Below, piece after piece: positions 1-64,000 of a stretch of DNA of 64,000 bases. Below the pieces are notes generated by a model. It was given only the letters and a program-made list of their open reading frames with translations, made no database searches and was not told the DNA's origin. The translations under genes and the position numbers were made by a program. Within the stretch, counting starts at the first letter, position 1. Each line of letters begins with the position of its first letter. Origin of the DNA: Salinibacter sp. 10B (GTDB lineage: Bacteria > Bacteroidota > Rhodothermia > Rhodothermales > Salinibacteraceae); contig NZ_MQWC01000004.1 of the NCBI RefSeq assembly GCF_002954405.1, positions 718,065 through 782,064 on the forward strand. The letters are read 5' to 3'.

Positions 1-57
1 TGGATGTACCGAACGATCGACGAGATTCGCCCCCACATTGACGACGCCCTAGGCTGA
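1..57 (+). CDS. C-terminal end of an unidentified protein (truncated by window edge)
   Basis: An open frame enters from the left edge and ends at TGA 55-57, giving WMYRTIDEIRPHIDDALG. Only 18 residues are visible, so the family cannot be named. It is followed by 125 bp without a gene before the next start. I call it coding because the frame is open from base 1 and the residues look like an ordinary helical C-terminus, but this is weak evidence. Confidence 0.45.
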   Translation, partial: WMYRTIDEIRPHIDDALG

Positions 58-182
58 CCCCGCCCCCCTGCTTCCGATGGGCGAAGTGCCTGTCTCACTC
101 GATGGGGCTTGTGTGTATTTCGTCGCGCGCCTCTTGCCTGTACGCCCTGCCCCTCTCCCTCTGAACTCATGACCCTGCCTCC

Positions 183-632
183 ATGACGGAGACGATCATT
201 CAGAATCAGTTGTACGACTGGTGCTCGGACAAACGCCATCCGGTCACGATCGACAATTGCGGCGCCTGTACGATTGGCAAAGCGGACCTCTTAAGCGTAA
301 CAAAGGCCCGCCTCGTGCACGAGTTTGAAATCAAGTGCACCGTAACCGACTTCGAGCGTGATTTCACGGACAAGGACACGAAGCACAAGCGCCTGGGCCG
401 GGCCGACAACCGACTCATGTCGTTGCCGAACTATTTCTGGTTCGCTACGCCGCCGAACCTGCTGGACCTGGACGACATCCCGGACTACGCCGGCCTCATG
501 ATCGTGGACGACGATGGATGCGTTGAAGAAAAACCCGCCCCTCGCATCCACTCCGACAACCTTTCGGACAAGGACCGTCGCTACATTGAACGCGGCCTTA
601 CTCACCGCTACTGGCGCCGGCGAAACGACTGA
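183..632 (+). CDS. PD-(D/E)XK-type nuclease-like protein of phage or mobile-element type
   Basis: A 149-residue protein. D35 followed by E49-I50-K51 on a predicted beta strand fits the D...ExK catalytic pattern of the PD-(D/E)XK fold. The layout around it (hydrophobic strand with EFEIK, then TDFERDF, a KHKRL segment, PNYFWFATP, and DYAGLMIV) matches small nuclease-like proteins common in Bacteroidota phages and conjugative elements and distantly like MmcB-type repair proteins; this is recalled family knowledge, not a search. Two cysteines (C26, C29) sit close together near the N-terminus. ATG start. It lies directly beyond the 3' end of tRNA-Arg(CCU), where integrated elements often sit. Substrate and partner are unknown; a cytoplasmic DNA-acting role is inferred. 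Confidence 0.7.
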   Translation: MTETIIQNQLYDWCSDKRHPVTIDNCGACTIGKADLLSVTKARLVHEFEIKCTVTDFERDFTDKDTKHKRLGRADNRLMSLPNYFWFATPPNLLDLDDIPDYAGLMIVDDDGCVEEKPAPRIHSDNLSDKDRRYIERGLTHRYWRRRND

Positions 633-661
633 ATCGATTGACTTTTCCCGTACAGTGTCTG

Positions 662-735
662 CACCCCTGCCTGGACTCGAACCAGGACCTGCGGCTTAGG
701 AGGCCACTGCTCTTTCCAGGTTGAGCTACAGGGGC
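662..735 (-). tRNA. tRNA-Arg (anticodon CCU)
   Basis: Read on the minus strand the 74 bases fold as a full cloverleaf. The acceptor stem is GCCCCTG with CAGGGGT (one G-U pair at the end), the D stem GCTC/GAGC, the anticodon stem GTGGC/GCCGC with loop CTCCTAA (anticodon CCU, codon AGG), and the T arm CCTGG/CCAGG with loop TTCGAGT. The discriminator is G. CCA is not encoded. The 3' end faces the nuclease-like gene at 183-632. Confidence 0.95.
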
Positions 736-827
736 AACTGTCTACTCGCCGGGCGCTGCCCTGAGAAAAAGTCCTATTCCCTCAGGGGCGTGCGTACGCT
801 ACGGCGCTCCGTGAACTTTGAAAAACG

Positions 828-1115
828 CTAGCTGGAGACAATCTCGATTTCGATGTCGTAGTCGGCCGTCGTCAGTGTAATGGTACGGTTTTGGTTTGCG
901 AGGCCGTAGTCTTCAATCGCATCGGGAAAAGCCCCGTCCGGCGTGTCCATGTTGAACAACGCATCGGCCACCACCTTCCAGTCCTCCGGGGTCAGGTGAA
1001 CCGTCGCCGCCCCGTCTTCCGCCACCATCGGGGCGTAGTCGAGCACTCGTTCCAGGTGATTGATCGCCTGTTTTAGATGCTTGTTCTCAGGAATGTCGGG
1101 ATCGAGTTCAGCCAT
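828..1115 (-). CDS. small acidic hypothetical protein
   Basis: A 95-residue acidic protein starting at ATG 1115. I recognise no family. It begins with a charged helix (KHLKQAINHLERVLDYA), has a central TPEDWKVVADALFN segment and ends in a beta-rich tail (RTITLTTADYDIEIEIVSS). No signal peptide or membrane segment is visible. Reasons to accept it: an ATG start, acidic composition like its neighbours, and secondary-structure-like periodicity. It stands alone upstream of tRNA-Arg on the same strand. A short hairpin (arms 759-765 and 781-787) lies between it and the tRNA but has no T-run. Confidence 0.6.
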   Translation of the reverse strand: MAELDPDIPENKHLKQAINHLERVLDYAPMVAEDGAATVHLTPEDWKVVADALFNMDTPDGAFPDAIEDYGLANQNRTITLTTADYDIEIEIVSS

Positions 1116-1619
1116 GTCGAGGGGGATGAGACAACATCAGTACAGAAGAACCAGTCGTCTGCGCTCTACGAAGCGGCTCGGCGGCACGTTCCTCTCCAAG
1201 ACCGTTTGGCGAGCACATGCAGGAAACGGAAGATCGGGACAGAGTCGCCCCTGCATGCCGTAGCGGTCCGCCGCCCCGACGCTCATATGCGCCCATCAGG
1301 CTCAATGCTGAACGCCCCGTAACTACGCCCCGAAACGGAACGGGCTCCACTCCACCGACCTCAACGGCACATGCGGTATCAGCAGCATTTGCAGATCAAC
1401 ATCCCGTTCTCCGCAGAAGAATACAAAAATTTACCAGCGCCGTCCCTGCGAATCGCCGAACGAGTTCTGCGATTACGGCGCTCGCTTTGTATCCTTGTAC
1501 CGGTCCGTTCCCCCCCTCTCAACGAACAATGCCTGCACCGCACGGGTCTTCGTCCCCGTTGAACGGAGGGATTTTTGTCCGGACCACTGTGGCTCCCCCT
1601 TGCACTATGCGTTCTCGTC
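1116..1619. other. 504-bp intergenic region without a supported gene
   Basis: This lies between the divergent starts of the small acidic protein and thymidylate synthase. Several short open frames cross it on both strands, but none has recognisable residues and they overlap each other. The stretch 1420-1435 is A/T-rich and could hold a promoter, but no -35/-10 pair is convincing. I see no RNA gene or repeat. Confidence 0.5.
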
Positions 1620-2510
1620 ATGCGGATCTATCTCGACTACCTCCAGGACATTCTCGACCACGGCACCGAGCACGCCGATCGCACCGGCACCGGTACGCTC
1701 CGCGTGTTTGGGCGCCAGCTCCGATTTGACTTAACGGACGGATTTCCCCTTCTCACCACGAAACGAGTGTGGATGCGGGGCGTGACGGAGGAGCTGCTCT
1801 GGTTCCTGCGGGGCGAGACCAACATTCAGCCGCTCGTACAGGCCGGCGTATCCATCTGGACGGACTGGCCCCTTCAGCGATATCGTGAGCAGACCGGGGC
1901 CGAGATCTCTCAGGATGCGTTCGAGGAGCGCATTGCCACAGACGATGCCTTTGCAGAGAAATGGGGCGACCTCGGTCCCATCTACGGGAAGCAGTGGCGC
2001 GACTTCGAAGGTCCTGATCGTCGCGTGGATCAAATCCGGCAGCTCGTCGACGGACTGCGCGAGCGTCCGCACTCCCGTCGCCACGTCGTCAGTGCCTGGC
2101 ACCCGGCCCAAATCGAGGACGCCGCCCTTCCGCCCTGCCACTACGCCTTTCAGTGCTTTGTGGAGGGGGGCGATCCTGATTCTCCAGGCCGGCTCTCCCT
2201 AATGTGGCAACAGCGGTCGGTGGACAGCTTCCTCGGGCTTCCGTTCAACATTGCCAGCTATGCCCTGCTCACTCACATGCTGGCCCAGCAGACCGGCCTC
2301 GTCCCCCATGAACTGATTTTCCACGGCGGCGACTGTCACATCTACCAGAACCACCTGGAGCAGGTCCAAGAGCAACTTTCACGCGCCCCCTACGAACGCC
2401 CCACACTTCGCCTCCGCCCGCAGGACTCGCTCGACGCCTACACAACGGACGATGTGAACATCGCCGGGTACGAACACCATCCGGCACTCAAGGCCCCGAT
2501 CGCCGTGTAG
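1620..2510 (+). CDS. thyA: thymidylate synthase
   Basis: Makes dTMP from dUMP using methylene-tetrahydrofolate, in the cytoplasm. The 296-residue product has the phosphate-binding R21, the strand FPLLTTKRV (42-50), the RRHVVSAWHP segment (153-162), catalytic Cys173 in LPPCHYAFQCF, and the C-terminal folate-site region including LPFNIASY and DCHIYQNH. It is about 30 residues longer than the common 264-residue enzyme; the extra length is a charged insert at about 85-115 before the GPIYGKQWR motif. I chose ATG 1620 because homology starts there (MRIYLDYLQDIL). No dihydrofolate reductase gene follows; the next gene encodes a DUF1232 protein. Confidence 0.97.
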   Translation: MRIYLDYLQDILDHGTEHADRTGTGTLRVFGRQLRFDLTDGFPLLTTKRVWMRGVTEELLWFLRGETNIQPLVQAGVSIWTDWPLQRYREQTGAEISQDAFEERIATDDAFAEKWGDLGPIYGKQWRDFEGPDRRVDQIRQLVDGLRERPHSRRHVVSAWHPAQIEDAALPPCHYAFQCFVEGGDPDSPGRLSLMWQQRSVDSFLGLPFNIASYALLTHMLAQQTGLVPHELIFHGGDCHIYQNHLEQVQEQLSRAPYERPTLRLRPQDSLDAYTTDDVNIAGYEHHPALKAPIAV

Positions 2511-2587
2511 ATCGGCTTCGGACATTTGCCAAACGGCGCGGCGGCTGGCGATCGGTACTGTTCCCCATTCAATCCCCCTTCGCACGC

Positions 2588-3043
2588 ATGCCTCCTTCTG
2601 AGTTGCCCGATGAGGATGCTCTTCAACGTTCGGACGACGCCCTCCTTCCCGACGAGGCGCCTGACCCCATTCCGGTGTTGACCGAAGCTGCCTCTCGGGT
2701 CCTGCAACGCCGCTTCCGGATCGTGCTCCTCATCCGGAATGCCTACGAGCGAATGCTATCACACTCGGACGTGCTGTCGGCGGTGTGGCGGGACCTCAGG
2801 ACGATGCTGCGACTTGTCATTCGATGGGTCGACCAGTCGTACCAACGCATCTCCTGGACGCCTCTGCTACTGATCGTTGGGGCACTCATCTACTTCGTCA
2901 CCCCGGTCGACGTGGTCCCCGATGCCCTTGGGGCCCTCGGCTTTGTGGACGACGTGACGGTGATCTCGACGGTCGTTCAGCGAGTGCGACACGAACTCGA
3001 CCGCTTCCGTCACTGGGAAAAGACCACGGCCCTCACCGACTGA
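2588..3043 (+). CDS. YkvA-type DUF1232 membrane protein
   Basis: 151 residues. The first 35 are acidic and proline-rich; a basic, amphipathic stretch (39-87) follows. The DUF1232 core at about 90-125 is a hydrophobic segment running into YFVTPVDVVPDALGALGFVDD, the family signature (TPxDxxPD...G..DD). The family is small, membrane-associated and of unknown biochemical role. One hairpin-like membrane insertion is likely. It starts 78 bp after thyA on the same strand and may share its transcript, though nothing links the functions. The C-terminus is a charged helix (RVRHELDRFRHWEK). Confidence 0.85.
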   Translation: MPPSELPDEDALQRSDDALLPDEAPDPIPVLTEAASRVLQRRFRIVLLIRNAYERMLSHSDVLSAVWRDLRTMLRLVIRWVDQSYQRISWTPLLLIVGALIYFVTPVDVVPDALGALGFVDDVTVISTVVQRVRHELDRFRHWEKTTALTD

Positions 3044-3114
3044 GTCCGTCTCTCCCTCCAATCGGCTGGCCGTCCCCCCGTCGCAACCGTCATAACAAGC
3101 GCCTACAGATTGCC

Positions 3115-3201
3115 ATGACTCTCCAACTGGTGCTCGCCCTCCTCGCCGGACTACTTACCGGAGCCCTCATTGCCTGGTACCGGCGGTCACGGGGAGAGTG
3201 A
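3115..3201 (+). CDS. 28-residue putative membrane peptide
   Basis: A short open frame (MTLQLVLALLAGLLTGALIA, then WYRRSRGE) has a single perfect membrane helix with a positively charged end, so it would insert with its C-terminus in the cytoplasm. It starts 71 bp after the DUF1232 gene. The sequence resembles the N-terminal anchor of RmuC-type proteins, so it could be a leftover of such a gene or an independent small protein. Its stop lies inside a hairpin shared with the convergent ferredoxin gene. It is too short for certainty. Confidence 0.4.
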   Translation: MTLQLVLALLAGLLTGALIAWYRRSRGE

Positions 3202-3259
3202 CGCGTGAAACGTGATCCCGGAACGACCCGCGAATCACGCCTCACGTGCCACGCGTGAC
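3198..3259. repeat. intergenic hairpin between convergent genes, possible two-way terminator
   Basis: Arms 3198-3215 and 3242-3259 are complementary at 15 of 18 positions around a 26-nt loop, and both contain ACGCGTG and CGTGA words. The element fills exactly the space between the stop at 3201 and the stop at 3260. There is no T-run on either strand, so termination would have to be by structure or Rho. Confidence 0.5.
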
Positions 3260-3508
3260 TCACGGGACAATCTGCTCTCCGTTCTCGTCCGTCAGGATTA
3301 ACGCATCCACCGGGCAAATGGCCGTCGCTTCCTCCAGTCGACCGGCGTCAATGTCCGGCGTCTCGTCCTGAAAGTCGACAATATTCTCCTGATCGATGAC
3401 GAAAACCTCAGGGGCGAGGTTGGTGCAATTGCCCGACCCAATGCAAAGGGTCCGATCGATGCCCACCGTCATGCCACTGATTTCGCGCTCTCGGTACTCG
3501 TCGTCCAT
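3260..3508 (-). CDS. single-cluster ferredoxin, probably [3Fe-4S]
   Basis: 82 residues, acidic. The cluster motif is C22-IGSGN-C28, and C65 is followed by P66 (CPVDAL). The position that would hold the middle cysteine of CxxCxxC is serine (S25), leaving three cysteines, as in [3Fe-4S] ferredoxins that feed cytochromes P450 and related oxygenases. No P450 or reductase lies nearby, so the partner is unknown. ATG 3508 gives a 12-residue tail before MTVGIDRTLCIG; the internal ATG at residue 13 is an alternative start. It is convergent with the small membrane ORF and stands alone. Confidence 0.88.
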   Translation of the reverse strand: MDDEYREREISGMTVGIDRTLCIGSGNCTNLAPEVFVIDQENIVDFQDETPDIDAGRLEEATAICPVDALILTDENGEQIVP

Positions 3509-3667
3509 GCGTATAGGAAAGATTTACTGAGGAGTGATTCGGCGAAAATCGATATCTGCCACGACACTAGGGCGAACACGTTCCCGGCGTGTGCATCCTT
3601 CCCCCGGACGTTACGAACCGGAACCGCCGGTCGCCCCCGCCCCTCCCGACCAGAACCGGCCTCGCCT

Positions 3668-5629
3668 TCACCCTTCCCCCGACAGGTCCAGCGTACGATC
3701 TTCAAGCTCCTGATCCTCCCGTGCCAGTGAATCATCGAGGAGGTTGCCAGCAATCTGGATAAAGTCGCGCTCGGTGATAATTCCAACGAGCCGCTCCTCT
3801 CGCACCACAGGAAGTGCCCCAATTTGGTGCTCGCGCATCATTTCGACGGCCTCGCGAGTGGGCAACTCTGGCGAAACCGAGATCGGATCCTCCACCATAA
3901 TCTCCTTCACCGGAACGCCCCCCTCCGGCACCTCCGTCCGCTCAGCCATATGACGCAGGAGCGTCCGGTGGCTAATGAGCCCCACGAGGCGATGTCGCTC
4001 ATCCTCCACCAGCACATGGCGGATGCGTTGCCAATCCATGAGGCGCGCCACAAACTCGATCGACTCCTCCTCATGAACGGTGAAGAGCTCCGTCGTCATG
4101 TAGTCTTCGACGTTCGTGTCTTTCATGCCCGTCGGGGTGTAGCCTTCCTCCAGCGCCGCCAGGGACCATTCGTGCACAGGAGCCCCCTCCCGCTGACGCT
4201 CCACCATACCACGAGTCAGAGCCCCCAGCCGCTCGGCCCGCGAGCCGACGTTCTTCATCCGGGCCATCGAGTCGAGCTGCCACTGCGCGCCGGTTTGCTG
4301 CGTCTCTACTCGTTTCTGGATGATGCCCAGATAGCGATCGATGTCGCCATCGCTGATGTCGGAGTTTCGCAGGCCCGACTCCGCCCGGGGCAGTAGCGTA
4401 TCGAGAATGAGTTCGTGGGCGGGCCGCTTCGAGCCGTCGAGCCACGTAAATTGCGAGGCAAGGCCATTGCGGGCCGCCGCGATGAAGTTGTGACGGGCAT
4501 CATCGAAGTCCATGTCGCGGGAAACGTCCTTGTACTCGTCGGCCAGGCCTGCCACAAGGCCGTACCAGAACACGGCATTGGCAATTTCGTCGAGGACGGT
4601 CGGGCCGGACGGCAACACCCGGTTTTCAATGCGCAGGTGCGGCTTGCCGTCGGTAATGCCGTAGCACGCCCGATTCCAGCGGTACACCGTGCCATTGTGG
4701 AGCTGAAGGGCCATGAGGTTGGGGACCTTCCCCTCCTCTAGCATTTTGAGGGGCTCCTCATTAAGCTCCGTCGTCAGCAGCACACGGAACCGTGAGATGT
4801 CCTCCTTGAAGATTTCCAGCACCGATTCGTCCACCCAGTCGGTCCCGAAGTGCACGCGGGGCCGCATCTCGCGGAGGTAGAGGTTGCTTGACCGCGTATC
4901 CACAGCCTGCTGGAAGAGGGCAATGCGCGTCTCTCGCCAGAGGCGCTTGCCGAAGAGAAGCGGCGAGTTGGTCCCCGCCGCCAGACACGGCGCCGCCACG
5001 ACCTGCGCTATGTTGTAGTAGCGGGGAAATTCCTCGGGCGACACCTGAAAGTGGGTCTGGAAACTCGTGTTGCACCCCTCCAGCATGATGGAATCATGCT
5101 TGAGGAAGAGCTCATCGATCCCTCGAATCTGGTACTGCCCGGGCCCGCCCCGCAAACGGCCCAGTGCATCATTCAGAGCGTAGTATCGGGGCCGCGGCGT
5201 CATGTAGTCAAGCGCAAAATCCGACAGGTGTGCCGTGGGCAAGATGCCGGTCATAGCAATGTCGCCGCCCACCTCCTGCGTGAGCGCCCGAACCTTCTCC
5301 ACGAGCTCCCCAGTGGCCCGCTCCATTTCCTGGAAACAGTCGCCTCCGTACTGGAGGGGATCCATGTTGAACTCGATATTGAACTTCGTGAGCTCCGTCA
5401 CGATTCGCTCGTCGGTGTTGCGCTCCAGCACCTCTTCGATGATGGGTGCAGGGGCGCCCCGCTCGTCCACCATGAAGAGCTCTTGTTCTGCCCCGATTCG
5501 CCGCACGCCGGACTCGAACATGTCCTCATGCAGCATCAATTCCAGGGCCCGCACGTCCTGAATCAAGTGGTTCGTGAACTCCCGTAGAACGGACGGATCC
5601 GCATCTCGGTGTACGTTGTGCTCACCCAT
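3668..5629 (-). CDS. glutamate-cysteine ligase family (GCS2) protein fused to two CBS domains
   Basis: 653 residues from ATG 5629; the frame stays open to a TTG at 5653, which I judge less likely. Residues about 40-420 are a GCS2/YbdK-like carboxylate-amine ligase domain: RIGAEQELFMV near 44-54, EFNMDP, and later HNGTVYRWNRACYG and RIENRVLPSGPT, which match the ATP- and glutamate-site blocks of the family. After a helical linker, two CBS domains follow (about 509-561 and 574-630, ending GIITERDFIQIAG). CBS pairs usually bind adenosyl ligands, so control of the ligase by nucleotide or SAM level is inferred. The protein is cytoplasmic. No glutathione synthetase is nearby, so the real product is open. 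It is transcribed divergently from the TPR operon. Confidence 0.85.
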   Translation of the reverse strand: MGEHNVHRDADPSVLREFTNHLIQDVRALELMLHEDMFESGVRRIGAEQELFMVDERGAPAPIIEEVLERNTDERIVTELTKFNIEFNMDPLQYGGDCFQEMERATGELVEKVRALTQEVGGDIAMTGILPTAHLSDFALDYMTPRPRYYALNDALGRLRGGPGQYQIRGIDELFLKHDSIMLEGCNTSFQTHFQVSPEEFPRYYNIAQVVAAPCLAAGTNSPLLFGKRLWRETRIALFQQAVDTRSSNLYLREMRPRVHFGTDWVDESVLEIFKEDISRFRVLLTTELNEEPLKMLEEGKVPNLMALQLHNGTVYRWNRACYGITDGKPHLRIENRVLPSGPTVLDEIANAVFWYGLVAGLADEYKDVSRDMDFDDARHNFIAAARNGLASQFTWLDGSKRPAHELILDTLLPRAESGLRNSDISDGDIDRYLGIIQKRVETQQTGAQWQLDSMARMKNVGSRAERLGALTRGMVERQREGAPVHEWSLAALEEGYTPTGMKDTNVEDYMTTELFTVHEEESIEFVARLMDWQRIRHVLVEDERHRLVGLISHRTLLRHMAERTEVPEGGVPVKEIMVEDPISVSPELPTREAVEMMREHQIGALPVVREERLVGIITERDFIQIAGNLLDDSLAREDQELEDRTLDLSGEG

Positions 5630-5673
5630 AAGAGTCGATCGCGCTGTAGTCAAAAAAACGGTTGGAGTCCAGG

Positions 5674-5694
5674 CGGAGGAAGCGCTTTCCTCCG
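5674..5694 (-). promoter_or_regulatory. perfect 8-bp hairpin in the putative leader of the GCS2-CBS gene
   Basis: Arms CGGAGGAA and TTCCTCCG flank a 5-nt loop. It lies 45 bases upstream of the GCS2-CBS start. On the minus strand a run of seven T (5652-5658) follows 15 bases after the stem. It could be a leader structure or an operator; the spacing is too long for a standard terminator. Confidence 0.4.
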
Positions 5695-5820
5695 TTCTTC
5701 CCGGAATAAAGATTGCCGGCTCTCTTCGTCGAAAGAAGATCGATTCCCGTTCCCAGTCATGGCACGCTGGCGACCTTCATGCCAACGGACCTCCCACGAA
5801 AAAAGGGGACAACGGGACGC

Positions 5821-5846
5821 AATATAATCAAACTTCTGTAAACCAA
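5821..5846 (-). promoter_or_regulatory. candidate promoter for the GCS2-CBS gene
   Basis: On the minus strand, TTGGTT (5841-5846) and TATATT (5821-5826), the latter followed by GC, are separated by 14 bases. This partly resembles the TTG / TAnnTTTG pattern of Bacteroidota. It would give a leader of about 180 bases containing the hairpin at 5674-5694. This is weak, pattern-only evidence. Confidence 0.25.
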
Positions 5847-5944
5847 TCCAGCAGATCGGCAGGATCGGCACAGAAACCTCCCGATCGACACCACCGTTCA
5901 GATTGATTGGTTCTTTAACTGTTTCTTGACCGGTTTGCTGCAGG

Positions 5945-7699
5945 ATGATTTCCGATCAGGTTCGTCCGTGGGAGTCCCTTCTTTCCCTCTGTGCATGCCT
6001 CACACTCCTTCTCCTCCTTGGTCCTTTCCTCTCTTCTTCGGCTTCTGCTCAAGAGGGCCCGCCTCGGTCAGCCATCTCAAATCGAACCGCGAAGGCGCTG
6101 TTCGTGCGTGGCCTTACTCAGTCGTACCTGCAGGACTACGAACAGGCCATCTCGCTCTTCGAAAAAGCCTTGGACGCGTCCCCGCGCCAATCCGCCATCC
6201 TGAGCGCCCTAGCGGAGGCGGAAGCGGGTCGCGATAACCGTACGTCCGCCCTCTACTACGCCCGGCAGGCGCAGGAGTACGCCCCAGAGGAGCCCTACTA
6301 CTACCACGCGCTCGCCGACCTCCTTCGAGACGCCAACCGCCCCGCGGAGGCCAAGGAAACGTACCGCTCTCTTCTCTCCCGCTTTCCCAACAACCAGGCC
6401 GCCCGGCTGTCCCTGGCTCGTCTGCAGGCAAACACCGGTGCTCCCCGTGCGGCCTTGCGCACCTATGAGACACTAGTCGACTCTTCGGCCTCCGTACAAC
6501 CGCAGGCCTACGCCGAAATGCTGTCGCTATACCAACAGGTGGGCGATGAGGACGGACTGGAACGAACACTGAAAGCTCTCGTCGACCTCCGCCACAACAC
6601 GCCCCGCTATCGCGAAATGCTGGGCCAACTCTACATCAGGCAGGACCGATATGAGGAAGCAATCCCCCTCTTCGAGACCCTGCTTCTAAAGCGCCCCAGC
6701 AACCCGCGTCTGCTTAGCCGTCTGAAGATGCTGTACACAGAAACGGGCCAACCGCAGAAGGCACGGACCGTCGGAACGGTTGCCTCGGAAACGACCGCTC
6801 CGTCCCAACTCGTGGCCCGGGCCCGCTCGCTCTACAGCCAGGCCCAATCGTCCGACAGCACCGTGACCCAGACGGCAATCGAGTTGCTGCAACAAGCGTT
6901 GGACACCGCTCCGACTCAGGTCGATGCGCTGGACCTGCTCGGGACCATCTATCTCGATCGAGGCAAATATGCAGCAGCGGCCCCTCTTTTCCAAAAGGCC
7001 ATCGACGAGAACCCCCGCGACCCGACCCGCTGGCGCCGCGCAGCAACGGCTCACCTCCGGGCCGACTCTGCCCGTCAGGCTGCTGCCCTGGCCGAGGAGG
7101 GGCAACTTCTCTTTCCCGGCCGCTACGATCTTGCACGAGTCGAAGCGTTTGCGCGCCTTCGTCTTGGCGAGTACGAGAGCGCACGGGCTCGTTTTCGAGA
7201 AGCCCAAAACCGAATGGACACGACCTCCGTCTCGGGCCCCGAACGCGCCGAACTCCTTTCCGGGCTCGGCCTCGCCCAGCAGCGCCTTGGGCACATCCAG
7301 AACGCCCACCGAACCTACGATGCCGCCCTCCGCGTGGATGCAAATTCCCCGACGGCTCTTCGGTACTATGCCTATAGCCTCGCTCAACAGGGCACCCAAC
7401 TGGACCGGGCGCTGGCGCTGGCTCAGCGCGCTCTGGAGACCGCCGGGCCCACGGCCGATGTTCTTGACACGCTCGGGTGGGTTTATTTCAAGCGAAAAAA
7501 CTACACACAGGCCGAATCCACGTTCGAGCGCGCCCTCTCAATAGGAGGGGCTTCCGCCCGCGTTTACGAGCATTTTGGCGATGTCCAGCGTGCCCTTGGC
7601 AACGAGTCGGACGCTCGTACGTATTGGCACAAGGCGCTCGAACGAGACCCGGACCGTGAATCTGTGAAACGGAAACTCGATTCGAGTCCGCAGAGCTGA
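5945..7699 (+). CDS. exported tetratricopeptide-repeat protein
   Basis: 584 residues. A signal peptide (hydrophobic 12-30, cleavage likely after SASA at about 35) is followed by repeated 34-residue helix pairs through the whole chain, for example SYLQDYEQAISLFEKALDASP, LYIRQDRYEEAIPLFETLLLK, TIYLDRGKYAAAAPLFQKAI and WVYFKRKNYTQAESTFERAL. These are typical TPRs that scaffold protein complexes. The protein should lie in the periplasm. It is the first gene of a three-gene plus-strand run with a DUF4292 lipoprotein and an EnvC-like protein (gaps 32 and 33 bp), which suggests cell-envelope assembly. No catalytic motif is seen. Confidence 0.9.
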   Translation: MISDQVRPWESLLSLCACLTLLLLLGPFLSSSASAQEGPPRSAISNRTAKALFVRGLTQSYLQDYEQAISLFEKALDASPRQSAILSALAEAEAGRDNRTSALYYARQAQEYAPEEPYYYHALADLLRDANRPAEAKETYRSLLSRFPNNQAARLSLARLQANTGAPRAALRTYETLVDSSASVQPQAYAEMLSLYQQVGDEDGLERTLKALVDLRHNTPRYREMLGQLYIRQDRYEEAIPLFETLLLKRPSNPRLLSRLKMLYTETGQPQKARTVGTVASETTAPSQLVARARSLYSQAQSSDSTVTQTAIELLQQALDTAPTQVDALDLLGTIYLDRGKYAAAAPLFQKAIDENPRDPTRWRRAATAHLRADSARQAAALAEEGQLLFPGRYDLARVEAFARLRLGEYESARARFREAQNRMDTTSVSGPERAELLSGLGLAQQRLGHIQNAHRTYDAALRVDANSPTALRYYAYSLAQQGTQLDRALALAQRALETAGPTADVLDTLGWVYFKRKNYTQAESTFERALSIGGASARVYEHFGDVQRALGNESDARTYWHKALERDPDRESVKRKLDSSPQS

Positions 7700-7731
7700 C
7701 GTTCGTAACGCGATCCTCCCGCCTGTCCTCC

Positions 7732-8541
7732 GTGCTAGAACTGCCCCTGTTCGTGCCCTCTCGTCGTCCGCCGCGCCCCCTCCTGCTTCTCGCACTGGCA
7801 TGTAGTCTGGGCCTGCTCGGCTGCAGCGGTCCGTCCTCTACCCGGGCTCCTTCGGCTCTCCCCTCCGCCTTTCCCAATCACTCCGCCGATCAGATTCGGA
7901 CGCGCCTGCAACAACCGAGCGATACCCTCCAGCGGTACGCCGCCGAGGCCCGCGTGTCCGTCCGTACCCCCTCGGAGAACCGATCGTTCAACGCCCAGAT
8001 CCGGCAAGAAAAGGCCGACTCGCTCTTCATGCGGTTCAGCCTCTTCGGCTTTGAAGGCGGCCGCATGCTGCTGACCCCCGATAGTGTCTTCTTCTACGAC
8101 AGCCGCAAGCAAACCCTGCGTGTCGGGCCAGTGGCAAAGGCGCAGCAGATTCTCCCGGCCCCCGTTGCCTCCGACGAGGTGTTCGACAACATGCTCGGCC
8201 TCGCGTCTCCGGACGGCCCCACCGACTGGACCGTAACAGCCGACAGTACGCGCTACTACCTCTCTGACCCTGAGGAGCACCGGCGCTGGACGGTGGATCC
8301 CCGTCACTGGCGCGTCGTCCGATTTACGCGGACGGACGGAAACGGCACGATTCTCGAAAAGCGCCGATTTTCCAACTTTCACACCACGCAGGGGCTGACG
8401 CTGCCCCGCCGTGTGATCTTCGAGCGCCCACAGGAAAACTTGAGGGCCCAAATCGACTATAAGCAGATTCAACTGAATCCGTCGCGCTTGTCCTTCACCC
8501 TGGGCGTTCCCCCAAACGTGCCCCGCCGCCCCCTCCGCTAA
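7732..8541 (+). CDS. DUF4292 outer-membrane-type lipoprotein
   Basis: 269 residues from GTG 7732. A basic N-region, a hydrophobic stretch and the lipobox LLGC (C31) predict a lipoprotein. The mature part is beta-rich: YAAEARVSVRTPSENRSFNAQIRQ and SLFMRFSLFGFEGGRMLLTPDSVFFYDSRKQ are typical of DUF4292, a Bacteroidota family with a LolA/LolB-like half-barrel that may bind lipid. It sits between the TPR protein and the EnvC-like protein, a gene order I recall from other Bacteroidota. A role in outer-membrane lipoprotein or lipid handling is inferred from fold resemblance only. Confidence 0.85.
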   Translation: MLELPLFVPSRRPPRPLLLLALACSLGLLGCSGPSSTRAPSALPSAFPNHSADQIRTRLQQPSDTLQRYAAEARVSVRTPSENRSFNAQIRQEKADSLFMRFSLFGFEGGRMLLTPDSVFFYDSRKQTLRVGPVAKAQQILPAPVASDEVFDNMLGLASPDGPTDWTVTADSTRYYLSDPEEHRRWTVDPRHWRVVRFTRTDGNGTILEKRRFSNFHTTQGLTLPRRVIFERPQENLRAQIDYKQIQLNPSRLSFTLGVPPNVPRRPLR

Positions 8542-8574
8542 GCGGCACGCCTGTACAACCGACCGGCTTTCCCG

Positions 8575-9828
8575 ATGCCTCCGACGTGGTCTTCCGATAG
8601 GAGTAGTGCCCCGCGTTCGGGCCTCCGATGGGGCCTGCTGTTCGTGGCGTGGATGCTCCTCACACTTCCCGTTCAGGCCCAGGAAGACCTGCAGGCCCGT
8701 CGTGCCTCCACCGAAGACCGCCTGCAAAACCTGAAGCAGCAAATTCAGCAGGACCAGTCTCGCCTTCAAGAGACGACCAAAGCCGAAGAGGCCACCCAGG
8801 AAAAGCTGGAATCCCTCCAGCGCGAGATTGCGCTCCGCGAAGAGCTGGTCTCCACCTACCAGCAACGGCTCGACGAGCTCGAACAAGAACGAACGACCCT
8901 TCGCAACAAGCTCCGGGACCTGCAGGACCGGCTCGACGACCTTCAGCAGGAGTACCGGAAACGGGTGGTACACGCCTATAAGTACAACCGCATTCCGGAC
9001 CTGGCCCTCATCCTTGCCTCCCGCTCCATCAACCAAATGCTGGTTCGCATCCGCTACCTCCAGCGCTTTGCACAGCAGCGGCAGGCCCAGCGCTCCGACG
9101 TAAAACAAGCCGCGGCTCAGGTGCGGGCCTCCCGCAAGAAGCTCAAACAGAAGCAGGCCCAGACGGAAGAGCTACTCGCCAACGCGCGTCTGGAGCGCGA
9201 AAACCTGGAGGCCCTCAAAGCCGACCGGCAGCAGGTGATTTCCCAACTTCGCTCCCGCCGCTCGGAGCTGGAGGAACAGATCCAGCAAAAGCAGGCCCAG
9301 GCCCGCCAGATAGAGGAGCAGATCCGTCAGATCGTCGCCAAGGTAGAACGGCGACAGGAGCAGAAGCCGGAGGCGCAGCAAGCCGAACAAGCCGCTCTCT
9401 CCGCCAACTTATCCGCCTCCTTTAAGCAAAACAAGGGGGAGCTGCCGTGGCCTGCCAAGGGGGCAATCACAGAGGGCTTCGGCAACCGCGTCGATCCGGT
9501 ACACGGCACCGAAACGTATCATCCCGGCATTCTCATCGCCACGAATCCGGAAGAGCAGGTCCGTTCCGTATTCAAAGGCACCGTGAGCGGGGTGGACTTC
9601 GTGCCGGGATACGGGACGTATCTCGTAGTGCGGCATGGCGAGTACCTGTCCGTCTACAGCAACTTCTCCACTCTATACGTCGAACAGGGCGACGACGTAG
9701 CGGCCGGCGAGGTGATTGGGCTCGCCGGCACCGACGAGCAGCCGCGCGGGGCCGGCGTCTTCTTCGCCGTCTTCGACCGGGGCCAGAGTACGTCGGTCGA
9801 CCCCACGGCCTGGCTCACCGCTCGGTAG
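8575..9828 (+). CDS. EnvC-like periplasmic coiled-coil protein with degenerate LytM domain
   Basis: 417 residues. Signal peptide to about residue 35, a long Q/E/R-rich coiled coil (36-270), and a C-terminal M23/LytM domain (about 285-417, PWPAKGAITEGFGNRVDP...). The zinc ligands are missing: the first motif reads HPGILI instead of HxGxDI, the region of the second ligand pair reads VYSNFS instead of YxHL, and the last strand has GVFFAV in place of HxHxE. This is the EnvC/NlpD pattern, in which an inactive LytM domain activates N-acetylmuramoyl-L-alanine amidases at division. An amidase gene is not in the window. Last gene of the TPR-DUF4292-EnvC run. Confidence 0.9.
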   Translation: MPPTWSSDRSSAPRSGLRWGLLFVAWMLLTLPVQAQEDLQARRASTEDRLQNLKQQIQQDQSRLQETTKAEEATQEKLESLQREIALREELVSTYQQRLDELEQERTTLRNKLRDLQDRLDDLQQEYRKRVVHAYKYNRIPDLALILASRSINQMLVRIRYLQRFAQQRQAQRSDVKQAAAQVRASRKKLKQKQAQTEELLANARLERENLEALKADRQQVISQLRSRRSELEEQIQQKQAQARQIEEQIRQIVAKVERRQEQKPEAQQAEQAALSANLSASFKQNKGELPWPAKGAITEGFGNRVDPVHGTETYHPGILIATNPEEQVRSVFKGTVSGVDFVPGYGTYLVVRHGEYLSVYSNFSTLYVEQGDDVAAGEVIGLAGTDEQPRGAGVFFAVFDRGQSTSVDPTAWLTAR

Positions 9829-9955
9829 CGGTCCCAACTCATCCGGATTCACAAAAACCTTTCTGCCGGTGGGGACCGGGGATTTGGGATTGGCGGGGAA
9901 CGGAGCGTATTTTGCGTTGATTCACCCCTTCCTCTGTACGCAACCCCTTCCCCCC

Positions 9956-11374
9956 ATGGCTACCCATTACGACTGTGTCATCATCGGCAGCGGGCCCGGC
10001 GGCTACGAAACAGCAGTGCGCGCCTCCCAGCTCGACATGAAGACTGCTATCGTCGAGAAAGATAAGCTCGGGGGTGTGTGCCTGAACGTCGGCTGCATTC
10101 CGACGAAGGCCCTTCTCAAAAGTGCCGAGGTGATGGCGGAGTCTTCCCACCTGTCCGACTTCGGGCTGGAACTGGACGGCTCGGTCTCTCCCAACTTTCC
10201 GAAAGTCATCGAGCGCAGCCGCGGCGCGGCCAACCAGATGAATCAGGGCGTGCAGTTCCTGATGAAGAAAAACGACATCGACGTGCTGTACGGCCGCGGA
10301 CGGCTGGCCGACGACAGCACCGTCGAGATCGAACCATCGGTTAACATGGACGGGGAGGAGATCGGCGAGGAGCAAACGGTGACGGCCGACCACATCATCC
10401 TGGCCACCGGCGCACGCCCGAACGAGCTCCCCTTCCTCCCCATCGACGGCGAGAACGTAATTAGCTCCACGGAGGCGATGCTCCAAACCGAGCAGCCCGA
10501 CTCGATGGTGATCGTCGGTGCCGGCGCCATCGGCGTCGAGTTTGCCTACTTCTACCACCACATGGGCACAGACGTGACGATCATCGAGGTGATGGACCGC
10601 ATCGTGCCGAACGAGGACAAGGACGTGTCCAAAGAGCTGACGAAAGCCTACAAGCGAATGGGCATTGACGTGATGACGGGGGCCGGCGTACAGGGCGTCG
10701 ACGACAGCGGATCGCCGCTCGAAGTGGAGGTCGATACGGGCGACGGCACCGAACACCTCGAATGCGACCAGGTCCTTTCTGCCGTGGGCGTCGTGGGCAA
10801 TGTCGAAAACCTCGGCCTCGAAGAGGTGGGTGTCGAGACAGACGGCAACGACATCGTGGTGGACGACTACTACCGAACCAACGTGGATGGCGTGTACGCC
10901 ATCGGCGACGTGACGGGCGCCCCCTGGCTCGCGCACAAGGCCAGCCACGAAGGCATCCTCTGCATCGAGAACATTGCGGGTCACGACGTGCGGCCGATCG
11001 ACAAGAACGACATCCCGGCCTGCACCTACTGCCAGCCGCAGATCGCGTCCGTGGGCTATACCGAAGAGGAGGCGAAGGAGGAAGGCTACGACGTGAAGGT
11101 TGGCAAATTCCCGTTCAAGGCCAACGGCAAGGCCGCCGCGCTGGGTCACCAGGACGGCTTCGTCAAGACCATCTACGACGACAAGTACGGCGAATTCCTG
11201 GGCTGCCACATCATTGGCAACGACGCCACGGAGCTGATCGCGGAGGTCGTGGCCTCGCGCAAGCTGGAAACGACGGGCCACGAGATTATGGAGTCCATGC
11301 ACCCGCACCCGACGCTCTCGGAGGCGGTGATGGAGGCCACCCGCTCCGCTTACGGCCAGCCGATTAATATCTAA
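9956..11374 (+). CDS. lpdA: dihydrolipoyl dehydrogenase (E3)
   Basis: 472 residues. Reoxidises dihydrolipoamide in 2-oxoacid dehydrogenase complexes and the glycine cleavage system, passing electrons via FAD to NAD. Visible: FAD motif GSGPGG (11-16), redox-active disulfide C42-LNVG-C47 followed by IPTK, the NAD-binding GAGAIGVEFAYF, the second FAD site TNVDGVYAIGDV, and the C-terminal HPHPTLSE motif carrying the catalytic His-Glu pair. ATG 9956 is chosen because homology begins at HYDCVIIGSG. The protein is rich in Asp and Glu, consistent with salt adaptation. No E1/E2 genes are adjacent. A strong terminator follows 22 bp downstream. Confidence 0.97.
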   Translation: MATHYDCVIIGSGPGGYETAVRASQLDMKTAIVEKDKLGGVCLNVGCIPTKALLKSAEVMAESSHLSDFGLELDGSVSPNFPKVIERSRGAANQMNQGVQFLMKKNDIDVLYGRGRLADDSTVEIEPSVNMDGEEIGEEQTVTADHIILATGARPNELPFLPIDGENVISSTEAMLQTEQPDSMVIVGAGAIGVEFAYFYHHMGTDVTIIEVMDRIVPNEDKDVSKELTKAYKRMGIDVMTGAGVQGVDDSGSPLEVEVDTGDGTEHLECDQVLSAVGVVGNVENLGLEEVGVETDGNDIVVDDYYRTNVDGVYAIGDVTGAPWLAHKASHEGILCIENIAGHDVRPIDKNDIPACTYCQPQIASVGYTEEEAKEEGYDVKVGKFPFKANGKAAALGHQDGFVKTIYDDKYGEFLGCHIIGNDATELIAEVVASRKLETTGHEIMESMHPHPTLSEAVMEATRSAYGQPINI

Positions 11375-11395
11375 GCTCTGTTCTGCTTCTCTTTC

Positions 11396-11436
11396 ACGGC
11401 GCCGTTCCGTAATCGGAGCGGCGCCGTTTTCTTTTT
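11396..11436 (+). terminator. Rho-independent terminator of lpdA
   Basis: A 14-bp stem (ACGGCGCCGTTCCG with CGGAGCGGCGCCGT, one G-U pair), a 4-base loop TAAT and the T-rich tract TTTTCTTTTT. It begins 21 bases after the lpdA stop. Confidence 0.93.
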
Positions 11437-11501
11437 GTGGGATTCCAAAAGAATGGTGCGGGTACATCCCCACTGCAGAACCGAGCAAACGACCGCGCTC
11501 A

Positions 11502-13226
11502 TCAGAGACTCGTCCGCATGGGCTGGGGCCATTCGATCTCCACCCCTTGCCCTGTTAGAAACTGCTGAAACTGATCCAATACCGCTTCTCGCTCCCGCAC
11601 CTCTTTTAGCCGTCTCTCCTCCTCGATGCAAAACGACGCAAGCAGCCCTGCAGACTCTCCGATATTCCACTCCACCGGATGGAGGCGATAGCAGCCATTT
11701 GCGATGTGGGTGACCCCAATGTTTTTGCAGGCTGGGATCAGGTTCTTCGTCTTTACCGGAATGAGGGAGCCCAGCGGAATCTGGAACGGAAGAGAGCTGA
11801 AGTCGACGTAATTTCGCCCGCCGGTTGACGGATGCAGGTCGATTCGATATGCCCCCACCCCAACCGAGTCCTCAAACTCGGCGGCCGTTACGTCCTCGGT
11901 CCCCTCTCCAGTGATGTCCATCCTCGCCTCCGCCCCCACGTGCCGCTCTGTCACTGTAAATTCGGCCTTGATTCGGCGTGCCTCGCGAACGTACGGGTAC
12001 TTCGCCAGGCCATGGTCGGTCCCTCCCATGACGTCTCCACGCAGACGCAACTCGGGCCACCCCACGCCCCCATCCGGACGGGGGGCCTCTGTCTGCAGCC
12101 AGTAGAGCAGCGACCGACTCAACTGCTGTGCCTCGTGTAGATTCTGCTTTCTTTCCTCTTCGTCCACCTCCAGGATATTCCCCAACCAGTAGTCATTTTG
12201 CGGCCAATTGACGAGGGAGATGCCGCCCTCGTACCCGGCCCCCTCAAAGTTGGAGGGATCGATGAGGCGCCTGTACTTCCAAAAGTTGAAGCCCTCGCTT
12301 TCTCCTGCCGGGTTGAAGCCCGCAGTCGTCGGCTCCAACGTTCTCGGATTCGTGTAGGTGAAGTCCAACAACCGTCCTGGCCACGACGGGTCCAGGTCGG
12401 GCTCGTACGAGCGCCAGAAATCGTACATGTCCGGCTTTTCGATGGTACGCCGCTTGCCCTCAACATAGTCGACCGCGAAGCACCAGGTCAGGGCCTGAAA
12501 ACTCTCAGGATCTGGTTCGTCGGGCGCGTGGGGCTCTCCGGTTTGGTGTACCGATTCCGCCCCCGTGACGTACGCCGTGTCCGTCAGGGGCAACACATCT
12601 CCCAACTCCGTCGCATCCAGAAAGAAGTCAGCCGTTATGTCTACGTCCGCCTCCGTCCTCGTATCCTGAACCGTGACCGACTCCACCCGATCGCCAGTGA
12701 CAGAGGCGGACACCGGCACATGATTCGTCACGATGGTTAGCAGGCCGCTGCTGACGTACGGCTGCAGCATGGACCGCAGCACGGCCAGCGAGATTCGCGG
12801 CTCGTGACAGATGCGCGAGACCGCACAACTGCCGGGATTGAAGTGCCGTGTTCCGTGCGCCTCCGCGTTGAGGTTGTATGAGCGACGATAGTAGTCCCTG
12901 ACCGCGCGACGGTATTCGCGGTACGATTCGGTGGCCCCGAACTGCTCAATCCACGGGTGCTCATCGGGAGGAACGCCTTGCTGCGACAACTGCCCTCCAA
13001 TCCACTCCGTTTGTTCCGTCATCACGACCCGGTGCCCGTTCCGAACGGCAGCAAGGGCGGCCGCACATCCTCCAACGCCGCCGCCGATGATGCCGATGTC
13101 GGCCTGAATCTCTCCTCGCGAAAGCGAATCGACCACATACTCCAGATTGTCGATCCCACGCAGTCCTCCCATCCCCGATAGAGAGGCTCCCATTCCGAGC
13201 AGCTGCAAAAACCGACGCCGTTCCAT
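11502..13226 (-). CDS. Tat-exported FAD-dependent oxidoreductase
   Basis: 574 residues. The N-terminus MERRRFLQLLGMGASLSG carries a twin-arginine-like motif, so export in folded form with FAD is likely. The dinucleotide fold is at about 42-70 (DIGIIGGGVGGCAAALAAVRNG) and continues with WIGGQLSQQGVPPDEH. This is the FAD_oxidored family, often found in carbohydrate loci of Bacteroidota and Planctomycetota, with no settled reaction. Cysteines C133 and C139 (SCAVSRICHEP) are conserved in similar proteins as I recall. It is the last gene of the minus-strand run and stands 70 bp after the M1 peptidase. The substrate is unknown; a sugar or sugar acid is a guess from the nearby uronate genes. Confidence 0.82.
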   Translation of the reverse strand: MERRRFLQLLGMGASLSGMGGLRGIDNLEYVVDSLSRGEIQADIGIIGGGVGGCAAALAAVRNGHRVVMTEQTEWIGGQLSQQGVPPDEHPWIEQFGATESYREYRRAVRDYYRRSYNLNAEAHGTRHFNPGSCAVSRICHEPRISLAVLRSMLQPYVSSGLLTIVTNHVPVSASVTGDRVESVTVQDTRTEADVDITADFFLDATELGDVLPLTDTAYVTGAESVHQTGEPHAPDEPDPESFQALTWCFAVDYVEGKRRTIEKPDMYDFWRSYEPDLDPSWPGRLLDFTYTNPRTLEPTTAGFNPAGESEGFNFWKYRRLIDPSNFEGAGYEGGISLVNWPQNDYWLGNILEVDEEERKQNLHEAQQLSRSLLYWLQTEAPRPDGGVGWPELRLRGDVMGGTDHGLAKYPYVREARRIKAEFTVTERHVGAEARMDITGEGTEDVTAAEFEDSVGVGAYRIDLHPSTGGRNYVDFSSLPFQIPLGSLIPVKTKNLIPACKNIGVTHIANGCYRLHPVEWNIGESAGLLASFCIEEERRLKEVREREAVLDQFQQFLTGQGVEIEWPQPMRTSL

Positions 13227-13296
13227 CGTTTGTGCTATCTGTTGAATACGAAAATGTCGTCGAAAGAGCCGTGGTTGCCGTCTCGGATCGGTCGGG

Positions 13297-14931
13297 TCAC
13301 CGCGCCTTCAGCACCCATCCCTTCGGATCGATTCGAATTTCTGCCTGCGGCGATACGTCAAGGCGTCCCTCCCCGCCGGTCATCGAGACGGTTTGTTTCT
13401 CCCCCGCCACCCGAACGGGAACCGGCACCTCAAACCGTTCGGCCGAATTCGCCCACCGAAGCGTAAGCTGCCCCTCCGTGCGAGTTGAATCCAGCCGTGG
13501 GAGGTCAGCCTGATAGAGGTACGTCTCCGCAAACGCGTCGAGCTCCCGCCCGGCAACCGATTCGGCCCTCCGAAGAAACTCGTCGGTGTCCACGTGCCGA
13601 CACGCCTGCCCCGCGGTCGAGTCCGGTGCAATGAATTGGCGAAGTACCGTTTCGACGGCGTCCTTGCCGATCCTGGAACGGAGCGTGTGGAGAACGAGGG
13701 CGCCTTTGTAGTACACGTCGCGCCCATAGATGCTTTGAGCAGAGGTCGGCTCTGTGCGAGCGATGGGTGCACGATTGGCCACCTGACGGCGGAAATAGTC
13801 GATGACCTCGTGGTAAGCCTCCGGGCCCCGCAACGACTCGGCGTAGAGGGCCTCCAGGTAGGTCGCCGTGCCCTCGTGGATCCAAAAATCTTTCCAGTCG
13901 CGCACCGTCAGGCAGTTGCCGTACCACTCGTGCGCCAGTTCATGGAAGTGTAGCGCATCGAACCCAGCGTCGTACCCGAGTCCCCCCGACCGATTGAAGT
14001 CATTCCCATAGGCAATGAGGGTCTGGTGCTCCATCCCCAAGAAGGGCGTCTGTGCAATGCCGTACTTATCGGTCCGGAACGGGTACGCCCCAAGGGTCTC
14101 CTCCAAAAATCGGAGATGATCCAGAAAATGCGGCAGATTGGCCTGCGCCTGGGCCGTATCCCCCGGCAGGGCGTAGAAAGAGACCGGAATCGGTGTGCCC
14201 GCAGTGCTGGCATACGTAGTGTCGACCGTCTCGTAGGGCGCCACGTTCATCGTGACCGCGTAGGTATTGATGGACGTCGACACGTGCCAGCGGTACGTCT
14301 TCGTGCTGTCGGAGGCGCGCGTGACGTCCCGCAGCACCCCGTTCGACGCAGCGACGAGGGTGTCGGGGACCGTAAAGGCCAAGTCCATCGAATCCGGCTC
14401 ATCAGAGGGGTGATCCTTCACCGGCCACCACAAATCGGCTCCCGCCGTCTGCCCCGAAGTGGCAATCCACGGATCCCCGTTCGGAGTCTCGGCCCAGGTA
14501 AGCCCGCCCTGCCACGGCGGATTGGGAGCCACGCGGGGCGTCCCTTCGTACGCGACCGTGAGCGACACCCGATCCCCGGCGGTCTTCAGCCCCGGGAGAT
14601 CGATCCACAACTCGTTCTCGTCGTTCTTGCGCCGAAACGATCGTGACCGCTGGTCCTCCCCCTGCCAAATGTCCGTCACCGACAGCCGGCGGTCGAGATT
14701 CAAGACAAAGACCCCAAGCGAATCAGTGACGTCGGCTTGTACCGTCAGTCGACCGTCAACCGACTGTCGGTCCGGGTGCACAGTGAGGGCCAAGTCGTAG
14801 TGCGTCACGTCGTAGGCGGCCTGTTCAGGAAGGAGCCGCCCGCCCGAGTCTTGTGCGGGGGCCGTCTGGCAGCCAGTCGCAAGGACGAACGAGAGGAAGA
14901 GAAAGAACCACGTGAACCGATCGGGGTGCAT
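13297..14931 (-). CDS. M1 family metallopeptidase, lipoprotein
   Basis: 544 residues. A lipobox (LATGC, C21) predicts a membrane-anchored, exported enzyme. Residues 35-230 form the N-terminal beta domain (DVTHYDLALTVHPDRQSVDG). The zinc site is complete: H330-E331-x2-H334 in HFHELAHEWYGN and E353 in WIHEGTATYLE. The substrate-amine motif GMEHQ (299-303) replaces the common GAMEN. A short C-terminal domain follows; the protein is smaller than full aminopeptidase N (about 870 residues) because the large helical domain is absent. The likely role is trimming of peptides outside the cytoplasm. The gene stands alone between a J-domain protein and the FAD oxidoreductase. Confidence 0.93.
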   Translation of the reverse strand: MHPDRFTWFFLFLSFVLATGCQTAPAQDSGGRLLPEQAAYDVTHYDLALTVHPDRQSVDGRLTVQADVTDSLGVFVLNLDRRLSVTDIWQGEDQRSRSFRRKNDENELWIDLPGLKTAGDRVSLTVAYEGTPRVAPNPPWQGGLTWAETPNGDPWIATSGQTAGADLWWPVKDHPSDEPDSMDLAFTVPDTLVAASNGVLRDVTRASDSTKTYRWHVSTSINTYAVTMNVAPYETVDTTYASTAGTPIPVSFYALPGDTAQAQANLPHFLDHLRFLEETLGAYPFRTDKYGIAQTPFLGMEHQTLIAYGNDFNRSGGLGYDAGFDALHFHELAHEWYGNCLTVRDWKDFWIHEGTATYLEALYAESLRGPEAYHEVIDYFRRQVANRAPIARTEPTSAQSIYGRDVYYKGALVLHTLRSRIGKDAVETVLRQFIAPDSTAGQACRHVDTDEFLRRAESVAGRELDAFAETYLYQADLPRLDSTRTEGQLTLRWANSAERFEVPVPVRVAGEKQTVSMTGGEGRLDVSPQAEIRIDPKGWVLKAR

Positions 14932-15051
14932 GTAGACGAAAGAGGATCGAACGGGTAGCGAACGCCTCTTGTACCTCCGTTCCTAGCGCTTGTTGTCCCG
15001 GCAGGGACTCTCGCGGCCAGACGCGTGGGTACGAGCCTGTCCGGAAGACTG

Positions 15052-15615
15052 CTACCCGCGAAGGAACAGATCGGCGTAGCCCCAGGCGTATCCGAGGACA
15101 AAACCGTAGACGCCACCGAGAGCCGTGCAGAGCAACAGATCGACCAAGAAAACGTCCGTTGCGTAGATGGCCCCGGGCTCTATCAGAAAAAACAAGGCCC
15201 CCAATCCACTGCAAAGCGGGACGGTGACCGAGGTTCGTCCATGGATGGTCTCGTAATCGGCCGAGAGGCCGCCCACCTTGTCCAGAATCGCCTGACTGAC
15301 AGAAATGGTGCGGGGCTCCTCCTTGGAACGTCGTCGCCATTCCTCTTTGTAGGACCGCCGGCGCACGTGTACCTCGTCCACCGTGTCGGCGACATCCGTT
15401 TCTTCGTCGGAGGCGTCATATTTTGCCCGCCTCTGCGGATCGCTCAGGAGTTCAAAGGCTTTTCGGACCCGCTGGAATTCCTCCTTTGCAGCGTCTTCTT
15501 TCCCCTCCGCCGCCCGATCCGGATGACATTCGAGGGCCCGCTCCCGAAACGCCTCCTTAATCTCTTCCTGACTGGCATCTTGACGGACCCCAAGAACGGC
15601 GTAGCAGTCCATCAT
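15052..15615 (-). CDS. membrane-anchored J-domain protein
   Basis: 187 residues from ATG 15615 (MMDCYAVLGVRQDAS). Residues 3-66 form a J domain with the HPD motif (ECHPDRAAEG), which would stimulate Hsp70 ATP hydrolysis. There is no Gly/Phe region or zinc finger, so this is a type-III J-protein. A charged linker follows, then two hydrophobic segments at the C-terminus (around 132-150 and 155-180), suggesting a membrane anchor with the J domain in the cytoplasm. No DnaK or GrpE gene is close. The frame is open further upstream, but homology begins at the chosen start. The partner Hsp70 and cargo are unknown. Confidence 0.85.
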   Translation of the reverse strand: MMDCYAVLGVRQDASQEEIKEAFRERALECHPDRAAEGKEDAAKEEFQRVRKAFELLSDPQRRAKYDASDEETDVADTVDEVHVRRRSYKEEWRRRSKEEPRTISVSQAILDKVGGLSADYETIHGRTSVTVPLCSGLGALFFLIEPGAIYATDVFLVDLLLCTALGGVYGFVLGYAWGYADLFLRG

Positions 15616-15745
15616 GGCCGAAATGCAGGTGCGTGGTGGAGTCGGTGGAGAAGGCTCCCAGACTGTTATTAAAATCCACCGGCCGGACGACTGTTGCACG
15701 CCGGATCGAATTCATATCCCTGCCCTCACACTTTTCCGCCTCGCT

Positions 15746-16462
15746 CTACGCTGGCGCCCGTAGTGACGCCTCCGGATCCAGGGCCTCCAGCAGGTGCAGG
15801 ACAATTTGGGCCGAGGATCGCGCCGCCTCGTGCAGAAACGCCTGAAAATCGATGTCCGACGACCCGTCGGCACGGTCGGAAATGGCGCGCACGAGTAGAA
15901 ACGGCACGTCGTTAAGGGTGCAAACCTGCCCGACCGCCGCCCCCTCCATCTCGACGCAGTCGCCGTCGAGCTCCTCCTGAATCTGCGCCCGGAGCGTTTC
16001 CTCCTGAATAAAGGCATCGCCGGTGCAGACTCGTCCCCTCCGAATCGAATGCTCAGCCAGGTCCACCTCCATGGCACGCGCGACCAGTTGCTCCGCCGCG
16101 GAGAAAAACCGCAGGTTGGAGAACGGGATCTGTCCTCGCGGCAGGCCCAAAAATTCCACCGTCACGTCATGTTGCACGCAATCCTTAGCCACAATCACAT
16201 CCCCAATATCGAGTCCATCGTGAAGTGCCCCCGCCGCCCCCGTACAGATCACCGCGCCGACATCGAAGACATCAATGAGCAGCTGCGTGCACATCGCCGC
16301 GTTGACCTTGCCGACCCCGCCCTTCACCAAAACGAGATCGTGCCCGTGATACCGGGCCTTATGGAGAGTACGTCCGGCCTGTTCGCGACTCCCTACTACC
16401 GTACAGGCATCTAGATAGTGCTCAATCTCTTCCGCCATCGCGGACATGATTGCAAGTGCCAT
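15746..16462 (-). CDS. mtnN: 5'-methylthioadenosine/S-adenosylhomocysteine nucleosidase
   Basis: 238 residues. Splits MTA and SAH (and often 5'-deoxyadenosine) into adenine and the ribose derivative, recycling SAM by-products in the cytoplasm. Visible: SAMAEEIEH with the catalytic glutamate near residue 11-12, GGVGKVNAA in the phosphorylase-like fold, the ribose-binding CVEMEGAA near 180, and RAISDRADG with the catalytic aspartate near 205. The start is ATG 16462; M6 is a possible alternative that would match the usual family N-terminus. It lies downstream of the SDR on the same strand with a 186-bp gap, probably as a separate unit. Confidence 0.93.
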   Translation of the reverse strand: MALAIMSAMAEEIEHYLDACTVVGSREQAGRTLHKARYHGHDLVLVKGGVGKVNAAMCTQLLIDVFDVGAVICTGAAGALHDGLDIGDVIVAKDCVQHDVTVEFLGLPRGQIPFSNLRFFSAAEQLVARAMEVDLAEHSIRRGRVCTGDAFIQEETLRAQIQEELDGDCVEMEGAAVGQVCTLNDVPFLLVRAISDRADGSSDIDFQAFLHEAARSSAQIVLHLLEALDPEASLRAPA

Positions 16463-16648
16463 CGTGCGGGGGCCGTTGGGGAAAGACCGCGAGTACTGCT
16501 CCTATCAAAAGGCAGCGTGCACCAAAATGTACAGCACACGCTCCCAAACGCCAATCCCCCTACTCGATCTCTCTGTCCCCACCCATTGCCCTCCCACCCC
16601 GGCACGAGCCCCGCCCTTTCCTTACAGCCACAGGACCGGCCGTATTTT

Positions 16649-17440
16649 TCAGATCGTCATCGACGAGTAGCCGCCGTCCACCGGGATATTGGCTCCGGTG
16701 ATGAACGAGCCCGCCGTCTCGGAGGCAAGGAGCAGCGTCGTTCCCACCAGTTCCTCTGCCTCGCCGAACCGATTCATCGGCGTGTGGCCCATGATATCGG
16801 CAATGCGCTCATCGGACAGGATTTCCTTGTTCTGTTCGGCGGGAAAGAAGCCGGGAGCAATGCAGTTCACGCGAATGTCGTGGGGGGCCCATTCCCGTGC
16901 GAGGTTTTTGCTGAGGTTGATGAGCCCGGCCTTCGATGCCGAATACGTAAACACCCGCGAGAGCGGCGTCATGCCGGCCATTGAGCTGATGTTGATGATG
17001 CTCCCCCCGTCATCTTGATCGATGAGATACCGGCCCACTTCCTGACAGGCTAAAAAGACGCCTTTGAGGTTGACGTTCATAATGCGGTCCCACTCTGCCT
17101 CCTCAATCTCGAAAAACGGGGTTGCAGAGTTGACGCCCGCAGAGTTGACCCACACGTCGATTTGGCCGAATGCGGCATCCGAAGTCTCCACCAGGGCCTG
17201 CAGATCGCCCCGATCGGTGGTATCGCACGCCTGAAACAGGGCCTCCCCCGCTCCGTCCGGATTGGAGAACTCCTCGGCTCGCTGAATGCCTTCCTCTTCG
17301 TTCCGACCGGCAATCACGGTGTTGGCCCCCGCCCGACAAAGCCCTTCGGCGATGGCTCCCCCGAGTTCGCCGGTGGCGCCGATCACCACCGCAGTCTTGT
17401 CTTCAAGGTCAAACTGATCGTTCGTAAAGCTGCTCATCAA
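16649..17440 (-). CDS. short-chain dehydrogenase, likely sugar-acid (fructuronate/mannonate-type) oxidoreductase
   Basis: 263 residues, cytoplasmic Rossmann fold. Nucleotide site VVIGATGELGGAIAEGL (about 18-34), NAG-like motif NSAGVNS, catalytic Ser in INISSMAG, and YSASKAG for Tyr and Lys. The segment after the active site (PGFFPAEQNKEIL, then HTPMNRFGEAEEL) resembles SDRs annotated as D-mannonate/fructuronate oxidoreductases. With uxaE and kdgK in the same cluster, reduction of D-fructuronate to D-mannonate is the best inference, but gluconate-type substrates remain possible. Last gene of the putative uxaE operon, 99 bp after the second DUF1080 gene. Confidence 0.85.
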   Translation of the reverse strand: MMSSFTNDQFDLEDKTAVVIGATGELGGAIAEGLCRAGANTVIAGRNEEEGIQRAEEFSNPDGAGEALFQACDTTDRGDLQALVETSDAAFGQIDVWVNSAGVNSATPFFEIEEAEWDRIMNVNLKGVFLACQEVGRYLIDQDDGGSIINISSMAGMTPLSRVFTYSASKAGLINLSKNLAREWAPHDIRVNCIAPGFFPAEQNKEILSDERIADIMGHTPMNRFGEAEELVGTTLLLASETAGSFITGANIPVDGGYSSMTI

Positions 17441-17539
17441 AGGGAAAGCCTATATAAATGTCGAATAACAATTGCACCGAGGGACACTCCCCCGAACGGT
17501 CACGGCGCTCTACGCACGGACGGGCAGAAACGACGACCG

Positions 17540-18232
17540 TTACGAACCGCCGAGCTGTCGAATCCGGAGATCGCGGAACCGGTAGATCTTGCCGTCTTCG
17601 CCGTGGTGCTGGATCCCGATGACGCCCTCCTGGTCCACCGTGTCTCGAACAGCGGTCGTCATCTCCCCATTCACCCAGATCTTGAGGCTGTCCCCTTCGG
17701 CCCGAATCCTGTACTCGTTCCACCCGGTGGGCTTGAACGCGCCCCCATGATCCTCACGGAAATTGACGCCCGCAAGAGAATCGCCCTCCGCCGGATGGAG
17801 CCAGCCGCGCCGTCCCTCGTCGTAGAGGCCGCCGGACCACGCCCGATCGGTCGGGTCCACCTCCGCCTGGTAGCCGTACACGCGGTTGGAGTCCACCTGC
17901 GCCCGAAACATAAATCCGGAGTTTGACTCTCGATCCGGCAGGCGCACCTCGCCTTCAAAGACAAAGTCGCGGTAGGTGTCCTCCGTCACCAGAAAAAACT
18001 TGTCGTCGGCCTGCAGCGCAATCACGTCGTTCTCGACGCGGGCCCGGCCCCAATCGTAGGGATTGCGCCACCCGTCGAGCGACTCGCCATCGAAGAGCGT
18101 CGTCCACTCCTCGGCTCCGTCGTCAGGGTCCGAAGAGGCCTCATCTCCGGACGACTGGCAGCCGACCAGCAGGACGGCCACCGGCAGCAGAAACAGGAAA
18201 AATCCGTGCCGAAGGGACAATGAATTGATCAT
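17540..18232 (-). CDS. 3-keto-disaccharide hydrolase domain (DUF1080) lipoprotein
   Basis: 230 residues from ATG 18232. The lipobox LLVGC (C25) predicts lipid anchoring outside the cytoplasm. The mature protein is one DUF1080 domain (PF06439), a concanavalin-like jelly roll: WTTLFDGESLDGW, then NDVIALQADDKFFLVTEDTY, YRDFVFEGEVRLP, SNSGFMFRAQV and a C-terminal IQHHGEDGKIYRFRDLRIRQL. Characterised members cleave 3-keto-glycosides. The frame is open upstream to 18427, but that part overlaps the preceding gene and has no homology. It sits 46 bp after the exported Gfo/Idh/MocA gene, which could produce its 3-keto substrate. The catalytic residue is not certain from sequence alone. Confidence 0.88.
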   Translation of the reverse strand: MINSLSLRHGFFLFLLPVAVLLVGCQSSGDEASSDPDDGAEEWTTLFDGESLDGWRNPYDWGRARVENDVIALQADDKFFLVTEDTYRDFVFEGEVRLPDRESNSGFMFRAQVDSNRVYGYQAEVDPTDRAWSGGLYDEGRRGWLHPAEGDSLAGVNFREDHGGAFKPTGWNEYRIRAEGDSLKIWVNGEMTTAVRDTVDQEGVIGIQHHGEDGKIYRFRDLRIRQLGGS

Positions 18233-18278
18233 GGCAGTTGAGAATCGGTGTGTAACGTCAGAAAGCAACGATCGCTCC

Positions 18279-19661
18279 TTACACGCTCGGCTCCCAGCCC
18301 GGCTCATAGTCGCGACTCCAGAGCGCCATCGCCTCCTCGTCCTCGACGATCTTTCCGGTCTCGGGATTTGTCTGAAGGGTGTGACCGGTGCGCTGGGCAA
18401 TGTTGCCGAGGTGACACAGGAGAACACTCTTGCGGCCCTCCTCGATTGGAGAGTGCGGATCCTCCTCGCCCCGAATGGCCGCGAGGAAGTTCGCCACGTG
18501 CCGATCGGTGTTTGAGCCGCCCCCCACCGTGCCGGTCCCGCTCACCTGCTCGCCGGTTTGGGCCTCATTGGCGTACTCGATGAGATTGTTGTCGTTGTCG
18601 TAGACGACGTAACCGCCCCGATCAACGATGAGCGTCCCTTCCGTGCCGTGAATCGAAGCGCCGCGACCGCCTCCGGGATTGCCGTCCGTCCCCTTCACCG
18701 GATTGGCGTTGCAACTGCGCCCCTCCCACGTGATCATCTTGTCGTCCCCGAACTCGTAGCTGGCAACCTGTGTGTCGAAGGCCTCCCAGTCGTCGTCGTA
18801 GTGGTACCGCCCCCCACTGGAGGTCACCTTGGTTGGGTGATCGACGTCGAGCGCCCAGCGACACACGTCAATCTCGTGCGTCCCGTTGTTGCAAATCTCG
18901 GCGGTGCCCCAGTGCCAGCGCCAGTGCCAGTTGTAATGGACGAGGTTTTCCATGTAGTCGTGGCGCGGGGCCGGGCCCTGCCAGAGTTCATAGTTGAGCC
19001 AGTCGGGCGCCTGGGCGGGCGTCGTCAGATCCAACGGCCCGCGGTCGTTTGCGTACCAGGCCCGTCCGAAGTACGGCTCCCCAATGATGCCGTCGCGGAT
19101 CTTCTGAATGGCTTCGATGGAGCGAGGCGAGGAGCGCTGTTGATTGCCCATCTGCACCACGAGGTCCGGGTGCTTCTGCTGCGCGTCGAGCAGTAGCTCG
19201 CCCTCGTGGGGGTTGTGGCTGCACGGCTTCTCGACGTAGACGTGCTTGCCCGCGTCCATCGCCATGAGCGTAGCAGGAGCATGCCAGTGATCCGGAGCCG
19301 CAATGGCAATGGCATCGAGGTCGTCGTTCTCCAGCATGCGGCGCACGTCGGTCACGCCCTCTGGCGTCCGTTCCTGCAACGGCTCGCCTCCGTCCGGCTC
19401 GGTAATCGACGCCACGGCCCGCTCTACAGCCCGCCCGTCCACGTCGCAAACGTACCCGACCTCGGCCCCGGCCGTCCGCGCAAACACTTCGGTGAGATAA
19501 TGGCCGCGGCTGTTGACGCCCATCACGCCCACCACGACGCGATCGTTGGGCGCCCCCGCCCCGAATGCCGGCGACAACGACCCGGCCACTCCCAGCCCCA
19601 CCCCGGCCGCAGCTGTTCGCTTTAGAAAGTCTCGACGATGTACCCCTTCGGTGTCACTCAT
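18279..19661 (-). CDS. Tat-exported Gfo/Idh/MocA family oxidoreductase
   Basis: 460 residues. The N-terminus has RRDFLKR (9-15) followed by a hydrophobic, Gly/Ala-rich stretch: a Tat signal, so the cofactor is exported with the folded enzyme. The Rossmann domain begins VVVGVMGVNSRGHYLTEVF; the family signature EKP is in VYVEKPCSHNP. The C-terminal domain has His- and Trp-rich active-site segments (VHYNWHWRWHW, NNGTHEIDVCRWAL), as in the Bacteroidota group that oxidises the 3-OH of sugars. Flanked on both sides by DUF1080 lipoproteins (gaps 45 and 46 bp), it probably supplies 3-keto-glycosides to them. The physiological electron acceptor is unknown. Confidence 0.9.
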   Translation of the reverse strand: MSDTEGVHRRDFLKRTAAAGVGLGVAGSLSPAFGAGAPNDRVVVGVMGVNSRGHYLTEVFARTAGAEVGYVCDVDGRAVERAVASITEPDGGEPLQERTPEGVTDVRRMLENDDLDAIAIAAPDHWHAPATLMAMDAGKHVYVEKPCSHNPHEGELLLDAQQKHPDLVVQMGNQQRSSPRSIEAIQKIRDGIIGEPYFGRAWYANDRGPLDLTTPAQAPDWLNYELWQGPAPRHDYMENLVHYNWHWRWHWGTAEICNNGTHEIDVCRWALDVDHPTKVTSSGGRYHYDDDWEAFDTQVASYEFGDDKMITWEGRSCNANPVKGTDGNPGGGRGASIHGTEGTLIVDRGGYVVYDNDNNLIEYANEAQTGEQVSGTGTVGGGSNTDRHVANFLAAIRGEEDPHSPIEEGRKSVLLCHLGNIAQRTGHTLQTNPETGKIVEDEEAMALWSRDYEPGWEPSV

Positions 19662-19706
19662 GACGGATGGTTCAGTTGATCAAAAGAGGAAGCAGTGCGG
19701 ATCATC

Positions 19707-20522
19707 TTATTCCGCCGCCGACAACTCACGAATTTTGATGTTGCGGAACCAGAAATCATTGCCGTGGTCCTGGAGGACGATGTGCCCAGCCCGCCGGGTC
19801 CGAAAGCCTGCGATGTCGGCGTACTTGCTGGCCGCAAAGAGGGAGTCAAATTCGGCAGTGTCGAGGTTGTACTCGGCCACCTTTTTCCCATTAAGCCAAT
19901 GCTCGCCGTGATTTCCGCGAAAGACCAGTCGGGCCTGATTCCACTCTCCGACCGGCTTCAGTGACTTCTGCTCGTTGGGCGGAATCAAATCATAGAGGCC
20001 TGCCGCGCGGTGGCTCGGTTCTTCCGAGTCGGGATGCCGCTTGTCGTCAAGCAGCTGGTACTCGAACCCAAGGGCGGCGTACTGCGGCTCGTGGGCCGTT
20101 GACAACGAATCGGACACGTTGTATTTGATGCCGCTATTTCCGCCTTTGCTCGTCTTCCACTCCAGCTTGAGCTCAAAATTGCGGTACGTGTCGGTCGTCA
20201 TAATGTCGCCGCCCTCCAGCGGCTGCCCGTCCGGAGCGGTGGGCACGTCGCCGCTCTCCACCTTGTGGATGGTGCCGTCCTCGATTTTCCAATGCCCCTC
20301 CGGGATTGAATCGCGCCCGAGCCCGGTCCAGCCCTCAAAGCTGGTTCCGTCGAAGAGCAGGGCCCACCCCGCCTCCGTCTCAGACTGGGTCAGTGTGTTC
20401 GGGGCCGACGCCTCTTCGGAATCGTCGCTCGTCGACGAGCAGGCAAGCCCGGTAAAGAGGATCGCACTCAGAAGAAGAACGCCGAGGGTGCGAGTACTAG
20501 TCATTCGGATGGGTATGTTCAT
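19707..20522 (-). CDS. second 3-keto-disaccharide hydrolase domain (DUF1080) lipoprotein
   Basis: 271 residues. Signal with lipobox LFTGLAC (C28). One DUF1080 domain: WALLFDGTSFEGWTGLGRD, GHWKIEDGTIHKVESGD, the characteristic NFELKLEWKTSKGGNSGIKY, YQLLDDKRHPD and GNDFWFRNIKIREL. It is longer than and clearly diverged from the DUF1080 protein at 17540, so the two probably differ in substrate. Its ATG (20520-20522) overlaps the uxaE stop in an ATGA arrangement, which implies translational coupling to uxaE. A second ATG six codons in is possible. Location: periplasm or cell surface as a lipoprotein. Glycan specificity cannot be read from sequence. Confidence 0.88.
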   Translation of the reverse strand: MNIPIRMTSTRTLGVLLLSAILFTGLACSSTSDDSEEASAPNTLTQSETEAGWALLFDGTSFEGWTGLGRDSIPEGHWKIEDGTIHKVESGDVPTAPDGQPLEGGDIMTTDTYRNFELKLEWKTSKGGNSGIKYNVSDSLSTAHEPQYAALGFEYQLLDDKRHPDSEEPSHRAAGLYDLIPPNEQKSLKPVGEWNQARLVFRGNHGEHWLNGKKVAEYNLDTAEFDSLFAASKYADIAGFRTRRAGHIVLQDHGNDFWFRNIKIRELSAAE

Positions 20523-22120
20523 TTCGAAGAATCGGACGTGATGGAGGGGGACGTTCCTTCCGAAATCGCCATCGTTCCCACCCCCTCCACGTGATCGAGA
20601 AGATGGCGCCGTAAAACCTCGTAGTGCTCCTCCTCGTGTTGGTCGAGCAGGTCGAAGAAGTGCTCCTTAAATCGATCCCTGTCGTCTTTTTCGGCCGACA
20701 GAATGGAGCCGTACGTGATGTGCAGCAGTTGTCGCCCGTTGTTCTCCTCCAAATACGTCTCTTCCAGGGCCTCGTCCGCCACCTCGTCCGGCGCCGGAAT
20801 CGCACTCAGGTCCGTAGAGACATGGTACGTCTTCCGGTCGTCGGCAAACCGATCGAAGGCGAGGGAAACGATTCGACGGAAGAATGCTGGGTCATGCCGG
20901 GCCGGAATGCGGAGCGCCTCCAGAAAGCTCGTCCCGGCGGTCTTAAGGTGGACGTGCTCCCCTGCGTACTCCCCAATGATGGGATAGACGGAAAATTTGT
21001 CGCTGCCGGAATGAATGCTGAGCTTGTACCCCCCGAACGCCTGGGCAATGGCGGCGTGCTGCCGAAACGAGAACTCGAATGCGGCACGATCGCCAATGTA
21101 GTCGATGCCTTTCTCAAAGTCACCGACAAACCGAGGCGCCAGACTTGTTACCTCGACCCCGAGACGGTCTAACTCCGACGCCACAAAATAGTGCTCATGG
21201 GGGGCGGTAGGCGCGTCGGTTTCGTCAACCGACATCTCCAGATCATACGCTTCTCCCGACCGGTGTTTATCGTACTGACCGGCGAGATACTCGGCCAGTT
21301 TCCGCGTGTGGGCCAACGCCTTTCCGTACTTCACAGCCGCTCGCATCAACGCCTCTTCGTCGAAGGAAATTTCGACCTCGTCCTCCTCTCCCGCCACCAA
21401 GAGTGGCTCCCCTACGTATCGCTTTAGCGCCGCTTCGGGAGAGGTGTCAAGAAGATCCCACGGTAGGGCCGCGTACTGCTCCACAAGGGCATCCATCCCG
21501 AGCTCATCGGCCGCCGTGTGTACGTGCTCGGAGGGATCGATGGTGTACATCGTGAAGCCCGCCTGCAGGCACGCATCGATATGATCCGTCCGCTTCAGAT
21601 GGTCGGCGTCGGCCCCGTAGCCGTCCGTGTATCCCTCCTGGAAGACCGCCCAGCTAGCGTCGTCGAGCACCTCCTGCGGCGGGCGGCCGGTCCGCTCCAT
21701 CTCACGGATGGACTGCTGCGCGAGCACCGGACGAACGCCTGCCGCCCGGCACGCACGGATGTGGCCGGGCGTGGCCTTTCCCAGCCGATCCCCGCAGCCG
21801 AGGGCCGAGGTACGCCCAATTGGTTCTGGAGCCGTCCACGGGAAACGACGCCGAAGCCGACGCGCGTTCTCGGCCGAAAGGGGACAAAGATACACTGTTC
21901 GGCCCTCTCTCTGGACCGCGCTATCGTATGAAAACTCGGGGGGCTCGTCCGCGAGAATCACGAACTGCTTCGCTTCATCGCCTCGCACGAGAAAATATAT
22001 ACGTCCGTCTACCGTCCGTACTGAGGAGCGATACACTGTTGCCGGATCTACCTCGGTGTCCAAAAGAAGGCGCCGTAGAGCCCCTTCATCGAAGGACACG
22101 TTGCGAGCCTTGGTCGGCAT
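20519..22120 (-). CDS. uxaE: tagaturonate epimerase family protein
   Basis: 533 residues from ATG 22120 (MPTKARNVSFDEG); an upstream extension to 22225 would run through the A/T-rich leader and is unlikely. The family interconverts D-tagaturonate and D-fructuronate, linking galacturonate and glucuronate breakdown; it was first shown in Thermotoga maritima. Visible family blocks: SALGCGDRLGKATPGHI, a DADHLKRTDHIDAC metal-site-like segment, HEHYFVASELDRLG, GDFEKGIDYIGD, and KLSIHSGSDKFSVYPIIGE with His and Asp near the active site. Cytoplasmic. First gene of a run with two DUF1080 proteins, Gfo/Idh/MocA and SDR; a LacI-type operator lies 115-130 bp upstream. UxaC, UxuA and the KDPG aldolase are not in the window. 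Confidence 0.9.
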   Translation of the reverse strand: MPTKARNVSFDEGALRRLLLDTEVDPATVYRSSVRTVDGRIYFLVRGDEAKQFVILADEPPEFSYDSAVQREGRTVYLCPLSAENARRLRRRFPWTAPEPIGRTSALGCGDRLGKATPGHIRACRAAGVRPVLAQQSIREMERTGRPPQEVLDDASWAVFQEGYTDGYGADADHLKRTDHIDACLQAGFTMYTIDPSEHVHTAADELGMDALVEQYAALPWDLLDTSPEAALKRYVGEPLLVAGEEDEVEISFDEEALMRAAVKYGKALAHTRKLAEYLAGQYDKHRSGEAYDLEMSVDETDAPTAPHEHYFVASELDRLGVEVTSLAPRFVGDFEKGIDYIGDRAAFEFSFRQHAAIAQAFGGYKLSIHSGSDKFSVYPIIGEYAGEHVHLKTAGTSFLEALRIPARHDPAFFRRIVSLAFDRFADDRKTYHVSTDLSAIPAPDEVADEALEETYLEENNGRQLLHITYGSILSAEKDDRDRFKEHFFDLLDQHEEEHYEVLRRHLLDHVEGVGTMAISEGTSPSITSDSSK

Positions 22121-22234
22121 ATCAGTACAGTGGCGGTGCGAGAGAAATCGGGGAACGCCGGAGAGGACACAGCCCCCCTCCCTGCTGCTCGTCCGGAAGC
22201 CCTTCCGGTTTGTCCAGTGATGCATATCCCCGTC

Positions 22235-22250
22235 ACTTAACCGATTAAGT
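22235..22250. promoter_or_regulatory. palindromic operator candidate for the adjacent LacI-type regulator
   Basis: ACTTAACCGATTAAGT has perfect 6-bp arms and a central CG, the hallmark of LacI-family operators. It lies between lacI and uxaE, 115 bp before the uxaE start. On the minus strand a TTGACT at 22268-22273 precedes it, with TACTTA 17 bases further on overlapping the palindrome, so bound regulator would block a promoter there. No second copy was found before kdgK or lacI. Confidence 0.6.
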
Positions 22251-22293
22251 AACCGCCAGAGCGTCCAAAGTCAAGACGAATTGAATCGATCGA

Positions 22294-23337
22294 CTATCCC
22301 TCTCCTCTCTCTTTCAGATACGGAGGGGTAATGTCGTCTGGCTCAATCACGTGGGTCGGAATCTGGATCTCCCGTGGCTCTCGGTTGGGATCCTGCATCT
22401 CGTCTAGGAGCATAGAGAAGGCCTCCCGCCCCATCTTTTGTGCTGGCTGACAGATCGAAACGTGCGGATACGCAAAGAAGCGGTTCAGTCCGTGCTGGCC
22501 AAACGAGTAGATTTGGATGTCTTCTTGTCGGAGGTGGTCCTGCTCTCGGATGGCATCGCCCACGCCCAGCGCAACGGGAAATGTAACCGCAAAGATGGCA
22601 TCGGGCACCCTGCCTCGTTCAAGCAATGCATTTGTGGCCTGGTATCCGTGCATCTCATCAAAGCCTCCTTCCACAATCAAGGCCTCATCCACGGGAATCC
22701 CATGCTCCCGTAGGGCAGCCTCATACCCTGCTCGGCGGCGTTGTCCAATGCCTACATTCGATGTCCCTGCTACGTGTGCAATCGTGTCGTGCCCGGCCTG
22801 AAGGGCATGTTCGGTGGCCTGATACGCCCCTTTCTCGTCGTCCACGACCACCCGACTGGCAGACACGCTGTCGAGGACCCGATCGAAAAACACCAGGGGC
22901 ACCTCTTCCTCTTCAATCTGCTCAAAAATGTCGACACTCTCCGTTTCTTCCGACACTGAGATGAGCAGACCGTCGACCTGCATTGAGAGCAGTGTGCGGA
23001 GGTGTCGGCGCTCGGCCGCTTCCTGCTCCTCGCTCACACAAAGAATGATTTCATAGTCGTGCTCGGAGGCCCGTTCATTAATCCCCTGAAGGGCATCGGC
23101 GAAGAAGTTGTGGTCAAGCTTCGGCACAACGACCCCAATCGTGGCCGTCCGATTGGTCGTGAGGGAGCGGGCCAGCCGGTTCGGCGTGTATCCCATTTCC
23201 CGGGCCGCCTCCTGCACCTTCGCCTTCGTCTCTGTCGAAATGTCGGGGTGATCGCGGAGAGCCTTCGAGATGCTGACCTTCGTCAGGTCGAGGCGCTCGG
23301 CGATGTCGCTAAGCGTGACGCGTGAGGACTCTGCCAT
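22294..23337 (-). CDS. LacI-family transcriptional regulator of the uronate locus
   Basis: 347 residues. The helix-turn-helix occupies residues 8-30 (VTLSDIAERLDLTKVSISKALRD), followed by the hinge helix PNRLARSLTTNRT, and a periplasmic-binding-protein-like sensor domain (TIGVVVPKLDHNFFADALQG, LVFFDRVLDSVSASRVVVDD, FAVTFPVALGVGDAIRE). It should bind a palindrome as a dimer and release it on binding a sugar-acid ligand. The palindrome at 22235-22250 is the best target. It is placed between kdgK and uxaE on the same strand. Ligand guess: a hexuronate or KDG-type intermediate, from context only. The TKVSISKAL recognition-helix residues are as expected for the family. Confidence 0.93.
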   Translation of the reverse strand: MAESSRVTLSDIAERLDLTKVSISKALRDHPDISTETKAKVQEAAREMGYTPNRLARSLTTNRTATIGVVVPKLDHNFFADALQGINERASEHDYEIILCVSEEQEAAERRHLRTLLSMQVDGLLISVSEETESVDIFEQIEEEEVPLVFFDRVLDSVSASRVVVDDEKGAYQATEHALQAGHDTIAHVAGTSNVGIGQRRRAGYEAALREHGIPVDEALIVEGGFDEMHGYQATNALLERGRVPDAIFAVTFPVALGVGDAIREQDHLRQEDIQIYSFGQHGLNRFFAYPHVSICQPAQKMGREAFSMLLDEMQDPNREPREIQIPTHVIEPDDITPPYLKERGEG

Positions 23338-23562
23338 ACCCGTTGGGCGCGTAGTTCAGTCTGGTCAGGGACGTCCGTGGCGGAATACAAAACCCGACCC
23401 ACGATGTCGGGATTCCGGGAGGGGGATTTGCATCAGCATGACGGGAACTTTCATTTACAAAGATGGTGGTCCCGTCATCAACCGTCGGACTTCCGTATAG
23501 AGCGATCGGTCCAACACATGGGATGGGCTCAAAGTTCGACCAAATGAACTGGCGGGGCGTCA

Positions 23563-24522
23563 CTACCGGTCCACGTCGCCCGTCTGCGTCTCGTCATTCA
23601 AGAACATCTGCACCTCCGCCCAGGTCGGGATGCCCTCTGAGTCCCCAGCGACGGTTGTGGCGAGTCCACCCGCCACATTGCCCAGCCGTAGCGACTGCCC
23701 GATCGTTCGTCCTCGGAGTTGTCCTGCTAAATATCCGGCCGTAAAGGCATCGCCGGCCCCCACGACATCTACTACCTCCACGTCGATGGACGCTCGTCGC
23801 TCAAGACGACCGTCTTCACTGACGACAAGGGCCCCCTCCTCTCCGAGCCGCACGACGACCTGTTTCGGCCCCATCTCACGCAGCGCCCGAGCGGCCGCTG
23901 CCGGATCGCTCTCATCGGTCAAAAGGGCCGCCTCTCCTTTCCCTGTGAGCACCGTGTGGACATACGGCATCATGTCACAGAGTTCAGTGCGCGCCTCTTC
24001 CTCCGACCATAACTTTCGGCGCACGTTGGGATCGAGCGATACGGCCACCTCCTTTGCCTCTGCAATCCGCAGGGCCTCCCACACCGTCTCCCGACACGTC
24101 TCGCTCAAGGCGGGCGTAATGCCGGTCAGGTGGAGATACTCCGCCTGGGCAATATAGTCCGCGTCCAGATCTGCCGGGGCCATGCGGCTCGCGGCCGAAT
24201 GGTCGCGGTAGTAGTAGACGCGTGTCATATCCGACCGGCGCCGCTCCTTAAAGTACACGCCGGTGGGAGCTTCCGCATCCTCGACCACTCGAGACACATC
24301 AACGCCTTCTCCTCGGATGGTCGACTGCACGCAGGCCCCAAACTCGTCGGCCCCAACCCGACTCATCCACCCTGCCTCGTGGCCTAGCCGCACCAGACCA
24401 ATGGCTACGTTTGCCTCTGCGCCCCCGACATACCGCTCGAACTGCCGAGCGTGTCGCAATAGCCCCGATTGTGTCGGGGTCATTTGAATCATGGCCTCCC
24501 CCAGTGTTACGACGTCAAGCAT
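23563..24522 (-). CDS. kdgK: 2-keto-3-deoxygluconate kinase (PfkB family)
   Basis: 319 residues. PfkB sugar kinase: N-terminal VVTLGEAMIQMTPTQSG, GGAEANVAIGLVRLG with the substrate Gly-Gly and Asn, SLDPNVRRKLW, and the C-terminal signature DVVGAGDAFTAGYLAG with catalytic Asp. The insert TGVYFKERRRSDMTRVYYYRDHSAAS is typical of KDG kinases, which phosphorylate 2-dehydro-3-deoxy-D-gluconate to KDPG, the step after mannonate dehydratase in hexuronate breakdown. Cytoplasmic. The gene is 225 bp upstream of the LacI regulator on the same strand. A fructokinase-like specificity cannot be excluded by sequence alone, but the locus favours KDG. Confidence 0.9.
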   Translation of the reverse strand: MLDVVTLGEAMIQMTPTQSGLLRHARQFERYVGGAEANVAIGLVRLGHEAGWMSRVGADEFGACVQSTIRGEGVDVSRVVEDAEAPTGVYFKERRRSDMTRVYYYRDHSAASRMAPADLDADYIAQAEYLHLTGITPALSETCRETVWEALRIAEAKEVAVSLDPNVRRKLWSEEEARTELCDMMPYVHTVLTGKGEAALLTDESDPAAAARALREMGPKQVVVRLGEEGALVVSEDGRLERRASIDVEVVDVVGAGDAFTAGYLAGQLRGRTIGQSLRLGNVAGGLATTVAGDSEGIPTWAEVQMFLNDETQTGDVDR

Positions 24523-24693
24523 GGAGCAGTGGAGGGGCAGGTGGAACAGGAATACGAAGGCACAGACGCGCCTCGTACGCTAGATGGCAGCGCAGAAAAG
24601 ATCAAATCCGCACCGCCCCCCATCACTCTTAGAGACGACCCAAGACGTCCGACGAAGCACACGTCGCCCCGCGCTCCGCCTTCGTTCCCTCGC

Positions 24694-25470
24694 CTATCCG
24701 ATCACGCCCCGCTCGGCCAGTGACGTGTGGTCGGTTCCAGCAATGATGAGATGGTCGTGCACCGGAATCCCCATTGTTTCGCCGGCCTCCACCAGCTGAC
24801 GGGTGATGCGAATGTCCTCTCGGCTCGGTTCCGGATTGCCGGACGGATGGTTGTGAAGACAGAGGACGGCCGCCGCGTCATCGAGGATGGCCTGCTCAAA
24901 CACCCCGCGCGGCTCCACGATGCTCGACGAAAGCCCACCTTCGCTGACGGTGTAGTCGCCGATGATGACATTGGCGGTATTGAGGTGCACGACCTTGAAG
25001 ACCTCTTTCTGCAGATCACGCATGAGAGGCCCGTACACGTCCGCCACGTCCTCGGGACAGGTTACCTGCACCCGCTCGTCCTGCTGCCGCTGCGACTCGA
25101 CCCGACGTCCGGCCTCGAAGGCCGCCGTAAGCTTGGCCGCTTTGGCCGGACCGATGCCCTGCGTGCGGGTCAGCTCCTTTGGTTTGCGCTGAGATACGGC
25201 ATGAAGTGAGCCGTAGCTCTGCAGAAGCGACCGTCCGAGTTCGACCGCGGAGACAGGTCCATCACTCGTACGGGTGCCCGAGCCAAGCAACAGCGCCAGC
25301 ACCTCAGCGTCGGAGAGCACCGTGGGCCCATGCTGTAACAGCTTCTCACGGGGCTGGTCCGAGGGGTCCCACTCGTGAATCGGTACGTGATAGAGCAGAG
25401 ACGGCTCCCCCGACGACTCACAAGAAGAGTCGGCCCCCGATTCTGCGGACGACGAATTGGCGGATCCCAT
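24694..25470 (-). CDS. radC: RadC family protein (JAB/MPN domain)
   Basis: 258 residues. After a Ser/Glu-rich tail of about 25 residues come the UPF0758 N-terminal helices (DQPREKLLQHGPTVLSDAEVLALLLGSG), a helix-hairpin-helix (TRTQGIGPAKAAKLTAAFE), and the JAB domain with the JAMM zinc motif HNHPSGNPEPSREDI. Historic naming suggests DNA repair, but the biochemical role remains uncertain; a metal-dependent hydrolase is expected. Cytoplasmic. It is downstream of kdgK's divergent space and upstream-facing on the minus strand, apparently monocistronic; rho begins its own unit further upstream. Confidence 0.93.
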   Translation of the reverse strand: MGSANSSSAESGADSSCESSGEPSLLYHVPIHEWDPSDQPREKLLQHGPTVLSDAEVLALLLGSGTRTSDGPVSAVELGRSLLQSYGSLHAVSQRKPKELTRTQGIGPAKAAKLTAAFEAGRRVESQRQQDERVQVTCPEDVADVYGPLMRDLQKEVFKVVHLNTANVIIGDYTVSEGGLSSSIVEPRGVFEQAILDDAAAVLCLHNHPSGNPEPSREDIRITRQLVEAGETMGIPVHDHLIIAGTDHTSLAERGVIG

Positions 25471-25608
25471 AAAACCGGATGATCTTGAGGTAAATTGTGA
25501 CTACACCCTCAAGACACATGGTCTCCGTCAAGCATAACGTCCGGATCCGCAAGCCCGAGGAACCGCCCCATAGGGCCGAACGTCCGGCCTTTGTGCCCCC
25601 TATCGTCC

Positions 25609-26730
25609 TTACTCCGGCACCAGCTCATTCAACAGGTGCGCGTTGGTGGGGCTGTTCTGCAGATGGCGCTGGAGGGCCTGCATGGCTTCGATGGGCGAGC
25701 GGGAGTTGAGGGCCCGAAAGAGCTGGTTGTGCTTCTTCCGACGCACCTCACCCAACAGCCGCTCCTCATTCCGCGTGCCGCTTTCCCGCAGGTTGACCGC
25801 CGGGAAAATCCGCTTATCAGCCATCTCACGGTCGAGCACAATCTCGGAGTTTCCGGTCCCTTTAAACTCCTCAAAGATGACCTCGTCCATCCGGCTGCCA
25901 GTGTCGACGAGCGCGGTGGCGATAATCGTGAGCGATCCGCCGCCTTCGACGTTGCGTGCAGCCCCGAAGATCTGGCGCGGCACCTTGAGCGCTTCGGCGT
26001 CGAGCCCGCCGGAAAGTGTGCGGCCACTGCCGTCTACCCATAGGTTGAAGGTGCGACCGAGACGGGTGAGGGAGTCGAGCAGAAGGACGACATCCTTCCC
26101 CATCTCTACAAGCCGCTTTGCGTGCTCCAGGGCGAGAGTCGACACCCGAACGTGGTTGTCTTCGCCGCGATCGTTGGAAGAGGCAAACACCTGCGCTTCG
26201 GTGGTGCGCCGAAAGTCCGTAACCTCTTCCGGCCGTTCGTCCACAAGCAACGCCACGAGCTCCACCTCAGAATGATTGGCGGTCACGCCCGCCGCGATGT
26301 CCTTGAGCATAACCGTCTTCCCTGCTCGCGGCGGCGACACGATGAGCGCCCGCTGACCCTTTCCAAGCGGGGCCACGAGATCGAGCACCCGCATGGACAT
26401 ATCATCGGCCCCCGTGATGAGGTTCAGCTTCTCATCTGGGTAGATGCTGGCCCCATGGTCAAACGTCTTGAGCTGCGCCCATTCCTTGGGCGGCATGCCC
26501 ATGACACTGTCGATCCAGCCAACCTGCATCCCGCCCTTACGGCCGGGTTTGAGGTCGCCTTCAATAACAACCCCATCCCGCAGATTGAACTTCCGGATGA
26601 GGGGAGGCGGCATAAACGGATCGTCGTCATCCTTCGGGAGGTCCGGCCGCAGCTCACGCATAAAGCCATACTTCTTGTCCCCGATCAACTCGAGGAGACG
26701 ACGAAATTTCTTGTTCTCGTTTTCGGACAT
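25609..26730 (-). CDS. rho: transcription termination factor Rho, short form
   Basis: 373 residues. RNA-dependent ATPase/helicase that ends transcription. Residues 11-63 correspond to the cold-shock RNA-binding domain (YGFMRELRPD, PPPLIRKFNLRDGVVIEGDL). The ATPase core has P-loop PPRAGKT (133-139), the catalytic-Glu region VDERPEEVTDFRR, Walker B VVLLLDSLTRLGR, Q-loop before VRVSTLALEHAKRLVE, and R-loop FKGTGN. Compared with the 419-residue E. coli protein it lacks the helical Rho_N domain (about 45 residues); many Bacteroidota have a longer N-terminus. Helicase and primary-site functions appear intact. The frame begins at ATG 26730, with an in-frame extension not supported upstream. Confidence 0.95.
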   Translation of the reverse strand: MSENENKKFRRLLELIGDKKYGFMRELRPDLPKDDDDPFMPPPLIRKFNLRDGVVIEGDLKPGRKGGMQVGWIDSVMGMPPKEWAQLKTFDHGASIYPDEKLNLITGADDMSMRVLDLVAPLGKGQRALIVSPPRAGKTVMLKDIAAGVTANHSEVELVALLVDERPEEVTDFRRTTEAQVFASSNDRGEDNHVRVSTLALEHAKRLVEMGKDVVLLLDSLTRLGRTFNLWVDGSGRTLSGGLDAEALKVPRQIFGAARNVEGGGSLTIIATALVDTGSRMDEVIFEEFKGTGNSEIVLDREMADKRIFPAVNLRESGTRNEERLLGEVRRKKHNQLFRALNSRSPIEAMQALQRHLQNSPTNAHLLNELVPE

Positions 26731-27670
26731 AATCGGTTACACGATGAGTGATAAAGCCGACAGGCATCGAACCGGACCGACCCTGTCGATACGCGTACAG
26801 AAAAAGGATTTCGATGCAAAACTGATCAGGCCACGCCCATGCCGTTCGTCAATTGGACGGCAAACGAGGCCCTGAACCGGGAGACGAGTTCGTCTTCCGA
26901 AATGGGCTTCGTGTCTGAATTCGTACTTCAACAGAATCACTGCCGTCCTCCCCCTTCCAGAGGAGCCCGCCATCGAGAGCCCTTCGCACGGCACCAACCT
27001 GATGCCGTGCCATGCGACTCCTTCGTTCGCTGTGCCGGAAGGCACCGGAGGAGGACGTACGTCTCGGAGGCGGGAACGTAGAAATAAAGGGACAAGCCCT
27101 GCGCCTCAGCAACACAACGAACGGAGCCAAACCGCCCCGAAACCAATCGGGGCCAATTGCACCGGAATCGTCTCTTGGTCTTGCTACTGAGAACGATTGG
27201 GCGTACAACGCAATGGAGTAGCGCTATACACTCACGTACACGGGGGAATAGACGCTATCGACGGGGAAGACCGTGGCCCACTGATGTCGGGACCAGCCCT
27301 GACACGTTTTCATTCACCATTGACTCTACACAATCCTCTAGATGCCCCTCGTGGGTCGTACTTCCATGACCCGACGTCGGGGAGACAAATCCAAGCCCTC
27401 ACGCCAGCGAGGGGTCATTCTTAGAGAAGCCAAGACGACTTTCTTACAGGGAAACAGACTGGCGCCAAGCCAGAAGATAGGTCCTTCAATCATCGGCTGG
27501 AACGCCGCGGTATACAGATGGTTTCCCGCACTCCGCTCTGGTACTGCCCCATGACCATATTGACGAAAACTCCGTTTTTCAAACGATCTGTCTCGGGCTT
27601 TCGCTCGATGAGCCAGCGTCCTCTGCACGCTGATCGTACCAGAAGTGGGAACCGCTGTTCTGTTCGTTGA
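26731..27670. other. 940-bp divergent gap without a supported gene
   Basis: The largest gap in the window, between rho (minus) and an alpha/beta hydrolase (plus). Short frames exist on both strands (the longest runs antisense from 27886 into the gap) but none shows recognisable residues or a consistent G/C third-position pattern. I looked for RNase P RNA, SRP RNA, tmRNA and tRNA hallmarks and saw none. The long leader could matter for rho autoregulation, which is known in other bacteria. Confidence 0.5.
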
Positions 27671-28459
27671 ATGCCCCAATCTGTGACCTATCAGGACCTG
27701 CACATCGAGGCGCACGGCCCCCACGATGCCCCTCCTCTCCTCCTCCTTCATGGCTGGGGCAGCAGTGCCCGAAATTTGCGCCCCCTCGCCGACGCCCTGT
27801 CGACCTCCTACCGAACACATTCCATCGACCTGCCGGGCCATGGAACGTCGCCTCCCCCTCCTGAGCCGTGGGGCGTTCCCGAGCATGCCGCTCTTCTACA
27901 CGCCTACATTGAGAACGAGATCCAATCCCCAGTCACCCTCCTCGGCCACTCCAACGGAGGACGTATTTCGTTGTATATGGCGAGCACCCCGTCGTACGCT
28001 GATCTCGTTGACCGCCTCGTCCTTATTAGCCCATCAGGGATCCGTCCTGAGCGCTCCTGGCGCTACCACCTGCGGTCCGGCCTGGCCCACATCCTGAAAG
28101 CGCCCTTCCAGGCCCTTCCGTCCCCTCTCCGGACCCCCGCCCTGGACTGGCTCCGACACTCTCTGGTGTGGCGCCTGCTGGGCTCCTCCGACTACAATAC
28201 CCTTTCGGGGGTCATGCGCGAGACGTTTGTAAAAACGGTTAACCACTATCTGGACGACGAGCTGGAGCAGATTCACGTTCCTACGCTTCTGTTTTGGGGG
28301 ACGGAAGACACGGCCGTCTCCCGTCGGCAAATGGGCATCATCGAAGAATCGATCGACGATTGTGGACTCGTCGAACTGGAAGGCGCCGGCCACTACGGTC
28401 ATCTCGACAATTTTGACACTGTTCTCTCTGGTACCCGACATTTCTTAGAGAACACGTAG
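27671..28459 (+). CDS. alpha/beta-fold hydrolase
   Basis: 262 residues. Oxyanion segment LLLHGWGSSARNLRPLADAL, nucleophile elbow GHSNGG (Ser near 94), an acid in LLFWGTEDTAVSRRQM and the catalytic His in GAGHYGHLDN give a complete triad. Small lid region between about 125 and 185. No signal peptide, so it is cytoplasmic. It precedes a membrane Mur ligase on the same strand (gap 278 bp). Similar hydrolase-Mur ligase pairs occur in other bacteria, as I recall, but the substrate is unknown. ATG 27671 is preceded by no clear ribosome-binding site, like most genes here. Confidence 0.88.
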   Translation: MPQSVTYQDLHIEAHGPHDAPPLLLLHGWGSSARNLRPLADALSTSYRTHSIDLPGHGTSPPPPEPWGVPEHAALLHAYIENEIQSPVTLLGHSNGGRISLYMASTPSYADLVDRLVLISPSGIRPERSWRYHLRSGLAHILKAPFQALPSPLRTPALDWLRHSLVWRLLGSSDYNTLSGVMRETFVKTVNHYLDDELEQIHVPTLLFWGTEDTAVSRRQMGIIEESIDDCGLVELEGAGHYGHLDNFDTVLSGTRHFLENT

Positions 28460-28737
28460 ACGACTCGTGTACTAAAGGTTCTGTATTCTAGGAGGCTCTT
28501 TCGATTTCCGATCATCCTAGCCTGAAAAACGCGTATCCCAGTGGCATGGTACGGAGCGTATACGTCGGCCTCCCTGGCGGGACGCACGGGTCCGCAGTCG
28601 TTACAATCAGCTTGAATCCCCGTCGGATGAATCCAACACAGCCTCTATCGCCATTCTGCGCGAGCGACGGGATCGTGTAAAATCAAAACAACCTCTGCAT
28701 CTGGAACGGCCCTTCTCTCTACCCAACGCTACGACCG

Positions 28738-30363
28738 ATGACGATTGCCCTCTCCATTCTCGCGACCATAGCAACCGTATTCGCGGGGTGGCGGGCCATG
28801 CGGCGCACGCGTTTTTTCCTCCATATCTTTCAGCTGGAAACCTACAAGTTTGACCGATACGGCGACTGGCTCCTCACCCACATCCCCTCGGCTGTCGTCC
28901 GCCTTTCACATGCAGTCGGCGCCGGTCTCCTGGGACTGGCGGCAGCCGGATTCGCCTACTACGACGCTAACTGGGTCGCTCTGGGACTCCTTCCCCTCTG
29001 GACCCTGTCATTCATCTCGTCGCGACGCTACCGCAGCGATCAAGAAAAGAAACCGCTCGCCTTTACGGCTCGAATGACCCGTCTCGCACTCGCCACTGGC
29101 GCGGTGGCTCTCCTTCCTCTTGCGTGTGGGGCCCTGTACGGATGGATGCGTGCCGATCCAAGTGGCTTTTTCTGGTACCTGCTGGGCTTCCTCGTGACCG
29201 ACCTCGGCGCGCCGCTCTGGGTCGCCCTCGGGGCTGGCCTCACTCACCCCATCGAAACCATCATTCAGGAAGGCTTCAAACGAGAGGCACGACAGCATCT
29301 GAAAGAGCGCTCGAACCTTTCGGTCATCGGCATTACCGGTTCCTACGGGAAAACGAGTACCAAATTTATCGTTGCCGAGCTGCTGCGGCAGAAATTCAAT
29401 GTGTACGCAACCCCCAGCTCATACAACACGCCGATGGGGCTCTGCCTCGCCGTCAACGAGCATCTCAAGCCTGAACACCAGGTCCTCGTACTGGAGTACG
29501 GCATCCGCTACCCCGGCGATATCGATGAGCTCTGCGACATCGCGCGCCCGTCCCTCTCGGTCGTCACGACCATCGGCGTCGCCCACCTCGAAACGATGGG
29601 GTCCATGGACGCCATCGCGGACGAGAAGGGGAAGCTCGTCGAGTACACCTCTCCGAACGGCCCCACGGTCCTGAACGCCGACGATGATCGGGTAGACGCA
29701 ATGGCGGCCCGTGCAGACGGGCCCGTATGGCGCATCTCGACCGAGGGTGCTCCCGACGCCGACATTACGGCCCACAACATCCGATACGACACAAACGGAA
29801 CGTCCTTTTCCGTCACGGACGATACCGGCACGACGGCAACGTTCCACACACGCCTGCTCGGCGTGCACAACGTGACGAATGTATTGCTGGCCGTGGCCGT
29901 GGGCCGGAGCATGGGACTTCGGCTGCGGCAAATGGCTCACGCCGCCGAACGGATTGACCCGATCGAACATCGACTGCAACTCCGCGAGCGCGGAAACGTG
30001 ACGATCATTGACGACGCCTTCAACTCGAACCCCATCGGAGCCCGCAATGCAGTCGAGATCTTGGGGCAAATGAACGAGGGACGACGCGTCATCGTGACTC
30101 CCGGGATGGTGGAGCTGGGCGAACGGCAGTGGTCGGAAAACAAAACGCTCGGCACGCACATTGCCGAGCACGGCATTGATCTGGCCGTGCTGATTGGCTC
30201 CGAACAAACGGCCCCTATTCGGGAGGGACTCGCAGAAGCAGAGTTTCCGGACGAGCGAGTGAAGATTTTCGAGTCTCTCTTCGAGGCGCAGGAGTTTCTG
30301 AAACAGTATCTTGAATCGGGAGATGTGGTGCTCTACGAAAATGACCTGCCCGATCAGTACTGA
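28738..30363 (+). CDS. membrane-anchored Mur ligase family protein (MurF-like)
   Basis: 541 residues. The N-terminal 170 residues hold about four hydrophobic segments (2-17, 57-75, 80-90, 116-132 and 140-165), absent from ordinary MurF. The ligase follows: ATP loop VIGITGSYGKTSTKFI (about 196-211), central-domain segments YNTPMGLCLAVNEHL, VTTIGVAHLETMGSMDAIADEKG, and the C-terminal domain with IIDDAFNSNPIGARNAVEIL and GERQWSENKTLG. These match UDP-MurNAc-tripeptide:D-Ala-D-Ala ligase and its paralogues. Whether this is the essential MurF or a paralogue acting on another membrane-linked amino-acid polymer is not decidable here; no other mur gene is in the window. Confidence 0.88.
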   Translation: MTIALSILATIATVFAGWRAMRRTRFFLHIFQLETYKFDRYGDWLLTHIPSAVVRLSHAVGAGLLGLAAAGFAYYDANWVALGLLPLWTLSFISSRRYRSDQEKKPLAFTARMTRLALATGAVALLPLACGALYGWMRADPSGFFWYLLGFLVTDLGAPLWVALGAGLTHPIETIIQEGFKREARQHLKERSNLSVIGITGSYGKTSTKFIVAELLRQKFNVYATPSSYNTPMGLCLAVNEHLKPEHQVLVLEYGIRYPGDIDELCDIARPSLSVVTTIGVAHLETMGSMDAIADEKGKLVEYTSPNGPTVLNADDDRVDAMAARADGPVWRISTEGAPDADITAHNIRYDTNGTSFSVTDDTGTTATFHTRLLGVHNVTNVLLAVAVGRSMGLRLRQMAHAAERIDPIEHRLQLRERGNVTIIDDAFNSNPIGARNAVEILGQMNEGRRVIVTPGMVELGERQWSENKTLGTHIAEHGIDLAVLIGSEQTAPIREGLAEAEFPDERVKIFESLFEAQEFLKQYLESGDVVLYENDLPDQY

Positions 30364-30477
30364 TTGCGGACTCGGAAACAAAGAGGGGGACGGACGTGCC
30401 TTCCCTACCCCTGCCTGTGCCCCTCCCCATTCCTGCTCGCGCTCCTCCACACCCCCTTCTCGCCCCCCACCACCCTC

Positions 30478-31080
30478 ATGCTCGACTACGAACAACGCCT
30501 GTGGACGGATGGATATCAGCGAGTAGCAGGCCTCGACGAGGCTGGACGGGGCTGTCTGGCCGGGCCCGTCGTGGCTGCCGCCGTCGTCCTCCCGCCCGAA
30601 ACGGAGATCCCTGCGATTGCCGATAGTAAAGCGCTTTCCGAAGAACAACGGCTCGACGCCCGTACCCAGATCGAGGAACAGGCCCTCTCGTTCGCAATCG
30701 CCCATTGCTCGCCCGACGAGATCGACGAGCTCAACATCCTGCAGGCCGCCCTTGAGGCCATGCGCCGGGCCGCCAGCGAGTGCCAACCGCCCCCCGACTT
30801 CCTGCTGGTGGATGGCAATCAATGGTCGCGCTCCCTCACCGAGGCTCCCTGGCCGTACGAGACTGTAGTGAAAGGCGACGCAACGAGCCAGTCCATCGCT
30901 GCTGCCTCCATTCTTGCCAAAACGGAACGGGATGCCACAATGCGTACGCTACACGATCAGCATCCCGAGTACGGCTGGGATACAAACGTAGGCTATCCCA
31001 CCCAGCAGCACTACGACGCCCTTGCCGAGCATGGGGTCACCCCTCATCATCGACAGTCGTTCACCCTCTTTCGGGATTAA
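30478..31080 (+). CDS. rnhB: ribonuclease HII
   Basis: 200 residues from ATG 30478. Removes ribonucleotides from DNA:RNA duplexes. The catalytic DEDD set is visible: VAGLDEAGRGCLAGP (Asp and Glu), LLVDGNQ (Asp in the third position), and VVKGDATSQSIAAASILAKTERD (Asp). HPEYGWDTNVGYPTQQHYDAL and HRQSF complete the family signature. The upstream in-frame extension to 30364 is Pro/Cys-rich and without homology, so it is rejected. It follows the Mur ligase by 114 bp on the same strand. Cytoplasmic; length normal. Confidence 0.96.
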   Translation: MLDYEQRLWTDGYQRVAGLDEAGRGCLAGPVVAAAVVLPPETEIPAIADSKALSEEQRLDARTQIEEQALSFAIAHCSPDEIDELNILQAALEAMRRAASECQPPPDFLLVDGNQWSRSLTEAPWPYETVVKGDATSQSIAAASILAKTERDATMRTLHDQHPEYGWDTNVGYPTQQHYDALAEHGVTPHHRQSFTLFRD

Positions 31081-31213
31081 TCCTCCAACCCTACCAGGTC
31101 CTCGTTCCGGCTTGCCTCCGTCGCCCCCGCACATTTATCCTTGGAGAAAGGCAGGACTGAACTCTGTCCCAATGCCTTCTCCATCGCATCACACAACGCA
31201 AGACTGTTTCTCC

Positions 31214-33193
31214 ATGCCTGGAACCGCTTCCACCCCCACAAACACATTTCCGTTTGACCAGGAGGTCGTGTGGACGCCCGACCCCGACGTGGTGGCCGAT
31301 TCGAATCTGCAACACTTCATCGATGAGCACGGACTGTCCGGGCTCGATGATTTGCGCACTCGTGCCGCCAACGATGTCGGATGGTTCTGGGCGGCGGTGC
31401 TCGACGATCTCGACGTCGAATTCTACCAGGACTACGATGAGATCGTCGATTTGTCGGAGGGAATTCAGCACCCGACGTGGTGTGTGGGCGGCGAGATGAA
31501 CATCGTCCACAACCTTCTCGACAAGTGGCAAGGCACTCCCGTCGAGGACCAGGTTGCTCTCCGGTGGGAAGGCGAAGACGGAACGACTCAGACCTTGACC
31601 TATGGGGCCCTTCATCAGCGCGTGTGTCGATGTGCCAACGCGCTCCGCGACATGGGATTGGGACGGGGCGATCGAATCGGGCTCTACATGCCCATGACGC
31701 CCGAAATCGTGATCGCCTTCCTTGCGATCATCAAGATCGGCGGCGTCCTCTTGCCTCTCTTCAGTGGCTACGGGGTGGGTGCGATTGTCACCCGACTGCA
31801 AGGCGCCGAGGCGAAGGCCCTGTTCACGGCCGACGGCTTTGCGCGCCGGGACTCTCCCATCAAAATGAAGGAGACGGCGGACGAGGCTGTTCGCCAGTGT
31901 CCATCGGTCGAGCACGTCATCGTGCATCGGCACCTTGACCGAACGGATGTGCCGATGACCGAGGGTCGGGACGTCTTCTGGTCGGAGGCACTGGCGGGCC
32001 ACGACGATGAGGCCTACACGGAGCGTACGAAGGCCGAAGACGTGGTGATGATCATCTACACGAGTGGCACCACTGGTCCTCCCAAGGGGACGGTGCACAC
32101 GCACTGCGGCTTTCCCCTCAAGGGCGCGCAGGACATGTACCACTCGATGGATCTGAAGCCAGAAGAGACAATGTACTGGATGAGCGACATGGGGTGGATG
32201 ATGGGACCGTGGCTGGTGTTCGGCACCCTGACCGTCGGCGCCACCATGGTGCTGTATGACGGGGCCCCCGACCATCCGGATCCGGGACGTCTCTGGCGCA
32301 TGGTGGACGATCACGAGGTCACGCACCTGGGGGTCTCACCTACCCTCATCCGGGCCCTCAAAACCCACGGAAACGAGCCCGTCGACGCCGCCGATCTATC
32401 GAGCCTGCGGGCCATTGGCTCCACCGGTAGCCCCTGGGACCCCGAATCTTGGATGTGGTGCTTCGAAACGGTGCTCGATGGCGAAAAACCCATTCTCAAC
32501 TACTCCGGCGGGACCGAAATTTCCGGGGGCATTCTCTGCGGCAATTTCTTGGAGCCCTTAAAGCCGGCCGCCTTTTCCGGTCCTGTGCCTGGCATGGACG
32601 CCGACGTGGTGGACAGTGAGGGCACCCCGGTCCGGGGCGAGGTCGGCGAACTCATCCTTCGAAAGCCCTGGATTGGCATGACCCGGAGCTTTTGGGGTGA
32701 CGATGATCGTTATCACGACGCCTATTGGAGCCGTTTCGAGGACGTGTGGGTCCACGGCGACTTCGCCGCCATCGACGAGGACGGCCTCTGGTACATCCTG
32801 GGGCGCTCGGACGATACCATCAACGTTGCGGGCAAGCGCATCGGCCCCGCCGAAATTGAAGCTCTCCTCAATGCACACGAGGCCGTGGCAGAAAGTGCCG
32901 CTATCGGGGTCCCGCATGACGTCAAGGGATCGGAGATCGTCGCCTTCGCGGTGCTGCAGCCCGAACACGACGAGAGCGATGCCCTGCGTGCCGACCTCAT
33001 GCAACAGGTCGTCGCCGAAATGGGCAAACCGCTCAAGCCTCGTGAGATTCTGTTTGCCGATGCTCTTCCCAAAACGCGCAACGCCAAGGTGATGCGCCGC
33101 TTGATCCGGGCCGCGTATCTCAACGAAGACTTGGGCGACACATCAAGCCTGGAAGACCCCAATACTGTCCAGGCAATTCAAAACGCACGGTGA
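31214..33193 (+). CDS. acyl-CoA synthetase of the acetyl-CoA synthetase type
   Basis: 659 residues from ATG 31214; ATG 31172 is equally possible. AMP-forming ligase that activates a carboxylic acid to its CoA ester. Blocks: ATP loop VMIIYTSGTTGPPKGTVHTHCGF, acetyl-CoA-synthetase-like YWMSDMGWMMGPWLVFGTL, NYSGGTEISGG, VHGDFAAIDEDGLWYILGRSDDTINVAGKRIGPAEIE, and PKTRNAKVMRRLIRAAY with the catalytic Lys. The GWMMGPW motif is Acs-like, suggesting short-chain acids (acetate, propionate or a branched acid), but the N-terminal domain differs from canonical Acs. Cytoplasmic. No linked beta-oxidation or acetate genes. It follows rnhB at a 133-bp distance. Confidence 0.9.
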   Translation: MPGTASTPTNTFPFDQEVVWTPDPDVVADSNLQHFIDEHGLSGLDDLRTRAANDVGWFWAAVLDDLDVEFYQDYDEIVDLSEGIQHPTWCVGGEMNIVHNLLDKWQGTPVEDQVALRWEGEDGTTQTLTYGALHQRVCRCANALRDMGLGRGDRIGLYMPMTPEIVIAFLAIIKIGGVLLPLFSGYGVGAIVTRLQGAEAKALFTADGFARRDSPIKMKETADEAVRQCPSVEHVIVHRHLDRTDVPMTEGRDVFWSEALAGHDDEAYTERTKAEDVVMIIYTSGTTGPPKGTVHTHCGFPLKGAQDMYHSMDLKPEETMYWMSDMGWMMGPWLVFGTLTVGATMVLYDGAPDHPDPGRLWRMVDDHEVTHLGVSPTLIRALKTHGNEPVDAADLSSLRAIGSTGSPWDPESWMWCFETVLDGEKPILNYSGGTEISGGILCGNFLEPLKPAAFSGPVPGMDADVVDSEGTPVRGEVGELILRKPWIGMTRSFWGDDDRYHDAYWSRFEDVWVHGDFAAIDEDGLWYILGRSDDTINVAGKRIGPAEIEALLNAHEAVAESAAIGVPHDVKGSEIVAFAVLQPEHDESDALRADLMQQVVAEMGKPLKPREILFADALPKTRNAKVMRRLIRAAYLNEDLGDTSSLEDPNTVQAIQNAR

Positions 33194-33266
33194 GACAGAA
33201 CCATATGGGGACATTCGTCGTTTCTTTACACGTATTCAATCTCAGGATGGCTCGCCCGCTCCGGTC

Positions 33267-34406
33267 ATGCCCGGCTTCTTCCGATCGTTGCTTTTCCTGC
33301 TTCTGATCGCCATTGCCTCCACTGCCCCAGTTCCAGCACAACCGAGAGGCAGCACCATTACTGGGACTGTGGTCGACGATAGCACCGGCGTGCCACTGCC
33401 ACACACGCATGTCTTCATTTCCCGATCAATGACGGGCACAACCGTCGATGCCGACGGGCACTTTCGTCTGACCGGTATTTCCCCCGGGGCCAAGCGACTA
33501 TACGTGACGCGACTGGGGTATGAGCCTACCCAGGTGAATCTCGTCCTTTCTTCGGATACGACGCTCACGTTCGATTTCCGTCTTCATCCGACCGTAATTC
33601 AGGCGGACACGGTTACGGTCTCCGCTCCGCGGGATAAGGACTGGTACGAACGACTCGACCGATTCGAGCGGCTATTCGTCGGTGCGTCCGAGATGGCCGC
33701 ACGCTGCCGCCTGACCAATCCAAAAGTGCTGCAGTTTGACACGGCCTGGTGGGGCAAATTCTCGGCCAGTGCCTCCCGTCCCCTTATCTTCGAAAACCGT
33801 GCCCTGGGCTACCGCGTCACGTACTACCTGAAAGACTTCGAGGTACGGGGAGACCTGATACGCTGGGACGGTGAGCCCGTCTTTGCCCCTCTTTCCCCTC
33901 GCGACTCGGCAGAAGCTGCTCGTTGGGATGCCAACCGACGCAAAGCCTTTTACGGCTCGCTCCGCCACTTCCTCCTCGCGTTGATCAACGACCGGATCGA
34001 GGAGGAAGACTTTCGAATGTACCGCCTGCCTCGGGCCCAGGCGTTTCGGGCCATGGAACGGGCAGATCGGTTTCCGATTGGTCGGGACAAGATTGTGACT
34101 GGACGAGAGGATTCGCTGTATACCCTGAGCTTCCGCGGCATCCTGGAGGTCCAGTACGAAAGCGAATCCGAAGCCCACGCCTATCTTGAATGGGCTCATG
34201 CCCATCGTGCCCCGAAGGACTATCAGACGTCCCGCATCCGCCTGAATACTCATCCCATTCACGTGGACCGTCAGGGCAACATCGTAGAGCCGTACGGTAC
34301 CACACTCTACCGGTATTTTGCATTCACCCGCCGGATGGCCCAGCTTCTTCCCCGGGGCTACCGCCCCTCCGACACCTCCCTCACCGCCACAGTGTCTTCG
34401 AACTGA
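33267..34406 (+). CDS. exported protein with carboxypeptidase-regulatory-like domain
   Basis: 379 residues. Signal peptide 1-24 (cleavage around PVPAQ). Residues 29-105 form a beta-sandwich CarboxypepD_reg-like domain (ITGTVVDDSTGVPLPHTHVFISRSMTGTTVDADGHFRL), the same domain that heads many TonB-dependent receptors in Bacteroidota. The remaining 270 residues are not a beta barrel: there is no TonB plug or porin strand pattern. They resemble other Bacteroidota secreted proteins that end in similar unknown domains. C149 is one of very few cysteines in the mature part. Likely periplasmic or surface; function unknown. It is convergent with yraN. Confidence 0.82.
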   Translation: MPGFFRSLLFLLLIAIASTAPVPAQPRGSTITGTVVDDSTGVPLPHTHVFISRSMTGTTVDADGHFRLTGISPGAKRLYVTRLGYEPTQVNLVLSSDTTLTFDFRLHPTVIQADTVTVSAPRDKDWYERLDRFERLFVGASEMAARCRLTNPKVLQFDTAWWGKFSASASRPLIFENRALGYRVTYYLKDFEVRGDLIRWDGEPVFAPLSPRDSAEAARWDANRRKAFYGSLRHFLLALINDRIEEEDFRMYRLPRAQAFRAMERADRFPIGRDKIVTGREDSLYTLSFRGILEVQYESESEAHAYLEWAHAHRAPKDYQTSRIRLNTHPIHVDRQGNIVEPYGTTLYRYFAFTRRMAQLLPRGYRPSDTSLTATVSSN

Positions 34407-34746
34407 CCCTAGAAGCCGTTTTCATTTCAGACGCTGCGAGTCTGGCGGACGCAACGACCGTGGTTCCGTGTGCCTTCCCGTCGGAGAGGCACCCGTATAC
34501 GCTCCGTTTTGCGATTGGACGATTGGTCCATGTCAGTCAAACTGAAGCTGTCAGGTTCCGAATTGAACCCGCTGTGTTGAACCACGGCATTCTGCGGCCT
34601 GAATACAGTCCACTGGCCCATCGTCCCACCCGACTTGGAAAACGGGATGCACCACTCGTGCCCTCAATGCTATCCTGAAAATGTCCCGATGGACGGAACT
34701 GGACGCCCCACAGCCCACACGTTCTGCTAGACACGCCTCGAGCCTC
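34407..34746. other. 340-bp gap between convergent genes
   Basis: This lies between the stops of the exported protein (plus) and the YraN-family gene (minus). No open frame is convincing, and no T-run terminator is visible on either strand. Part of it (34500-34620) is lower in G+C than the flanking genes. Confidence 0.4.
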
Positions 34747-35115
34747 TTAGCGCCAGAAAGCGTTCTCATGGTGCTCAATCTCAGGCTCTGCCTCTGCCAA
34801 CACGATGCCTACGACGTCAAACCGGGACGGTGCTCCCTCTAGTTGTCGCTCGTGCAAATATGCCCGCGAGACTTCAATAAGCGACCGCTTTTTCTCATCG
34901 GTCACCGACGCTTCGGGAGGCCCGAATCCGGAACCACTTCGGGTTTTTACCTCAACGAAGACAAGCTCTCCTCCCTTGTCGGGATCCAGGCACACGAGAT
35001 CGACCTCGTTGCGCTCAAACCGGTAATTCCGTTCGAGTACGCGGTACCCTTCGTTTTTCAGAAACTCCGCCGCAAGATCCTCGCCTCGATCTCCGATGTC
35101 TTTGGTGCTAGGCAT
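34747..35115 (-). CDS. yraN: YraN family (UPF0102) nuclease-like protein
   Basis: 122 residues from ATG 35115; a GTG two codons upstream is possible. [25 protein letters not shown] opens the family pattern. The PD-(D/E)XK-like core is [10 protein letters not shown] (D39) and [10 protein letters not shown] (E55, K57), consistent with a small Holliday-junction-resolvase-like fold. The biological role is not settled in the literature. Cytoplasmic. The gene is 24 bp downstream of a GbsR-type regulator on the same strand, perhaps cotranscribed. Commonly yraN neighbours rnhB; here rnhB is 4 kb away on the other strand. Confidence 0.92.
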
Positions 35116-35139
35116 GAGCACGAAAAAGCAGTTAAAACC

Positions 35140-35769
35140 TTACGTATCTTGAGAAGCGTCGCCTTTATCCCCCTCCGAAGGCGCTGTATCAAGTGCATCC
35201 GCCGCATCGATCAACGTACGGATGACCGTTTCATTTTGATTTTTGACGAGGGGTAAAAGCACTCCTGAGACACGCTCAAAAACGTCGATGAGTTCGATGA
35301 GGTTCTGAATCCGCTGGTAGAGTTCACGATCGGCTTCGGGCCGATCCTCCAGCGACTGATCGTTCGGGATGAGATGCTCGGCAACAGCCTCCAGTTGGTC
35401 CCGCACCGGCCGAACCTCCTGCCGCTCTCGTTCTTCGATGATGCGAGCCGTTACCTGCCACACGTCGGTTTCCGCAACGTAATGGTCTTTTCGCGAGTCG
35501 GGCACATGTGTCTTTTCCACGAGGGACCACTCCACGAGAGATCGAAGATTCATGTTGGCACTACCGCGACTGATCTGGAGCCGCTCCATGATCTGGTCTG
35601 TATTGAGAGGCTGCTCCACACAATACAGCAGGGCATATACCTGTGCCATTGTCCGATTTATGCCCCAGCTAGAGGCCATCTTCCCCCAAAAGGCGACAAA
35701 TCGATCGATGGCCTCCGCGTGCCGAGGACTTGTCTCAGAGGTGTTGAAAGGCGAATCTGAGAGGGTCAT
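35140..35769 (-). CDS. GbsR/MarR-family transcriptional regulator
   Basis: 209 residues. Winged helix-turn-helix at about 33-100 (AQVYALLYCVEQPLNTDQIMERLQISRGSANMNLRSLVEWSLVEKTHV), the form shared by GbsR-like proteins, followed by RKDHYVAETDVWQVTARII. A long helical C-terminal region (120-190) is likely a dimerisation or sensing part. In Bacillus GbsR governs glycine-betaine synthesis from choline, of interest for a halophile, but no osmolyte genes lie beside it, so the target is unknown. The next gene downstream is yraN; upstream is the divergent SAM hydrolase. Confidence 0.9.
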   Translation of the reverse strand: MTLSDSPFNTSETSPRHAEAIDRFVAFWGKMASSWGINRTMAQVYALLYCVEQPLNTDQIMERLQISRGSANMNLRSLVEWSLVEKTHVPDSRKDHYVAETDVWQVTARIIEERERQEVRPVRDQLEAVAEHLIPNDQSLEDRPEADRELYQRIQNLIELIDVFERVSGVLLPLVKNQNETVIRTLIDAADALDTAPSEGDKGDASQDT

Positions 35770-35994
35770 ATCACCATCCGACCGCTCCGACGGTAGTTCG
35801 ATTCGTAGATCATGCGGGCAAGAACACGGAAGCCTACTCCCGCTGCCCTAGCAATTGTTTCTATTCTCCCCTGGTAGGTCCCTCCGTCGGTTCGCTACTC
35901 CCCTCCGTTGCTCCACGTCTCATTACGAATCGACCGTCATGATTTGTACCTTTTCCTCGCACATCATCCTTCTCCTCAAACGCCTCCTTTCCGA

Positions 35995-36831
35995 ATGAGC
36001 GCGGACGCGTCGATTATTACCCTCACCACCGACTTCGGCACCGAGGACGCGTACGTCCCTGCCATGAAGGGGACCATGCTCTCCATTGCGCCCGAAGCCC
36101 GACTCGTGGACGTCACCCACGAGATCGCCCCCCAAGACGTCATGGAGTCGGCGTTTGTCTTGCAGTCGGCCCAGCCGTATTTTCCCGACGGCACCATACA
36201 CCTAGTCGTCGTAGATCCGGGAGTTGGAACCGAGCGGCGGGCCGTCGCCATTCGCGAGGATGGACACTGGTATGTGGGCCCCGACAACGGACTCTTCCCG
36301 TTGGTGATCGAGCAGGACCCGGACGCCATCGTGGAGCTGGACAATCCTGAGATGTGGCGCACCTCGTCCCCAAGCTCCACCTTCCACGGCCGGGATATTT
36401 TTGCCCCTGCCGCTGCTCATCTGGCTGCCGGTCGCTCACTAGAAGAATTGGGCTCCCCCGTTACGTCCCTGGAGCCCCTCCGCTGGGCAGAACCTTTTAT
36501 CGAGTCCAATTCGATAGAGGGCTGGATTACTCACGTTGACCACTTCGGCAACTGCATCACCAACGTGCGCCGCTCCACTCTCCTCGACATGTTGGAACTC
36601 GACGAGGAGGAGTCCCTCGATGAATCCTCGCTCTCGTTGGAGGTATATGCTGGGAATACGGTGCTCGATTCGATCCACTCAACCTATGGGGACGTCTCGG
36701 GAGAGGATCCACTGCTGCTGTTCGGGAGTACCGGATTCCTGGAGGTGGCCGTGAACGGGGGGAACGCCGCAGAACTGTTGGACATTCGAAAGGGCGATTC
36801 CATCAAGATCGCTCTCTCGCAGTCGGCCTGA
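35995..36831 (+). CDS. S-adenosyl-L-methionine hydrolase, adenosine-forming (DUF62/SAM_HAT family)
   Basis: 278 residues from ATG 35995. Family enzymes use an activated water to split SAM into adenosine and methionine; relatives are halogenases. N-terminal TLTTDFGTEDAYVPAMKGTM carries the conserved Asp; VDVTHEIAPQDVMESAFVLQSAQPYFPDGTIHLVVVDPGVGT is the core; GPDNGLF and SSTFHGRDIFAPAAAHLA follow; the C-terminal domain contains HVDHFGNCITNV. The frame extends upstream to 35908 but without homology. A fluorinase or chlorinase would carry a longer loop near residues 90-110, not seen here. A terminator-like hairpin follows the stop. Confidence 0.9.
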   Translation: MSADASIITLTTDFGTEDAYVPAMKGTMLSIAPEARLVDVTHEIAPQDVMESAFVLQSAQPYFPDGTIHLVVVDPGVGTERRAVAIREDGHWYVGPDNGLFPLVIEQDPDAIVELDNPEMWRTSSPSSTFHGRDIFAPAAAHLAAGRSLEELGSPVTSLEPLRWAEPFIESNSIEGWITHVDHFGNCITNVRRSTLLDMLELDEEESLDESSLSLEVYAGNTVLDSIHSTYGDVSGEDPLLLFGSTGFLEVAVNGGNAAELLDIRKGDSIKIALSQSA

Positions 36832-36850
36832 ACGCTCGCGAATGTGGGGG

Positions 36851-36876
36851 CACTCCGCCAGCCGCAGTGTTTTTTT
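36851..36876 (+). terminator. probable terminator after the SAM hydrolase gene
   Basis: Arms CACTCCG and CGCAGTG pair at six of seven positions around the loop CCAGC, and seven T follow directly. The stem is short, so this is a weak intrinsic terminator 20 bases after the stop. Confidence 0.5.
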
Positions 36877-37429
36877 GCGTGCGACCGGAGTGTTGCTATC
36901 TGTAACTCTTCAGGAAGGCCAGTGGAGTGGCCCCCTCCTGTCCGGTCGTTTCGAGTGGAAGGAAGCCGTCGCCCGACCGGAGCCTTTTCCCTGAACCAAA
37001 TGTCCCGAACAGGCACGGACTGAGGGCTTCCCTGCACCGACCTGCCCCCCATCGACCTCGAACAACTACTCCGACAAATGTGAACTCGATCGTTGCCAGT
37101 CGACTCTCGGATCGTTTGGTCCTCGTGCACTGATGGCTCCCCGCCGGCTCCAGGAACCGGAGAAAATCTCGTTGCGCTATCGACGATGCCAGGCCAGTCA
37201 GTCGCGCCCCCCGACGAGTACAGCGTCCCCCGTGATGTTCCCGGTGGGCTCGATGCCGAAGAGCCCCCCGTTTGTGGCGCCGCTGGAGTCCAACGGCGCT
37301 ACAGAAGTGATTTCGGACGGAATCGCTACACGTACGCGGCGCGTCGTGACTCCCCACGTTCAAACTACTGACAGTTGACATCGCACTAGGCAGCCTGCCG
37401 CAATCTCACTCTCTTCAGTTGGACTCCCT
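36877..37429. other. intergenic region without a supported gene
   Basis: About 550 bp between the SAM hydrolase terminator and the sigma-like membrane protein. An antisense frame (to 37381) lacks recognisable residues. The region contains the first copy of a short hairpin repeat (37277-37299). The promoter of the downstream gene must lie near 37380, but no clear element stands out. Confidence 0.45.
37277..37299. repeat. short intergenic hairpin repeat, copy 1
   Basis: Arms GCGCCG and CGGCGC surround CTGGAGTCCAA. A nearly identical hairpin (one base different in the loop) lies at 40264-40296, also intergenic. No T-run follows on either strand. Confidence 0.6.
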
Positions 37430-38680
37430 ATGGCTTCCTCGACTGCCTCCTCCTCTCTGGCCCGTCACGTACAGGCCCTCTATCCCCTGGCCCGTGTACT
37501 CGCCGGCGATAATGAGGCCGCTGCGCTCGTTGAGGACGTATACGACCACGCGGCGAACATGCCGCCCGACGAGCGACCCAGTGACGAGCGGTCCTGGCTG
37601 TTCCGTCTCCTGATCGACCGCCGGCACGGGTCCCTCTCGTCGACCGATGCAGAAATCCCCTCCGGAACCGAAACTTCTTTCACGGACGACCCCTTTCGGC
37701 GAGAGGTAGCCGAGCAGACGGCCAAACGCAAACTGCCGGTGGCCTTTGCGGCCTGCTCTCTCCACGAGCGCGTGATTCTTGCTCTCGACGTGCTGGCTTC
37801 TCCCTCCGACACAGCACTTGCCACGGCCCTGGACACAACGGAAGCCAACGCCCGCACCACTCGCGACCAGGCCCGATCGGCCCTCCGCGCCTCTCTTCGA
37901 GACGTGCTGAACGGCCCCGAGCGGATGCTCGTCGATGTGGCCCTGCCGGACAAAGCTCTCCGTGCCCACCTGCGCACGCTACTGGAGGACCGATTTCAGC
38001 CTACGCCCTCTTCCCTGCGCGCAACGGTTCGCGACATTTTGGAGCGGGCCCGCGCGAAACGGGAGGCCGACGCTGCGGACTCGGCGAACGCCTCGACGGG
38101 CTCCTTGCTGTCTACAATTTCCAACTGGCACTCCGTCCGCCCCCTCGTCTGGACGCTTGCCCTGGTCGGCGTCTTTGCCGTCGGCATCGCCGGATGGATG
38201 TATCTCTCCGCCTCCCCCCCATCGCCGTCCTCTCCGCAAAGCATTGTGGACTTGTCCGTGCAACGGGCTTCGGAGGTGACACCCGCACAGCCCGTCACGA
38301 GTGCCGATGAAGCCGAAACGTACATCCGGGCAACCTGGGGCCGTCGCGTGTCCGTCCCCTCGATCAAAAATGCCTCCCTGCGGAGCGTGAGTCGCTTACA
38401 ACCGGGGAGAAACGTCACCGTACCGGTCCTCCTGTACGACGACCCGCCGGAAACAACCCGCATTGCCGTCTACGCTTTCAGCTACGCACTACTCGACCGC
38501 CTCGGGAGTCGGGGCACTCTCGACCGTGCACTCCGGACAAAATTGGCCACCAACCAATCTCTGCTCGACGAGACGCATGACGATCAGAGCGTGGTCCTGT
38601 GGCGCCAAAAGGACGATATCTTCGTAGCCGTGGCCCCGCATCTCGCCCCGTCCTCCCTCCGAGGCCGGATCCAGCTTTGA
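37430..38680 (+). CDS. sigma-70-like protein with membrane anchor and extracytoplasmic domain
   Basis: 416 residues. Residues 14-64 resemble region 2 of ECF sigma factors (LYPLARVLAGDNEAAALVEDVYDHA, then SWLFRLLIDRR), and 101-158 resemble region 4 (LPVAFAACSLHERVILALDVL, ALATALDTTEANARTTRDQARSALRASL). A helical stretch (160-235), one membrane helix (about 237-259) and a Pro/Ser linker follow. The C-terminal 140 residues would lie outside the cytoplasm and have no recognised domain. The conserved -10-binding aromatic residues of region 2 are not obvious, so it may not start transcription; an anti-sigma-like or structural role is possible. It has no linked anti-sigma gene. Convergent with the histidine kinase. 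Confidence 0.75.
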   Translation: MASSTASSSLARHVQALYPLARVLAGDNEAAALVEDVYDHAANMPPDERPSDERSWLFRLLIDRRHGSLSSTDAEIPSGTETSFTDDPFRREVAEQTAKRKLPVAFAACSLHERVILALDVLASPSDTALATALDTTEANARTTRDQARSALRASLRDVLNGPERMLVDVALPDKALRAHLRTLLEDRFQPTPSSLRATVRDILERARAKREADAADSANASTGSLLSTISNWHSVRPLVWTLALVGVFAVGIAGWMYLSASPPSPSSPQSIVDLSVQRASEVTPAQPVTSADEAETYIRATWGRRVSVPSIKNASLRSVSRLQPGRNVTVPVLLYDDPPETTRIAVYAFSYALLDRLGSRGTLDRALRTKLATNQSLLDETHDDQSVVLWRQKDDIFVAVAPHLAPSSLRGRIQL

Positions 38681-38745
38681 TACAGCAGCCGGGACGAGTT
38701 GCGTCCCCCCTCTGGCCCCTTCTCCTTCTCCTCCAGCAGAGCTCA

Positions 38746-40137
38746 TCACGAATCCGGTAGCTCCACCCGAAAGGTAGAGCCCTCGCCTACGGTCGACTCG
38801 ACGAGTTCAAGCGTGCCGCCGTGGTACGTTTCGACAACTCGGCGCGCGAGACTGAGTCCGAGTCCCCACCCCCGCTTTTTCGTGCTGAAGCCCGGCCGAA
38901 AGACGTTTCCCCACTGCCGGCGTTCAATGCCGGCTCCGGTGTCCTCCACCTCCACGTAGACCCGGCCGTCCTCCCGTCCGCCGGTAACGGCAATGCGGCC
39001 GGTCTCGTCCTGAATTGCGTCGAGCGCGTTCTTGAGCAGATTCTCCATCACCCAGGCAAAAAGCTCCTGATTCACCTCCACCTCCAGCGCTGACGGCAAA
39101 TCTACAGCGAGTTCCACGTCCTGCCCCCGGTGCGGCAACCGACGCCGGATGTAGGTGGCCGACTCCACAACGATGGGCACAAGGTTGCGCCGTTCCAGCT
39201 TCGGTTGGGAGCCGATGTCGGAGAACCGATTGGCGATGCGTCGGAGCCGTTCCACGTCGTTTTCGATCTCGTCGAGTGCCTCCGCTCGTTGCTCCTCCTC
39301 CAGCTCCGACGACCGCAGCATCTGAATCCATCCCATCAGGCTGGACAGCGGGGTGCCGAGCTGATGGGCTGCCTCTCGGGCCATCCCCATCCAGAGGCTG
39401 CTCTGCTCATTCCGCCGGATGTAGGAAAAGCCGAGGTAGCCCACCAGAATGAAGAGCCCCACGAACAGAAACTGCACCCACGGAAAGATGCGAAGCTCCT
39501 GGATGAGCCAGGACTCATCGTAGTACAGGTACTGGGTGAATTGCGCTCCCGACCGTGCGGTGATGCTCTCGTCTGCCGTCGAAAGATCAACCCGAATCGG
39601 AATGGGCTCAAACGTAGCGGCCATCTCCTCCGTACGGCGACGGAGCTGTCGGAGTGCCACCGAATCCTTCGTCGCCAGAGACGACAGGGTGTCGGGAACC
39701 TCTACGTTGCGCCAGAAGCGTGGATGCCGGCCGGTCGAGTCCGTTATGATGGCCGGGATGCCAAACCGATTCGGCTCGATGATCTCGTTGAGAATAAAAT
39801 TGAGCTCATTCGTCGGCGGCATGGTCTGTGCCCAGTCGACGGCTTGCTGGTACCGTGCCAGCTGTTCGACCGGCGGCCGGGCGGGGGGATCGCCCTGCTC
39901 CACCCGACGGAGATAATCTTCCAGGGCCCGGAAGTCACTCAGGTGGGGATTAACGGACTGTCGCTGCGCCTTCACCACCTCGGCGTGGGCATCGGCCCAG
40001 AGCTGAATGAGGGCCTGCTCCCGCTCACGGAGGCGGTCCACCAGACGCTGAGTGTAGAGGAGCGACGCAACGGCAATGACGCCCGCCAGCACAATGAGTC
40101 CAAGCTTCAGGCGGACGGACCAGCGATACGTGTTCAT
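38746..40137 (-). CDS. orphan sensor histidine kinase
   Basis: 463 residues from ATG 40137. Membrane helix 11-27, an extracytoplasmic sensor region (28-218), and a second helix (220-240). The phosphoacceptor is H258 in AREAAHQLGTPLSSLMGW; the usual Glu after His is Gln. Catalytic domain: N-box ENLLKNALDAIQ, G1 DTGAGIERRQWGNVF, F-box RPGFSTKKRGWGLGLSLARRVVE. It should autophosphorylate in response to an envelope signal. No response regulator gene adjoins it, so the partner is elsewhere. The frame is open upstream to 40257, but the upstream part is Gly/Pro-rich without homology and overlaps a hairpin region. Confidence 0.93.
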   Translation of the reverse strand: MNTYRWSVRLKLGLIVLAGVIAVASLLYTQRLVDRLREREQALIQLWADAHAEVVKAQRQSVNPHLSDFRALEDYLRRVEQGDPPARPPVEQLARYQQAVDWAQTMPPTNELNFILNEIIEPNRFGIPAIITDSTGRHPRFWRNVEVPDTLSSLATKDSVALRQLRRRTEEMAATFEPIPIRVDLSTADESITARSGAQFTQYLYYDESWLIQELRIFPWVQFLFVGLFILVGYLGFSYIRRNEQSSLWMGMAREAAHQLGTPLSSLMGWIQMLRSSELEEEQRAEALDEIENDVERLRRIANRFSDIGSQPKLERRNLVPIVVESATYIRRRLPHRGQDVELAVDLPSALEVEVNQELFAWVMENLLKNALDAIQDETGRIAVTGGREDGRVYVEVEDTGAGIERRQWGNVFRPGFSTKKRGWGLGLSLARRVVETYHGGTLELVESTVGEGSTFRVELPDS

Positions 40138-40263
40138 GAAAGAAGGTCCTGTTCGTCGTTCCGAAAACAACCACGGGACGGCTTCCCAAGGACCAGACCC
40201 GCACTGGTTCCCACCCCCAGACGCCCCACGCGCTCCAGACGGCCCAACGGGGGACAATACATA

Positions 40264-40296
40264 GCAGAGCGCCGCTGGACTCCAACGGCGCTCTGC
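40264..40296. repeat. short intergenic hairpin repeat, copy 2
   Basis: Perfect 11-bp arms GCAGAGCGCCG and CGGCGCTCTGC around CTGGACTCCAA. The core of 24 bases matches the hairpin at 37277-37299 except one loop base. It lies between purA (upstream) and the histidine kinase, both on the minus strand, so it could act as a structural terminator or processing site, but it has no T-run. Confidence 0.65.
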
Positions 40297-40372
40297 ACAA
40301 ATGCTCTACAATGTGTGGACTCTGATTCGGTCACGGCAACCAGCAGTGCCTCAACGGGAGGCCTCCGCCAGG

Positions 40373-42141
<1,769 letters not shown>

Positions 42142-43056
42142 TTAGGCCGGCTGTTCGAGACGACGCTCCAGTTCGACGATCGTGGGAGAGGCGACAAAGA
42201 TCGACGAGTAGGTACCGATGATCACCCCAAAGATGAGGGCGAATGAAAAGCCGCGCAGCACCTCACTTCCGAAAATAAATAGCACCGTCACCACGATCAA
42301 CGTCGTGACTGAGGTCACCACCGTGCGGCTGAGCGTCGCATTGATCGACTTGTTCACGATGCTCGGGAAGTTTTCCGTCTTAAAGAGATTCACGTATTCG
42401 CGCACGCGGTCAAACACAACCACCGTATCGTTGAGCGAGTAGCCAACAATCGTCAAGAAGGCCGCGATGATGCCCTGATCGATCTGGAGCGAAAACGGCA
42501 CAACGCCGGCCAGTATGGAGAAGAGTCCGAGCGTTATTGTGACATCGTGCACGAGCGCCGCCACAGCCCCCACGCTGTACCGCCACTCAAACCGGACGAG
42601 AATGTAGAGGAAAATCACCGCCAAGGCTCCAAAGATGGCGTAAATGGCCCCTTGTCGCAGATCTTCCGCAAAGCGGGGCCCAACGACACTGGTCTTCTCC
42701 ATCTGAGGATTGGCCTCTGGGAACTGCTCTTGGATCGTCGAGAGAATCTGGTTTTGGACCTGGGTGGTATTGGCCTCTCCCTCAACCGAGGCCCGAATCA
42801 ACAGACTGTTGTCCCCAAACGTCTTCACTTCGGGCTGGCCGCCCAGGGGACCCGTAAGGGCCGATCGCACCTCCACAGTCTCAACATCCCCCATATTTCC
42901 GACAACGAACTCGAAGCCCCCTCGGAAGTCAATGCCCAGGGCTAATCCCCGGACTAACAATGAGAGGATACTGACGGCAAGGAGGGTACCGGAGATGATA
43001 TATCCAATCCGGCGACTCGATACAAAGCTGTAATCAGCGTTTTCAAACAGGCGCAT
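42142..43056 (-). CDS. secF: protein translocase subunit SecF
   Basis: 304 residues. With SecD it forms the proton-driven partner of SecYEG that pulls exported proteins across the inner membrane. N-terminal helix 16-36, then the family motif LALGIDFRGGFEF; a periplasmic P1-like domain to about 130; five more membrane segments (about 136-155, 160-185, 187-210, 238-260, 264-288) with DVTITLGLFSIL, GYSLNDTVVVFDRVRE and RTVVTSVTTLIVV, all diagnostic. It starts 54 bp after secD on the same strand: a secDF operon with the subunits as separate proteins. Confidence 0.96.
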   Translation of the reverse strand: MRLFENADYSFVSSRRIGYIISGTLLAVSILSLLVRGLALGIDFRGGFEFVVGNMGDVETVEVRSALTGPLGGQPEVKTFGDNSLLIRASVEGEANTTQVQNQILSTIQEQFPEANPQMEKTSVVGPRFAEDLRQGAIYAIFGALAVIFLYILVRFEWRYSVGAVAALVHDVTITLGLFSILAGVVPFSLQIDQGIIAAFLTIVGYSLNDTVVVFDRVREYVNLFKTENFPSIVNKSINATLSRTVVTSVTTLIVVTVLFIFGSEVLRGFSFALIFGVIIGTYSSIFVASPTIVELERRLEQPA

Positions 43057-43110
43057 AAGACTCCGATTGTCCTTAAAATCACGTCACAAAGGAATGCAGC
43101 GGCCCTCATC

Positions 43111-45060
43111 CTAGCCGTAGCTTACGTCCATCCGGCGCTCCTCGACCATGTAGTCGAAGATAAGGCGCGTCACAATAATGGCGGTGAAGAGCGACGACAG
43201 AATCCCGGCCATGAGCGTCACGGCAAAACCCTGAATAGGACCGACACCAAAGGAGTACAGAATGACCCCCATAAAGAATGTCGTGATGTTGGCGTCGAGG
43301 ATCGCGCTGAGCGACTGCTCGTACCCCGCCGCGATAGCGGCCTTCAGCGTCTTGCCCGTGTTCTGCTCCTCACGCACCCGGTCGTAGATCAGCACGTTGG
43401 CGTCCACCGCCATACCGATCGTGAGCACGATTCCAGCAATTCCTGGAAGCGTAAGCGTAGCGTTGAACCCGGCCAGGATGCCGAGAATCAGGATCACATT
43501 TAGCAGCAGCGCCACGTCGGCTACAATGCCGGCCGTGTGGTAATACATGATCATGAAGAGCACGACGAGCAGAAGCCCGACAATGACGGAGATGAGTCCC
43601 GCCCGGATGGATGCATCTCCAAGGCTGGGTCCCACGGTGCGCTCCTCGATAATGTCGACCGGGGCCTGCATGGATCCGGACTGCAGGATTGTGACCACGT
43701 CCGCCGCCTCCTGCCTACTTTCGAGGCCGCTGATCTGGGAACGACCGCCCATGATCGGCTCGTCGACGTTTGGATAGGAATAGACCAGTCCGTCCAGCAC
43801 AATGGCCACCTGCTCTCCCACATTCGCCTTCGTCACGCGCCCCCAAATCCGAGCGCCCTCCGAATTCATGCTCATCGAGACCATTGCCTCGTTGGTCTGC
43901 TGACGAAACTGCACGGAGGCTTCCGTGATCACGTCGCCGGTAAGCTCCGGCTCTGTCCGGACGGAGAGCAAGCCGTACGTGTTGTCGGTGCCCGGGACGG
44001 GATTGGCCGTCCATAGAAACTGAGTCCCGGACGGAATCATGCGTTGGACGTCAGGGTCGGAGAGCAAATCATTCACCTGTGCCGTGTCCGGTCCCTGAAC
44101 GTACCCGACCGTGGGGGACCCCTGCCGGGGGAGCGGCTGCATGACGGCGAGGAGGGGATTTTGGGGGCCACTGCCACTCTCAGCACCGGGCTCGGTAAGG
44201 GACGTGCCCTCCTGCGATTCTGCATCCTGCTGTGACTGTGTGGCGAGGGCCGTGCCCTCCGTGGTCTCCGACGTGTCGGTGCCGCTCGTCTGCGTGGTCG
44301 TGTCCGCGGCAGCCGCGTCTGCAATGCGGGCCGAGTCAGCAGCAGACGGCTCGTAGTACTCAATGATGCGTTGTACAGACGCCTGCAGTTGCTGTGGATC
44401 GCCCATCAGGTGAAAGGTCAACTGGGAGGCACTCTCCAGCAGGTTTCGGACGCGCTCCTCCTCTTCCACCCCCGGCAGCTCCACCGAGATGCGGCGGCTG
44501 CCCTGCTTCTGAATCGACGGCTCGGTTACGCCGTAGCGGTCCACGCGGTTGCGAACAATCTGCATCGCATTATCCACGGCATCGCTCACCTGCGTCGTCA
44601 GGTAGTCCTGCACCTCTCCGTTTGAGGAGCGCCGAGTGATGCCGTCGGCCTCACTCCGGTAGTACCGCGAGAGTCGGCCGTCCGGATTGCGCGATTCAAA
44701 TTCCTCCACAAAGGCATTCACCACGGAGATGTCTTCCTGCCGGGCCCGCTGTCGGGCCGCACTGAGGGCTTCTCGAAAAGCTTCGTCTTTGCTGGACGCC
44801 AGTTGGTCGAGCAGGTTGGACACCTGCATCTCCAGGGTTACGTGCATGCCCCCCTGAAGGTCGAGCCCCAGGTTGAGGGACGATTCGCGAATGCTTTCCA
44901 GTCGCTGACGATTCTCCTGCCGGTACTCCTGGCGTTCCTCCTCTCCCATCTGGTCCATCTGGTACGAAACGTACAGATTTTGGACTGATGGGAAGAGGTA
45001 AAAACCACAGAGCCCGACGAAAAAGATGGTAAGGCCTAACTTAAATCCGTTCCCCTGCAT
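43111..45060 (-). CDS. secD: protein translocase subunit SecD
   Basis: 649 residues. N-terminal membrane helix (8-25), LGLDLQGGMHVTLEM, a large periplasmic domain with VRNRVDRYGVTEPSIQKQGSRRISVELPGVEEEERV and DVVTILQSGSMQAPVDIIEERTVGPSLG, and a C-terminal membrane region with AGFNATLTLPGIAGIVLTIGMAVDANVLIYDRVREE. The fused P1 head carries an unusual insert near residues 240-310 that is rich in Ser, Thr, Glu and Gln (TTTQTSGTDTSETTEGTALA...), probably disordered. This lengthens it somewhat over the usual 600-620 residues. First gene of the secDF operon; it starts at ATG 45060. Confidence 0.96.
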   Translation of the reverse strand: MQGNGFKLGLTIFFVGLCGFYLFPSVQNLYVSYQMDQMGEEERQEYRQENRQRLESIRESSLNLGLDLQGGMHVTLEMQVSNLLDQLASSKDEAFREALSAARQRARQEDISVVNAFVEEFESRNPDGRLSRYYRSEADGITRRSSNGEVQDYLTTQVSDAVDNAMQIVRNRVDRYGVTEPSIQKQGSRRISVELPGVEEEERVRNLLESASQLTFHLMGDPQQLQASVQRIIEYYEPSAADSARIADAAAADTTTQTSGTDTSETTEGTALATQSQQDAESQEGTSLTEPGAESGSGPQNPLLAVMQPLPRQGSPTVGYVQGPDTAQVNDLLSDPDVQRMIPSGTQFLWTANPVPGTDNTYGLLSVRTEPELTGDVITEASVQFRQQTNEAMVSMSMNSEGARIWGRVTKANVGEQVAIVLDGLVYSYPNVDEPIMGGRSQISGLESRQEAADVVTILQSGSMQAPVDIIEERTVGPSLGDASIRAGLISVIVGLLLVVLFMIMYYHTAGIVADVALLLNVILILGILAGFNATLTLPGIAGIVLTIGMAVDANVLIYDRVREEQNTGKTLKAAIAAGYEQSLSAILDANITTFFMGVILYSFGVGPIQGFAVTLMAGILSSLFTAIIVTRLIFDYMVEERRMDVSYG

Positions 45061-45755
45061 TTCAGTTGATCGCTCAGTTTAGCAGTCAAATCGACGATAT
45101 AGCGTCTCCCAATCATTCGGGATAACACGCGGACGGACGTCTTCCCGTTCAGACAATGGACGTGCACACCGTGATTAAGTGACACTATCGCTCGGTGGGC
45201 CGCCGGCTCGTTCGTCGTCGGATCCGTTCGATCGATCTCCGATGAGAGACGGCCCAATGGACGCGGCCGACACTAAGGACCCATTGGACGGGCGGCGACG
45301 AGCAAGCGGGCAAGCCGGCCGGACGGCACAAACGGCACAAGACGGGAAAGAACGGCCGGATCGAGCCTCACGACGGATGGGAGAAGAGCAGTGCCCTGCC
45401 GCCCCGCATGGTAGCGCTCACGGGCCTGCGTCAGGGTCTCCTGCGCCACTTCTCGTACGGCCGGGAGGACCATACGAGCAAGGGCAAACAGCCCGACACT
45501 CCGCAATGTAAGGGCGAGGAAAGTCATGACGGCAGACGCCAAACAATCGGTGGGCGACGGAAGCAGGAATAACGTATTCGTGCGGATTGTTCCTCTCAAC
45601 CGAGCATTTCCGAATTGGCGGGGGCTTCACGGCCGCCCCTCTCGTCTCCAATCCCCCCACTTGAAATTGACCCCGAGCGCCCTGCCCTCTGGAACGCATC
45701 GAGTCCAGCGTCGATTCTCGCTCTTCACCCCTACCGTTCTTGTCTCTAGCTGCCA
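45061..45755. other. about 700-bp divergent region between secD and a hydrolase gene
   Basis: It contains one weakly supported small frame (listed separately, 45273-45527 minus). The rest has only short overlapping frames. Bases 45061-45130 should hold the secD promoter. No RNA gene or repeat was recognised. Confidence 0.4.
45273..45527 (-). CDS. possible small hydrophobic protein, uncertain
   Basis: 84 residues from ATG 45527. The N-terminus is hydrophobic (MTFLALTLRSVGLFALARMV) and could be a signal or anchor; an amphipathic helix (VREVAQETLTQARERYHAG) and an Arg/Leu/Pro-rich tail follow. Third codon positions are clearly G/C-rich, as in neighbouring genes, which is the main reason for listing it. 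I recognise no family. It would be transcribed toward secD. A fortuitous frame in G+C-rich DNA is a real possibility. Confidence 0.3.
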   Translation of the reverse strand: MTFLALTLRSVGLFALARMVLPAVREVAQETLTQARERYHAGRQGTALLPSVVRLDPAVLSRLVPFVPSGRLARLLVAARPMGP

Positions 45756-46598
45756 ATGTCCCCCACGAGCCACGGCTCCCTCACCACCGACGACAACCTG
45801 CAACTCCATACCCAGCAGTGGACACCGGAGGACGCCTCTCGCGCCGTCATCGTTCTCGTTCACGGGTACGCCGAGCACTGCGGACGATACGGACACGTGG
45901 CGCAGGCCCTCGTGAACGAAGGGGCCTCGGTTTTTGCCTACGACCAGCGCGGCTACGGGCGATCAGAGGGAAGGCGTGCCTACGTCGCGTCGTTTGAAAA
46001 CTATCTCGACGACCTTGCCCTGGTCTTGACCCACGTACGCACCACTCAGCCCAATCTCCCCCTCTTTCTCTTTGGTCATAGCATGGGCGGGCTCGTCGTG
46101 CTGAAATACGTTCTCGACCGGTCCCCGTCCGTACGAGGCCTGATGCTGAGTGCCCCAGCGATCGAGATTAATCCGGACCTCGCTCCCCTTTTACGCACCC
46201 TCGCCCAAATTCTCGGACGCTTCTTCCCCACTCTTCCAACAACTCGCTCTCCGGAGGGCGCGATTTCTCGGGACCCCGACGTGGTCGCGGACGCCGAACA
46301 GGATCCTTTGAACTACCACGGCCGGGTGCCGGCCCGAACCGGCGCGGAGATGCTTCGCGCCGGGGATGAGGTGCGCGATCAGCTTGATGCTCTGCAGACG
46401 CCATTTCTCGTATTTCACGGCACAGCCGACCGGCTGACAACCCCCAACTGGAGCCGACGCCTCTACGAACGTGCGTCGACTTCCGATAAGACCCTTCACC
46501 TCTATGACGGACTCTACCACGAAACCTTCAACGAGCCGGAACAGGCCACCGTACTATCCGACCTCACAGCGTGGCTCCGGGATCGAGTCGAGGAGTGA
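45756..46598 (+). CDS. monoacylglycerol lipase / lysophospholipase-like hydrolase
   Basis: 280 residues. Serine hydrolase of the Hydrolase_4 group: VIVLVHGYAEHCGRYGHVAQAL, YDQRGYGRSEGRRAYVASFENYLDD, nucleophile elbow GHSMGG (Ser near 112), acid in LVFHGTADRLTTP, and His in DGLYHETFNEPE. These blocks match monoacylglycerol lipases and PldB-like lysophospholipases, which cleave acyl chains from monoacylglycerol. No signal peptide, so cytoplasmic or peripherally bound. It stands alone between secD (divergent) and a FmdB-like gene. The precise lipid substrate cannot be read from sequence. Confidence 0.92.
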   Translation: MSPTSHGSLTTDDNLQLHTQQWTPEDASRAVIVLVHGYAEHCGRYGHVAQALVNEGASVFAYDQRGYGRSEGRRAYVASFENYLDDLALVLTHVRTTQPNLPLFLFGHSMGGLVVLKYVLDRSPSVRGLMLSAPAIEINPDLAPLLRTLAQILGRFFPTLPTTRSPEGAISRDPDVVADAEQDPLNYHGRVPARTGAEMLRAGDEVRDQLDALQTPFLVFHGTADRLTTPNWSRRLYERASTSDKTLHLYDGLYHETFNEPEQATVLSDLTAWLRDRVEE

Positions 46599-46844
46599 GA
46601 GGCTTCTGAAAAATTCGTGTCTAACCACCGTCCGTCCCGGCCCGCAGCGGAACACTTCTCGCGTTCCACTGCGTTCCGGACCTGGTATTCGTACTGTGAT
46701 TCAGAATCCGGGTAGATGGTCGGCCTTGAGCGCGAAACGGAACGCCCCGGTTCGCACCTAAGCCCGGGCTGTCGTTTCGCCTCCCGACCTCAAAGCCCGG
46801 TTCTGCGTTTCCGCCGTTTGCACTGGACAGACCCCGTAGCCCTC

Positions 46845-47066
46845 ATGCCAACGTACACTTATCGCCGCGAAGACGGAACTACCTTCGAGGTCCGGCAGAA
46901 GATTACTGACGATCCACTGGACACGTGCCCGGAAACCGGGCAGGACGTGGAACGCATCATCACAGGCACCGGAGGCCTCATCTTCAAAGGCGAGGGCTTT
47001 CACGTCAACGACTACGACGCTCACGGCCCGGCAGATGAAGGCAGTGACGGCTCCTCAGATGAGTAG
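46845..47066 (+). CDS. FmdB-like small regulatory protein lacking its zinc ribbon cysteines
   Basis: 73 residues. The N-terminus MPTYTYRREDGTTFEVRQKITDDPLDTCPETG follows the FmdB/putative zinc-ribbon family (MPxYxYxCxxCG...F...), but the first CxxC is replaced by RRED and the second by CPET, leaving only C28. A zinc site is therefore unlikely. Phe/Gly-rich GGLIFKGEGFHVNDY also matches the family. The tail is acidic (ADEGSDGSSDE). Role unknown. Homology begins at this ATG; the upstream in-frame extension is not credible. Confidence 0.8.
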   Translation: MPTYTYRREDGTTFEVRQKITDDPLDTCPETGQDVERIITGTGGLIFKGEGFHVNDYDAHGPADEGSDGSSDE

Positions 47067-47112
47067 CCCTCCGGGTTCCGTTCCCTATTGTCGCCCCCCC
47101 GCCACAAAGGAC

Positions 47113-48015
47113 TCAGGAAATGGTTTTGCACTCGAAGTGGAGCAGTTGGGCGTCGTCCGCTTCGACGTGACGGCCCAGGCTAAGATGGCCAGTGCCGTGA
47201 AGGCGAAGTTGCTCTCGGTGGAGAAACATAACCTCTTCGTCCCCAATCTGGACGTAGGTCCCGTTCGTGCTACTGTCGGTGAGCATGAACGAGTCGCGCT
47301 GGCGTTCGATCACGGCGTGCATTCGCGACACCCGTGAGTCGGCAATGCGGAGATCACTCTTCGATCCGCGCCCGAGCATCAGGGGCCCCTGCTCCACAGT
47401 AATCGTCTCGTCTTTGTAGCGTAGCGACAAGACGTTTCGATCCTGATCCTGCACAGGCTCCGGATCTCGACTGTCAACCACTGTGAGATTCGAGCCGCTC
47501 TGCTCTCCCAGCAGCTCTACAATCTCTACGGGCTCCTCCTTGCCGCGAAGCGTGGTTTCGCCCAGGTTTCGCGTCCGGCTCTCAAAAAAATCCGGAAGCG
47601 GATCCAACGTCCGAGCGGTCGTCACCACTTGTGCTGCCCGGGCCCAATCCACGAGCCGGGACGCGGTATTCACGGCGTCGCCGTACACGTCCCCGTCGTC
47701 CTCCTGCACAACGGAGCCGTAGCACATGCCGACCCGAATCTCAATGCCCAGGGCGGCGAGCGTTTCTTCTTGCCGAACCGCCTGAGGAAACTTCGTCACG
47801 GCACTGGTGGCGGCAATCAATTCCGGGAAGGTGCCCATGACCTCGTCCCCAATGGTCTTGACGACCGTGCCGTTGTATTCCCGCACAACGTCGGAGATGA
47901 CTTCGAGAACCTGCCCGACAATGTCGCGCGCCTTGTCATCCCCGTACTCCTCAAACAGGGCCGTGCTGTCGCAGATGTCGGCGAAGCAAATGGCGAGTTC
48001 AGTGGTACGGGACAT
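47113..48015 (-). CDS. class III adenylate/guanylate cyclase domain fused to FHA domain
   Basis: 300 residues from ATG 48015. Residues 5-175 form a class III cyclase: FADICDST with the first metal Asp (D13), KTIGDEVMGTF with the second (D57), and VYGDAVNTASRLVDWA near the base- and transition-state sites. Residues about 205-295 form an FHA domain (LMLGRGSKSDLRIADSRVSRMHAVIERQRDSFMLTDSSTNGTYV), which binds phosphothreonine peptides. No membrane segment: soluble. It should make cAMP or cGMP under control of a Thr kinase or its product. A cNMP-binding protein is encoded 2.3 kb away on the same strand. Nucleotide choice is not decidable here. Confidence 0.9.
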   Translation of the reverse strand: MSRTTELAICFADICDSTALFEEYGDDKARDIVGQVLEVISDVVREYNGTVVKTIGDEVMGTFPELIAATSAVTKFPQAVRQEETLAALGIEIRVGMCYGSVVQEDDGDVYGDAVNTASRLVDWARAAQVVTTARTLDPLPDFFESRTRNLGETTLRGKEEPVEIVELLGEQSGSNLTVVDSRDPEPVQDQDRNVLSLRYKDETITVEQGPLMLGRGSKSDLRIADSRVSRMHAVIERQRDSFMLTDSSTNGTYVQIGDEEVMFLHREQLRLHGTGHLSLGRHVEADDAQLLHFECKTIS

Positions 48016-48404
48016 CGGGGCAAGCGGATCGACCGAAAGACTGCGGAGGATCTGTCGTGTAGGAAACGTCCCCTTCGGCTTGGGGGGCTCACTGAAGACA
48101 CCGGACGGGAAAGCGTGGGGCGCCCCATCCAACGGCGGAGAAACGCGCTAGCACTGCGCGCTCTGCCGGCTCCGTCACGTGCACTCGCACCTCCCACAGC
48201 CGTTCCGGCAAAATGGCTGTTCAATTGGAAGATCAAAAACCGTCTAAGACCTAGACGCCAAGGCGATAGAGAAACCGCAGAATGCAACGCTCTCGTGCCC
48301 GCCGCTCCTGCCCCCCACCAAGCCGCGCGGGTCGTCAAAAACACGATCTCCTACGGGAATGCTCCTCGCCGCCCCTTGCGTAGTTGTCGAGAGTCGTCCC
48401 AGCC
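48016..48404. other. 389-bp gap between the cyclase and TerB-like genes
   Basis: Both flanking genes are on the minus strand; the TerB-like gene ends at 48405 and the cyclase starts at 48015. The cyclase frame stays open to 48132 without homology. No terminator or palindrome is convincing. Confidence 0.4.
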
Positions 48405-49016
48405 CTATTCGTCGTCCTCATCCTCCTCGGACGCCTCTTCCAGGTCCTTCTCGTCAATGTACTTCCCTCCTAGGGACTCCTCGTCGATGTCCGACAGGTC
48501 AGAATCCCCCGTCTCGATGTCTGAAAGATCGTAGTCGGTTTCCTCCTCCCGACCCAGGACTCCCTTGAGATCCTCTTCTCCGGGTCCGTCCTCCATGGTA
48601 TCCCCCCATGCACGCCCTCGGCCAACCCACTTCTCAACCTCACGGAACTGCTCCTCGGTCATATCCATCCGCTGGGCAATAGCGGCAATCTGTCGCCGCT
48701 CGACATCCCCGTAGGTGCCGTCGGCGTAGGCCAGTCGCATAAGCTCCTGCATCAGCAGAAACCGCGTCCCCGACTCCGAGAATTCGGAAACGAGATGATC
48801 CAGATCGAGGGGCGATCCGGCCTCCAGAATATCTTTCACGACCGACCGGGCTCGGTCCTCGAGCTCCCACGCCTCTGCGTACTGCTCGACCATCTCTTTC
48901 TCGTCGATGGTGACCGAATCATCGGCAACGGCAATATGGGCGAGGGCCTTCAGAAACGGTTCCCGGTCCGCCTCGTCCACTCGCGACACGGCCTTCATTC
49001 CGAGCGATTTTGACAT
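48405..49016 (-). CDS. TerB-like protein with acidic C-terminal tail
   Basis: 203 residues. Residues 15-135 fit the all-helical TerB/tellurite-resistance B fold: DREPFLKALAHIAVADDSVTIDEKEMVEQYAEAW and LMQELMRLAYADGTYGDVERRQIAAIAQRM, each with an acidic loop (ADDSVTIDEKE, ADGTYGDVE) that could bind metal. The last 65 residues are low-complexity and very acidic (DSDLSDIDEESLGG, EEASEEDEDDE), probably disordered. TerB-like proteins act in envelope or metal stress; the name does not prove tellurite resistance, and no terC/D/Z genes are nearby. The gene is apparently monocistronic. Confidence 0.85.
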   Translation of the reverse strand: MSKSLGMKAVSRVDEADREPFLKALAHIAVADDSVTIDEKEMVEQYAEAWELEDRARSVVKDILEAGSPLDLDHLVSEFSESGTRFLLMQELMRLAYADGTYGDVERRQIAAIAQRMDMTEEQFREVEKWVGRGRAWGDTMEDGPGEEDLKGVLGREEETDYDLSDIETGDSDLSDIDEESLGGKYIDEKDLEEASEEDEDDE

Positions 49017-49232
49017 AAACCTACACCAGAGCTGAGTAAAAAGGGCGTCGACATGATAAGGCTGTAAATGAATGTCTCAAACCCCGTTCCGGAAGTCAAG
49101 GAATGCAAAGTTCCCCCTCAATGTTTGACGGAATTTCGTTCCGTCCCTGCCCTCATTTCAGACGAGATTCCGACGTGTATGGAGGGCCCGCCCCGTCCCG
49201 ACGGACGGCAACCCGTAGCGGTCCGCACTCGA

Positions 49233-50294
49233 TTAGCTAAACTGATACTGTTGAATTAACGCTGCCCCTTCAGACACGACGACCTTTCCGGCACTCGTGA
49301 CGGGTATGGCCAGAACCATCCCTACGACCCCAAAGAACTGCGCCGCAATCCACACCGCAATCAACACTTCCAGGGGGTGTAGATCCACAGCTTTCGCAAA
49401 CACGAGCGGTTGGATGAAGGCCTCATCCGCAATCTGAATGGCGAGGAAGGCAACCAACACGAGCGCCGCTGCCGAGGGATCTCCCGGGGTCGCAAGCTTA
49501 ATGAGCACCCCCACGCTCCCCCCGAGCAACGATCCTGCGTACGGAATGACGGTCGTGATGCCCGCCAGGAGGCCCACCAGCACGAAGGCCGGCACGTTCA
49601 GCACCCACAGAACAGCCGTGGAGAGAAGAGCAATGATGGAAATCTCGAGCACAAGGCCCCGGAAGTAATTTCCGAGCTGAATGTCAATTTTGTGAAGGGC
49701 CTCTAGACTGAATTCGAAATACCGGTTCGGGACGAACCGAATGAGTCCCCGCTTGATGCGTGGACCATCCCGCAGCAAAAAGATGGCCATAAAAGGCACC
49801 AGAATGACGTTAGTGACAATCCCGAGGAGGTTGGGGGCCATGCCCACCAGGCCGCTCGTCCATCGCTCGACTGTCGCGTTCATCTTCTCCTGGATCTTCA
49901 CCTCCCCTCCCCCAATGGACTTCGAAATGCTGCTCATCCGCTGGTCGACTCGCCCCACGACGCGGGTGATACGATCGATCTCGGTTTTTGCTTCTACGTC
50001 CTGAATTTGCTGCTGTACCACCGGCCCAAGAAGAACACTCCCCCCAACCAGCACCAGGACCAACAGCCCAAACACGATGAGGGTGGCATTGGTGCGGCTT
50101 GTGCGCACCTGGAGCCGACTGACAAGCGGGTTGAGAAGGTACGCAATCAGGGTCGCAACCAGCAGAAGCTGGGCAATGCCCTGCATGAAGTAAAGGACCA
50201 AGACCGCCCCCCCAAGAAACAGCAGCCCCCGAATCCGGCGCAGAAAATCCTGCACAAGCGCCGTCACGGAACGTTCGTTCTCGGATTGCGGCAT
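49233..50294 (-). CDS. AI-2E transporter family (UPF0118) membrane protein
   Basis: 353 residues. N-terminal segments at about 22-60 and 70-95, a large soluble loop with LQVRTSRTNATLIV and VQQQIQDVEAKTEIDRITRVVGRVD (to about 150), then membrane segments around 158-178, 220-245, 247-270, 278-300 and 310-335, with ILVPFMAIFLLRDGPRIKRGL and GLLAGITTVIPYAGSLLGGSVGVLI, both diagnostic. The family includes TqsA-type exporters and Na+/H+ antiporters, so the cargo is open; ion transport would suit a halophile. It starts 48 bp after the cNMP-binding gene on the same strand, suggesting an operon. Confidence 0.92.
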   Translation of the reverse strand: MPQSENERSVTALVQDFLRRIRGLLFLGGAVLVLYFMQGIAQLLLVATLIAYLLNPLVSRLQVRTSRTNATLIVFGLLVLVLVGGSVLLGPVVQQQIQDVEAKTEIDRITRVVGRVDQRMSSISKSIGGGEVKIQEKMNATVERWTSGLVGMAPNLLGIVTNVILVPFMAIFLLRDGPRIKRGLIRFVPNRYFEFSLEALHKIDIQLGNYFRGLVLEISIIALLSTAVLWVLNVPAFVLVGLLAGITTVIPYAGSLLGGSVGVLIKLATPGDPSAAALVLVAFLAIQIADEAFIQPLVFAKAVDLHPLEVLIAVWIAAQFFGVVGMVLAIPVTSAGKVVVSEGAALIQQYQFS

Positions 50295-50342
50295 GGCAGT
50301 CGGGCGTGCAGAACAGATTGACCGGACACCGACACGGTGTCT

Positions 50343-50861
50343 CTATGAGCGCGCCTCCTCATTCGTGAACTCGTGGAGCTGCTCGCGAAGCTCTCGGACC
50401 TGCTCGTTGGTCTGGATGAGCCGCTCGCTGATGACTTGGGACATGCGAAGCAAGAGCTGAACGCCGAGCGACGGGTCTCTCTCCACAAGGCCCAGCAGGT
50501 CGGGGCGGAAGAGACCGTAGAGAACCGACTCCGTCCGGGCCACGGCCGTGGCCGAGCGGGGGGTCTCATTCAACAGGGCCAATTCACCGAAAAAATCGCC
50601 GTCGGACAGTTCCGCCAGGGTGTCGTTCGTTGGTTCGTACACGATCTCAATTGTGCCCTCCCGGATGATGTACATTCCCACCCCTGGGTTTCCCTGATGA
50701 AAAAGGACCTCGCCCGGATCATACTCTCGTCTGTGCAGAATCGACTCGACGGCCGACAACTCCCCGCTCGACAGCTCGTCGAACAGCGGAATCTCGCGGA
50801 GCAGAGTATGGACGGACGTTTCGTCCGTCTGTCGGAAAATGTTGTCCCAGAAGCTGTCCAC
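50343..50861 (-). CDS. stand-alone cyclic-nucleotide-binding domain protein
   Basis: 172 residues from GTG 50861. Residues 20-130 form a cNMP-binding domain: LLREIPLFDELSSGELSAVESIL, PGEVLFHQGNPGVGMYIIREGTIEI, and the phosphate-binding cassette FFGELALLNETPRSATAVA with Glu and Arg conserved, so nucleotide binding is expected. The rest is a helical, charged tail; there is no DNA-binding domain. It may act on the AI-2E family permease encoded directly downstream (48 bp) or on other membrane targets. The cyclase-FHA protein at 47113-48015 could supply the ligand; this is inference. Confidence 0.9.
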   Translation of the reverse strand: MDSFWDNIFRQTDETSVHTLLREIPLFDELSSGELSAVESILHRREYDPGEVLFHQGNPGVGMYIIREGTIEIVYEPTNDTLAELSDGDFFGELALLNETPRSATAVARTESVLYGLFRPDLLGLVERDPSLGVQLLLRMSQVISERLIQTNEQVRELREQLHEFTNEEARS

Positions 50862-51275
50862 AGTGCAGGGGGCGGATTGCTCGCTTTGCAGGCCGCTCGG
50901 CCCACCGCGGCGAAATCACCTATAACGTACAGCCCAGTCTGCACAACGTCTAGCACTGCAACACAATGCTCCTAACGGGCCGCAGATCTCCTTCTGGTTG
51001 CTAGACACGAGGATGAGACCGTCCGGTGCCCTACAGAGGAGTCACACCGAATCGCGTGCAGGAGGTGCCGTGTCAGTCGGCCTTTCGTGGGAGCGGATGT
51101 GAGGACGTGTGGAGGGATGGACGCGCGCCCCTCCACATATCCATTCGTCCAGCCCTTCCTCCCTTAACGAAGCGCGCGGAGTTCGCATCAGATGCCATTC
51201 AGGAGCACCGTGATCCGATGGCCCCGCTCCCCAACGGATCCCATACGGCGCCCCTATCGCTCCACTCCGTCCCCT
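50862..51275. other. 414-bp gap downstream of tpiA
   Basis: This lies between tpiA (upstream on the minus strand) and the cNMP-binding gene. Overlapping short frames in both directions lack recognisable residues. No strong terminator is visible after tpiA. The promoter of the cNMP-binding/permease pair should lie near 50880-50940, which is locally A/T-richer. Confidence 0.4.
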
Positions 51276-52055
51276 CTACTCTCTCTCCTCAAACACTGCA
51301 GCGGCTTCATCCGCAATCCCAAGGAAGGACTCCGCCTCCAGACTCGCACTCCCAATGAGACCGCCAGTCACGTCCGGCTGCGACAGAAGAGCATGCGCAT
51401 TGTGCGGCTTCATGCTCCCGCCATAGAGGATTTCAATCTGGTCGGCCACGTCAGTGCCGTATCGTTCCGAGAGGTCATCTCGGATCACCGCATGCATATC
51501 CTGGGCCTGCTCCGGGGTGGCGGACTCACCGGTCCCAATGGCCCACACCGGCTCGTAGGCAATAATCAGATCGTCGGCCGCCTCCACAGTGACCCCATCG
51601 AGCGCTCCTTCGAGCTGCGCGTGCACCACCGACTCGGCATCCCCTGATCGTCGCTGATCGATCGTCTCCCCCACACAGATGATGGGCACCAGATCGTGAC
51701 GACGAGCCTGGCGGGCCTTTCGGTTCACCTCTGCGTCCGTCTCGTCGTAGTACTGTCGTCGCTCCGAGTGCCCGATGATGACGTGCGTGCATCCAGCCGA
51801 CGTGAGCATCGGAGCAGCCACGTCACTCGTAAACGCCCCCTCTTCCTCCGCGTGCACGTCCTGCGCCCCGAGGGCTACGGGACTGTCTTGCAGAGCCGCC
51901 CCTACCGCCTGCAGATGCACAAACGGGGGACATACGGCAAAATCGAGGGCTTCGTACGTAGAGTCCGCCTCGTCAATTCCGGCGGCAATGTTCTCCGCCA
52001 GTTCGACGCCGCGCGGAAGATCTGTGTTCATCTTCCAGTTTCCAGCAATAAGCAT
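51276..52055 (-). CDS. tpiA: triosephosphate isomerase
   Basis: 259 residues. Interconverts dihydroxyacetone phosphate and glyceraldehyde-3-phosphate in glycolysis. Active-site residues are visible: K8 in GNWKMN, His in THVIIGHSERR (about 95), Glu in IIAYEPVWAIGTG (about 167), and the phosphate loops YGGSM and GGLIGSASL. The protein is acidic and slightly longer than the usual 250 residues because of inserts such as AEEEGAFTSDVAAPML. Cytoplasmic dimer expected. It follows the methyltransferase gene (60-bp gap) on the same strand and starts at ATG 52055. Confidence 0.97.
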   Translation of the reverse strand: MLIAGNWKMNTDLPRGVELAENIAAGIDEADSTYEALDFAVCPPFVHLQAVGAALQDSPVALGAQDVHAEEEGAFTSDVAAPMLTSAGCTHVIIGHSERRQYYDETDAEVNRKARQARRHDLVPIICVGETIDQRRSGDAESVVHAQLEGALDGVTVEAADDLIIAYEPVWAIGTGESATPEQAQDMHAVIRDDLSERYGTDVADQIEILYGGSMKPHNAHALLSQPDVTGGLIGSASLEAESFLGIADEAAAVFEERE

Positions 52056-52115
52056 AAGGGTCTCAGATTCGTCCAGGGTGGAATGAACAACCGGGGAACC
52101 GAAGTCACGGGTCCC

Positions 52116-52685
52116 CTACTTGCAGGCTTCGTAAGCGCGAATGGTCGGTGGAATGTTGAGGTATTCGCGCTCCTTGGTCACATCCGCAAAATACTCGCGC
52201 AGCGGCTCTTCAAGATGGTTGTAGTACTGGTACACCAGGAACTTGCCATCGTCGGCCAGTACGTCGTGGGTGGTGCGTAGCAACTCGGCCCGCGTCTCCT
52301 CGTCGAGGAAGGAAAACGGGATGCCGGACACGATGTAATCGACCTCATCGAAGCCGTGATCATCGAGAATCTGCTCAATGCGCTCGGCCCGCTCCTCCAC
52401 CACAATGGCTCGCGAATCCCCAGCCGTCATCTCTTCAAGCGTCTCCACGAAGTCGGGATTGCTTTCGACGAGAATGAGGGTGGAGTCGGACGTCATGTTG
52501 TCGAGGATGTACTTACTAAAGACCCCGTTTCCGGGCCCATACTCGACAATGACGGCCGGTTCGTCAAAGTTAATCCACTTACAAACGCGCTTGACGAGAA
52601 AAGACGAGGACGGCACAATTGCCGCAACGTCCTGGTCCTGAATGAAATTCTTGATGTACGAAATCGTACCCGTTAGTGTCGGCAC
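52116..52685 (-). CDS. SAM-dependent methyltransferase, phospholipid N-methyltransferase-like
   Basis: 189 residues from GTG 52685. Class I Rossmann-fold methyltransferase: motif I VIVEYGPGNGVFSKYIL, acidic loop LILVESNPDF, and IVSGIPFSFLDEETRAELL in the region of motif IV. The IVSGIPF segment, with KNFIQDQDVAAIVPSSSFLVKRV at the N-terminus, resembles PmtA-type phospholipid N-methyltransferases and the related rRNA adenine dimethylase family; lipid methylation is a tentative call. No membrane segment. It is 60 bp upstream of tpiA on the same strand. Confidence 0.82.
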   Translation of the reverse strand: MPTLTGTISYIKNFIQDQDVAAIVPSSSFLVKRVCKWINFDEPAVIVEYGPGNGVFSKYILDNMTSDSTLILVESNPDFVETLEEMTAGDSRAIVVEERAERIEQILDDHGFDEVDYIVSGIPFSFLDEETRAELLRTTHDVLADDGKFLVYQYYNHLEEPLREYFADVTKEREYLNIPPTIRAYEACK

Positions 52686-52918
52686 GAGTATGTAGGCTAG
52701 CTTTGGAAAGAATATCGAGCGAACAGCGGACGACCCACTGCCCTCAACACTGGCACAGTGTCCCGCCCGCAGAGAGAACGCAATCGATCGCCATTGCCCG
52801 CACAGGGCGTACTCTCGTGAAAATGCTGTCGCACGATTCGATGCTAAGGTAGCACCACAGCCTGCCTTCTTTCAAGCAGACCTCCCCTTCACTTCATGAA
52901 GGATTGCTGAGAAGCTGC

Positions 52919-54319
52919 CTACGATCCGTCATCGAGAAGTCGTGTCAAATCTTCCTGGAATGCAAGAAAGGCCGCGCCCGAGTAGCGTCCCACCATTTTT
53001 CCCTCTTCATCAATGAGAACCCGCGACGGGACATCGGCAATGTTGTAGGTCTTGGCTAGCGGCCCGTCGATGCCGCCGGGCGCGATCACGTGGTGACCGG
53101 GAAACGAACGATTTTCGGTAAATGCCTCATGGAGCAGCGTGTCCGGCTCGACCGAAATTGACACAAAGGCCACCGAGTCGGCCCGTGTTGCGCGGTAGAG
53201 GGCATTTCGAGTGGCCATTTGTCGTGCAAAGAGATCATCACCGGGTCGGTAGTACTCAAGCACGACCGGCCGCCCCCGGAGCGCTTGGAGGGCCAACGAA
53301 TCTCCCGACACGGTTGTGGCCGTCAGGCTCGGCGCCTCCGTTCCGGGCAGCAGGTTGTTGACTTCGTACGTGGCCCGGTCCGCCCACTCCGCCCATTTGG
53401 TGTTCGGGTACTCGTTTTTGAGCTTCTGGGCCGCCGCCAGGGCCGCATCGGCTTGCAGGCTGTCAATGAAAGCACGAACCCGGGCAGCTTGCACCCCCGC
53501 TCGCTGCTGATTGGTCTGCGCCCACTTCGCAAACGTGTCGAGCAGGTCGAGAGCCGCCGCCTGCCCGTGCAGCCGACTACTGGCTCGGCGCGCAATCTGT
53601 GCCACTTCGACGAATCGGGGATTCGACGGCTCGATTTCCTTGGCACGGGCCACGACAAGCGAGTCGTTCCACCCCGATAGCAACGAGAGAGATTCCGTAG
53701 CGGCCAGTTGGCTCGCATACGCCCCTGGGAACGTCTCCTGCAAGTTCCAGAGCGTACTGCTGGTCTGCCGAATACTCCGGCTCATGGTGGTTGAGTCGCG
53801 AGCGTCGGTCTGGAGACGTTTCACGAGGGTCCGGCGGTGTTGCGCCATCGTGTTGCGGTAAGCACTGAGCGCCGCATTCTCGGAGGAACGAACAAAGAAC
53901 CGGCGGCCCTCGAGCGGCAACTCCACCTCCAGGGTCGCCGAGTCGCCACTGGCCACAACATAGTCGGTACTCGCCAATCGCCGCTGTCCCTGCCGTCCCC
54001 AGATCATAAGCGGATAGATGCCCCGCTCGGGCGCCGCCACGTTCATTTGGAAGCGGCCGTCTGTGCCCGTGGTTGCAATTCCGAGGGTGTCGATGGACCG
54101 CCCGTTGGCGTCAGCCACCAGCACCCGGAAGCCGCTATAGTCACCCGTTGCATCGATATCGGAGCGGACGGTAATTCGCCCCTCGACGTAGCTCTCGACG
54201 GCGTCGGGCGCCGACTGACACCCTACGCCCAGAACGACGGCTAGTGCGAAGAGAATCCCCCACCGAAGTCTTCCTCGGAGGGACCGATCATCGTCTCGAC
54301 GTACGCAGGCGTTCCTCAT
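52919..54319 (-). CDS. TlpA-like lipoprotein lacking the CXXC redox motif
   Basis: 466 residues from ATG 54319. A lipobox (LGVGC) near residue 34 predicts a lipoprotein. The first 130 mature residues form a beta-rich domain with a carbohydrate-binding or DUF4369-like look (GRITVRSDIDATGDYSGFRVLVADANGRS). A helical middle part follows. Residues about 330-466 form a thioredoxin-like domain (APSLTATTVSGDSLALQALRGRPVVLEYY... and ADVPSRVLIDEEGKMVGRYSG). The CXXC that follows the first strand is replaced by RPGDDLFARQ, so no thiol redox activity is expected. TlpA-like proteins of this layout are common in Bacteroidota. The frame is open to TTG 54343. Confidence 0.87.
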   Translation of the reverse strand: MRNACVRRDDDRSLRGRLRWGILFALAVVLGVGCQSAPDAVESYVEGRITVRSDIDATGDYSGFRVLVADANGRSIDTLGIATTGTDGRFQMNVAAPERGIYPLMIWGRQGQRRLASTDYVVASGDSATLEVELPLEGRRFFVRSSENAALSAYRNTMAQHRRTLVKRLQTDARDSTTMSRSIRQTSSTLWNLQETFPGAYASQLAATESLSLLSGWNDSLVVARAKEIEPSNPRFVEVAQIARRASSRLHGQAAALDLLDTFAKWAQTNQQRAGVQAARVRAFIDSLQADAALAAAQKLKNEYPNTKWAEWADRATYEVNNLLPGTEAPSLTATTVSGDSLALQALRGRPVVLEYYRPGDDLFARQMATRNALYRATRADSVAFVSISVEPDTLLHEAFTENRSFPGHHVIAPGGIDGPLAKTYNIADVPSRVLIDEEGKMVGRYSGAAFLAFQEDLTRLLDDGS

Positions 54320-54375
54320 CAACCCTCTTTGCTTACACAACAATCAGTTTTGAATCCGAGCGGACGTGCCGCCCG

Positions 54376-54398
54376 CCTCGATCCCTGAGGGGTCGAGG
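54376..54398 (-). terminator. hairpin between gatB and the TlpA-like gene
   Basis: A 10-bp stem (CCTCGATCCC with GGGGTCGAGG, one G-U pair) closes on a 3-base loop. It begins 10 bases after the gatB stop on the minus strand. No T-run follows, so it may be a structural or Rho-type stop rather than an intrinsic terminator. Confidence 0.4.
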
Positions 54399-54407
54399 AT
54401 CGGCCGA

Positions 54408-55934
54408 CTACTCCTCAACCCCTTCCTTCCGCGCCTCCAGCTTGTCACGAAGCATCTCGCGCACAAGCTGTGGGTCGGGCGACCCGTCAAAGCGCTGCAT
54501 GACCTGCCCGATGAAAAATCCAAGCAGTCCGTCTTTGCCTCCGAGATACGTCTCTACCTGCTCGGGATGGTCGTCAATCACTGCCTCCACGACCGGTTCG
54601 ATCGCTCCGGCATCCGTCACCTGAATGAGGTCGCGCTCATCCGCAATCTTGCCGGCACTGGTGTCATGCTCTTTCAGCATCACCTCGAATACTTCCTGCG
54701 CTCCGTTCGAACTTACCTTATCCTCCACCCGCAGGAACGCAAGCTGTGCCAGCCGCTCGGGCCCAACCGGCAGCTCGTCGATCGCAATGTCCTGTTCGTT
54801 GAGCACACGCATCACCTCGGTCATCACGAGGTTCGAGACGAGCTTGGCCTGTGCATCGGTATCGCCGCCCTTCGTACGTTTGTAGAGCTCATCAAGCGCA
54901 GCCTCGAAATAATCGGCGACGGCTCGCTCTTCGGTGAGGACGCTTGCGTCGTACGGCGGGAGTCCCACCTCGTCCACGAAGCGCTGTTGGCGGGCGCGGG
55001 GCAATTCCGGCAGATCCGCTTCCACGTCCGCGATCATCTTGTCGTCGACCTCTACCTCTACGAGATCCGGATCCGGCATGTACCTGTAATCGTGCGCCTC
55101 CTCCTTTGAACGCATGGGATGCGTGGTCCCAGCGTCTGGATCCCACAACAGCGTCCGTTGCTGAACCGAGCCCCCCTTCTCCAGCGTGGCAATTTGGCGC
55201 GTAATTTCGTAGTCGAGCGCCTTCTCGACGTGGCTCATCGAGTTCAAGTTTTTCAGCTCGGTCCGCGTCCCGAATGCCTCTCGTCCCCGGGGCCGCACAC
55301 TTACGTTGGCGTCGCAGCGCAACGACCCTTCCTCCATGTTGCCGTCGCTGATGTCGAGATACCGCACCATCTGACGGAGCCGCTTCAGAAAAAGGTAGGC
55401 CTCGCGCGGCGTGCGCAGGTCTGGCTCCGTCACCATCTCCAGCAGCGGCACACCACAACGGTTGAAGTCGAGTCGCGTCTTGCCCCCCTCCTGGTGAATG
55501 GACTTGCCCGCATCTTCCTCCATGTGGATGCGAGTGAGCCCGATCCGCTTCGAGTCGGGCCGGGAGGGCCGTCCACCCTCGGTGTCCTCGTCCTCCCCAG
55601 GGTAAATTTCGAGGTATCCGTCGTAGCAGATGGGCGTGTCGTACTGTGAGATCTGGTATCCCTTCGGCAGGTCTGGATAGAAATAGTGCTTCCGGGCAAA
55701 GACCGAGCGGGGCGCGATGGAGCAGTGCGTGGCCAATCCCAAGCGGAGTGCATACTCGACCACCTTCCGGTTGAGCACGGGAAGCGTGCCCGGATGGCCC
55801 AAGCTCACGGGGTCAACCTGCGCGTTGGGCTCAGCCCCAAAGGCCGTGGCGTCGGTACTAAAAATTTTCGAGTCGGTCTGGAGCTGGACGTGCACTTCAA
55901 GGCCGATGACCGGCTCGTAGGTCTCGTACGCCAT
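54408..55934 (-). CDS. gatB: Asp-tRNA(Asn)/Glu-tRNA(Gln) amidotransferase subunit B
   Basis: 508 residues from ATG 55934. Subunit of GatCAB, which converts mis-acylated Glu-tRNA(Gln) or Asp-tRNA(Asn). Family blocks: YEPVIGLEVHVQLQTDSKIFS, HPGTLPVLNRKVVEYALRLGLA, FARKHYFYPDLPKGYQISQYD, RIHMEEDAGKSIHQ, DFNRCGVPLLEMVTEPDLRTPREA, SLRCDANVSVRP and GTRTELKNLNSMSHVEKALDYEI; C-terminal helical and YqeY-like tRNA-binding part from about 340 (VSNLVMTEVMRVLNE). The gatA and gatC genes are not in the window. An upstream in-frame extension to 56102 has no homology. Confidence 0.97.
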   Translation of the reverse strand: MAYETYEPVIGLEVHVQLQTDSKIFSTDATAFGAEPNAQVDPVSLGHPGTLPVLNRKVVEYALRLGLATHCSIAPRSVFARKHYFYPDLPKGYQISQYDTPICYDGYLEIYPGEDEDTEGGRPSRPDSKRIGLTRIHMEEDAGKSIHQEGGKTRLDFNRCGVPLLEMVTEPDLRTPREAYLFLKRLRQMVRYLDISDGNMEEGSLRCDANVSVRPRGREAFGTRTELKNLNSMSHVEKALDYEITRQIATLEKGGSVQQRTLLWDPDAGTTHPMRSKEEAHDYRYMPDPDLVEVEVDDKMIADVEADLPELPRARQQRFVDEVGLPPYDASVLTEERAVADYFEAALDELYKRTKGGDTDAQAKLVSNLVMTEVMRVLNEQDIAIDELPVGPERLAQLAFLRVEDKVSSNGAQEVFEVMLKEHDTSAGKIADERDLIQVTDAGAIEPVVEAVIDDHPEQVETYLGGKDGLLGFFIGQVMQRFDGSPDPQLVREMLRDKLEARKEGVEE

Positions 55935-56160
55935 ACGTCGAGGAGGGTGTGCGTGAAAAGAAGACGACAGCGGGGACTGAATGCGTAGTCCAGACCAAAG
56001 TACCCGATCGCGGACGCAAATGTTCGTGGGACGGGCCTCCCGATGTCGAGGGCCCCCTCGCCGGCACGAGCCCCTCCGCCTCTTGTGCCCGTCTCCGGGC
56101 ATGAGCGCTTCGACGAGACGGGCGCGAGGAGGCGTTGGAATTAACTGCCCTGTATTTCTA

Positions 56161-57000
56161 CTATTTTCGTCCAGACGCCGCCCCTGACGCCGACGACTGG
56201 TCGTTCAGTGTCCAGTCGTACGACCCGAAGGTCACCTCGTACGCGGCCCTGGAGAGCGTATCCCGAACGGCTCCATCGAAATATGGCGCGATGAAGCGTT
56301 GCAGAGCATCGGTCGAGTCGCCGAAGTCCTGCCCATACCACTTCAGGATGCGGGAAAGCTGGATCTGCCCGTTGCCTGCTGGGATGCGATTCTTCTCGTC
56401 GTCATGAAAGAAGGTGCGCGTCTGATCTTCGAGCTGGAATTCAAGCCGGGCGCCGGTGTAGGCCTCTCGACGAAGACGGGGACAACTGGCGGCCGCACAG
56501 ACGAGCGCGAAGTGAATCCGCGGCTCGTCAAATCGCTCGCGAATGATCTCATGCTCAATTTCGTCGAGGGTCCGAACGGTGTCGGCAACGCTCCCAACCT
56601 CCAACGCAAACGGACTATTGTCTTTCGGCTCGGCCGGCCCGGGCGTAACGGCCCAGATGTTCTTCACTGGGTAATGCTCTACGATGAGCTTTAGCGTGTA
56701 GGCGTTGTAGGCATTGATCCAGAACGCCAGACGGGCATCGCACCCAAGGGACGCCGGATTGGTCGTGGCGAGCTGGCGCAGGTACGGCCTCAGGACTGAG
56801 TCCGACTCCGCCTTTAGTTGCGCGTACTCCACATTGCCCTGCTCATCTACGAAGCGTTGAAGCAAACGCGTGAACGGGCCGTGGTCAATCGACGTCCGCA
56901 CGACGGTCGAGGTGGCGCGTTGCTGGGCCTGTAGTGGAGAACGTCCTCCCACGACGATCAGGATTCCAAGCAGTACAGCAATGTATCGGGGGCAGGACAT
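56161..57000 (-). CDS. exported DUF547 protein
   Basis: 279 residues from ATG 57000. A signal peptide (MSCPRYIAVLLGILIVVGGR, cleavage near SPLQA) is followed by a DUF547 domain: DEQGNVEYAQLKAESDSVLRPYL, RLAFWINAYNAYTLKLIVEHYPVKNIW, and HFALVCAAASCPRLRREAYTG with conserved Cys-Pro and Asn/Tyr residues that look catalytic. The family is widespread in bacteria and plants; the fold suggests a papain-like or transglutaminase-like enzyme, but the reaction is unknown to me. It has an upstream GTG extension to 57039. Gene order: downstream of a small membrane ORF on the same strand. Confidence 0.87.
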   Translation of the reverse strand: MSCPRYIAVLLGILIVVGGRSPLQAQQRATSTVVRTSIDHGPFTRLLQRFVDEQGNVEYAQLKAESDSVLRPYLRQLATTNPASLGCDARLAFWINAYNAYTLKLIVEHYPVKNIWAVTPGPAEPKDNSPFALEVGSVADTVRTLDEIEHEIIRERFDEPRIHFALVCAAASCPRLRREAYTGARLEFQLEDQTRTFFHDDEKNRIPAGNGQIQLSRILKWYGQDFGDSTDALQRFIAPYFDGAVRDTLSRAAYEVTFGSYDWTLNDQSSASGAASGRK

Positions 57001-57044
57001 AGACCCACAAGTCGAAACAACGAAGGAAGACAAGGACACGGATG

Positions 57045-57230
57045 CTATTGGCCGACTACTGGCTCAGAGGAGGGCAATGGCTCAACGCGAGTGTATGCCT
57101 CATCGGGAGCTGTCGGAGTTGGCTCGACCGTAACTGCAGCCCAACTCCATCCAATAATGCCGCCCACATACGTTATGATCACGAGGGCAAGCCCTACGTA
57201 CTGCCGGTAGCGACGCGTGGAATCGGACAC
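57045..57230 (-). CDS. small single-pass membrane protein
   Basis: 61 residues from GTG 57230. N-terminal basic stretch (DSTRRYRQYVG), one membrane helix (YVGLALVIITYVGGIIGWSWAAV) and a Pro/Thr/Glu-rich tail. The charge pattern puts the N-terminus in the cytoplasm. I recognise no family. It is separated from the DUF547 start by 45 bp and may form a unit with it. Acceptance rests on the clean membrane helix and G/C-rich third positions; being a spurious frame is possible. Confidence 0.5.
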   Translation of the reverse strand: MSDSTRRYRQYVGLALVIITYVGGIIGWSWAAVTVEPTPTAPDEAYTRVEPLPSSEPVVGQ

Positions 57231-57530
57231 GGGGGCAAAGACGATTGACGATTACAGTATGCCGGTGAGTGATTGCAACGATGCACCGATGCCGATGCTC
57301 CCTCGATGCTTCTTGACGCGTTCCTGCCCCTTCCTCCTCCCTGCGGGGGCCGGTACTTCCACGCATCAGATGCCCCGCACCCTCAGAGGGAAATGAGACC
57401 GAACCGAAATTCTCTACCCGTTGTATAGAAGCAGCGCGTCAGGGCCTCATCCTCTCTAGGGTATTGAAAAGCTGTCTGACGGACGTTCTGTGGCCTCCCA
57501 TTTCGTGGACCTTGAATAACAGTGGTTTCT

Positions 57531-58358
57531 ATGCCTCCATCCATACGCGGTGCGACCACCGTCTGTCCCTCACCTCTTCCCTCCGTCGGGCCAAGCCTAT
57601 TTCTCGTTCTTCTTTTTGTCTCGTTTGCCCCTCTTCCCACAGCTGCCCAGTCGTCTGCTTCTCCCTCTGCCCCACTAGATACGGCCCTCGCCATCGCCGA
57701 CAGTCTCCGCCGTCAGGGCCAGTTCCGCGCCGCCTTGTCCCGGGTAAACTCGCTGGCCCAAAAGCACCCCAACCAGGTGGGAATCCACTGGCGTCGGGCC
57801 CTCTTCATCACTGATCTCGGCAAGCAGTCTGAGGACGCAGAAACCGCCCTGTCCTATCACCGGAAGGCCTTAGACGCCGCCCAAACCGCCCTGGCGACCG
57901 ACACCATCAGCGCCTGGGCGCATCTTGTCACGGGACTGGCCCAAGGTCGCATCACCCTCTACGCCGACCGTTCGGAACGAGTCCGACGGTCACGGGCCGT
58001 GAAGCATCATGCCGACCGGGCCCTTGCTCTGGATTCCACGCTCGCAGCCGCCTACCACCTTCGCGGCCGGTGGCACCGGCAGGTGGCGAGCCTCAACTTC
58101 ATTGAGCGCACCCTCGTGAAAGCATTCTACGGCGGACTGCCCGATGCCTCGTACGAACAGTCCGTTCACAACTTTCAACAGGCCATCGCGCTCGAATCGA
58201 AACCGTACAACCATCTGGAACTCGGCAAGACGTACCGCCGCATGGACCGGGAGGCGGCGGCCCGACACCAGTTCCAGAAGGCATTGCGGACGGCGGGCTC
58301 CCCCCACGATCCCGAATACAAAGACGAGGCCCGCGCCCTTCTGGCAGAGATGCGTTAA
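57531..58358 (+). CDS. exported TPR protein
   Basis: 275 residues from ATG 57531; GTG 57522 is an alternative three codons upstream. Signal peptide ending near PTAAQ (about 40). The mature chain consists of TPR-like helix pairs (ALSRVNSLAQKHPNQVGIHWRRALFITDLG, ETALSYHRKALDAAQTALATDTISAWAHLVTGLAQGR, AYHLRGRWHRQVASLNFIERTLVKAFYGGLP, YNHLELGKTYRRMDREAAARHQFQKAL). The layout resembles proteins annotated as TPR or RMD-like. No enzyme motif. Its stop codon overlaps that of the convergent M14 peptidase gene: the four bases TTAA at 58355-58358 serve both. Periplasmic scaffold role inferred. Confidence 0.87.
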   Translation: MPPSIRGATTVCPSPLPSVGPSLFLVLLFVSFAPLPTAAQSSASPSAPLDTALAIADSLRRQGQFRAALSRVNSLAQKHPNQVGIHWRRALFITDLGKQSEDAETALSYHRKALDAAQTALATDTISAWAHLVTGLAQGRITLYADRSERVRRSRAVKHHADRALALDSTLAAAYHLRGRWHRQVASLNFIERTLVKAFYGGLPDASYEQSVHNFQQAIALESKPYNHLELGKTYRRMDREAAARHQFQKALRTAGSPHDPEYKDEARALLAEMR

Positions 58359-61009
58359 TCTGTGCCGAATGGGTCGGCCGACACCTGCCCAACCTCCGGC
58401 AGATCCTCAACCGTAGCTCCATGCAGAGCGTTGAAGAGGAGCTTGTACGTCCCGCGCGGCTGGCCGCGGAACTGGGGACGGAACCCGAAGAGAACGACCT
58501 CGCCGTCGCCTTCGTGCACGCGCATCAATGCCGCTTCTCCACCGATGTGCTCCTTTTCGCCCATTGCCCATCCGCTCATGAGTAGATCATTCTCGGCGTA
58601 ACGGGCAACCACCTCGACCGGCGGTGCCTCCGGAAGCTCAGTGTCTTCACGCCCCCCCTCGCCCATTTTGTCCTGTCGCACCGCCTCGAACGCCCGGCTT
58701 CGGCTGAAGGACGCTGCCACCGTATCCCGCATGCCGTAGGCCAGGGGGTGCTCCGTGTTGATGGTGGTCCGAATGAGGGAGCCCGGAATGAAGAACTCAG
58801 AACTGGACACACCGTCGGTCACGTCCTCCACCGGCAGGCCAAACTGCTCAATCGCAAAGCTGCTGGCCTCATCGAAGGCCACCACGGTTCCGCCGTTTTC
58901 GACGTACCGCTCCAGCGCGATGGCCCCGGTCAGCCCTAACCCACCGACGTATTTCTCTGGCATCGTTCCCTCTCCGTAGCCGTTAAGAAGCAGGTCGGAG
59001 GAGTAGTGGTGCGGCAGAATGATGGTCGTATACTTCGACAGGTCCCCAGTGCGGACGTCGGCGTCATGAAGCGTATCCACCGGCACGTCATACTCGTTCA
59101 AGATCCAGCGCGTCCATCCCTCGTCCATGCTGGGCACCCAGGACTTGTAAATGCCGACCCGAGGCTGTTGCAACTGATGCAGCGGACCCTCCGGCTGCTC
59201 GGCTAGTCCCTGCACGTCGAGTCCATGGGCCTCCGCAACCGCCTCCACCCGTTGCTCCGTGCCCTGCCCCTGTTCAACCACGATCGCTCCGGAGTCCAGC
59301 TCGACTCCATTTGCGGACACGCCGGCTTCTGCCCAGAACACAGTCTCGCCATCTGCCAACAGTTCATTGACCGCTTCCGCGCTGGTGTTGGGTCGATGCG
59401 AAAACACATATCCATACCCCGCGCTTCCGGTCACGTCTCCGGGCGCAGGGGCCACCGAGTCCGTCACCGCCTGCATCTGCGCCTCGAACGACTGGTTTAC
59501 CCGATCCACCGTCACGCCCATCTGCATCGGCAACGTCCACCCGGCCAGGTCGTAGGGCGTCTCGGGCTGCCCTCCTGCGGTGCGTCGCGTCGGATAATTT
59601 TGCGGCTCCAGCAGGTCCATCACGAACGGACGGAAGGCCTGCGCAGCGGAAATCACGTAGGAGCCCGCTGGGTACGTCTCGCCGCCAGCATCAAACGACT
59701 CGGTAGCCCGGTCGACCTCAATGCCCCCCTGCCGCAAGATATTGACGAGGTTGTGTGCCTCCCGCGGATTCCACTGCGTGGGTGGAATGACGTAGGCGAA
59801 CGGATCGCCGCTTTCCCCTGCCTCGATGGCGTCGCGCCCCATCTTGTAGATGTTGTAGAGAAACTGCTGCGGGCGGTCGGCCGCCACGTCCAGCACCCCC
59901 ATCGACGCCGTATTTGTATAGTTAACGGCATCCATAAAGTGGGACTCTCCTCCCTTCCAGGGATCGGTATAAAAGAGCGCCGTGCCGTCGGTCGGGTTGC
60001 GCTCGCCAACGTGCGAAGGAAGAGAATCGGGCTCGTAGTGCCGGGGCGTGGGCGTCTCGTGAGCCACCTCCGTCAGGATGCCGATCTGATTGTGAAAGTA
60101 GGGCGCGGTGCGCATGCCGCCATTCCAGAACATGGTAAAGATGTCATTCGACACCACGCCGGGCATGTCCTTCATCGCAAAGCGCTGCCCCATGGCCGTG
60201 CCCACCTGATTTACGCCCGCCACGACGCCCGGGTGGATGTCGGGATTCACCGGACCGGTGAACGGGGGAATGAAAATCCGTGCCCAATCGGGCGCCGTCT
60301 GGTGATGATTCACGACAATCTGTGGATACCACTCGTTGAAGATCACGTCCGTCACGGCCCGCGTCTCCGGCATGTTGTTCATGAACCAGTCCCGGTTGTT
60401 GTCGTGGCCCACGTACTTGTGGTAGAGCCACGGAGGACTGCTGGTCTCGAACGGAGTGTCCAGCACGCGGTCGTACCAGTTCTCGACAATGTCGAGCCCG
60501 TCCGGGTTCATCACCGGCATGAGGAGCAGCACCGTGTTCTCCCGAATCTTCTGCGCCTCGGCACTTTCCTCCGTCGCGAGCCGATGCGCAAGCTTCGGCA
60601 TGGCCTGGCTCGGGGCTCGTTCCGTAGAGTGGAGCCCCGCATCAATCCACACCACCGCCTTTCCCTCCTTCGACAGCTGCTGGGCATTCTCCTCACTGAT
60701 TCGCGCCCGGGAGAGCGTAGCACTGATCTCTTTCCAGCGGTCGAGATTGTCGAGGTTGTCCGCACTGGAAATCACAAGCAGCTTCATCGACCGCCCCTCC
60801 ACCGTGGTCCCGATGGACTGCATCTCCACTCGGTCACTGGCCTCGCTAAGCTGGCGGTAGTATTGGGTGAGCTGGTCGTAATCGGCCATCTTGTAGTCCG
60901 CCCCGGGCTCAAAGCCGAGCACCTCCGACGGGACGGGCGCCTGCCCGAAGGCCCCTCCCCCTCCTACAAGCGCAAACACAACAGCAACGACGGCAATGCG
61001 AAGGGACAT
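58355..61009 (-). CDS. exported M14 zinc carboxypeptidase-like protein
   Basis: 884 residues from ATG 61009 (MSLRIAVVAVVFALVGGGGA, signal peptide cleaved near FGQA); ATG 61033 is an alternative. Peptidase domain about 40-360: zinc ligands in DAGLHSTERAPS (H127, E130), a third His in IVVNHHQTAPDW, and the catalytic Glu in GILTEVAHETPTP. The remaining 500 residues carry another domain (VIPPTQWNPREAHNLVNILRQGGIEV, a glutamine-amidotransferase-like GGTVVAFDEASSFAIEQF) that is known in this Bacteroidota group but without set function. Likely periplasmic or secreted peptide breakdown. Convergent with the TPR gene, divergent from the TetR-like gene. Confidence 0.92.
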   Translation of the reverse strand: MSLRIAVVAVVFALVGGGGAFGQAPVPSEVLGFEPGADYKMADYDQLTQYYRQLSEASDRVEMQSIGTTVEGRSMKLLVISSADNLDNLDRWKEISATLSRARISEENAQQLSKEGKAVVWIDAGLHSTERAPSQAMPKLAHRLATEESAEAQKIRENTVLLLMPVMNPDGLDIVENWYDRVLDTPFETSSPPWLYHKYVGHDNNRDWFMNNMPETRAVTDVIFNEWYPQIVVNHHQTAPDWARIFIPPFTGPVNPDIHPGVVAGVNQVGTAMGQRFAMKDMPGVVSNDIFTMFWNGGMRTAPYFHNQIGILTEVAHETPTPRHYEPDSLPSHVGERNPTDGTALFYTDPWKGGESHFMDAVNYTNTASMGVLDVAADRPQQFLYNIYKMGRDAIEAGESGDPFAYVIPPTQWNPREAHNLVNILRQGGIEVDRATESFDAGGETYPAGSYVISAAQAFRPFVMDLLEPQNYPTRRTAGGQPETPYDLAGWTLPMQMGVTVDRVNQSFEAQMQAVTDSVAPAPGDVTGSAGYGYVFSHRPNTSAEAVNELLADGETVFWAEAGVSANGVELDSGAIVVEQGQGTEQRVEAVAEAHGLDVQGLAEQPEGPLHQLQQPRVGIYKSWVPSMDEGWTRWILNEYDVPVDTLHDADVRTGDLSKYTTIILPHHYSSDLLLNGYGEGTMPEKYVGGLGLTGAIALERYVENGGTVVAFDEASSFAIEQFGLPVEDVTDGVSSSEFFIPGSLIRTTINTEHPLAYGMRDTVAASFSRSRAFEAVRQDKMGEGGREDTELPEAPPVEVVARYAENDLLMSGWAMGEKEHIGGEAALMRVHEGDGEVVLFGFRPQFRGQPRGTYKLLFNALHGATVEDLPEVGQVSADPFGTD

Positions 61010-61233
61010 CTCGAGCGTGTGACGAATGGCCATGTGGGGCAGTGCTTGGCAATACAAGAGGACCACGTTCTCCGACTTTGACAACCCGTGCAGGTAGTCC
61101 AACAGGCGCGACCGATGCCGACCGCTCGGAAAACGCTTTCAGAATGACATCCTCTCAGATCGATGCCTCCCTGGAAGTGTTTCCAAATGATCACGCCCTC
61201 GTGATCTGACGATGCAGATTGCACGGGCGTCCC

Positions 61234-62019
61234 ATGAAGAGAATGGGAGCCTCCGGCACGAACTGGCCGTCTCCTCATACAAGAAATTGTACTGTAGCAC
61301 CAATTTCTATCTATGATTCTCCGCTAGCCATTCCCGACCCAGACGCCTTTGCCGACCGGAAACAGCTCGTCGAGGCTGCAATCCGTCTCGACGCCCATCG
61401 TCAGCCCCGCTCTGCTTCTGAAATTTGTGATGAGGCGGGCGTGGACGATGCGCTCTACCACACCTACTTCGATTACGCCGACCAGATTTTGCCGACCTTT
61501 TATGACTTGGCCGTCGACCAGTACCGGTTACTGTCGTCGGCCACGGACGGATATGAGGACTTCACGTTCGAGGAGCGCCTGGCCTCCTTCTACTATATCC
61601 TCCTCGATACCCTGGGCGAGCATCGGGCGTTCGTCCAGGATACCTTCGACAGCCGTATTCGCTACGACTCCTCGTTTCGGGGGAACGTGCGAACGGCGCT
61701 TCGCGAGCTGCTGTCGGATGACCGCATTCCCCAATCCAATCGACTCGTCACAGGCCTCTGGCCGGTGCACGAGGTCCTCACAGAAGTAACGTTTGCTATC
61801 ATCCGACACTGGATCTCAGACCAGACGAATAATCAGGCCGCTACGACTGCCCTCGTCGACAAACTCGTTGCATTCATCGCCGAACTGGTCACTTTTCGCG
61901 GCGTGTCACGAGGTGTGGACTTGGCCTGGCACATCGTGCAGAACGACGCGCTGGGCCTGCGGCGGCTTCCCCTTCTGGGGCGGCTCTTTCCCAAACGGGA
62001 GAATCGATCGTCGGAATGA
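61234..62019 (+). CDS. TetR-like transcriptional regulator
   Basis: 261 residues from ATG 61234; ATG 61243 is also possible, and the true start may be nearer residue 35, where homology begins. The TetR N-terminal domain is at about 40-85 (RKQLVEAAIRLDAHRQPRSASEICDEAGVDDALYHTYFDYADQILPTFYDL), with ICDEAGVDDALYHTYF as the HTH. The recognition helix has the usual YHxYF form. The C-terminal domain is helical and probably binds a small ligand. It precedes an ABC1-kinase gene (125-bp gap) on the same strand, and TetR/ABC1-kinase pairs occur in related bacteria, suggesting linked regulation. Between them lies a 25-bp-arm inverted repeat. Confidence 0.8.
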   Translation: MKRMGASGTNWPSPHTRNCTVAPISIYDSPLAIPDPDAFADRKQLVEAAIRLDAHRQPRSASEICDEAGVDDALYHTYFDYADQILPTFYDLAVDQYRLLSSATDGYEDFTFEERLASFYYILLDTLGEHRAFVQDTFDSRIRYDSSFRGNVRTALRELLSDDRIPQSNRLVTGLWPVHEVLTEVTFAIIRHWISDQTNNQAATTALVDKLVAFIAELVTFRGVSRGVDLAWHIVQNDALGLRRLPLLGRLFPKRENRSSE

Positions 62020-62034
62020 GTTGCCCGAGTGGTC

Positions 62035-62095
62035 GTACTTCGTGTTGCGTATTGCGTATAGGTGGAGTCGATACGAAATACGCAATACGAAATAC
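62035..62095. repeat. long intergenic inverted repeat between tetR-like and ABC1-kinase genes
   Basis: Arms 62035-62059 and 62071-62095 (25 nt each) match at 22 positions, with one further G-U pair possible, around an 11-nt loop. Each arm contains two tandem words like GCGTATT. It starts 16 bases after the tetR-like stop and ends 49 bases before the ABC1-kinase start. It could be a hairpin in the shared transcript, an attenuator, or a palindromic operator site. Confidence 0.65.
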
Positions 62096-62144
62096 AGCTC
62101 ACAAGTCCTCCTGGCGTCTCTTTTCCTGATTCAGCAGCCCTCCC

Positions 62145-63512
62145 ATGAGCCAGCAGCACAACTCGGACGATGACTTCCCCGCGTCGAAGATGGAGCGGAG
62201 CAAGATCTTCGCAAAGACGGGCCTGAAGGTGGGAAAGAACTACGCCAAGTATCTCGCGGACCGGGTGACGGGCCGCGGCGGCGACGCGGAGGAGCGCAAG
62301 CGCGACCTGAACACGAAAAACGCGGAGGACCTCTTCCGCGAATTTACCCGATTGCGGGGGACGGCGCTCAAGATGGCACAGTCGATGAGCATGGACACCG
62401 GCATGATGCCGGACGAGTTCATGGAGGTCATGGCCGAGGCGCAATACAACGTGCCCCCGATGAACCGGGCGCTGGTCCGCAAACGCATCCGCGATGCCCT
62501 GGGCAAGATGCCGGAACTGCTCTTCGACACATTTGAGTCGGAAGCACTGGCGGCGGCCTCCATCGGGCAGGTCCATCGGGCCCGCCTGAGCGACGGGCGG
62601 GACGTGGCGGTGAAGGTGCAATACCCGAACGTGCGGGAGACCATCGAGTCCGACCTGACCGTGGCTCGCACGCTGTTCGGCCGCCTGGTGCGTGGGGGAA
62701 GCATCGACTCACACTTCAATGAGGTGCGCGACCGCCTCCGGGAGGAAACCGACTACGTGAACGAAGCCGACAACATCGACTTCTTTGCGGAGCAGTACGA
62801 CCAAGACGAGATTGTGGTGCCGCGGGCGGTCCGAGACTACTCGACCGAGACGGTACTCACGATGACGTACGTGGAGGGACAGCACCTGAAGGAGTTTCTA
62901 CAGAACAATCCAGACCAAGCGGCGCGCAACCACTTTGGCCAGCTCCTGTGGGATTTCCTCCACGAACAGGTGGCCAGCAATCACCGAACGCTCCACGCCG
63001 ACGCCCATCCCGGCAACTTCCTCTTCCGCGACGACGGGCGGCTGGGCGTCATCGACTTCGGGTGCGTAAAAACCTTTCCGCAGGACTTCCGCGACGACAT
63101 GCTCCGGCTCTACCGAGCCCGCATGGCGGACGACGACCAGAACATCGAGCGGTTGTTGCACCAGCTCGACATCCTCCACGACGACCTCTCCGACGCGGTC
63201 CGCAACGAGATCCGCGCCTTCTTCGACCAGTATGGCTCACTGATCGTGGAACCGTATCGCACGCCGACCTTCGACTTCGGCGATCCTGAATTCAGCCAGC
63301 GACTACACGACTGCTTTCAGGAGGCCTCTCGCCTACGCGAGGTGGTGGGCTCCCCGCACTTCATCTTCCTCAACAAAGCGCTGGTGGGCCTGCTCAACCT
63401 CCTCACCCAACTGGAGCCCGTGATTGACACGACCCACAGCGTGGAGTTGCTGAACGACGAGTTGGAGACCCTGGGAGAAACGCCAGTTCCGTCGTGCAGT
63501 GCCTCCAACTGA
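62145..63512 (+). CDS. ABC1/UbiB-type atypical kinase
   Basis: 455 residues. UbiB/ADCK family protein-kinase-like fold. Visible: N-terminal extension with KMAQ at 76-79 where family members have KxGQ (here Gly is Ala), the Ala-rich loop AAAS (136-139) in EALAAASIGQVHRARL, the nucleotide-binding Lys in VAVKVQYP (K157), catalytic HADAHPGNFLF near 285-295, and metal-binding DFG in GVIDFGCVKTF. Family members support isoprenoid-quinone or lipid metabolism; in vitro they act as ATPases rather than typical protein kinases. No ubi/men genes adjoin. No membrane segment at the C-terminus is evident. It follows the TetR-like gene and likely shares its regulation. Confidence 0.92.
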   Translation: MSQQHNSDDDFPASKMERSKIFAKTGLKVGKNYAKYLADRVTGRGGDAEERKRDLNTKNAEDLFREFTRLRGTALKMAQSMSMDTGMMPDEFMEVMAEAQYNVPPMNRALVRKRIRDALGKMPELLFDTFESEALAAASIGQVHRARLSDGRDVAVKVQYPNVRETIESDLTVARTLFGRLVRGGSIDSHFNEVRDRLREETDYVNEADNIDFFAEQYDQDEIVVPRAVRDYSTETVLTMTYVEGQHLKEFLQNNPDQAARNHFGQLLWDFLHEQVASNHRTLHADAHPGNFLFRDDGRLGVIDFGCVKTFPQDFRDDMLRLYRARMADDDQNIERLLHQLDILHDDLSDAVRNEIRAFFDQYGSLIVEPYRTPTFDFGDPEFSQRLHDCFQEASRLREVVGSPHFIFLNKALVGLLNLLTQLEPVIDTTHSVELLNDELETLGETPVPSCSASN

Positions 63513-63530
63513 TGAGGCGCGAGGAGTGAA

Positions 63531-63563
63531 GCGTGAGGAGCGAGTGACAAGCGTTGCTCACGC
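63531..63563. repeat. imperfect intergenic hairpin downstream of the ABC1-kinase gene
   Basis: Arms GCGTGAG (63531-63537) and CTCACGC (63557-63563) form a perfect 7-bp stem; outer bases (GTGAA 63526-63530 and TTCAC 63572-63576) extend it across a bulge. The same CGTGA and GCGTG words build the hairpin at 3198-3259. No T-run is directly attached. Confidence 0.4.
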
Positions 63564-63593
63564 ATCTCGTTTTCACCCATCACGCGTTCAAAC

Positions 63594-63628
63594 GAAAAAC
63601 CCTCCCGAACGGCGATTCAGGAGGGTTT
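63594..63628 (-). terminator. terminator of tRNA-Arg(GCG)
   Basis: On the minus strand the 9-bp stem AAACCCTCC / GGAGGGTTT is closed by a 14-base loop and runs into TTTTTCG, giving five T in total at its end. It begins five bases after the tRNA 3' end. Confidence 0.85.
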
Positions 63629-63633
63629 CGGGG

Positions 63634-63707
63634 CCTGCCCGGGAGGATTCGAACCCCCGGCCTCAGCCTCCGCAAGGCTGCGCTCTGTCCGACTGAGCTA
63701 CGGGCAG
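63634..63707 (-). tRNA. tRNA-Arg (anticodon GCG)
   Basis: 74 bases on the minus strand fold into a cloverleaf: acceptor CTGCCCG/CGGGCAG, D stem GCTC/GAGC, anticodon stem CAGCC/GGCTG with loop TTGCGGA (anticodon GCG, codons CGC/CGU), T arm GGGGG/CCTCC with loop TTCGAAT, discriminator G. Most bacteria read these codons with ACG (inosine); GCG is uncommon. CCA is not encoded. A terminator follows. Confidence 0.92.
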
Positions 63708-64000
63708 GTGTCTCGGTAAGTGCGTCCCTCTACACGACTGCCAGTGCCGAAAAGATCCGACGACGCGGGTTCTCACGAAGTGTTCACTGTCCGACCGTCT
63801 ATCGCAGTCCGTCGCGGGACGGCGGGACATCGAATCCATTCCCCTCGTACTGAACCTCGTCGTCTGCCCCGTTCTCGTGAATGCGATGTCCATGTTCATC
63901 GGACAGCCGTATGCGTCGTCGTAGTCTACAGCTAAGCGATGATGGTCTCTGTCCAATGCGCGCTCTACAATGCCGAAGAGGGCCTCGAGGGTGTAATCGC
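63708..64000. other. terminal region without a supported gene
   Basis: From the tRNA 5' end to the window edge, about 290 bp. It should hold the tRNA promoter. Short frames on both strands overlap the tRNA or lack recognisable residues. A gene may begin beyond the right edge. Confidence 0.35.

Follow-up and report, generated by a model that had tools for sequence, protein, structure and literature searches.

An open reading frame of Salinibacter sp. 10B raises the question of what a sigma factor, if it is one, is doing in a membrane protein. The frame lies at positions 37430–38680 (forward strand) of the window, the 64,000-nucleotide stretch of DNA analysed here, in which we confirmed it as 416 amino acids from an ATG. 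The original prediction had seen in its product segments resembling sigma regions 2 and 4, a membrane helix and an outer domain in one chain, either a tethered sigma or a decayed sigma used as a membrane sensor, and had found it odd that there was no neighbouring anti-sigma gene. There is indeed no separate anti-sigma gene adjoining the frame: by Pfam, its flanks encode a SAM hydroxide adenosyltransferase and a histidine kinase. The features of the locus are:

37430..38680, +: sigma/anti-sigma fusion gene, 416-aa product
37436..37630, +: sigma2-like domain, residues 3–67 (AlphaFold2 model, fold matches), its region 2.2 core-binding motif lacking D and Q
37691..37906, +: sigma4-like domain, residues 88–159 (model, fold matches); members have, on average, no net positive charge on the recognition helix
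37913..38101, +: residues 162–224, linker and probable degenerate anti-sigma domain (aligned as part of 161–416); P-x-x-L-R motif present, zinc ligands absent
38138..38209, +: single membrane helix, residues 237–260 (model, topology)
38243..38677, +: outer domain, its core (297–416) closest in fold, among solved structures, to the C-terminal domain of RseB/MucB
35908..36831, +: SAM hydroxide adenosyltransferase, conserved upstream neighbour, a separate protein (Pfam, synteny)
38746..40257, −: sensor histidine kinase (HisKA + HATPase_c), convergent neighbour (Pfam)

Between the enzyme and the fusion gene lie 598 bases (36832–37429), which gave no match to a known RNA in Rfam at the gathering threshold; in most relatives the two genes overlap or nearly do. 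Two tRNA genes, both on the minus strand, stand at 662–735 and 63634–63707 of the window.

Fold of the N-terminal half

Searched alone against Pfam, NCBIfam and the PDB, the window protein returned no firm sigma match: Pfam gave none, and NCBIfam gave weak ones only (SigX, 0.0035; another sigma model, 0.018). Matches to DUF1995, acVLRF1 and replication factor C (E 0.02–0.9) were taken as chance, and a first search of contigs with this single protein as query found nothing. Relatives collected into a family profile made the relationship visible. Comparing the N-terminal halves (residues 1–160) of 31 relatives with 14 ECF sigmas of the same genome by hhalign gave a probability of 98.3, an E-value of 2.4e-14 and a score of 89 over 143 columns; 50 column-shuffled versions of the profile scored at most 15.7, and a reversed alignment scored 16.5. 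The window's sigma half alone against the ECFs reached a probability of 77 (E 2.1e-5), while two small subsets of family group f13, each taken alone, were not recognised as sigma (probability 3.3 and 2.6). A family model built without the protein's own family group gave the cytoplasmic part of the window protein 82 bits (one sequence, E 2.7e-27), where an ECF model gave 15.6. At E ≤ 0.1, Pfam recognised Sigma70_r4_2 in 11 of the 31 members (best 2e-7) and Sigma70_r2 in two (best 0.017), and the sigma-half profile matched the solved structures of the ECF sigma SigE (2.1e-12) and of the PhyR sigma-like domain (3.2e-5).

Structure prediction points the same way. An AlphaFold2 model from 16 sequences (mean pLDDT 84, pTM 0.41) has helices at residues 3–67, 88–159 and 162–224, a membrane helix at 237–260 and an alpha/beta outer domain at 272–413. 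Its sigma2 stretch matches 5uxx (Z 9.8, rmsd 2.6 over 77 residues) and PhyR 3t0y (Z 7.7, rmsd 2.6 over 68 residues), and its sigma4 stretch matches 3hug, SigL region 4 (Z 8.0, rmsd 4.2 over 77 residues). Superposed on whole sigmas the full model deviates by an rmsd of 13–19, presumably because sigma2 and sigma4 sit in a different relative placement, and the best sigma found by Foldseek with the full model has an E-value of only 1.5e-3 (probability 1.00); the sequence evidence for a sigma fold is stronger than the evidence from Foldseek or the whole model. Profile comparison and structure prediction, the two computational checks that the original prediction had named, both bear out its sigma-like segments: the N-terminal half has the sigma2 and sigma4 domains of an ECF sigma, in fold and in sequence profile, and this fold and its relationships are well supported.

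Topology, outer domain and origin of the chain

Lysine and arginine together average 3.65 in the 17 residues before the membrane helix and 0.87 in the 17 after it, with more before than after in 28 of 31 members; a sigma half predicted inside and an outer domain predicted outside fit the positive-inside rule. The layout read from the letters alone, with sigma-like segments, membrane helix and outer domain in one chain, is confirmed.

The outer domain, about 145 residues long, is modelled confidently by itself (pLDDT 91.7, pTM 0.88). Its six best fold matches are all RseB/MucB C-terminal domains (Z 6.8–7.5, rmsd 3.0–3.2 over 89–91 residues; the closest Z 7.5, rmsd 3.0 over 90 residues), and the next match, to another protein, drops to Z 5.1. 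Since a Z below 8 may mean a common arrangement only, and Foldseek gives RseB/MucB a probability of 1.00 but an E-value of 5e-3, we regard these as the closest fold rather than as proven kin. By sequence, the outer domain has no match among solved structures (best E 0.4), RseB/MucB included, and RseB differs in being a separate periplasmic protein that binds RseA, according to the portion of the source cited (PMC4598750).

Where the chain came from is suggested by other proteins that carry the same outer domain, among them transmembrane class-I (zf-HC2) anti-sigmas from further families and classes of the phylum. Its profile has matches in 58 of 394 genomes of the phylum, and we read 16 loci outside the main set: five in family groups f16, f29 and f54, ten in f17, f18 and f19, and one in f14. 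In f16, f29 and f54, which lie outside the order, the outer domain at all five loci ends an anti-sigma whose gene comes directly after one for a canonical ECF sigma and runs in the same direction, the two open frames overlapping or standing at most 71 bases apart; the three of these anti-sigmas that were scanned all carry zf-HC2 (1.8e-12, 6.3e-10 and 9.1e-6). At the ten loci of f17–f19 the domain ends a protein that is anti-sigma-like by alignment, with no separate ECF match within the stretch read; by eye, these proteins (L149–L155, L160–L162) lack HxxxCxxC. The SAM hydroxide adenosyltransferase was found at none of these 15 loci (all but that of f14) within the stretch read.

Family residues 161–416 align with the 15 outer-domain proteins from end to end (probability 99.7, E 1.3e-26, 247 columns). 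The alignment runs through linker, membrane helix and outer domain; it also takes in the anti-sigma domain's second half, opening a gap close to the zinc ligands. Residues 161–216 alone give no significant match to the anti-sigmas (probability 3), so the assignment of that part as anti-sigma rests on its continuity with the rest. The family thus shares with transmembrane class-I (zf-HC2) anti-sigmas a membrane helix and a common outer domain, and differs from those of f16, f29 and f54, which are separate genes following an ECF sigma and retain zinc ligands, in being fused and having lost them: the HxxxCxxC ligands of the ZAS subgroup are absent, residues 161–236 being free of cysteine in 29 of 31 members and holding a single one in the other two, and zf-HC2 is not among the Pfam families matched by the 31 members. 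On the sigma side, the five partner ECFs of these anti-sigmas rank first to fifth of 19 ECFs against the family's sigma-half profile (56–61 bits, the next at 52.7). As a five-sequence set they score 92.8, and 30 mixed sets of five other ECFs score 58–94, two of them slightly below or above 92.8; with similar scores reached by mixed sets, the result from the 19-ECF panel is supportive, not conclusive.

Taken together, these comparisons are best explained by an ECF sigma having fused with its own anti-sigma, both now lying in a single membrane-spanning chain. This also removes what had seemed odd about the neighbourhood: no anti-sigma gene stands next to the frame because the anti-sigma seems to make up the C-terminal half of this very protein.

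Polymerase contacts and selection

Is the fused sigma a working one? The contact of sigma2 with the β′ coiled coil is described as lying mainly in region 2.2 (PMC4598750). In the 31 members its D is present in four and its Q in four, and both together in none; the 14 ECFs of the same genome have D in 12 and Q in all 14, and the partner ECFs have both in five of five. The promoter-contacting helices have likewise lost the positive charge of a functional ECF sigma: mean net charge is 0.00 in the region 2.4 helix, against +3.64 in the 14 same-genome ECFs (the segments compared being slightly unequal, averaging 19.8 and 23.0 residues), and −0.03 in the recognition helix, against +4.07. The acidity usual in halophile proteins does not explain the lost charge, because the reference ECFs are encoded in the same genome. 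Lost charge and a lost motif are proxies for lost contact.

These losses bear first on the possibility that the protein is a working sigma tethered to the membrane and freed by regulated proteolysis, which has precedent. The sections cited describe IutY of Pseudomonas putida (ECF243) as a sigma/anti-sigma hybrid with a cytoplasmic ECF sigma and a periplasmic anti-sigma part (PMC5411451), and ECF48, ECF52 and ECF53 of the Actinobacteria as sigmas fused to an anti-sigma-like membrane extension (PMC8999054); in the text cited, ECF52 is exclusive to Actinobacteria and its Streptomyces member SCO4117 regulates genes (PMC5826349). The window protein arranges its parts likewise, running from sigma through anti-sigma region and membrane helix to outer domain. 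Like IutY it joins a cytoplasmic ECF sigma domain to a periplasmic part across the membrane, and like the actinobacterial proteins it carries an anti-sigma-like membrane extension. The IutY sigma, however, becomes active after cleavage by Prc and RseP in iron cell-surface signalling, whereas the window's sigma half lacks the contact features; and the ECF48, ECF52 and ECF53 extensions have a zinc finger, with a carbohydrate-binding domain in ECF52, whereas this family has no zinc ligands and a different outer domain. With the region 2.2 D and Q together in none of 31 members while all five partner-type ECFs keep the motif, with neither DNA-facing helix net positive on average, and with no zinc-finger anti-sigma domain to hold a sigma off, release of an active sigma as in IutY, or as proposed for ECF52, seems improbable here.

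Polymerase binding may instead have been retained in part. The sigma4-like half, the better recognised of the two in Pfam and a fold match to SigL region 4, might still contact the polymerase, for instance at the β flap, and bring the polymerase or a regulator of it to the membrane without recognising a promoter. Such flap binding is putative, however, and both D and Q are lost from region 2.2, the main interface between sigma2 and core; we think this improbable too.

The sigma half has nonetheless been kept. Its dN/dS is 0.07–0.34 in 12 of 14 pairs, those with dS of at least 0.3, although several pairs share one species and one of the 12 values rests on a dS of 2.4, near saturation, and the 12 values cannot therefore count as 12 separate clean tests; the remaining two close pairs give 0.43 and 0.80 at dS 0.04 and 0.02. 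Between the window protein and the relative closest to it in these pairs, conservation is 79% in the sigma part and 60% in the membrane helix plus outer domain; across the 14 pairs the outer part is the better conserved in nine. The sigma half is under purifying selection in most of the pairs compared. Vestigial decay, which lineages without a sigma half bring to mind, is rejected on dN/dS for the window protein and most pairs; it may apply to f13, whose sigma halves are strongly eroded. Between the two forms in which the original prediction was put, a decayed sigma fits better than a tethered one, the region 2.2 motif and the DNA-facing charge having gone; what does not fit the word is that selection maintains the domain in most pairs. 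Nor is the architecture as unusual as was claimed: the part of the literature cited already holds tethered sigma/anti-sigma fusions in IutY and ECF48, ECF52 and ECF53 (PMC8999054). A sigma half that is eroded and yet maintained within such a fusion does appear new. Among the matches listed in the open-access literature, no title or abstract opening describes the family.

Distribution and possible function

Relatives of the window protein (E ≤ 0.001) occur in 86 of 114 genomes of one order, Rhodothermales, across which the fusion family is found, and we read the loci of 69 of these 86 genomes. A sigma-like half is present in 50 of the 67 genomes with a readable outer domain, in nine family groups, as called at the lax threshold of E < 0.001 for one sequence with a model leaving out the protein's own family group. 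The 17 genomes without the call comprise four whole groups (three genomes in f9, five in f12, four in f15 and one in f14), one weak f13 case and three with the sigma part in another frame. In f9, f12, f14 and f15 the outer part is thus present and the sigma half absent, an absence that we infer to be loss; mapped on a phylogeny of the adjacent enzyme with 75 rows, the three states need four changes, with the sigma-less groups in three places, states having been set per family group rather than row by row and the deep branches being weak. A further group, f3, has the gene in none of 16 genomes and no outer-domain match near the enzyme, which is present in 11 of 13 genomes searched.

Several of these loci show details of their own. 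In f9 (L044, L047, L050) a proline-rich stretch before the membrane helix stands in place of the sigma half. In f14 (L068, L156) a different, shorter N-terminus with, by eye, a helix-turn-helix-like stretch precedes the membrane helix and outer domain, and the ECF model gives L068 only 3.9 bits. At L031 (G066), L036/L080 (G068) and L049/L086 (G035, Roseithermus) the sigma and outer parts lie in different frames; the cause may be gene disruption or an error in sequencing, or the two parts may truly be made as separate products. Downstream frames at some f3 loci resemble, by eye, the histidine kinase read in reverse, as would be expected if the gene had been lost from this spot.

The neighbourhood is also conserved. 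Of the 67 loci of the order with room for it, 66 have the SAM hydroxide adenosyltransferase upstream and in the same orientation (two further loci end at the gene), and a convergent histidine kinase was found in 54 of the 66 loci with room for one; the order of enzyme, fusion gene and convergent kinase (35908–40257 in the window; L001–L070) is kept across most of the order. The sole locus with room and no enzyme, L058 of f1, has other open reading frames before the gene, one of which resembles, by eye, the gamma subunit of ATP synthase.

This distribution lends weight to a reading in which the outer domain does the work, linked to the enzyme or to the envelope, and the sigma half is a cytoplasmic anchor or scaffold or binds something other than a sigma partner. 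The outer domain persists beside the enzyme without the sigma half in f9, f12 and f15, the enzyme is an almost constant neighbour, and the outer part is more often the better conserved; the sigma-less groups, with f3, which lacks the gene altogether, mean that the outer domain may carry the main function. A dispensable anchor, however, needs neither the low dN/dS of the sigma half in most pairs nor its presence in nine family groups, and f3 keeps the enzyme though the gene is gone, so the enzyme does not need the fusion gene. We hold this reading to be unlikely, though a serious contender.

What we favour, tentatively and at a little short of even chances, is that the protein is not an active sigma but a membrane-anchored sigma mimic descended from a fused operon of ECF sigma and transmembrane class-I anti-sigma. 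The fold, the fusion origin, the loss of contact features, the purifying selection and the distribution are its computed support; the binding of a partner by the sigma surface, the control of that binding by the outer domain and the identity of the partner are parts that we infer. Under such a scheme, the operon would have become one open reading frame. In its product a sigma fold in the cytoplasm would be followed by the shrunken remains of an anti-sigma domain, a single membrane helix and a sensor domain in the periplasm; that fold would lack residues for core RNA polymerase or promoter DNA and yet remain under purifying selection. A change sensed by the outer domain might alter how the remnant anti-sigma helices cover the sigma-like surface; once uncovered, that surface could capture a sigma-binding partner, most simply an anti-sigma factor, and a true sigma elsewhere would then be set free.

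The model for such titration is PhyR, whose promoter- and core-binding regions have degenerated and which nevertheless titrates the anti-sigma NepR, according to the portion of the source cited (PMC8103513). Both PhyR and the window family keep a full sigma2–sigma4 fold with degenerate core and promoter contacts; PhyR, however, is a response regulator acting on NepR, whereas the window family has a membrane anchor and no receiver domain. One member finds its best solved structure in the PhyR sigma-like domain (9.7e-7), whose aligned segment, by eye, is likewise without D and Q, and 11 of the 31 members are matched by the PhyR model of NCBIfam (best 2.2e-13); the match of L033 covers profile positions 4–138 of 258 at 50.6 bits, the cut-off being 240. 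Membership of the PhyR family was rejected: the receiver domain is missing, the chain ending instead in a membrane helix and outer domain, and NepR is missing too, found in none of 113 genomes of the order by a search whose control was positive in Caulobacter. Above its cut-off the PhyR model matched nothing in 15 genomes, what it returned being mostly the part of the profile taken for the receiver domain. The fuller proposal, that after the fusion selection produced, independently of PhyR, a polymerase-blind anchored mimic which passes on a signal from the periplasm when it captures an anti-sigma or another protein that binds sigmas, is possible, and we advance it with somewhat more reserve than the mimic itself.

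At this locus, then, a regulatory pair seems to have been caught in changing its use: a sigma has been joined to its inhibitor, has lost the features for contacting polymerase, and has kept its fold. Relatives with two genes, with the fusion, with the outer half only and with the gene gone form a series of stages. If the protein is a mimic, sigma mimicry would not be peculiar to the alphaproteobacterial PhyR system; it would have arisen independently, without a receiver domain, and a sigma together with its cognate anti-sigma could supply the parts for one-chain sensors.
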